29,572 nt of DNA from a virus: IMG/VR virus record IMGVR_UViG_3300023179_000375, positions 1 to 29,572 of that record; one strand, given 5' to 3'. Within the stretch, counting starts at the first letter, position 1, and every line of letters starts with the position of its first letter. A program made the position numbers and the translations under genes. Under the pieces are notes generated by a model. The model had not been told where the DNA came from, did no database searches, and worked only from the letters and a program-made list of their open reading frames with translations. This document shows, in pieces, positions 1 to 29,572 of the stretch.

Positions 1-119
1 CTTACAACAGTAACTTTAGAGGGTGCTACGCCGGTATTGGATTTACATACGACCCAGTATCAGATATGTTTTTATTACCGCAAGTACTTACTAATACACC
101 GCAAGACCCCGTCCCCTAA
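1..119 (+). CDS. C-terminal end of a small tail-associated phage protein (partial)
   Basis: An open frame enters from the left edge (codons starting at base 3) and stops at TAA 117-119, leaving 38 visible residues. The stretch GCYAGIGFTYDP resembles the end of short proteins encoded beside tail genes in many aquatic phages, where an aromatic 'YAGIGxTYD' core is common. Family recognition is from memory of this motif, not a search. No function is known to me. The 12 bp to the next start suggest a shared late transcript. Confidence 0.6.
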   Translation, partial: YNSNFRGCYAGIGFTYDPVSDMFLLPQVLTNTPQDPVP

Positions 120-131
120 TAAGGCCCCCCG

Positions 132-1940
132 ATGCTCGGCTATAGCGCACTATCAGAAGCACCATTTTCTGCGCTGGCCGGAGGGGTTAGCCCGAACGTA
201 TCCGTCAACGTAACCGGAGTTCAAGCCTCTGGTGCAGTTGGTACTGCTACAGTCAACGCCGATGCTAATGTAACGCTAACTGGGGTTCAAGCTTCCGGGG
301 CAGTGGGTACCGTAGTAGTTAGCGCGGGGTCTGATGTTTCTGTCAGCGTAACTGGAGTTCAAGCCGCTGGTGCAGTTGGTACTGCTATAGTCAACGCCAG
401 TGCTAATGTAACTCTAACTGGGGTTCAAGCCTCTGGTGCAGTTGGTACTGCTACTGTATCTGGTGCATCAAACACATCTCTAACTGGGGTTCAAGCCTCT
501 GGCGCCGTTGGTACTGCTACCGTATCTGGTGCAGCAAGCGTAACGGTAACTGGAGTTGTTGGCACAACCCAACTAGGCACGGTCACATTCCCGGTAAACG
601 TTACTGTAAATCTAAGTAGCGTAGATTATGCTTGGGGGTCAGATGGTTGGGGTATCCTGCCTTGGGGTGCAGGTGTTGGCCTTTCTGCGCTTCTTGGAAC
701 TACCCAACAGGTGGCGGGTGGCGCAGCGGTTGTCAGCGTTACCGGTGTTAACGCTTCTGGACAAGTAGGCACACCTAGCTTCCAACTTGATGCAAGTATT
801 TCCGTAACCGGCCTAAGCGCCTCTGGTGTTGTGGGGGATGTTACTGTTGTGGCCGGGACTAATGTTTCTGTCACTGTAACCGGTATAAGCGCCACAACAT
901 CTTTAGGGTCTGTTTCTGTAGCAATAGACGCAGACGTAGTTGTGGCCAACTATGCTTGGGGTTCGGATGGTTGGGGTATTCTGCCTTGGGGTGCGGGTGT
1001 AGGCGCGGCTGGGCTAGTTGGAACCCCCAGCTTCCAGCTCGATTCGGTTTTATCCGTAACAGGGGTAAGTGCCACCGGCCAGATAGGAACCCCCACACTA
1101 CAACTAGATACTGTAGTGCTTGTTACAGGAGTAAGTGCTTCTGGTGTCGTAGGAACAGTACTTATATCTGCAGATGCAGAGGTAAATCCTACCGGCGTAA
1201 GTGCTTCTGGACAAGTTGGTACACCTAGCTTCCAATTAGATGCCGTAATAAACGTAACCGGAGTAACTGCATCTGGTAGTGTAGGCTCAGTAACAGTTAT
1301 TTTTGATACTAATGTATCTGTTGTAGGCGTTAGCGCATCAGGGGTAGTGTCATCAGTATCTGTAAATGCTGCCGCAAACGTATATCCGTCTGGCGTTTTT
1401 GCAACAGGAGCGGTGGGCACTGCGCAAGCCTCTATTGGAATAAATGTTCCTGTTACTGGTGTAGTGGGCACGGGAGTAATCAATTCCGTACAGGTAACAC
1501 AGGGTATCCTTATATCTGGGGTAAGTGCTACAGGAATAATCGGCACACCTTCGGTATCTGGTAGAGCATCCGTATCTGTATCTGGCGTATCTGCTTCTGG
1601 GGCAGTTGGGTCAGTAGTTGTCCAATTTCCGACAGTTGTATTGACCCCGGTAGTTGCCACAGCGTACCTAGGAAATGCAAACGTACAGGGTCCAGAAACA
1701 GTATATTTAACGACTTTAGTACAAATAAATGCGTATCTAGGTACCGTACAGTTTGATGAAAACGCCTACATATATGTGACTGGCGTAACAGCAGTTGGAT
1801 TAACCTCTAGGGTGCTGGTGTGGGGTACTATTGACGATGGGCAATCTCCGAATTATGTTACAGTATCATCTACACAAACACCGGGATTTACTTCAGTAAA
1901 TACAAGCCAATCACCCAATTGGGTTCAGATAGCCGCCTAA
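132..1940 (+). CDS. Repeat-built virion surface / tail protein
   Basis: 602 residues, almost entirely tandem units of about 22 residues with consensus VTGVxASGxVGTxxV; about 23 full or degenerate units can be counted from residue 24 to about 575. The alternation of small and beta-branched residues predicts a beta-strand-rich fibrous or stacked-sheet structure. Two identical 18-residue WG-rich inserts (YAWGSDGWGILPWGAGVG) interrupt the array. The C-terminus is different: WG-start, then two 'QSPNxV' motifs ending at the C-terminus, resembling the end of phage tail proteins. There is no signal peptide or membrane segment. It lies first in a row of tail genes, so a surface fibre or tail decoration role is inferred. 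AAGG sits about 8 bases before the ATG. No enzyme motif is seen. Confidence 0.75.
   Translation: MLGYSALSEAPFSALAGGVSPNVSVNVTGVQASGAVGTATVNADANVTLTGVQASGAVGTVVVSAGSDVSVSVTGVQAAGAVGTAIVNASANVTLTGVQASGAVGTATVSGASNTSLTGVQASGAVGTATVSGAASVTVTGVVGTTQLGTVTFPVNVTVNLSSVDYAWGSDGWGILPWGAGVGLSALLGTTQQVAGGAAVVSVTGVNASGQVGTPSFQLDASISVTGLSASGVVGDVTVVAGTNVSVTVTGISATTSLGSVSVAIDADVVVANYAWGSDGWGILPWGAGVGAAGLVGTPSFQLDSVLSVTGVSATGQIGTPTLQLDTVVLVTGVSASGVVGTVLISADAEVNPTGVSASGQVGTPSFQLDAVINVTGVTASGSVGSVTVIFDTNVSVVGVSASGVVSSVSVNAAANVYPSGVFATGAVGTAQASIGINVPVTGVVGTGVINSVQVTQGILISGVSATGIIGTPSVSGRASVSVSGVSASGAVGSVVVQFPTVVLTPVVATAYLGNANVQGPETVYLTTLVQINAYLGTVQFDENAYIYVTGVTAVGLTSRVLVWGTIDDGQSPNYVTVSSTQTPGFTSVNTSQSPNWVQIAA
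208..560. repeat. 66-bp tandem coding repeats
   Basis: The most DNA-similar part of the repeat gene. The units starting near 415 and 481 are in perfect 66-bp register and match at 49 of their first 52 bases (mostly synonymous changes), then diverge. Units at about 215, 282 and 349 carry the same core (GGAGTTCAAGCC or GGGGTTCAAGC). Later units keep the protein pattern but not the DNA, so this part looks like the more recent expansion. Confidence 0.85.
627..680. repeat. Copy 1 of a 54-bp direct repeat encoding a WG-rich motif
   Basis: Encodes YAWGSDGWGILPWGAGVG. The second copy, at 951-1004, is identical at 49 of 54 bases and at all 18 residues; the copies begin 324 bp (108 codons) apart. Confidence 0.9.
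951..1004. repeat. Copy 2 of the 54-bp direct repeat encoding a WG-rich motif
   Basis: Encodes the same 18 residues as 627-680 with five base differences. The pair brackets three to four 22-residue units and could recombine to delete or multiply that segment in frame. Confidence 0.9.
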
Positions 1941-1950
1941 AGGAACAAAA

Positions 1951-2943
1951 ATGCCTAGTACTTATTCACCACTACTTAGATTAGAACTTCAGGCTACTGG
2001 GGAAAACTCCGGTACTTGGGGTACGATTACCAATACAAACCTGTCCACTATTCTTGAACAAGCTGTGGCAGGTACTGTAAATATTTCTATCACTGGCCAA
2101 TCCAGCCCAATCACGCTGACTAGTAATAACGGTGCTTCAGACCAAGCCCGCACGGCGATTCTTTTGGTTACTGGCACCAATGCAAGCCCCATCAGCCTTG
2201 TAGCTCCGTCTACCAGTAAGGTATACATAGTAACTAATGCTTCAAACCAACCAATTACTATCAAGGGGACGGCAACTACCGGCGTAGCAGTTGCGGCTGG
2301 AACAAAGCAATTTGTTTACTACGATACAAACAGCAATGACTTTGTGGCGCTAACAGCCACTGGTACGGTGTCTTCGGTTGCAGCTTCTGGTGGCACTACG
2401 GGGCTGTCGTTTACTGGTGGCCCAATTACAAGCTCGGGAACGCTTACCCTTACTGGAACGCTCGCCGTAGCAAACGGCGGTACTGGGGTCACGGCATCAA
2501 CTGGGTCTGGCTCAAACGTGCTTAATACCGCGCCGTCCTTAAATAACAGCAAGTTCACAACGGCCCGAGAATCTATTACGGTGTCTGCTACCGCAGCTAC
2601 TGGTACCATTAACTATGATGTTTTGACGCAAACAATTTTGTACTATACAACCAATGCAAGCGGCAACTTTACCATCAATATTCGTGGTAACAGCTCTACA
2701 ACGTTAGATTCAATGATGTCGGCTGGCGAAGCAATTACCCTTGTGTTCTTAAATACTAACGGCGCCACAGCTTACTATAATTCGGCTCTAACTATTGATG
2801 GCACTTCGGTTACTCCCAAGTGGCAAAGCGGTGTTGCACCTACCAGCGGCAACGTTTCGTCTATTGACTCTTATGTATATACAGTAATTAAAACCGCGTC
2901 CTCTACATTTACAGTATTGGCGTCGCAAAATAAGTTTGCCTAA
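1951..2943 (+). CDS. Tail fibre-type structural protein
   Basis: 330 residues. The N-terminus (LRLELQATGENSGTWGTITN, about residues 8-27) matches a recurrent phage tail-fibre start in which 'TGENxGTWG' is followed by 'TNxNL'. Around residues 150-185 there is the Gly/Thr/Ser-rich 'GGPITSSGTLTLTGTLAVANGGTG' type stretch found in many fibre shafts. The remainder is beta-rich with many Thr, Ser and Asn. AAAGGAA lies about 5 bases before the ATG, 10 bp after the repeat protein's stop. The role, part of the adsorption apparatus, is inferred from these motifs and the neighbours. Confidence 0.75.
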   Translation: MPSTYSPLLRLELQATGENSGTWGTITNTNLSTILEQAVAGTVNISITGQSSPITLTSNNGASDQARTAILLVTGTNASPISLVAPSTSKVYIVTNASNQPITIKGTATTGVAVAAGTKQFVYYDTNSNDFVALTATGTVSSVAASGGTTGLSFTGGPITSSGTLTLTGTLAVANGGTGVTASTGSGSNVLNTAPSLNNSKFTTARESITVSATAATGTINYDVLTQTILYYTTNASGNFTINIRGNSSTTLDSMMSAGEAITLVFLNTNGATAYYNSALTIDGTSVTPKWQSGVAPTSGNVSSIDSYVYTVIKTASSTFTVLASQNKFA

Positions 2944-2952
2944 GGGATAAAA

Positions 2953-4281
2953 ATGGCTCCTCCGCTTATTACCACCACTGGTACATCGTCTGCTTACGGT
3001 TACGCGCCACTAAATTCTAATTCGTCTGGACCTACATGGATTGGCGTATACGCTAGAGGGACAACAAGCACCCCATTTATTGCAGTAGATAATAGCAATA
3101 ATGTTTTTGTTAATTCGGCGGGTACCCTATTAAAAATAGCCATTGATGGAAGTTTAACGTCTCAGAAAAGTAATACGCTTCCAATAGGTGGAATTCTATA
3201 TAGCGCTAGTGAAAATGCCATTTATTCTAGTACTACTGGAGCCGCGTCTTTTAACTCTAGGCTTACTAAAGTAAACGCTACTACATACGCACAAATAGCT
3301 TCTGTTGAAATTGGTAACGGAAGTAGTAGTAATAGTGTAACTTCTGCGGGTCCAGTGTACGTAAATTCAGCGGGCACTAGTGTTTATTGCGCAGTTACTT
3401 ATAGTGACTATACTGTCTCTACGTATTCATATATTGGGTTATCAGTATTTAATTCAACTTTTGGTGTAAGAACCTTAGAAACCAAATATGGTTGGTCGAA
3501 TTCACCCATAGGAGGGCAAACACACGCAAACGTTTTTGGCGGTGGATTTGTTTTCTATAATAATAATTTTTATTTTGGTGGGCAGTCTAATAACGTTGGT
3601 AGCTCGCAAGCAAATATTCTCAAATGTAACACTAGTGGTAGTTTCACTTGCTATGGGTTTAGTGGTACCTCTTCTCAAAGTAGTGGTCTTATCGTAGATG
3701 GAAGTGGGTATTTGTATTTTAGATATTCAAATAGTAGCGGGTATTTCCTCGCAAAAGTTCAAGATAATGGCTCTTCATATACAACTATATGGGCGCGGCA
3801 GTTTACTGTAGGTGCTGGGACAGTATATCAAGCCGGTGGTAGTACAACAGATTTAAATGGAAATTCATATTTACCATTTGTTTATACAAATGGCGGAAGT
3901 TCTGTAGCTATTATTTTAAAATATGATGCTTCTGGTAATTTAGTTTGGCAAAGAAGTATTGATGGGGGAACAGCTACAATTAACATAGGCAACGCTTTAG
4001 CAAAAGGCAATGTTGTTTATGTATCGCTTGGAATAGGTAATAACTCTGTCATTTGTAAACTGCCCAGTGACGGTAGTGGAACCGGCTCGTATACTATTGG
4101 CGGGCAGTCTATTACTTACGCCACGGTCAGCACTATTTCTAGCGCATCTGCCAGTCCCGGAAACCCCGTATCTATTACGGCGCCTTCTTTTGGCGGTGTT
4201 GGGGTATCTTCTCCGCTATCAGGTGTAGCTGCGGGCACTGTTACTACTCCGTCACTTGCCTATAACTATGGTGCTGTCTAA
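2953..4281 (+). CDS. Putative tail protein with propeller-like repeats (host-recognition candidate)
   Basis: 442 residues. Several stretches repeat the pattern of beta-propeller blades (IAVDNSNNVFVNSAG, LIVDGSGYLYFRY, STTDLNGNSYLPF, ILKYDASGNLVW), reminiscent of SBBP or PQQ-like blades that read 'D..GN.Y' then 'K....G...W'. I cannot count blades with certainty. No catalytic motif is seen. AAGGGA precedes the ATG by about 6 bases. The gene is AT-richer than its neighbours (bases 3541-3600 hold 18 G/C of 60, against 33 of 60 at 2101-2160), suggesting a separate origin. The stop overlaps the endolysin start (TAATG). It could be a fibre tip or adhesin, but this is unproven. Confidence 0.65.
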   Translation: MAPPLITTTGTSSAYGYAPLNSNSSGPTWIGVYARGTTSTPFIAVDNSNNVFVNSAGTLLKIAIDGSLTSQKSNTLPIGGILYSASENAIYSSTTGAASFNSRLTKVNATTYAQIASVEIGNGSSSNSVTSAGPVYVNSAGTSVYCAVTYSDYTVSTYSYIGLSVFNSTFGVRTLETKYGWSNSPIGGQTHANVFGGGFVFYNNNFYFGGQSNNVGSSQANILKCNTSGSFTCYGFSGTSSQSSGLIVDGSGYLYFRYSNSSGYFLAKVQDNGSSYTTIWARQFTVGAGTVYQAGGSTTDLNGNSYLPFVYTNGGSSVAIILKYDASGNLVWQRSIDGGTATINIGNALAKGNVVYVSLGIGNNSVICKLPSDGSGTGSYTIGGQSITYATVSTISSASASPGNPVSITAPSFGGVGVSSPLSGVAAGTVTTPSLAYNYGAV

Positions 4282-4739
4282 TGAATATGCGCCTTAGCAT
4301 TGCCGCCTTAACTCTTAGCGCTTCTGCGCTTGTTGGTATTGCCGTAAATGAGGGGTATAGCCCTGTTGCGTATGAGCCGGTAAAAGGTGACGTGCCAACC
4401 ATTGGGTTTGGTACTACTGAAGGGGTTAAGCACGGCGACAAAATTACTCCAGAACGGGCTTTAGTTCGTTTACTTAAAGATGCGGACAAGTTTCAAACCG
4501 CGGTCAAGACCTGTGCGCCAGTGCCAATGTTTCAATACGAATTTGATGCGTATGTTTCATTAACTTACAATATTGGCGCTAAGAACTTTTGTAGTTCTAC
4601 GCTAGTACAAAAACTTAAAGCCGGGGATTATGCCGGGGCGTGTAAAGAAATTCTTCGCTGGGATAGGTTTAAGGGCAAACCACTCGCAGGTCTAACAAAA
4701 CGCAGGCAAAAGGAGTATGAACAGTGCTTGGGTTCTTAA
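4281..4739 (+). CDS. Endolysin, GH24 lysozyme family, probable SAR type
   Basis: 152 residues, the usual size of phage GH24 muramidases, which cleave the MurNAc-GlcNAc bond of peptidoglycan. Catalytic Glu is E24 (in NEGYS). The following Y31 and GDVPTIGFGTT stretch (D37, T40) matches the GH24 active-site cleft pattern, followed by EGVKHGDKIT, by YNIGAKNFCSSTLVQKL around 95-112, and by a C-terminal GLTKRRQKEYEQC. Residues 5-22 are a weakly hydrophobic Ala/Ser/Gly-rich segment directly before the catalytic Glu, as in signal-anchor-release endolysins; a cleaved signal peptide is the alternative. Its ATG overlaps the preceding stop, with no good Shine-Dalgarno, so it is probably translationally coupled. 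Rz and Rz1 follow. Confidence 0.93.
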   Translation: MNMRLSIAALTLSASALVGIAVNEGYSPVAYEPVKGDVPTIGFGTTEGVKHGDKITPERALVRLLKDADKFQTAVKTCAPVPMFQYEFDAYVSLTYNIGAKNFCSSTLVQKLKAGDYAGACKEILRWDRFKGKPLAGLTKRRQKEYEQCLGS

Positions 4740-5194
4740 CTAACAGATACATTTTGGGTGGATTGGCCGGGCTTGTAATGCTCGGTTTTGTCTATTTTAA
4801 AGGCATCAATCACGGCAAAGAAGTTGTCCAACAGAAGTGGGACGCGTATAAAGTAGAGCAAGAACGAGAAGTTCAACTGCTCAAAGACCAAGCCCGTGAA
4901 ACCGAACAAGCCTTTCAGAATAAAATAAACAAGATTCAAAAGGAAAAAGTCAATGCAAATCAGATTGCTACTACTCGCTATAACGCTCTCATTGACAGCC
5001 TGCGCAGCCGCCCCAAAACCCGTCAAGACCCAGTGCCCAGCGATTCCGGAAGTGGTGTGGGATGTACGGGTGCGGGATTGGCAAGGGGAGATGCAGAGTT
5101 TCTTGCTGGGTACGCTGCCGACGCAGCAAGGCTTCAAATTGCCTATGAATCATGCCGTGATGCCTACGAAGTAATTTATCATGGCGCTAAGTAA
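4724..5194 (+). CDS. Rz: Inner-membrane spanin (Rz-like)
   Basis: 156 residues. A short cytoplasmic N-terminus is followed by one membrane helix (about residues 8-25) and a long charged helical region (about 28-95) predicted to form a coiled coil in the periplasm, the typical i-spanin plan. Spanins fuse inner and outer membranes in the last step of lysis. The start is GTG at 4724, supported by AGGAG at 4711-4715; this start overlaps the endolysin end by 16 bp. The decisive evidence is a lipoprotein gene nested in another frame (Rz1). The 3' end overlaps the next structural gene by 14 bp. Confidence 0.88.
   Translation: MLGFLTNRYILGGLAGLVMLGFVYFKGINHGKEVVQQKWDAYKVEQEREVQLLKDQARETEQAFQNKINKIQKEKVNANQIATTRYNALIDSLRSRPKTRQDPVPSDSGSGVGCTGAGLARGDAEFLAGYAADAARLQIAYESCRDAYEVIYHGAK
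4953..5174 (+). CDS. Rz1: Outer-membrane lipoprotein spanin (Rz1-like), nested inside Rz
   Basis: 73 residues lying entirely within the Rz gene in a different frame. A signal peptide of hydrophobic residues (LLLLAITLSL) ends in the lipobox LTAC, with Cys17 the lipidation site, leaving a mature protein of about 57 residues. Rz1 proteins sit in the outer membrane and bind the periplasmic tip of Rz. AGGA at 4941-4944 is 8 bases before the ATG. The fully embedded arrangement is the same as in lambda and many phages of Gram-negative hosts, and is the best clue in the window to the host's envelope. Confidence 0.9.
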   Translation: MQIRLLLLAITLSLTACAAAPKPVKTQCPAIPEVVWDVRVRDWQGEMQSFLLGTLPTQQGFKLPMNHAVMPTK

Positions 5195-5540
5195 ACTCGT
5201 ATTTAAGCCCGGTATTAACCGAGACCAGACCAATTATGCGTCTGAAGGCGGCTGGTATTCGTGTGATAAAATTAGGTTTCGTTCCGGGTTTCCAGAAAAA
5301 ATTGGTGGTTGGCTGCGGTATACCGCTACAAGATTTATTGGTGTATGCAGAAGCTTGTTTAACTGGGTAACCGACGACGGCAACAACCTCTTAAGTATCA
5401 CTACAAACAATAAAGTATATGTAGAAGCCGGTACAAAGCTATTTGACGTAACCCCTATACGTTTAATTTTTGTACAAAATGCGCTATCCGGTGTTTCTTC
5501 TACGGGGCAGGTAGGTAATGTTACGGTGACTACTGTATGA
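5181..5540 (+). CDS. Conserved tail protein, N-terminal part of a split gene
   Basis: 119 residues. The start MALSKLVFKPGINRDQTNY and the following CDKIRFRSGFPEKIGGW are, as I know the family, the N-terminus of one long protein (about 600-700 residues) common beside tail genes in aquatic podovirus-like phages. Here the frame ends at TGA 5538-5540, just after 'FDVTPIR' and a 20-residue tail LSGVSSTGQVGNVTV that looks like one unit of the repeat protein at 132-1940. The next frame continues the family sequence. The two parts may act as two subunits, or a recent mutation may have split the gene. The start overlaps the end of Rz. Confidence 0.8.
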   Translation: MALSKLVFKPGINRDQTNYASEGGWYSCDKIRFRSGFPEKIGGWLRYTATRFIGVCRSLFNWVTDDGNNLLSITTNNKVYVEAGTKLFDVTPIRLIFVQNALSGVSSTGQVGNVTVTTV

Positions 5541-7099
5541 GTTTATTATCCGTTGATTCTGGCTCTAACCAAATAACTGTCACGATTACAAATCATGGCG
5601 CGCTTAATGGCGACTATGTAAATTTTGCTGGAATTGTTTCTGCATTGGGAAATATTCCTATTTCAGAGCTAAACGGCGACCACCTAATTTCTAATACCAC
5701 AACCAACACATTTACCATAACCACGATAACCAGAGCAACTAGTAGCGCTACATATAATGGCAATATTGTAGCTACGTTTGATATCCATTCCGGTAATGCC
5801 ACGTCTAGCTTCGGTTACGGCTTCGGTGCAGGTACGTGGAGTAGAGGCGCTTGGGGTTCTTCTACTGACGTACCTATTGTTTCTCCCCCCAGATTGTATT
5901 CTGAAGATAGATATTTTAATAATCTTCTATTCTGTATTCGGAATGGAGACATCTATATCTGGACGTACATAAATTCTGGGTCGTTCTTTGCCCGAGCAAT
6001 CCCTCTTGCGTTATATCCCGGAGCTAATAGTGTTCCGTCAATCGTAGGCAGCATTCTTTTCTCTCAGCAAGATGGGCACTTGATTTCGTTTGGGGGTACT
6101 AATTATCTGACCAATACGTACGACCCCCTATTGATTAGGTGGTCTAATCAAGACGAACCTTGGAACTTTGCCCCTACCCCCACAAATAGCGCTGGGTTTT
6201 TGCGGGTATCTAACGGTTCAGAAATTGTACAAGCATTAAGAACTCGCCAAGAAATTCTTGTATTTACTGATTCTTCACTGTATTCATTGCAGTTCTTAGG
6301 TACGCAAGATGTCTTTGGTCTACAACAGCTAGCAGATAACACGTCAATCATTTCTCCCGATGCCGCCGTCACAATTAACAACGTTACGTATTGGATGGGG
6401 GTGGATAAGTTTTACGTGTATAACGGTCGAGTTGATACGCTCCCCTGCACGCTACGCCAATACATTTTCCAAGACATTAACCGAGCCTGTCAGCCGCAGA
6501 TTGTTTCCGGTACTAACGAAGAATATAACGAAGTAATCTGGTTCTACCCGAGTGCAGACTCAAACGAAGTCAACAGATACGTAATCTATAACTACGTAGA
6601 ACAAATTTGGTATTACGGCACCATTGAACGTACCGCTTGGTTGGATACCCCATTGCGTTCATATCCACAAGGCACTGACACAACCGGCCTCATTTACGAC
6701 CAAGAACGCGGTGTAGACGCAGATGGTTTGCCTTTAGCGGCGTATATTTCTTCGGGTGACATAGACATTGAAGACGGCGACAAATTTATGTTGATTCGAC
6801 GCATTGTGCCCGACATAAACTTTAATGGCTCAACCTCGGCTAACCCCACGGCTGTTTTAACTGTTTCCCCAAGAAATTTTCCGGGGCAGGCGTATCAGAC
6901 AAACAATCTAGAAGGTACAGGGCTTAGTAAAAATGTGGTGCGTAGCGCATCGTCGCCAATTGACCAGTATACAAACCAAGTATTTGTGCGCGCTAGAGGT
7001 AGACAGTTTGCGTTTACCATTAGCTCTACCGCTTTAGGAGTTCAATGGCAGTTGGGGATGCCTAGAATTGATGCTAGACCAGATGGTACTAGGGGCTAA
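5537..7099 (+). CDS. Conserved tail protein, C-terminal part of a split gene
   Basis: 520 residues. The start ATG shares the bases ATGA (5537-5540) with the stop of the N-terminal part, and GGTGA at 5525-5529 may serve as its Shine-Dalgarno, so reinitiation is likely. The protein begins with a small beta domain (VDSGSNQITVTITNHGALNGDYVNF). A WG-rich turn (GAGTWSRGAWGSS, about 96-108) follows, then a long conserved beta-rich body with blocks DPLLIRWSNQDEPWNF, VQALRTRQEILVFTDSSLY, YWMGVDKFYVYNGRV and YVIYNYVEQIWYYGT. These blocks match the C-terminal three quarters of the undivided family. The alternating short strands suggest a propeller-like fold. Its role is structural, at the tail tube or tail hub, inferred from genome position; no enzyme motif is seen. 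Confidence 0.83.
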   Translation: MSLLSVDSGSNQITVTITNHGALNGDYVNFAGIVSALGNIPISELNGDHLISNTTTNTFTITTITRATSSATYNGNIVATFDIHSGNATSSFGYGFGAGTWSRGAWGSSTDVPIVSPPRLYSEDRYFNNLLFCIRNGDIYIWTYINSGSFFARAIPLALYPGANSVPSIVGSILFSQQDGHLISFGGTNYLTNTYDPLLIRWSNQDEPWNFAPTPTNSAGFLRVSNGSEIVQALRTRQEILVFTDSSLYSLQFLGTQDVFGLQQLADNTSIISPDAAVTINNVTYWMGVDKFYVYNGRVDTLPCTLRQYIFQDINRACQPQIVSGTNEEYNEVIWFYPSADSNEVNRYVIYNYVEQIWYYGTIERTAWLDTPLRSYPQGTDTTGLIYDQERGVDADGLPLAAYISSGDIDIEDGDKFMLIRRIVPDINFNGSTSANPTAVLTVSPRNFPGQAYQTNNLEGTGLSKNVVRSASSPIDQYTNQVFVRARGRQFAFTISSTALGVQWQLGMPRIDARPDGTRG

Positions 7100-7101
7100 T
7101 T

Positions 7102-7761
7102 ATGGGCATGATTAAATTTAAATCTCCTTCTTTGCCAATACCACATAGAATGTATGATGAAGGCCAACAGCACCAGCTTAACCGGTCCCTGCGTATTTAC
7201 TTTGAACAACTAGATTCCAGAACTCCAATTGAGCATGAGCTTTTTCAGGGCGGTTTGTTTAATGGGCAGGGAACTGGTTTGGTTATGCCATATGGTTCTT
7301 TTTATAGCACGCAAACGCAAACCGCCGCTAATACAACTACCGCATATGCCGTAACGCTAAACAATACTGATTTAAGTAATTGGGTAACCCTATCCAATGG
7401 GTCTAGACTTAACGTAGCGTACGACGGTATTTACAACTTTCAGTTTAGTGCGCAGCTATCAAACGACAGCAATGCTTCTATAGATATAAATATGTGGCTA
7501 CGCAAAAACGGCGTCAACTTAGCTAATACAAACTCTTTGTTTGGGCTTTCTGCAAGAAAAAGTCCGGGAGACCCGTACCATGTATTAGCTGCACTAAATA
7601 TTTTTGTGTCGCTAGCCGCTGGAGATTACATTGAGCTTTATTGGTCTACAACTAGTACAAGTGGAACTATAATATACGTGGCTCCCTTGGTTAGCCCCGA
7701 TAGGCCCGCTACTCCGTCGGTTATCTCTACACTTTCATTTGTATCTGCTCTATCTACATGA
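7102..7761 (+). CDS. Tail protein with C-terminal jelly-roll-like domain
   Basis: 219 residues. The N-terminal part (SLPIPHRMYDEGQQHQLNRSLRIYFEQ) is helical and polar. From about residue 60 the pattern 'YGSFYSTQTQTAAN...' then 'YDGIYNFQFSAQL', 'INMWLRKNGVNL', 'AALNIFVSLAAGDYIELYW' follows the strand order of C1q/TNF-like jelly rolls found in many phage tail proteins. AGGGG at 7090-7094 precedes the ATG by 7 bases; an in-frame ATG at 7108 is an alternative start. It follows the split tail gene by 2 bp and is presumably assembled near it. Receptor binding is possible but not shown. Confidence 0.75.
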   Translation: MGMIKFKSPSLPIPHRMYDEGQQHQLNRSLRIYFEQLDSRTPIEHELFQGGLFNGQGTGLVMPYGSFYSTQTQTAANTTTAYAVTLNNTDLSNWVTLSNGSRLNVAYDGIYNFQFSAQLSNDSNASIDINMWLRKNGVNLANTNSLFGLSARKSPGDPYHVLAALNIFVSLAAGDYIELYWSTTSTSGTIIYVAPLVSPDRPATPSVISTLSFVSALST

Positions 7762-7768
7762 GTATAAT
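7739..7768 (+). promoter_or_regulatory. Candidate sigma70-type promoter before the internal-virion genes
   Basis: A perfect TATAAT lies at 7763-7768, in one of the few gaps (30 bp) between late genes, preceded at an 18-base spacing by TTGTAT (7739-7744; three of six bases match TTGACA). The next gene has AAGGA at 7781-7785. The -35 box is weak, so this is a candidate only. Confidence 0.35.
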
Positions 7769-7791
7769 CTACCAAAAGTAAAGGACTTTGT

Positions 7792-8706
7792 ATGGCCCTA
7801 GCTCCCCTTGTCGGAATGATTGGTGCCCCACTGCTGGAAGGCGTAGTGGGCGGTTCTGTTTTGGGCCTGTCTACTGGGGCGCTTGGCGCTGGCCTAGCTG
7901 GACTTACTGGTCTTGCTCAAGGTCACGGTCTCGTGGGGTCTGCGTTAGACGCGGCTGGCGGGTACGGCATGGCTGGTGGTGTAAGCGATTTGGCCAAATT
8001 TGGTAACCAACAACTTGCTTCTGGCGCTGCAGGAGATATATTTGGTGGGGCGCCAAACGTTGTTAATTCTGCTGGTACGTTTTCACCTTCTCTATACGAT
8101 AAATTAGGCGCTGGTATTGAAGGCTTAACTAAAGATGGTGGAGCAGCGGCGTTTAAAGGTGCAACGGGCAGGTCTGTTCTTTCGTCATTGGGCGTACCTG
8201 CGGCTAGTGCTGCTCTAACTAGCGTAATGCCACCAATTAACTCTATGCAGTATGGCGCGCCGCCGGACCCGTATGCTGGTAGTTTTTCAGGCAACTTTAC
8301 CCCAATTTCTGATTTGCGCAAACAAGCGCAGTTAGGTTTTGCAGAAGGTGGTATTGCAGATTTAAATCAAACAGATAACTATGCAATTGGTGGCGCGTTT
8401 GATGCTAGAACGCATTTACCGTCGTATGATGAACCGATGGAAACATATGCTAGAGGCGGGTACTTGAACGGCCCCGGTGATGGTATGAGCGACTCTATTC
8501 CCGCTACTATTGCTGGTAAACAGCCCGCGCGTTTGGCCGATGGTGAGTTTGTTGTACCTGCTGATGTGGTATCACATTTAGGTAATGGCTCGACCAAAGC
8601 GGGCGCACAGCGCCTCTACGCCATGATGGATAAAGTTCGCAAGGCCCGAACTGGCACTACTAAACAAGGTCGCCAGATTAATGCTAATAAATACATGCCT
8701 GCCTAA
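7792..8706 (+). CDS. Glycine-rich virion protein with conserved C-terminal GDGMSDSIPA motif
   Basis: 304 residues. Residues 1-75 are Gly/Ala/Leu-rich and hydrophobic, suited to membrane contact or a helical bundle. The C-terminal half carries three 'A-x-GG' elements (FAEGGIADL, YAIGGAFD, YARGGYLNG). A block GDGMSDSIPA, then ARLADGEFVVPADVVSHLGN, follows, and then a basic tail (KVRKARTGTTKQGRQ). This block is one I recognise from many podovirus-like phages directly upstream of internal virion proteins; its biochemical role is unknown to me. AAGGA lies 6 bases before the ATG. Position suggests an internal or ejected protein analogous to the T7 core proteins gp14-gp16. Confidence 0.75.
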   Translation: MALAPLVGMIGAPLLEGVVGGSVLGLSTGALGAGLAGLTGLAQGHGLVGSALDAAGGYGMAGGVSDLAKFGNQQLASGAAGDIFGGAPNVVNSAGTFSPSLYDKLGAGIEGLTKDGGAAAFKGATGRSVLSSLGVPAASAALTSVMPPINSMQYGAPPDPYAGSFSGNFTPISDLRKQAQLGFAEGGIADLNQTDNYAIGGAFDARTHLPSYDEPMETYARGGYLNGPGDGMSDSIPATIAGKQPARLADGEFVVPADVVSHLGNGSTKAGAQRLYAMMDKVRKARTGTTKQGRQINANKYMPA

Positions 8707-8715
8707 GGAATAAAT

Positions 8716-9822
8716 ATGTCTCGCGTATCTTTGCTTTATTCTGACATCCCTGACCTTCCGCGAAATGCTTTTACGCATATTGGTGACAAGCGCATCAAAC
8801 CTGAGGGTGGCGGTAAAGGTGGCGGCGGCAGTAGTACTACGACTGTACAACAAAGCGTACCTAAAGAACTTGTACCGTATATTAAAGAAGTAATTGACCA
8901 AGGCAGAAATGTTGCTGCTTTACCATACCAGCCATATGGCGGGCAACGAACCGCTAGTTTTACTCCAGAGCAAAAGGCCGTGCAGGCGGGAGTTATGGGC
9001 CTGCAAACCCCCAAAGAATTTAAAAAGGCTATGCGGGGTGCGGAAGCAACGGGTGACTTAGGCTACTCCACCGCTCAGCGGGGGTTAAATCGTGCGCTTA
9101 ACTTCACTCCCGGAACTTTTAGTGGTAACGAAGCCGCTTATTATGCGGACCCCTATCAGCAGGCTGTAACGAATATTGCACTACGAGAAGCGCAACGCTC
9201 AGGTGATATTGCCGCTAGAAACGCAAATTTACAGGCTGCTGCACAAGGTAACTACGGCGCAGCGCGTAACGCCCTAATGCAGTCTGAACTGCAGCGCAAT
9301 TTGTCTCAGAATTTAAGTGATATTCAAGCTAGGGGCAGTGAAGCGGGCTATCAAAACGCCCAACAACAATTTGAACGAGACCGAGCTGCAGCTGCAGCAG
9401 CTGCGCAATTGGCGGGGCAGGTGGGCACATCTGGGTTAAGCACCTCACTCCAATCTTCACTTGGGTTAGGACAACTAGCTGGCCAATATCAAGGCGCTAA
9501 TCTTCAGAACCTTGAGGCTAAACGCGCGATTGCGCAACAAATACAAGACCAGAACCAGAAGGTTCTTTCGCAACGCTATCAAGACTTCCTTTCTCAAAAA
9601 GGATATCCCAAAGAAACGGTTGCATTTTTGTCAGACCTTGTACGAGGCAATGCACCGCTATATGGAACAGTTCAGCAAACAACCACCCCCGCGCCTAACC
9701 TGCTTTCGCAACTTGCCGGTCTTGGTGGCGCTGGATATACGCTGGGCAAATTAACTAATACATTTGCTGAGGGTGGGCATGTTAGCGGTCTTCCTTCAAT
9801 TAGTCTTGCTAAATTAGGTTAA
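8716..9822 (+). CDS. Internal virion protein, Ala/Gln-rich helical
   Basis: 368 residues. A Gly-rich linker (GGGKGGGGSSTTT, about 32-44) separates a short N-terminus from a long helical body. The middle (NIALREAQRSGDIAARNA, then QAAAQGNYGAARNALMQSE) has the Ala/Gln/Arg-rich pattern of phage core and ejection proteins, and residues 224-231 include a run of seven or eight Ala. The C-terminus ends with FAEGGHVSGLP, related to the motif in the genes on both sides. TAAGGAATAA before the ATG is a good ribosome site. No enzyme motif is seen. Role in the ejection channel or inner core is inferred. Confidence 0.72.
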   Translation: MSRVSLLYSDIPDLPRNAFTHIGDKRIKPEGGGKGGGGSSTTTVQQSVPKELVPYIKEVIDQGRNVAALPYQPYGGQRTASFTPEQKAVQAGVMGLQTPKEFKKAMRGAEATGDLGYSTAQRGLNRALNFTPGTFSGNEAAYYADPYQQAVTNIALREAQRSGDIAARNANLQAAAQGNYGAARNALMQSELQRNLSQNLSDIQARGSEAGYQNAQQQFERDRAAAAAAAQLAGQVGTSGLSTSLQSSLGLGQLAGQYQGANLQNLEAKRAIAQQIQDQNQKVLSQRYQDFLSQKGYPKETVAFLSDLVRGNAPLYGTVQQTTTPAPNLLSQLAGLGGAGYTLGKLTNTFAEGGHVSGLPSISLAKLG

Positions 9823-9831
9823 GGATAAACT

Positions 9832-11580
9832 ATGCAGGAACCTAAAAATTATTTAGTGCCTAATGCGCAAGAAATCCTGTCTAATTTAGTAAAAATTGGG
9901 CTGTCTAGTCCTGAAGGCAAGAAACAAGTACAGCAGTTTTATACCAATCCGCCGCCTTGGATGACTCCAAGCGAAGCAAAGTTGTATGTGCCGTTGGCAG
10001 CCGAACGCCTTGACAGAATCGCCAAAGAAATAGAAAAAATTGCCGCGCCTACGACTACTGTTGTTGAAGATAAGCTAGCCGGATTAGCTGGGCTAAACGC
10101 GCAACAGCCGCAAGGGCAGGCACCGCAGCAAGAGCAACAGCAAGAACAACAACCAGAAGCACAGCCGCAGGGTGGCGTAGCCGACCTTCCTGTGTCGGAT
10201 GATATGTATCAAGAACAAAGCATGGCTGGCGGAGGGATTGTTGCATTTGATGGTGGTGGCGAAGTTCAACGCTTTGCTAACCAAGGATTAGTTGCGATTA
10301 ACATACCCCAACTGCGCGACAACTATAGATTTCTTGTGCAACAATACAATGCATTGCCAGACGGTAGTCCCGAAAAAGCGCAAATAGCTGAGATTATTCA
10401 ACAGATTGATAGTAAACTAAACCCCTCTACTCCCGAAGGGATTACTGCGGTACAACCGAAAGTGCCCGTAGCGCCGCCCAAAGCAAACCCCCTTGCAGGC
10501 GCTTTGTCTAAATCAAACGCAGAAATTGAATTATATAAAAAAGCAATTGCTAATCTTAAAAATAGAACTGAACTTACTCCTAAAGAAATTTCTGATTTAA
10601 GTTCCGTTTATATGAAAGAGCGCGGAGAGGCTGGAGCTGAATTTAAGGGTAAAGCAGAAGCATTAATTGCAAAACAACAAGCTAGAGTCAATGAAATTGG
10701 TAAAGATTCTGATTTGCGCGCCGCGCTTAAATTTTTTGCTGAACTAGCCGCTTCACCAACGCAATCTTTTGGGGCTAATATTGGGCGGGCAGGTAACGCG
10801 GCGCTTTCATATTACGATACTGCAGAAGAGAAAAAACAAGCTGCTCAGGCCGCTTACGACTCTATGCAAGTTAATTACAATATGGCCCGCGCTGCTGAAG
10901 CTAGGGGCGACCTTGATTCTCGTGATAAATATTTACGCGATGTTCGAGACGATAGGCGGCAGGCTACGACTGCAGAAGCACAACTACTTAATTCTCAAGG
11001 TATGCTTGCTGCTAAACAAATGGAAGGCATTATTAACCTTAGCAAACTTGACACTGAAAGATTACGTGCGCAGGCCGATTTAATTCGTGCTAATGCTCCG
11101 CCTGACGCTGTGCAAACATTTAAATATATAGAAGATAAAATCCGTGGGCTAAACAAACAGGGATTGTATTCAAAAATCAATGGTGGTAAACCACTATCTG
11201 ATGAACAAATTTTTGACGCCGCCAACTCCTATGTAGTTTCTTGGCATAACCGTGGCGGAGGCGATACTTATAAGGGTACTTCTATTGATACGGCCCTGAT
11301 GAACGCTACTGAAACTGCTCTAACTAATAATTCTGAATACATCGCCGCTAGAACTAAGGCGAGTGACACTAAGGCCTCTAAAGAAGAAAGAGATGCTGCC
11401 ACTAAGAGAATGGAAGAAATTAGAGCGGACGAATTCAATAAACGACGGGGTCTATACAAAAAAGATTTTATTGAAGGACAACCAAAACGTGACCGCTCTA
11501 TTTTAGGCGATGGAGAAGGGTCGCTTACTGCAAACTTTAGGTTTGACCCGGTCACTGGTAAAACAGTACCATTACAATAA
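9832..11580 (+). CDS. Internal virion protein with Gln-rich linker
   Basis: 582 residues. The helical N-terminus (about 1-80) is followed by a low-complexity Gln/Glu/Pro linker (about 90-120). Next comes a block VADLPVSDDMYQEQSMAGGGIVAFDGGGEVQRF (about 120-152; written here only as its key parts VADLPVSDD and AGGGIVAFDGGGEV) that recurs in phages next to giant virion proteins. Residues 230-400 are long charged helices, probably coiled coil. TTAAGGATAA precedes the ATG. Role in the inner core is inferred from neighbours and composition; no catalytic motif is visible. Confidence 0.7.
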   Translation: MQEPKNYLVPNAQEILSNLVKIGLSSPEGKKQVQQFYTNPPPWMTPSEAKLYVPLAAERLDRIAKEIEKIAAPTTTVVEDKLAGLAGLNAQQPQGQAPQQEQQQEQQPEAQPQGGVADLPVSDDMYQEQSMAGGGIVAFDGGGEVQRFANQGLVAINIPQLRDNYRFLVQQYNALPDGSPEKAQIAEIIQQIDSKLNPSTPEGITAVQPKVPVAPPKANPLAGALSKSNAEIELYKKAIANLKNRTELTPKEISDLSSVYMKERGEAGAEFKGKAEALIAKQQARVNEIGKDSDLRAALKFFAELAASPTQSFGANIGRAGNAALSYYDTAEEKKQAAQAAYDSMQVNYNMARAAEARGDLDSRDKYLRDVRDDRRQATTAEAQLLNSQGMLAAKQMEGIINLSKLDTERLRAQADLIRANAPPDAVQTFKYIEDKIRGLNKQGLYSKINGGKPLSDEQIFDAANSYVVSWHNRGGGDTYKGTSIDTALMNATETALTNNSEYIAARTKASDTKASKEERDAATKRMEEIRADEFNKRRGLYKKDFIEGQPKRDRSILGDGEGSLTANFRFDPVTGKTVPLQ

Positions 11581-11594
11581 TCTAGGGGACACCC

Positions 11595-14500
11595 ATGCCG
11601 GTAGTCTACATTCCTAATGTTGGGAACGTGTCGTTTCCTGACGATATGCCTATGGATAATATTGTTTCTGCAATTAAAGAAAATATTATTCCGCAATTTG
11701 AAAACGCCGCAAAAACAAAAACCGCTGAATCAGCGATACGAGAAACACCTTCAACAACTAATGTAGTAATTCAAGGTGCGTCTGTAGCAAAACCAGTACA
11801 GAACATTGCTGACATTATGGGTCTTGAACAAGAAGAACCCGCGATGTCGAAGGCATCGGATGCCGCCACAATTTACAAAAATCTTACAGCCGCCAAGAAA
11901 GGCGAGCTGCCGTCACTTACGCCCCCCACCGCCCCTAAAGCCACATTATCTTCAGTTCTATCGGGATTGGGTACCACAGCTAGAGAATCTATTCCTGCCA
12001 CCGTTGCTGGTTTAAAGGCGGGGGTAGGTGAAGCGGGGGCGGCAGTGGCCGGTAAACTTGGACAAGACGAACTTGCTGCTGTGCTCCAAGACGCTGCAAA
12101 ACGTGCCGAGAAGCGAGGGGCACAAGCAGAATTTAGAACCGATATTTCTACGCCTGATATTGAAGACCCAACCCTTCGCGGGATATATGGCGGTGTTCAA
12201 AGTGCAATTAAAACGGCACCAAGTTTAGCTACAGCTTTAGTTGGCGGCACGGGGTTCGGTTTACTTGCCGCGGGAACACAAGTTGCTGCGGAAGCGTTTA
12301 ATAAATATATGAACCGTGGCGCTGACCCTAGTGAAGCAGCTTTGGGTGCATTAAGTGAAGGCGGCGTAGAAATAGTAACTGAACTTGTCCCTATGGGATT
12401 TTTGGTTAATAAGTTTGGTAAGACCGGCGCCACAGAATTTATTGCGGGTCTGTTGTTCAGAGAACTTCCCGGAGAGCAAGCGGCTACTCTTGCGCAGGAT
12501 GCAATTGATACGGCTATTGCCAATCCGGATAAAACTTGGGCGGAGTACTGGAATGAACGCCCCGCCGCTGCATATCAAACTTTAATTAGCACGCTTACGC
12601 AGGCTGGGCTTACTACTGCCGTAAGCAAAAGCACGCAATACATTACGCAAAAGCTAAACGAAGCAAAAACTACGGGTGCACCTGCTACTGAAACAGAAAG
12701 GAAAAAAGAACCGTTTGTTGGGGAAGAACCTACACAAAAAACTAAGCCAGAACCAGCGGGTCCGCCACAGCCCACTACTATTGAAGAGTTAATGCAGACT
12801 TCTACCCCGCCGCGTCCGTCGGTGTTTGAAGGCAACGAAGTAGATTTTGACGCAATAAATCGCCAGCTTTTAGAAGAAGGGTCAATTAGCCAAGAGCAAT
12901 TTGACGAGTTTGCAAAACAAAAAGCGCAAAAAGAAGCTGAAGACGAAGACGAAGCAATAAACCGCCGTTTGCGGGAAGCCAGTCGTGAGTTTGATGAGGA
13001 GGACGGTGGTGTACCTGAACCTACTCTTGTAACCCGTGGCAAAAAGCAATATACGCCTCTTGAGGCTGCTAAGTATGACCTGACCGCAGCGAAGCGTAGA
13101 TACACAGATTATGCAGGTAAAGTCCGAGGTGCTTTAGAGGCCACGGGCATGACTATTGACCAGATTCCAGACACCACAAAGGCTGTACTGGATGGGTTAA
13201 AGAATAAGATTACTGACGCCCAAACTAAATACGATTCCCTACTTGAAGATGAGCGAAGTGCCGCAGAGTTTAAAAACAAACGCAAAAGCACGGAAGAACC
13301 CAAAGTTCAGGTTCCGGATAATGACACTATTCTTAAAGATTTACAGGCTAAAAAGGAAGAGCTTCTTACCCCCGCCGGTAAGCCGCCAATGCCCAAATCC
13401 GCTGCCCGCGCCAAATACGATGAAATCCAAAGTGCTTACGACGAAATAGAACAACTCAAAGCGCAAAACGAAGAAATTTCAGCGAAGCCCGGTGCAGACG
13501 TTATTCGTTTAACAAAACTGTTGGGACCTAAATTATACGGTTCGTTAGAGAATCTACCTAGAGTTACAGTTAAAGAACTGTTTCAAAATTCGTTTGACGG
13601 TATTAAACCGCTTTTGGAATCGGGCGCCATTTCCGAAGGAAAAATTAATGTCGGTATTAACGAAAAAAATAGAACCATTGAAATGGTTGATAACGGCACG
13701 GGTATGGCACCAAACATACTTGCTACTAAGTTTTTAGAAATTGCTGGTACTCAAAAAGAAACCGAAAGTGCGTCTGGCGGTTTGGGTATTGCGAAAATGC
13801 AGTTTTTATTTGGCAATAAAAATATTAAAGTCATTACTGTCCGTGATGGAAAAGTAAGTACGCTAGAGACTACTGGGCCTGATTTAGAAAAAGCGCTTAG
13901 CAATCCGGACGTTGCCCCCAAAATTACGGTCGAACCGTGGGATGAAGCTGTAGCTAAAAACAAACAACTACAAAATTTATTTCCAGACAATTCTGGCACG
14001 TACGTAAAAATTGGGGTTCCGGAAACATTTCATAATTTTGATACCGGTAAGGATGAGCCTATAGAACTTGATAATTGGGCGCATAGTTACCCCTCTCTGC
14101 ATACTAGCCCGTTATTTAGAAATGTTGATGTTAATTTTCATACGCTGCGCGATAAAGCTACTCTTTTTGGTGCTTTAACTGACCCCTCTAATAATTATTC
14201 ATACTCAGAATCAATACCAGTAGGCAAAAACTTCCCTATTGATGAGCATTCACCCCTCACTACAATTAAATTTGGTTGGGGTGACGCGGTTATGTATGTA
14301 ACGCGAGAGCCGGAACAATATGAATGGAACCAAAGTAGAGTACATGTTTTATCTAATGGTATCTATCAATTTACACAAAAAATAGACAAAGGCCCTAAAT
14401 ATAATTTTTATCTTGACATTCACCCTAAAGTTAAGGCAGAGGACCCCGGTTACCCATTTGACCTAAATCGTCAACGATTTTCTCCGGCGGTTGCTGGTGA

Positions 14501-17500
14501 TTTTGATAAAATTTTTAATTATGTAAAACAGCTATACGACGTTTCAGACCTTCAAAATAACACTACAAATTACGGCACGGTTAGATATTTAGAACCTTCT
14601 GGGCCAACCCAGCCGGAAACACTTTCGCCCCCATTACCTGCTATGGAAGTACCCACGAATTTACTTCGTCCGGGCGACTCAATGGCTGTAATAAACGGTA
14701 AGTTGGAAATTAATGGGCGCCCAGTACCTGAAATAACCAGCGCGGAAGCGTCTAGTTTTAAGATTGACTTAAATACGCTAGTTATTCCACAGGACCAACT
14801 TCGTACTGATGCGCCGATTCTTAATGATAATCTTTTTGTTAAAAACGAAGGGCTTTCATTTACTGAATTAATGGAAGATAGTTTTGGCCCTAGGTTTTAT
14901 GGCTATATGCGGGAATTGGGCGAAGCTTTTATGGAGCTTCGTGATGTAGTAGCTAAAGAAATGGGGTACGATAAATACAATTCTTATAAAGAAGTATCAC
15001 TTGATAAAGAAGTGATAGGTATTAGTTTTGATATAGAGTATCGTGGTGTTAGTACAAGAGTGCCTTTTTGGGGTATGTATTTAAACCCTGCCGCCGTTTC
15101 GTATGGACTTAAAAAGTTTAGTGTTGCCGTTTCACCAGAACGAGCAGCTTCTGCTATGGTTGGCACTATGGTCCATGAGCTTGCGCACCATGAAGTACGC
15201 AGCCATAATGAAGAATTTCCCGCAGAAATGCAAAAGATTCTTGCATTTTTAAATGTACCTGAAACTACAAATTTTGATTTTGCAGCGTTTAATAGAAAGG
15301 TGCAGCAGCTTGTTGCGGATAACGCTGACATTCAGTCTGAAATGGAACGAGTGTTTAATGAAGGAGTAAGTAATGACAATTTATCCCCTATTGGAATCCG
15401 CCTCAAAGAAGCTGGCGCCTACCAAACCACAGATGGACGCACTCCTTCAGACTTGGGAGACCTTGGGAGTACAGCAGCGAGCTACCAAAGAATATCTAAC
15501 GAGCCTAAAGCAGGCGAGGGAGCTATTAAGTCGCAGCAAAGACGTACAGACGTTCCTAAATCGGGCAAGGCAAAACCCCCAATAACTTATAAGCATATGG
15601 ATAAATTGCTTAATAATCTTAAGCAAACTCCAGTTAACGCCTTAAAAGCAGTTAATAATCTTATCGACATCATGGCCGATAGGGCGGAAGTCGGCTTTTG
15701 GTCTAAGGTTTTACCGCTTCTCCCCGACTGGGCGGTGCGTTCAAGACTACCCAAGCAGTTAGTTAAGAACGGCGATAAGTTTGAGCTAAAGCCGCTTCTA
15801 CCTCAGTTTGATGTGTATGACCGCGCATTAGCCGCGTTTGAACGCACGCAAAAAGAGCTTGAGGGGGAAATAAAGCGAGTTCTTGATTTGGGTAAAAGAC
15901 TAAATAATAAAACCCATAAGGCTTTGAGCATGCTTCAGTTAGAAGCTACAAGCAAAGAAATTGACCCGGACACAGACACAAAAGACCCCTACTTAAATCA
16001 ACTGTGGGCGCAGCTACAAAGCATGCCTGATGGACAACAGGCGATTGCTGTATACCGAGAACAACGAAATTTCTATAAAAAAATTTACAATAAGATTCGC
16101 AATATCGCTGCAAAAAATATTTACACAGCGCTCATAAGAAAGGGTACCACACCGTCAGATGCGGCTGTAAAAACCAAGGAAGTTCTTGACCGAGATATGC
16201 CACTGCGTAAGGGGCCGTATTTCCCTATGAGCCGCTTTGGTGAGAATTGGATTGGTTTTAAGATGAAGAATGATGCGGGGAAGCTTGAAAAAGGCTTTCT
16301 CATGTTTGAGAGCGGATTTGCCCGAGACAGAGTATTAAAGGACGTTGAAGCTGCCATTCGTGCAGAAATTCGTGAAGAGCTTGGGCCGAATGCAAGTGAA
16401 AAAGATATTGAAGATGTAATAGTCAATGAAGAACGGTTGCAGGCACGGGACGGATTTAGCAATCTTCTTAACTTTGTATATGGTCAAGAAAACGCATTAA
16501 GCAAGGCGCGTGACGTTATTGGTGATTCTTTTGAAGAAGCTATTGCTGGTCTACAGAAACGCGGTGGTGTTGGGTTATCCGTAGCTGAAGCAGAAAAGAT
16601 GCTTACTCAAGCCAAGAATGATGCTACGGGTACTATTCAACAACTGCTTATCCAGCTTGCTCCCGCTAATAGTTTGAAGAAGCTATTTGCAAGACGTAAA
16701 AAAATCGCCGGTGCCGTTGCCGACTCCAACCGGTCCTTTGCAGTTACTGCCACTAAACAGATGAACTATCTGGCCAAGCTCATGCACGGCGGTAGTATGG
16801 AAGCAGCACTTATTGCAGCGAACGAAAACCTCAAGTATCTCAGCCCACGCAATCAGATTTTTGCTGGAATGATTATTAGGGAATTTGAGCTTCGGATGGA
16901 GTCAAATCTTTATCCTACATCACAGAATTCAATTATCCAAGCCCTGTCAGGAACAGCGTTTGTCTATCAGATGACCTCAATTGCTTCGGCGATTAGAAAC
17001 GTTATGTACATGACTTGGAATGGTCTTGGTGTGTTGGGGTCGAAATTGGGCATTGCAGAAACATCTGCGTTAATGTCTAAGTACATTGCGGGGTTTAGCC
17101 GAGGGTTCTACGCAAAAGACCGCCCTGATGGCGTTATGGGGTTTGGATTTCCTAGTTTGCTCTATGATAAAAACTTGAATCCGTTTGTGCGGGAAGGGTT
17201 AGAGCGCGCCGTAGCTGAAAATAAATTAAATATTTCTCAAGCATATGATTTGGCTGAGATTAGGCGCACTCCTTCCGGTATTCCACTCATGTCATTGCGG
17301 GGTGTTCTCGACGTTCCTCGCCGTGGCGTAAATATGCTGGCCACTGTGCTTCACAACTCTGAGCGCATGGGTCGAGAAGTTCTTTGGGCCACCGCGCTAG
17401 AAGGCCGCGCTAAACAGTTGTTCAAAGAAAAAAATACGGACGGCTCAAAACGGTATACGGCTCAGCAAATTGCAGACATGGCGTATGAGTTTGCGGATGA

Positions 17501-18695
17501 GTATGCCGGAGAACGCAGCGCTGGAACTTTCGGATATCAACGTCGGGGCCGTGCGTTTAAGATGCCACTACTTAATCTTTTCTTAAAGTATAAGTCGGCA
17601 CCAATTCAGGTTGTATTCCAACAATTTGAAGCATTGAATACCCTTGCTTGGCACAGCGGACGCCGTTGGATTAGAGAAGAACGGCAGCGTGTTATTGATG
17701 ACCCACAGCTGGGGCCAGAAGCGGCTAAAAAATTTGATAGGCTAATTCAGAAACAGAGGTATGAGCAGTTTAAGTATTTAGTTTTCATCAACGCTATTGC
17801 ATTCTTGGCTATGGGCCTTGAAGGTACGCCGTTCTGGTGGCTCCTTTCCCGCATCGCTGGGTTCTTCCTACGACAAAATGACCCTAACGAAAACAATCCG
17901 GAAGCAGTTGATTTTGACCTAAATTTGTTCCTTGAAAATTATGCTGCAGACCAAATGAACCCGGAGATTGCGCGTATGTTAATGCGCGGCCCGCTCGCTG
18001 GTGCACTCAACGTATCTCTTGTAGAACAAATGTCGCTAAACCCGCCGTCTATGTTCTTACAAGGGTGGAGTGAAACGGCTGATAAATCTGCAGAAGACGC
18101 CCTTCAAAAAGCGCAAAACTTCTTTTTAGGCCCCGTATTTGGGGGGCTTCCTACACAAATTGCCCGTGCGTATGATGCAGCCAAACGCGATACTATGCGG
18201 GGTGTAGAAATGCTACTACCTCCCGGCATTCGTACTCCCCTAACTACTGCGCGTATCAAAGAAGAAGGCTTCACCACTATGAAAGGTGAGGTTGTTGTCC
18301 CAGCAAATAAAGTTACTAACAGCGACTTGTTTATCACTGCACTTGGCTTTTCTCCTGAAGATTATCGTCGATTCCAAGCGGCTAAATTTAAATTGGCAAC
18401 TATTGCAGCAAAGATTGCCCTGCAAAAACAAGAAATCTATGATGACTTTTGGCTTGCTGAACAGCTGCCTGCCGGGGAACGCAAGACCGAAGCAGTTGCT
18501 AAAGTATTTACGCGAAAAAATAATTTTAACAAGGTGTATCCATCCGAGCATATTAGCGATAAAGATATGGCTAATTCTTTGATTAGGCGAAGAAAGCAGC
18601 AGCAATCAGAGCAGGCTCATGGTGGGTTTACTTCGAATGAAAAAATGTGGCCTATCATTGAAGACCGCACCAAATTTGGAAAAATGGAGCGATGA
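11595..18695 (+). CDS. Giant virion-associated polyvalent protein: GHKL ATPase + HExxH zinc peptidase + LPD38-like region
   Basis: 2366 residues, last gene of the late block. Residues 1-30 (PVVYIPNVGNVSFPDDMP) match a short N-terminal domain seen in large phage virion proteins. Two hydrophobic Gly/Ala segments lie near 208-230 and 260-290; residues 345-625 are charged and partly coiled. Residues 630-1015 form a Bergerat-fold ATPase: N-box E661, N665, D668 (ELFQNSFDG); G1 box D699-N-G701-T-G703; G2 box G728-G-L-G731; then a transducer-like domain. A zincin follows with H1194-E-L-A-H1198 and a possible third ligand H1204. Helical regions (1335-1840) lead to an LPD38-like region at about 1990-2170 with a membrane-like stretch at 2059-2085. 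The genome position is that of the T7 gp16-type ejected core protein, so delivery into the host is inferred. Targets of both enzymes are unknown. Confidence 0.85.
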   Translation: MPVVYIPNVGNVSFPDDMPMDNIVSAIKENIIPQFENAAKTKTAESAIRETPSTTNVVIQGASVAKPVQNIADIMGLEQEEPAMSKASDAATIYKNLTAAKKGELPSLTPPTAPKATLSSVLSGLGTTARESIPATVAGLKAGVGEAGAAVAGKLGQDELAAVLQDAAKRAEKRGAQAEFRTDISTPDIEDPTLRGIYGGVQSAIKTAPSLATALVGGTGFGLLAAGTQVAAEAFNKYMNRGADPSEAALGALSEGGVEIVTELVPMGFLVNKFGKTGATEFIAGLLFRELPGEQAATLAQDAIDTAIANPDKTWAEYWNERPAAAYQTLISTLTQAGLTTAVSKSTQYITQKLNEAKTTGAPATETERKKEPFVGEEPTQKTKPEPAGPPQPTTIEELMQTSTPPRPSVFEGNEVDFDAINRQLLEEGSISQEQFDEFAKQKAQKEAEDEDEAINRRLREASREFDEEDGGVPEPTLVTRGKKQYTPLEAAKYDLTAAKRRYTDYAGKVRGALEATGMTIDQIPDTTKAVLDGLKNKITDAQTKYDSLLEDERSAAEFKNKRKSTEEPKVQVPDNDTILKDLQAKKEELLTPAGKPPMPKSAARAKYDEIQSAYDEIEQLKAQNEEISAKPGADVIRLTKLLGPKLYGSLENLPRVTVKELFQNSFDGIKPLLESGAISEGKINVGINEKNRTIEMVDNGTGMAPNILATKFLEIAGTQKETESASGGLGIAKMQFLFGNKNIKVITVRDGKVSTLETTGPDLEKALSNPDVAPKITVEPWDEAVAKNKQLQNLFPDNSGTYVKIGVPETFHNFDTGKDEPIELDNWAHSYPSLHTSPLFRNVDVNFHTLRDKATLFGALTDPSNNYSYSESIPVGKNFPIDEHSPLTTIKFGWGDAVMYVTREPEQYEWNQSRVHVLSNGIYQFTQKIDKGPKYNFYLDIHPKVKAEDPGYPFDLNRQRFSPAVAGDFDKIFNYVKQLYDVSDLQNNTTNYGTVRYLEPSGPTQPETLSPPLPAMEVPTNLLRPGDSMAVINGKLEINGRPVPEITSAEASSFKIDLNTLVIPQDQLRTDAPILNDNLFVKNEGLSFTELMEDSFGPRFYGYMRELGEAFMELRDVVAKEMGYDKYNSYKEVSLDKEVIGISFDIEYRGVSTRVPFWGMYLNPAAVSYGLKKFSVAVSPERAASAMVGTMVHELAHHEVRSHNEEFPAEMQKILAFLNVPETTNFDFAAFNRKVQQLVADNADIQSEMERVFNEGVSNDNLSPIGIRLKEAGAYQTTDGRTPSDLGDLGSTAASYQRISNEPKAGEGAIKSQQRRTDVPKSGKAKPPITYKHMDKLLNNLKQTPVNALKAVNNLIDIMADRAEVGFWSKVLPLLPDWAVRSRLPKQLVKNGDKFELKPLLPQFDVYDRALAAFERTQKELEGEIKRVLDLGKRLNNKTHKALSMLQLEATSKEIDPDTDTKDPYLNQLWAQLQSMPDGQQAIAVYREQRNFYKKIYNKIRNIAAKNIYTALIRKGTTPSDAAVKTKEVLDRDMPLRKGPYFPMSRFGENWIGFKMKNDAGKLEKGFLMFESGFARDRVLKDVEAAIRAEIREELGPNASEKDIEDVIVNEERLQARDGFSNLLNFVYGQENALSKARDVIGDSFEEAIAGLQKRGGVGLSVAEAEKMLTQAKNDATGTIQQLLIQLAPANSLKKLFARRKKIAGAVADSNRSFAVTATKQMNYLAKLMHGGSMEAALIAANENLKYLSPRNQIFAGMIIREFELRMESNLYPTSQNSIIQALSGTAFVYQMTSIASAIRNVMYMTWNGLGVLGSKLGIAETSALMSKYIAGFSRGFYAKDRPDGVMGFGFPSLLYDKNLNPFVREGLERAVAENKLNISQAYDLAEIRRTPSGIPLMSLRGVLDVPRRGVNMLATVLHNSERMGREVLWATALEGRAKQLFKEKNTDGSKRYTAQQIADMAYEFADEYAGERSAGTFGYQRRGRAFKMPLLNLFLKYKSAPIQVVFQQFEALNTLAWHSGRRWIREERQRVIDDPQLGPEAAKKFDRLIQKQRYEQFKYLVFINAIAFLAMGLEGTPFWWLLSRIAGFFLRQNDPNENNPEAVDFDLNLFLENYAADQMNPEIARMLMRGPLAGALNVSLVEQMSLNPPSMFLQGWSETADKSAEDALQKAQNFFLGPVFGGLPTQIARAYDAAKRDTMRGVEMLLPPGIRTPLTTARIKEEGFTTMKGEVVVPANKVTNSDLFITALGFSPEDYRRFQAAKFKLATIAAKIALQKQEIYDDFWLAEQLPAGERKTEAVAKVFTRKNNFNKVYPSEHISDKDMANSLIRRRKQQQSEQAHGGFTSNEKMWPIIEDRTKFGKMER
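15373..15585 (+). other. Possible overprinted 70-residue ORF inside the giant gene
   Basis: In the +1 frame relative to the giant gene, an ATG preceded by AAGGAG (15361-15366, spacing 6) opens a 70-residue frame with a plausible amphipathic helical composition (LQTWETLGVQQRATKEYL, LKQARELLSRSKDVQTFL). It sits exactly over the linker between the zinc-peptidase and the following helical region, where the giant frame reads as disordered Gly/Ser/Thr-rich sequence. It may be a real small protein, a relic of a former gene boundary, or chance. Confidence 0.25.
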
Positions 18696-18719
18696 AAAAA
18701 GCCCCGCATTGCGCGGGGC
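18695..18719 (-). terminator. Intrinsic terminator of the leftward (replication) operon
   Basis: Seven-base perfect stem GCCCCGC / GCGGGGC (18701-18707 and 18713-18719) with a five-base loop ATTGC. Read on the - strand, it is followed directly by six U (18695-18700). The A-run on the + strand begins at the last base of the giant gene's stop codon. No T-run follows on the + strand, so it should mainly stop leftward transcripts. Confidence 0.85.
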
Positions 18720-18734
18720 CAAACATCCAAAGAG

Positions 18735-18751
18735 ACACCCATTGCGGGTGT
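18735..18751. other. Second hairpin in the convergent junction
   Basis: Stem ACACCC / GGGTGT (18735-18740, 18746-18751) with the same five-base loop ATTGC as the adjacent terminator. There is no U-tract on either side. It may help block rightward transcripts from the late operon or stabilise the 3' end of the leftward mRNA. Confidence 0.5.
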
Positions 18752-18787
18752 GGGCAGTATACAACACTATTTAATTAGTGCAAGAAA

Positions 18788-18985
18788 TTACTCCATCCGC
18801 CATACACGTATTCCCCGCACGCCATCTTCAACCACTGCTTGCATAGTTACCTTGTAGCCTAAACGCTTACAAGCTTTTTTGACTTGGCGTTTTGCTTCTA
18901 AAACATCAAGGCACGGTACAAAGAAGGATGAGTACGGATGGAATTTAGCCCAATCAATCTCAAACATTATCTGATGCAGTCTCAT
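18788..18985 (-). CDS. Small conserved phage protein of unknown function
   Basis: 65 residues from the upstream ATG at 18985, or 59 from the ATG at 18967 (MFEIDWAKF); the latter overlaps the primase end by only 8 bp and begins where I expect conservation to begin. Neither has a clear Shine-Dalgarno, so coupling to the primase is likely. The pattern 'IDWxKFxPxSSFFVPCLD', a central basic helix (EAKRQVKKACKRLGY) and a final 'GVRGIRVWR' recur beside primases in aquatic phages. No function is assigned. It is the last gene of the leftward operon, 69 bp from the terminator. Confidence 0.7.
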   Translation of the reverse strand: MRLHQIMFEIDWAKFHPYSSFFVPCLDVLEAKRQVKKACKRLGYKVTMQAVVEDGVRGIRVWRME

Positions 18986-21785
18986 ATGGTTCGTTACGCA
19001 GCTTATCTACCGATACGATTCTATTTACATACGCCTCAGTATCAACAAACTCGCCATTATCACAATTAAATTCGTAAGCCCATACCGGCGGAGAAACAAT
19101 CATTGTGCCCTTAGACATGCGCTTTTTCACCTTGTCCATAAACACGCCGTCTTCTTTTAGTTTTAGCAGCAGCTCTTTCATATTTGTCTGTTGCTTACTA
19201 CAAAAGTTTTGCAGTGCTTTAGCTGTTATATAGAGGCGCTTAGTATCTGGTTCAATACGAACCATAAGTTCTAGCCTAGGTTCCCTAATCGGGAGCTGTT
19301 CCATGCCCGTACGCTTGTCAGTATTGTTATTAACCACCAAAACATTATTACGATGCGCGTTAAGGAACTCACCAATGACGCTAGATTGATTAGACAGCGG
19401 TGGCGCAATTTGTAGCTTGAGATTCTTGAGGTATTCAATTACCCATTTCATGATTCGCTTGGCGTCAATGCTAGTCAGATTAAGATGATTAGCAACAACC
19501 AAACCGGCAATGTTAGCTGAAGCTACCGCTGACCAATACCGCTCTCTGCTCTGTAAACCAGCTGCCTTGTCAATTTCTTTTTGAATATGCTTAGCTAGTT
19601 CAGATACATCTTCTACATGCCCCGCCAAGTATGTGAAGTAAATGTCAGCAGCGGTGCCGTAGTTGTCGTTTAACTTGCCAAAAAGTGCGTCCGCTTCTTC
19701 TTTTGAAAATAGGTTTGTGGGGTGAATTTCGTACTCCATAGTACGCATCATTTCCCCATCCGGCGATTCTTTGAGCAGATGCAGCTTGTCATAGAACGAT
19801 GCGTTAGACGTGGATACCGTGATGTTTGCCCAAGTCAGGTTGATACGCTCTGTGTTTTCCGAGGAGCGCAGACGGCCACGGTTTTTTCCGTTAGACGCAG
19901 CATAGGCAAAGTTAGAAAAATCCTCTGGCGATACGTTGGTAATTTCATCGCATGTAAATGCAAGATTATTCATCATTGCCATACGGTTAAGCTTAAAGTT
20001 TGTAGTGTCGTTGAACGTACACATCAAATCTGTTGGGTGCCCAACAAGCGAGTTGATAGCTTTAAGGATTGTGGTTTTACCTGTACCAGAGTCATCACTG
20101 ATAAGGTTGATAACGGCGCCGCGCACACCCATAAATTTTAAAATGGGAGAACCAAAGCATGAGCTAAAAGCAAACGCATGCGGTTCAAGTCCGGGCCGGT
20201 TATACGTATCTACAACACTGCGCCATTCTTCTAAGGTTCCTTTGGGTTCCATCATGGACGCTACATATTCCATAGAAGATGCCGGAGGGCTGTGCTTAAT
20301 TGTGTCCGCCCCAATTTCTCGATTGCCAACTACAAACCTACTATCTTCTTCAATCCAACCAAATTGCAACTTCATTTTCTCTGCTTCCTTCTCGGTTATT
20401 AGTTTGTTGCAGCAGGACACAATGTAAAACATAACAAGTTCCATTTGCGCTGCGGTCCCAACAATGCCCCTAAACGCCAACCGCTCCTTCAATTTGTTGG
20501 GCTGCGCCATATCTGACATGGGAACTGTAAATTCCACAATGCCATCAAGCGGAGTTTCAAGTCGCATGTGCGCGCACATACCCTTATCTGGGTCGCTCAT
20601 ACGCTTTAGAACGAAAAGGTTGTGTGGATAAACTTGTGTAGGACCTTCGTCCTCTTCATCACGTGTCCACTTATAAATGCCACCAGTCTCGCCTACTACG
20701 AACGGATAGGGTAATTCTGGTATCTCATGAGAAACGGTATGGACTATATCGCCTACCGTTTCTTTAACAAGCATTTCTTTCTTATTAGATACCTTAATCT
20801 CAGAACCTAATTTAAGCGGCGTGCCTATCTTTTTGTGGGCACATCCACGACAACCTCCGGGGTTTTCTTCTTCAAACTTCCTACATGAAGTCCAATGCTG
20901 TACTTGTCCCGCTTTCTTTTCTGCGGTTTCGGGGGTGTAGTCTGGATGACCTTCAGAAACTATTTGGATAGCTTGTTCTGCATCCACGCAAAATTTAGCA
21001 ATAGATAAAGCGTAGAACCATTGGTTGTAGGAAATAGTGTCTCTATTACGAATGATGTGTTCTAGTTGTGCGCACCCCGTACCCTGTTCATTTTTTTGAA
21101 GAATCGTTGAGAACCGATACTGGGTGTTTGGGTCTATATCATTTACTGGACGATTGAACCCGCTGTGTGATACCACACCCCCAGCTTCTTTAAGCATAGC
21201 CGCAAACGCGTCTATGTGTATGTTCGATGCCATATGCAGCAACGACACAGGTAGGGGCGGGTCTGTCTTAAAGTTTAGTGTGCCCGGAACGCGCAAAATT
21301 CTAGCCGCATCTGCCGTAATTGCGTGGTCTACATTTAGCTTGTGCTTAGCACAGAGAGACTTAAGTTGTTCAGCTATGGGCTTCCACGCTGCGCGCGGTA
21401 TTGTTTCATGCAGCGTCCAATATACGTGCACCCCACGACCTGAATTAACAATAGTTGGGGTAGGAAGATTAAGCTTCTTACAAAATTCACTAAGCGCATC
21501 AATCCCTTCGGCCTGATTTTCATATGGCTTGCCACGACCACAATCTATATCAAGCCGAAAGGATTTAAAATACGCCGCGTTTTCTGTATCACGCTTACCA
21601 GACTCTTTGAACTTGGCGCAAGCGAAATAAACGTCATACTCAGAATTAAGTAAACGCTCCACTTCTTCTTCAACCTCGTCCAGCTCCTGCACAAACTTCT
21701 GTCGAGGTGCTCCATCCTTAAGACCAGTCACGCAGTACCAACCCTCGGTTGGCAGAACCGCAGACAGAAAGTCTCTTGCCGACAT
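18960..21785 (-). CDS. PrimPol-type primase fused to a DUF927-like helicase
   Basis: 941 residues. The N-terminal archaeo-eukaryotic primase domain has D79-I-D81 (FRLDIDCG), the SGRGVHVYW motif with H120, and a third acidic site in DHAITADAARILRVPGT (D153 or D159). A likely zinc knuckle follows near residues 300-320 (SCRKFEEENPGGCRGCAHKK), as in other phage PrimPols. The C-terminal ATPase has Walker A SDDSGTGKTT with K570 and Walker B LAFTCDE with D613-E614, then a 'YAASNGKNRGR' and 'ITVSTSN' pattern like DUF927 helicases. One protein would thus prime and unwind at the fork, the role of T7 gp4 with an unrelated primase fold. The start lies 3 bp after the HTH gene stop; GGGAT is a weak ribosome site. 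DUF927 assignment is less certain than the primase. Confidence 0.85.
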   Translation of the reverse strand: MSARDFLSAVLPTEGWYCVTGLKDGAPRQKFVQELDEVEEEVERLLNSEYDVYFACAKFKESGKRDTENAAYFKSFRLDIDCGRGKPYENQAEGIDALSEFCKKLNLPTPTIVNSGRGVHVYWTLHETIPRAAWKPIAEQLKSLCAKHKLNVDHAITADAARILRVPGTLNFKTDPPLPVSLLHMASNIHIDAFAAMLKEAGGVVSHSGFNRPVNDIDPNTQYRFSTILQKNEQGTGCAQLEHIIRNRDTISYNQWFYALSIAKFCVDAEQAIQIVSEGHPDYTPETAEKKAGQVQHWTSCRKFEEENPGGCRGCAHKKIGTPLKLGSEIKVSNKKEMLVKETVGDIVHTVSHEIPELPYPFVVGETGGIYKWTRDEEDEGPTQVYPHNLFVLKRMSDPDKGMCAHMRLETPLDGIVEFTVPMSDMAQPNKLKERLAFRGIVGTAAQMELVMFYIVSCCNKLITEKEAEKMKLQFGWIEEDSRFVVGNREIGADTIKHSPPASSMEYVASMMEPKGTLEEWRSVVDTYNRPGLEPHAFAFSSCFGSPILKFMGVRGAVINLISDDSGTGKTTILKAINSLVGHPTDLMCTFNDTTNFKLNRMAMMNNLAFTCDEITNVSPEDFSNFAYAASNGKNRGRLRSSENTERINLTWANITVSTSNASFYDKLHLLKESPDGEMMRTMEYEIHPTNLFSKEEADALFGKLNDNYGTAADIYFTYLAGHVEDVSELAKHIQKEIDKAAGLQSRERYWSAVASANIAGLVVANHLNLTSIDAKRIMKWVIEYLKNLKLQIAPPLSNQSSVIGEFLNAHRNNVLVVNNNTDKRTGMEQLPIREPRLELMVRIEPDTKRLYITAKALQNFCSKQQTNMKELLLKLKEDGVFMDKVKKRMSKGTMIVSPPVWAYEFNCDNGEFVDTEAYVNRIVSVDKLRNEPYETASDNV

Positions 21786-21788
21786 GTT

Positions 21789-22058
21789 TTATCCCGACGT
21801 TATTTCGGCGTCGTATACACCCGCCTTTGTTAGTACATCTCGGATGCGCTCTTCTTGAGACTGCTTAGGGTTATTCCTGCCGCTGAACCAGTTGTACACC
21901 GTCATTTTGGAGACGGAAAAATACTCACTAATATCAGCTACAGGAATGTCCCTAGAAATGCAATACCTACCAAGAAGTACACCGAGACTATTTCCATCAG
22001 CTTCCAAATTCGCATCAATGATGCGCTGGCTATAGCCCCGGTTATCCATATCATTCAT
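21789..22058 (-). CDS. Small HTH DNA-binding protein
   Basis: 89 residues from the ATG at 22058, which overlaps the preceding stop by 8 bp; a longer start (22124) would overlap by 74 bp and is less likely, and the ATG at 22049 is also possible. Residues 38-61 (IPVADISEYFSVSKMTVYNW) form a helix-turn-helix of the Cro/XRE or resolvase-like type: the second helix is 'SKMTVYNWF'. The 'LGVLLGRYCI' helix before it is usual in phage homologues. It is encoded between the ssDNA-binding protein and the primase, so it could regulate this operon or mark the origin. No partner domain is present. Confidence 0.75.
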   Translation of the reverse strand: MNDMDNRGYSQRIIDANLEADGNSLGVLLGRYCISRDIPVADISEYFSVSKMTVYNWFSGRNNPKQSQEERIRDVLTKAGVYDAEITSG

Positions 22059-22962
22059 CGTCGGTTTCATCGCCTCGTGCCACAAACCGACTAAGTACAG
22101 AGCTAAGGTCGGACTGAGGGGCAACTTCCGCCTTTGCCTTTTTGGCAGGGCGCTTTACCGGTTCCTCCACATACTCTTCCTCATCTTCGTGCACTTGGGG
22201 TTCAGCCTTAGGCTTCGGTGCGGCAATCTTCTGTACACCATCAGTCTGCGCAACAGTCAGGCGAATAGCATTACTTGCTTCACGGCTCTTGCTAAGTTCT
22301 TCAAAAACAAAAAACTCTTCTTCGTTCAACAGCTTAGCCGCTTTAAACACAAGCTTCGGGGTATCGCTATGGTCATCAAAACGCATTTCAGTAACGACCT
22401 GCGACATACCAATACCGTGGCTTGCAACATGCTTTGCGTACTGGTCAAACGGCATACCACTAGTACTGCCCTTACCAAAGATAGAGGTGGCCGGAAGCTT
22501 CATTTGATAGACGCCGCCGTACGGGTCATTAGCGAGAGCCACAGCAATCCGGCGAGCGAAACGGCAAGCGCGACCACCGTTATCGCCACTACCACTAATG
22601 TTATTGGGGCAATCAGCACAGCTCTTACTTTGTGGCTGCTCAACTCCGGCGTCGGGAGTAATACCGTTAGCTGACCAGCAATCGGGACCAGTGGCGTCCT
22701 TTTTAGGGTCATAACGGCTTCCGTAAAATTCACGGGAGATTTCCTTTGCTGCGTTGACAATAACGACTTGAAGTTCATCCTGATTGCTGGTTCCAATTTC
22801 TTCGCCAGCGACGACCATACGGAAGCGACGGCCACGGATAGAAATACGCTTATTCCCACCGGAAGTATTACCAGCAATAGCCTTAGTAAAGTCATCGACC
22901 CCACGGCGGCGGATATAATCAGGAATAGTAAGACCTTCAAAAATTGCGACATTGGTTCCCAT
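22051..22962 (-). CDS. Probable single-stranded DNA-binding protein with a four-Cys zinc site
   Basis: 303 residues. An N-terminal conserved region (LTIPDYIRRRG, AIAGNTSGGNKRISIRGRRF) leads to four cysteines, C95, C115, C118 and C133 (DCWSANG; SCADCPNN; ACRFARR), fit for one zinc. After LPATSIFGKG, and a conserved 'MRFDD..TPKLVFKA' strand pair, the C-terminal 80 residues are Lys/Pro/Glu-rich and end in the acidic tail DETDDE. Acidic tails recruit partner proteins in T7 gp2.5 and bacterial SSB. I recognise the family from phage replication operons; the ssDNA-binding role is inferred from that context and the tail. AAGGA precedes the ATG. Confidence 0.7.
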   Translation of the reverse strand: MGTNVAIFEGLTIPDYIRRRGVDDFTKAIAGNTSGGNKRISIRGRRFRMVVAGEEIGTSNQDELQVVIVNAAKEISREFYGSRYDPKKDATGPDCWSANGITPDAGVEQPQSKSCADCPNNISGSGDNGGRACRFARRIAVALANDPYGGVYQMKLPATSIFGKGSTSGMPFDQYAKHVASHGIGMSQVVTEMRFDDHSDTPKLVFKAAKLLNEEEFFVFEELSKSREASNAIRLTVAQTDGVQKIAAPKPKAEPQVHEDEEEYVEEPVKRPAKKAKAEVAPQSDLSSVLSRFVARGDETDDE

Positions 22963-22977
22963 TTGGGTGATTTCCTT

Positions 22978-23370
22978 TTATTTGCGACGGACAACCCGAA
23001 CTGCGTATGACTTGTCAATGTTCAAACCCATCGGCAGGAGGTCGGGGTTTTCTTCGAGAAACAGCTTGATGTTACCTTGGTGAATACGCTTCTCTAACAA
23101 ATTGAATGCATTGTGTTCTTGCATAAAGTTATAGAAGGATTCCCAATCATTAGTCCAAAAGTTACTCTTGATGGACTTAACCACCGTACCGGCTTTGGTG
23201 CGGATGCTGTCGGCATTGGTGGAATTACAAATTTCCATAAGCGCATCACCGACTACCTTCAAGTCAGCATCTAGTCGCTTAAGGGTTTCTTGGTAGTTGC
23301 GGTACAAAGCATCCTTTTCATCTCGGATGGCAATGTATGCTTCCACCAACTCATCGGTGTTGACTTCCAT
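22978..23370 (-). CDS. Conserved phage protein of the replication operon, unknown function
   Basis: 130 residues. The N-terminal half is a long charged helix (ELVEAYIAIRDEKDALYRNY, then ETLKRLDADLK). The C-terminal half carries the conserved pattern 'SIRTKAGTVVKSIKSNFWTNDWESF' (key parts TKAGT and WTNDWESF), then LLEKRIHQGN and LEENPDLLPMGLN and a final VRRK. I know this pattern from many aquatic phage genomes next to the ssDNA-binding gene, without a proven function. GGAGAC lies 6 bases before the ATG. It is first in the transcript from the promoter just upstream. Confidence 0.75.
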   Translation of the reverse strand: MEVNTDELVEAYIAIRDEKDALYRNYQETLKRLDADLKVVGDALMEICNSTNADSIRTKAGTVVKSIKSNFWTNDWESFYNFMQEHNAFNLLEKRIHQGNIKLFLEENPDLLPMGLNIDKSYAVRVVRRK

Positions 23371-23418
23371 ATGATGTCTCCGTGGTTTGCATTGGGGTCT
23401 TTGTGCCCCTTACCGCGC

Positions 23419-23446
23419 ATACTAGCACATCATTTTACTGTGTCAA
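23419..23446 (-). promoter_or_regulatory. Strong candidate sigma70-type promoter, leftward
   Basis: On the - strand a perfect TTGACA (bases 23446-23441) is followed after 16 bases by TAGTAT (23424-23419, four of six match TATAAT). The -35 box contains the stop codon of the SNF2 gene. Transcription would start near 23412, giving a leader of about 42 bases. That leader could form a small hairpin (GGGG at 23409-23406 with CCCC at 23397-23394) before the ribosome site of the 130-residue gene. The 72-bp gap is the largest in the - strand operon. Confidence 0.65.
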
Positions 23447-24999
23447 GAGGAAAGTTCGCTTTTGTATAGGTCGGTGAGCCTAGAATGGTGGTCAAGTTTG
23501 CTACTCAACATGGCGTAAAGCCGCTTCTCTACAGCGCTGCCTTGGATATGAACAATCGTCATAGCGTTCTTTTGCCCTTTACGATTGATACGGGCGTTGG
23601 CTTGTAGGTAAGTCTCAATAGAGGTGACAGGCGAGTACCAAATAATCACGTTCGCGGCGGTAAGCGTAACCCCGTGAGCTGCTGCCTGTGGTTGGATGAT
23701 GAGTACCTTGGGATTAGTTTCGGTTTGGAATCGGTTAAATATTCTTGTTCTACTTTGTGCACTGACATCACCAGAAATAATTTCACTAGTTACATTATTT
23801 TTATCTAAATAGTCTTTTAGTAGCAGGATAGTATGGCGGAACGGCACAAAGACAAGCACTTTATGGGAAGCTTCTTCAACAACTTCTAATACTGCGCGCA
23901 AGCGATTGCTTACATCAAACTCAACTACAGCTCCAGTATCCGTATAGACTGCGCCGCCAGAAATCTGTAGCAGTTTGTTTAGATTAGTTGCGGCATTTGG
24001 GGTAGAAACCTCTTCACCAGCCGCCGAAATGAGTAGTTCTTTCTTAAGCTGTTTGTAGTACTTGTCCTGCTGTGGAGATAGCGGAGCTTCACGCTCAACA
24101 TGAGTAACTTCTGGTAGGTCAAGGCATTCTTCTTTGGTAAATCGTATGGCTGGCTGCAATGTGGCAAATACTGTTTTGTTCGCCGTTGGTTTTGGCACCC
24201 ACTTAAAACGAGTGATGTTCTGCATAACCATATCGCGGAATACCCCAAAGAAACGAGGGACGCGGTCTGGTACGCACAACTTAGCTAACCCGTACGCATC
24301 GGACGGAGATTGCGCTGCCGGTGTGCCGGTCATCATCCACAACCAAGTCTGCTCTGTAAGCAGGCCTTTCATAGTTTTCCAACGCTTAGTATTGATGTTC
24401 TTGTATGCGTTTGCTTCGTCAATAATAATTAAATCAAAACCACCCGCACGAATGGTATCGGCTACAATTTCTACGCCGTCATAGTTGATAATTACGTATT
24501 CATACGGCCCTTCCAATATATTTTTGCGCTTTTCTCTACTGCCGTGAGCAACGGCAGCGTTTCTATGTGTAGCAAATCGGAATAGGTCTGTATGCCATGC
24601 AGACTGCATGATTGATAGCGGACAAATAATTAACACACGCTTGATTGCACCGACCTCAAGCAAGTAATCCGACGCCCAAATAGCCGCTGCAGTTTTACCC
24701 GTACCTTGCTCATTAAAACAAAACGCCCGTGGGTTCAACGTTAGAAACGAGGCCGTATCCTTTTGGTGTTGCATTGGCTTAAATTGGCCCGGCCATTTGT
24801 AGTCGCGCATGATTGGCGATGGCACGTTCTTAAACTTAAGTTTAGCTAAAGATTGTGCAGTGGGTAAATCCCAATTAACTGCGACAAGGGATATATCTTC
24901 TTTAGCGGTGCCTAATTTTTTGCTTCCTGATACGGTCTCTGTAATTCTTTCTGGATGTCTAGTACGTACTAAAAGTACCTTATCTTTAACTATTTCCAT
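23443..24999 (-). CDS. SNF2-family (SF2) DNA helicase/translocase
   Basis: 518 residues. Motif I is NEQGTGKT with K102; motif II is DEAN (D194-E195), preceded by LIII; motif III is MMTGTP. The C-terminal RecA-like lobe includes KVLVFVPFRHT, IISGDV and motif VI 'QANARINRKGQ', the Q-x-x-R-x-x-R variant with arginine fingers. The Q-motif-like MQHQK (76-80) precedes motif I. Such compact phage SNF2 proteins are thought to act in replication-fork or recombination work; there is no fused nuclease, but an HNH gene is directly upstream. The ATG overlaps the HNH stop (TAATG). The stop codon lies inside the -35 box of the next promoter. Confidence 0.92.
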   Translation of the reverse strand: MEIVKDKVLLVRTRHPERITETVSGSKKLGTAKEDISLVAVNWDLPTAQSLAKLKFKNVPSPIMRDYKWPGQFKPMQHQKDTASFLTLNPRAFCFNEQGTGKTAAAIWASDYLLEVGAIKRVLIICPLSIMQSAWHTDLFRFATHRNAAVAHGSREKRKNILEGPYEYVIINYDGVEIVADTIRAGGFDLIIIDEANAYKNINTKRWKTMKGLLTEQTWLWMMTGTPAAQSPSDAYGLAKLCVPDRVPRFFGVFRDMVMQNITRFKWVPKPTANKTVFATLQPAIRFTKEECLDLPEVTHVEREAPLSPQQDKYYKQLKKELLISAAGEEVSTPNAATNLNKLLQISGGAVYTDTGAVVEFDVSNRLRAVLEVVEEASHKVLVFVPFRHTILLLKDYLDKNNVTSEIISGDVSAQSRTRIFNRFQTETNPKVLIIQPQAAAHGVTLTAANVIIWYSPVTSIETYLQANARINRKGQKNAMTIVHIQGSAVEKRLYAMLSSKLDHHSRLTDLYKSELSS

Positions 25000-25274
25000 T
25001 ATTTTTTGGGTTTGTTTCTTTTAACGGTGTGGTCCGCGTTACGGGAGAAAGACCGGTTTTTTGTGGGAGACTTGAGGCGAAGATTGCTGGGCGAGTTGGT
25101 GCCCCCTTTGGATAGCGGAATAACGTGGTCGATGTCTTTACCGGCACGGGATACTCCTTTCTTATCCATAGCGTATCTAGCACGGGCGCGGGCTGCTCTT
25201 GGCTTCTTTTCATTCCGTGCTTCTTCTTGCTTCCATTCTTTCTTATACGGTCTGGGTTTGTTTACGTAGGGCAT
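24999..25274 (-). CDS. HNH endonuclease
   Basis: 91 residues. The HNH core is D49-H50 (DIDHVIPLSKGG), N64 (NSPSNLRL) and N73 (TKNRSFSR), the usual spacing for free-standing phage HNH nucleases. The N-terminal half is very basic (KKEWKQEEARNEKKPRAARA). There is no zinc-ribbon Cys pair. AGGAGG lies 5 bases before the ATG. The gene sits between the RecB-like nuclease and the SNF2 helicase and is probably co-translated with the latter. A homing role cannot be excluded, but its tight packing in the operon favours a replication or recombination role such as junction or DNA processing. Confidence 0.85.
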   Translation of the reverse strand: MPYVNKPRPYKKEWKQEEARNEKKPRAARARARYAMDKKGVSRAGKDIDHVIPLSKGGTNSPSNLRLKSPTKNRSFSRNADHTVKRNKPKK

Positions 25275-25283
25275 TTGGGCCTC

Positions 25284-25973
25284 CTAATTTTTTCCGTGAT
25301 ATTCACAGTCTTGTACAGGACAATGGTTTCGACAAGTGAAATTCGGCTGCGGATTCCAAATACTATGTTCGTACGCTTTTTCTAACCGCTGTAGTTCACC
25401 AAACCAATTCGTCCAAAGTTCTTTTTGGCCGTCCCTAAAAAACTCGCATTGAACAAATTCTTTTGACACCACAAATAAAAGCCCAGCTTTAATGTGTTGG
25501 ACCTTAGGGAAATGTTTAAATACGGCTAGAGAAAGAATCTCTAGTTGCTTTGTATCTGCGTATCGTGCGGACTTGCCTGTTTTGTAGTCTACTAAAATTG
25601 CGCTCTCGCCATCCACAATGAGCAAGTCAGCGACCCCTCTCCACCATACGTTCTCGTCAAAAAACCCACAAGGTTCGATGGATTTAGTAAGGCCCATCTG
25701 ATATTCGCAAAGCTGGTCTCCAGATAGAGACTTAAAAATATCCAAGTAACTCTTAACAAACGCAAACTGCGGCGGAATTTCTGTGCCGTCTCGGACGTAT
25801 TCTTCTGCCGCTTTGTGTAATTCTTTGCCATAAATAAGATGCTGTCCCTCTGGTTCTACGACATTCTTTACAACTTTTAGTCGATAAAACTTTCTAGGAC
25901 ATTGCTGAAACAAGGATAGTGAAGAATACGACCACTTGTATTTAACATGTTTCTCATGTGCGTCATCTGTCAC
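25284..25973 (-). CDS. PD-(D/E)XK nuclease, RecB/Cas4-like, with probable Fe-S cysteines
   Basis: 229 residues. Nuclease motifs: H53 (YGKELHKAAEEY), D116 (WWRGVADLLI), D129-x-K131 (ILVDYKTG), then a Gln-containing helix (TKQLEILSLAVF). C25 (SLFQQCPRKFY) and C214, C218, C223 (TCRNHCPVQDC) match the split 1+3 cysteine layout that holds a 4Fe-4S cluster in AddB- and Cas4-like nucleases. The start is GTG at 25973, sharing GTGA with the polymerase stop; the conserved part begins at residue 14, and no earlier ATG exists. It is likely a 5' or 3' exonuclease for recombination or for host-DNA breakdown, though substrate polarity cannot be read from sequence. Confidence 0.88.
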   Translation of the reverse strand: MTDDAHEKHVKYKWSYSSLSLFQQCPRKFYRLKVVKNVVEPEGQHLIYGKELHKAAEEYVRDGTEIPPQFAFVKSYLDIFKSLSGDQLCEYQMGLTKSIEPCGFFDENVWWRGVADLLIVDGESAILVDYKTGKSARYADTKQLEILSLAVFKHFPKVQHIKAGLLFVVSKEFVQCEFFRDGQKELWTNWFGELQRLEKAYEHSIWNPQPNFTCRNHCPVQDCEYHGKN

Positions 25974-27778
25974 TTGCAGTCCCCATAAGATTTTGCGTAG
26001 CTAGCTTCGCACCCTAGCGGCAAACCTTCTGCCCATTCAGGTACCCACTGCATAGATTCGGTGACGTATTTAAGTGCAGCGCCCGCTTGTTGTTCAGTAA
26101 CGACGCACACGATTGAATCATGCACCGTTAATGCTACACGATACTTATGGCTTATTCTAATCATTTGCTCGCCGATGATGCAGCGCGCCACTGCCTGACA
26201 TATGTTTTCTACAACCTTACCACCGTATATGTACACCTCTTCTTTACGGCGCATATATACAAACTTGTTTTCTTCTACTTCTCGTAGTCCTCTATACCCA
26301 AGAATCATCCCATTGGGCAGTACAAAACCCTTGTTCGGGTGCATATACACGGCATCCTGCACTCCAAACTTAGCAACGACACCACCAATCATGCCGCGCA
26401 AGCATCGTCCAGCATCTTTCCACAGTGCAACTATTTGAGGGTTTGCGTCACGATAAATCTGAATAATCTTTTTGCAGGTTGGGTTGTCCAAATCGTGCCC
26501 AAAGTTTTTAAGCTGGAGTTGAAACTTGTCTGCGCCCATGCCGTAGCCACAACCTAGGATTGTGGTCTTGCCCACAAACCGCTCGTCTTTGGTAATCTCT
26601 GTTTCTTCTTTACCGTAAATCTTTGCGGCCATAGACTTGTACACGTCGCGGTTTTCTGCGAATCCCTCGACTAAGTCGAACTGCCCTGCAAGCCAAGCAA
26701 GAACCCGCGCTTCAATCTGCGCTGAGTCGGCGTTGATTACTACGTATCCTTCGGGCGCGATAATTGATTTCTTAATTACGTTCGTACCACGTGATGGTAA
26801 GTTTTGTAGGTTGAGGTCTCCATCCCCTCCCCATCTACCCGTATGCGCCGCGTAATATTTGAGTGGCACGGGGAGGTTTCCACGCCTAGATATGTCAATT
26901 AATCGTTGTGTGCGGGTTTCTTCCAGTGTGGACTTGTTTCCAAGTCTTGCGGCGACCAGCGTTTGAACTATTTCATTAGGGTGATTCGCAAGTGCTTTAA
27001 ACCCCTCATCGGTTTTAGCAAATGCCCAAGTTTCTTTGTTCGTTCTGGCACTTATTTTCGTAGGTGGCTCCACACCAACCGCCTTAAGCAAGGCGGCAAA
27101 CTTGTCATTCGACATTAATGTTTCGCGGTCTACATTAGCCGCGTCCATTAGCTGAGCCTTCCGCTCCTTAACGCTTTCCAAGTGTTGTTCTAGCAGCACG
27201 CAATCCAATTCTAGGATTGGTTCAGAAAACATCTTGATAGTGAGATTTATAATCTCAAGTTCTGAGTGCGGAAACCGTGATAACAATTTCAACAAAAGGT
27301 TGTACGTCAACTCCACATCATTGACGCAATATTCACCATATCTATGTAGTTCTTCGGGAGAAAAATCGTGTCTTTTTTTCCCTAAAGCATTTAAAACTTC
27401 CGTGCCCTTTTCCCCCAGCCCATACCGTTCCGCGGCGGCTTTTAGGCTGTTGCCAACTTCTATACCATCCACTGCGCGAGCCATGCTCAGCGTGTCCATC
27501 CAGACATGGGGGCGTATTCCAAACCGCCAAGAAAGAATCGCTGCATCAAACGCCGCATTGTGCGCAAGCGCCGCTGACTTAGACCAATCATATGAACTTA
27601 ATACACTTTTAAGATGCGCGTAATCGCCCGTATGCCACTCCGTCGGCCCATCATTTTGCTTTACAGCAAACCCAATAACCTCAAACTCATCGCTGCGAAC
27701 ATATTCTTCAGCGGTTATTTTAGACAGGCTAAACTCACGAGAGTAATAAGTCTCGAAGTCGATAGTTATAAGGTTCAT
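25970..27778 (-). CDS. Family-A DNA polymerase with 3'-5' exonuclease domain
   Basis: 602 residues, a compact phage polymerase without a 5'-3' exonuclease. Exo I is D7-F-E9; exo II is HNAAFD with D78; exo III is Y150-C-V-N-D154. The polymerase domain has TGRWGGDGDLNLQNLP (about 313-328). Motif A is ADSAQIEAR with D351; motif B is ERFVGKTTILGCGYGMG with R400, K404, L408, Y412; motif C is VHDS with D554. Leu408 aligns with Phe762 of E. coli Pol I, the position that varies among phage polymerases. The N-terminal exonuclease appears intact, so proofreading is expected. It begins 2 bp after the previous stop with no clear ribosome site and is probably coupled. Confidence 0.96.
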   Translation of the reverse strand: MNLITIDFETYYSREFSLSKITAEEYVRSDEFEVIGFAVKQNDGPTEWHTGDYAHLKSVLSSYDWSKSAALAHNAAFDAAILSWRFGIRPHVWMDTLSMARAVDGIEVGNSLKAAAERYGLGEKGTEVLNALGKKRHDFSPEELHRYGEYCVNDVELTYNLLLKLLSRFPHSELEIINLTIKMFSEPILELDCVLLEQHLESVKERKAQLMDAANVDRETLMSNDKFAALLKAVGVEPPTKISARTNKETWAFAKTDEGFKALANHPNEIVQTLVAARLGNKSTLEETRTQRLIDISRRGNLPVPLKYYAAHTGRWGGDGDLNLQNLPSRGTNVIKKSIIAPEGYVVINADSAQIEARVLAWLAGQFDLVEGFAENRDVYKSMAAKIYGKEETEITKDERFVGKTTILGCGYGMGADKFQLQLKNFGHDLDNPTCKKIIQIYRDANPQIVALWKDAGRCLRGMIGGVVAKFGVQDAVYMHPNKGFVLPNGMILGYRGLREVEENKFVYMRRKEEVYIYGGKVVENICQAVARCIIGEQMIRISHKYRVALTVHDSIVCVVTEQQAGAALKYVTESMQWVPEWAEGLPLGCEASYAKSYGDCK

Positions 27779-27780
27779 GG

Positions 27781-28071
27781 CTAGAACGGCACGTCTTTGT
27801 CGTATTCACCGCTAACAAGTAGTTCAAGCACCGCATTTTTAGTGCTTGTTCGGCTTAGTTCCGTTAGCTTACAGTTAATAACAAGTCTATCTACCAAGGG
27901 GAAATTACCGTGCATAGCTAAATCGAGCCAGCGTAGCCCGTTAGCTTGCCAAACTCTGCTAGATATTTTTGAAAAATCTTGGGGGTGTGTGTCCATACGG
28001 TTTAGGATTATCACCGTATGGTCTTTAAGTAGTGGACGAAGCGTCCTCTCCACTAACTGGATTAGATTCAT
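27781..28071 (-). CDS. Hypothetical protein upstream of DNA polymerase
   Basis: 96 residues from the ATG at 28071, chosen because AAGG lies 6 bases before it; an ATG six bases upstream (28077) directly abuts that AAGG. The protein is mixed helix and strand with no motif I recognise (LIQLVERTLRPLLKDHTVI, SSRVWQANGLRWLDLAMHG). It is not obviously membrane-bound. The frame overlaps the DUF3310 gene by 47 bp and ends 2 bp before the polymerase, so it is part of the same transcript. Confidence 0.65.
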   Translation of the reverse strand: MNLIQLVERTLRPLLKDHTVIILNRMDTHPQDFSKISSRVWQANGLRWLDLAMHGNFPLVDRLVINCKLTELSRTSTKNAVLELLVSGEYDKDVPF

Positions 28072-28294
28072 TATCATCCTTGGATAGATGTGTTATTAGT
28101 CGGTCAAGGTACCACCGTGCTTTGCGGAGGTCTTCTATCTTGCCTTTGTTCTTCCATCGCCACGTGTATTTAATTATATTGCCAGTACAAACTGCTTCAA
28201 TACCGGTAAGCCCAATAGTTGCAGAAGCAATAGCGTCAATACACTCAATCGTACCAGCATTGTAGTGCGTAGGGTGGTCTACTGAATCACTCAT
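28025..28294 (-). CDS. DUF3310 family protein
   Basis: 89 residues. 'DHPTHYNAGTIECIDAI' followed by 'TGNIIKYTWRWKNKGKIEDL' and 'KARWYLDRLI' is the full DUF3310 signature, conserved from Gly/His-rich start to the Arg/Lys-rich helix. Family members are common in phage nucleotide-metabolism and early regions, and automated annotation often calls them nucleotide kinases after T7 gp1.7; that function is not certain for this protein. The C-terminal 20 residues are Ser/Asp/Glu-rich and beyond the domain. The ATG shares ATGA with the upstream stop. Confidence 0.88.
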   Translation of the reverse strand: MSDSVDHPTHYNAGTIECIDAIASATIGLTGIEAVCTGNIIKYTWRWKNKGKIEDLRKARWYLDRLITHLSKDDNESNPVSGEDASSTT

Positions 28295-28509
28295 TTTTGC
28301 GCCAGCCTATAACAAATGTTACGCACGTTGTACTCAGAAAGGTCTACAAGTTCCCTTTGCCCCTTAATTTGGGTGTGCTCATACTTAAGAGTTACTTCTT
28401 GTACATTGTTTTCATTATTGTAAAGCTCGTAAATGGTCGCAGTACGGCCGGACGGCATCATATACCGCTGGCCAACTTCCAGAGCTTCGGTTGGTTGAGT
28501 GAGTCGCAT
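28291..28509 (-). CDS. Small hypothetical protein
   Basis: 72 residues from the ATG at 28509. An upstream ATG at 28578 would add 23 residues overlapping the next small gene and lacks a ribosome site, so the short start is preferred; the short one has only a weak GAAAGA. The sequence (EVGQRYMMPSGRTATIYELY, VQEVTLKYEHTQ) suggests a small beta barrel. I do not recognise the family. The stop shares ATGA with the DUF3310 start. Confidence 0.6.
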   Translation of the reverse strand: MRLTQPTEALEVGQRYMMPSGRTATIYELYNNENNVQEVTLKYEHTQIKGQRELVDLSEYNVRNICYRLAQK

Positions 28510-28519
28510 GGGTCTTTCG

Positions 28520-28678
28520 TTATGATTTTTGTATTTGCGTGGGGCGACAATAATAATCGCCGGGGTGGACGTTTTCATACCAAATTTTTAATTCTTGGCA
28601 CTCTTCCAGTGTTTCTAGAGTTTCTATATACATCCAGTGCCCACTGCTAAATAACAATAGATTAAACCAGATGTACAT
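28520..28678 (-). CDS. Small hypothetical protein (52 residues)
   Basis: ATG at 28678, TAA at 28522-28520. AGGAGC, lying over the stop of the upstream gene, is 6 bases before the ATG, a strong ribosome site. The first 10 residues are hydrophobic (MYIWFNLLLF); then comes an acidic helix (ETLETLEECQELKIWY) and 'HPGDYYCRP' with a second Cys. The two Cys and the short hydrophobic N-terminus resemble small exported or membrane-near phage proteins. It ends 10 bp before the next start. No function is known. Confidence 0.65.
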   Translation of the reverse strand: MYIWFNLLLFSSGHWMYIETLETLEECQELKIWYENVHPGDYYCRPTQIQKS

Positions 28679-28686
28679 GATAGCTC

Positions 28687-28869
28687 CTACTTTTTCACTA
28701 AAACTTCTAGTGCTTGAATGGTGGCCTCTAGCTTCGCAATGTAGCGGTCTTTCTCTTTAAGTTCTTCTTCGTATTTTTCAAAAATACGATTGCGTTGCTC
28801 GTGTTCGCGGTTCATCAAACGAATAAGTTCTTGGCTAATGTCGAATTGTCGCTGCATAAAATCAGACAT
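28687..28869 (-). CDS. Small coiled-coil protein
   Basis: 60 residues from the ATG at 28869, which shares TGATG with the upstream stop and has GGAGG 7 bases before it; a GTG one codon earlier is possible but not needed. From about residue 12 to the end it is a continuous charged helix with heptad-like spacing (LIRLMNREHEQRNRIFEKY, KDRYIAKLEATIQALEVLV), so a dimeric coiled coil is predicted. No further function can be read. Confidence 0.75.
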   Translation of the reverse strand: MSDFMQRQFDISQELIRLMNREHEQRNRIFEKYEEELKEKDRYIAKLEATIQALEVLVKK

Positions 28870-29051
28870 CACGCATCCTCCGGCTGTCCCATCTCCAGAA
28901 TTTGTGCTTTGGCAAGTTCAAGCGCCCACAAAATATCTGGACCACGGGTAATGGTTGAGTGAAGGGCTAGTTCTCCACTCTCGTCAAAACAAATAATGAT
29001 TACGTCTTCTGCGGTTTGTGCTTCAGCAAGCGCGAACTCAACTTTGCTCAT
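28869..29051 (-). CDS. Small conserved hypothetical protein
   Basis: 60 residues. A strand-turn-strand (EDVIIICFDESGELALHST) is followed by 'GPDILWALELAKAQIL', a pattern I have seen in short phage proteins of early regions with no known role. AAAGGAA is 5 bases before the ATG. It overlaps the preceding 54-residue gene by 14 bp. Confidence 0.75.
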   Translation of the reverse strand: MSKVEFALAEAQTAEDVIIICFDESGELALHSTITRGPDILWALELAKAQILEMGQPEDA

Positions 29052-29202
29052 TTCTGTTCCTTTCTACACATTGCTCCATACGCCAGATAAGTTCTTCTTT
29101 CATCCAGTCGCATGCCGCATCCCAAATATCACTGGGGTTGTGGGTTTTGCTGCTGTTCTCAAACCACCACTGCTCAAATGCCTTCCGGCGGCTCTCGTTC
29201 AT
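29038..29202 (-). CDS. Small hypothetical protein (54 residues)
   Basis: ATG at 29202, TGA at 29040-29038. GGAGG, 6 bases before the ATG, is among the best ribosome sites in the window. The sequence (AFEQWWFENSS, DIWDAACDWMKEELIWRM) is a Trp-rich helical type with 'A-F-E-x-W-W' and 'W-D-A-A' that recurs in small phage proteins. It overlaps the upstream gene by 29 bp and the downstream one by 14 bp. Function unknown. Confidence 0.7.
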   Translation of the reverse strand: MNESRRKAFEQWWFENSSKTHNPSDIWDAACDWMKEELIWRMEQCVERNRNEQS

Positions 29203-29368
29203 GGTCTTCCTCCATTAGTTTGGCGTTGTCCTCCATCTCCTTTATCACGTCGGCCAGCAGGGAGTTAAAGCCCCGGTCTATCAAATACTGCCGACCTTCT
29301 TCATCAACATCTAAACTAATAATCAAACCACGGTCAGTTTCTGTACAAGAAATAACATCAAACTTCAT
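29174..29368 (-). CDS. Small conserved hypothetical protein
   Basis: 64 residues. It begins 'MKFDVISCTETDRGLIISLDVDEEG', of which KFDVISC and the acidic turn are the recognisable parts, and continues as a helix (RGFNSLLADVIKEMEDNAK) with an acidic end. GGAGGGG precedes the ATG by about 3-4 bases. Similar short proteins occur in early regions of aquatic phages; none I know has a function. It overlaps its neighbours by 11 and 29 bp. Confidence 0.72.
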   Translation of the reverse strand: MKFDVISCTETDRGLIISLDVDEEGRQYLIDRGFNSLLADVIKEMEDNAKLMEEDHEREPPEGI

Positions 29369-29572
29369 CTTCCCCTCCTTCGATGCAGTCCTTTAACTTT
29401 TTTACTTTTTCTTCACCAGCAAAGTACTCAAACACAACCCACAGTGCTTCTCTAAGTTTGTTGTTCCATTCGACATCGTCTGGGTGCAAAGAAACAAAGT
29501 CACTGTAAGTGTACAAAATATGGTCTTCCAAAGTTTTAACCATAATTAAATCAAACGCATCATCATCTATCT
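29358..29572 (-). CDS. Small conserved phage protein, 5' end beyond the window
   Basis: The frame is open from the right edge (71 codons visible) to the stop at 29358. An internal ATG at 29543 has no ribosome site. The residues before it (IDDDAFDLIMVKTLEDHI spans the ATG) belong to a pattern 'LEIDDDxADxIVxxxL' I know from short phage proteins, so the true start most likely lies outside. The rest (NNKLREALWVVFEYFAGEEK) is a helix with aromatic residues, usual near the family's C-terminus. Function unknown. Confidence 0.65.
   Translation of the reverse strand, partial: IDDDAFDLIMVKTLEDHILYTYSDFVSLHPDDVEWNNKLREALWVVFEYFAGEEKVKKLKDCIEGGEDEV

Follow-up and report, generated by a model that had tools for sequence, protein, structure and literature searches.

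The window (i.e., the whole 29,572-base virus record IMGVR_UViG_3300023179_000375) harbored a tail nozzle gene divided into two overlapping ORFs, and this split was real and old, being a stable gene fission common to a whole phage clade. Quite probably, the fission was brought about by insertion of a tag-encoding segment, with reinitiation of translation at the second ORF; the two resulting chains would then co-assemble, and, more speculatively, the tag may serve in docking. The presence of the tag on three unrelated protein families was the most surprising part of the analysis, and it reached beyond the original finding.

Layout and family of the split gene pair

ORF1 (119 aa) and ORF2 (520 aa) were, as judged from profile matches, two parts of one phrog_3287 protein: the profile covered both ORFs consecutively, with ORF1 residues 4–94 aligned to profile positions 6–97 and ORF2 residues 177–519 aligned to positions 154–524 (Table 1). 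ORF1 displayed 67–77% identity to its counterparts in 14 split relatives, and ORF2 displayed 67–68% identity to those in L001 and L002. The gene coordinates, the ATGA overlap, the upstream TAA, and the ORF1 tail given in an initial annotation of this DNA were all recovered as such, and its assertion that the family is normally one protein held, since both ORFs matched a single profile in order and 135 homologous loci (some of them from the same contig) were unbroken.

Table 1. Features of the repeat protein gene, the split nozzle gene, and the downstream gene in the window
Feature	Position	Strand	Remark
602-aa protein of 22-residue VTGVxASGxVGTVTV repeats, with QSPNW-type C-terminal end	132–1940	+	Period of 22
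ORF1, N-terminal part of tail nozzle (residues 1–94 conserved) plus C-terminal tag	5181–5540	+	phrog_3287, E 1.1e-10
18-residue tag at the ORF1 C-terminus, LSGVSSTGQVGNVTVTTV; a single unit of the 22-aa repeat type	5484–5537	+	Unit profile, 25.3 bits
TAA closing the ORF2 frame upstream	5516–5518	+	Leaves 19 nt of the −1 frame open before the ORF1 stop
GGTGA, Shine–Dalgarno (SD)-like, inside tag codons, 7 nt 5′ of the ORF2 ATG	5525–5529	+	Duplex with 16S 3′ end, −7.4 kcal/mol
ORF2, remainder of nozzle protein, from inserted FCCH-like tip domain to C-terminus	5537–7099	+	phrog_3287, E 6.6e-49
ATGA, ORF2 start overlapping ORF1 stop	5537–5540	+	Identical in 15/15 split sequences
Gene directly downstream of nozzle, with another C-terminal domain, untagged here	7102–7761	+	Homologue tagged in L002 and other phages

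Two further regions of the window were recorded: (i) the ORFs at 4724–5194 and 4953–5177, located just after the lysozyme gene, looked like a nested spanin pair composed of a small lipoprotein ORF (MQIRLLLLAITLSLTACAAAP) within a membrane-anchored ORF, and the 3′ end of this putative pair overlapped the start of ORF1, which had almost no SD; and (ii) a 2366-aa virion-type ORF at 11595–18695, in which a GHKL-ATPase-like stretch (IEMVDNGTGM...GGLGIAK) and an HExxH stretch (VHELAHHE) were recognized by eye.

Identity of the nozzle and position of the break

The phrog_3287 protein was a podovirus-type tail nozzle of the P22 gp10/T7 gp12 kind, because both the homologue profile and the model of an unbroken homologue matched solved nozzles. 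A profile of 55 unbroken homologues hit the Pa223 nozzle (9nwi chain Y; E 3.3e-25) and VP1 nozzle gp16 (E 8e-11). The fold was read from the unbroken homologue L099 as a stand-in for the split protein: its model (pLDDT 86.5) was matched by Foldseek to 9nwi_Y (E 1.6e-26, TM 0.63/0.78), and also to SU10, VP1, T7 gp12, Sf6 gp8, and P22 gp10, while ORF1 modelled alone, from a shallow 12-row alignment, gave an uninformative structure (pLDDT 35). Homologues in named phages carried the annotation of stabilization or constituent proteins; the highest nozzle identity to them was 37%, and the three records inspected (DSL-LC04, CRP-902, and MinM2) each had one unbroken gene.

The SU10 nozzle is composed of a platform, a seven-blade propeller, and tip (nozzle) domains inserted between blades 2 and 3 (PMC9509320). 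The break fell in the loop corresponding to residues 98–105 of L099, between strands 93–97 and 106–108, and the E1_FCCH-like domain began just after this loop. By analogy with the solved nozzles, ORF1 would thus supply the N-terminal platform strands and the first blades, while ORF2 would open with the tip insertion. In the unbroken nozzle homologues L082 and L044, the DITPxR motif was likewise followed by inserted domains, but different and in-frame ones, and the loop at this site thus appeared to be a general insertion point. An apparent repeat unit in L082 (13.9 bits) was rejected, because it was a different in-frame inserted domain.

Distribution and age of the split

A search with ORF1 disclosed 14 IMG/VR contigs besides the window in which the gene was split at the same point with the same architecture; together with the window, these made up ~11 lineages, at least 10 of them other than that of the window. 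The nearest relatives, L001 and L002, were included, with the same ATGA. The split was therefore no peculiarity of a single phage. In a 65-sequence tree, all 12 rows with the split formed a single clade (SH-aLRT 100) with one change of state. No relative of ORF1 turned up when bacterial genomes were scanned, a DNA pattern derived from the first three split relatives matched these three only, and no intermediate between the unbroken and the split gene was found.

Decay of the gene, or a sequencing or assembly error, might be suspected because the window comes from a single metagenomic contig, but the probability of this was practically negligible: the 14 other contigs came from other assemblies, both halves were under purifying selection, and an indel error was excluded because near-identical split copies (L086/L087, L091/L092, and L093/L094/L096) came from different assemblies.

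Insert and ORF1 tail

Aligned with unbroken relatives, the split protein had gained ~17 residues after the DITPxR motif and ahead of the inserted tip domain. From the Arg94 codon to the ORF2 ATG, the split gene had 74 nt versus 24 nt in L099, and the insert was out of frame because the net gain was 50 nt; the earlier proposal tying the break to insertion of a repeat-type unit agreed with these values. All split ORF1s ended in one to three units of VTGVSATGxVGSVTV (degenerate in L090), and two to three units with a 20–22-residue period were present in L088, L089, L093, and L095. Position profiles were used for scoring, the repeat-unit HMM being insensitive to single units. The window ORF1 tail matched the 22-residue repeat with the score given in Table 1, reached by 0/2000 shuffles, and thus the likeness already noted from the letters was beyond chance. 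Across the split members, ORF1 tails scored 18.7–32.8 bits (0–1/2000 shuffles as high), with L090 at 7.4 bits (31/2000), while the same profile applied to 132 unbroken homologues gave a median of 0.5 bits, and none of these 132 had the same tail in an unbroken gene. The tail had been quoted as LSGVSSTGQVGNVTV; this sequence was present, but three more residues (TTV) preceded the stop, which is of consequence since the shared tag includes them (see below). The pN/pS ratio was 0.15 for ORF1 codons 1–94, and for the tail it was 0.55 in frame versus 1.2–1.4 in the two other frames, which argued that the tail is translated in the ORF1 frame.

Expression of the two halves

The two proteins are likely made via termination–reinitiation at the ATGA. 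This was the best mechanism because there was no slippery site, the −1 frame was short, and an SD-like motif preceded the ATG. GGTGA, GGAG, or a strong purine-rich SD-like match was located just 5′ of the ATG in 9/11 split lineages; GGAGTGA was found just before the ATG where the tag was divergent, and the SD-like motif was kept even where the tag differed (L093, GGAGTGAG). Pairing with the 16S end amounted to −6.4 to −8.1 kcal/mol in 9/11 lineages and was weak in L090 (−3.1) and L095 (−4.4), and one quarter of internal ATGs paired at least as strongly as the ORF2 median. For ATGA pairs, termination–reinitiation coupling has been demonstrated experimentally and requires such short distances (PMC6728339, PMC10666635), and genes joined in this way encode subunits of the same complex more often than expected (PMC10666635). 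The suggestion in the initial annotation that reinitiation keeps both parts expressed was the best reading of the conserved ATGA and SD-like motif.

Programmed −1 ribosomal frameshifting, fusing ORF1 and ORF2 as in other phage tail genes, would make use of the −1 frame of ORF2 and of the short and conserved overlap, and the earlier calculation that a fused product needs a −1 shift within about 20 bases was right, given the 19-nt open overlap. Such fusion was nonetheless very unlikely: no X XXY YYZ slippery heptamer was present in the open overlap of any of the 15 split sequences, the −1 frame stayed open for 19–76 nt before the ORF1 stop across split members with no conservation of length and was always closed upstream, and the ATG and SD-like motif were conserved exactly at the positions that reinitiation needs.

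The tag on unrelated proteins

The ORF1 tail was, on sequence comparison, a C-terminal tag common to two unrelated families: (i) the protein of the gene directly downstream of the nozzle and (ii) a zinc-ribbon-like protein. The 18-residue tag, ending exactly at the stop, also terminated the downstream-gene protein in other phages (e.g., ...PIFVSVTGVKAVGRIGTVTVTTV-stop); a scan of IMG/VR for DNA encoding GxVTVTTV-stop gave 63 stretches, nearly all of the downstream-gene family, and with a profile built from downstream-gene tags only, ORF1 tails were the next matches among 10,061 ORF ends. The zinc-ribbon-like protein (CDRCGF...CPECWEPDQPQL...QWGWNPVG) ended in VGTVTVTTT-stop, and with a 12-residue profile from zinc-ribbon C-termini only, the 45 best-ranked among 9,346 other C-termini were those of ORF1, downstream-gene, and classifier-missed zinc-ribbon proteins, without any other family. 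The tagged proteins in the split genomes examined were the zinc-ribbon protein and ORF1, plus the downstream gene in L002.

The downstream gene (window 7102–7761; L002 5561–5857; L088 5923) kept its N-terminus (KFRAPALPLPxxxYNEGQQ..LRxYFxQLDS), while its C-terminus was swapped between two types, one short and tagged, the other a longer domain that ends in SVILTINLVSAIP. The zinc-ribbon-like proteins (L338:16219–16647, L328:1362–1763, L330:6250–6609, L358, L368, L369, and L372) constituted a small family without a PHROGs match, and the VGTVTVxxT tag ended almost all members.

The tails of ORF1 and of the downstream gene in L002 had a 19-nt stretch (TAGGCAACGTTACGGTGAC) in common, and each overlapped the following gene by ATGA, so the tag plus restart site looked like a module for the ends of different genes. 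The conserved end might then be mainly an RNA signal for translational coupling with the peptide as a by-product, all the more because the identity of the L002 tails was reached by codon resampling in 17/20,000 trials; selection for the SD accounts for part of this DNA likeness. An RNA signal as the main role was still unlikely, since zinc-ribbon and downstream genes used different codons for the same peptide and ended in a TAA or TAG that did not overlap a next gene.

Relation of the tag to the 22-residue repeat protein

The initial annotation described the unit as foreign-looking and as matching that of the 602-residue repeat protein; the unit likeness stood, but the segment was better described as a C-terminal tag that two other families carry as well than as a foreign unit from that protein. 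Transfer of one 22-aa unit from the repeat protein into ORF1, whose tail would bind the repeat protein by unit-on-unit stacking, was rather doubtful, although several observations spoke for it besides the unit similarity and the multiple units with a regular period in four split members (see above). The repeat protein was present in the split contigs G002, G003, G004, G007, and G010, which reach far enough upstream, and among contigs of at least 35 kb, a full repeat protein was found in 6/6 with a tagged downstream gene versus 6/32 with an untagged one, a co-occurrence that was not independent because the contigs are related. Against this transfer, ORF1 tails stopped exactly where the tags of the other proteins do (VTVTTV-stop), unlike internal units, and zinc-ribbon tags occurred in phages where no full repeat protein was detected. 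The idea that the repeat protein was the sole source of the imported tag was weakened accordingly, two other families being tagged, one of them also in phages without a detected repeat protein. Relatives of the repeat protein were found in some unbroken phages as well, and this protein may be the partner or the source of the tag. In the 75-kb contig G021 (L342:7200–9113 and L341:8319–9284), repeat proteins, tagged downstream-type genes, and zinc-ribbon proteins were each present twice, as if a late module had been duplicated or two phages had been joined.

Proposed origin of the two-piece nozzle and comparison with known systems

Fission of the nozzle gene by a tag insert would have been one event in the clade ancestor, in which the loop following residue 94 gave way to a short tag-encoding segment whose stop codon overlaps an ATG; the insertion point would be the entry to the inserted tip domain, this being one clade with the same point throughout. 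Recombination with another, tagged gene of these phages may have supplied the segment, and the insertion may have come first or the tag may have been gained after the fission. ORF1 would then be translated to end in the tag, and the ribosome would restart at the overlapping ATG, aided by the GGTGA inside the tag codons, to yield ORF2 in coupled amounts. The two chains would presumably co-assemble into a two-piece nozzle, with the tag positioned beside the tip domain, at its edge; there it might serve, most likely, as a β-strand docking tag, docking being the function that we infer for it. More tentatively, and on the doubtful side, the strand tag (VTGVxATGxVGTVTVxxT-stop) could be a common docking code on the zinc-ribbon protein, the downstream tip/fibre-like protein, and the nozzle, whose spread cut the nozzle gene and thereby made the nozzle two-chained; such a code would probably be directed at the 22-residue repeat protein or at some other partner common to the tagged proteins.

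The conserved split illustrates how a core virion protein can become two subunits and stay functional when the insert itself brings the restart signal. The occurrence of one tag on three unrelated proteins suggests, moreover, that a large group of environmental podovirus-like phages has an assembly or docking signal that had gone unrecognised.

Stable fission of phage virion or enzyme genes is known, in which one ancestral protein has become two conserved neighbouring genes; the present break differed in carrying a C-terminal tag common to unrelated proteins of the same phages. The split protein resembled the nozzles P22 gp10, T7 gp12, SU10 gp17, and Pa223 (phrog_3287; packaged DNA stabilization protein) in profile and predicted fold, but all these solved relatives are single chains, while here the protein was divided where the tip domain begins, and a tag terminated the first chain. 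With the ATGA coupling systems (PMC6728339, PMC10666635), the pair shared the 4-nt overlap, the SD-like motif before the restart, and the expectation of one complex; unlike them, the pair here came from one ancestral protein, and the restart signal lay inside a repeat-type tag.
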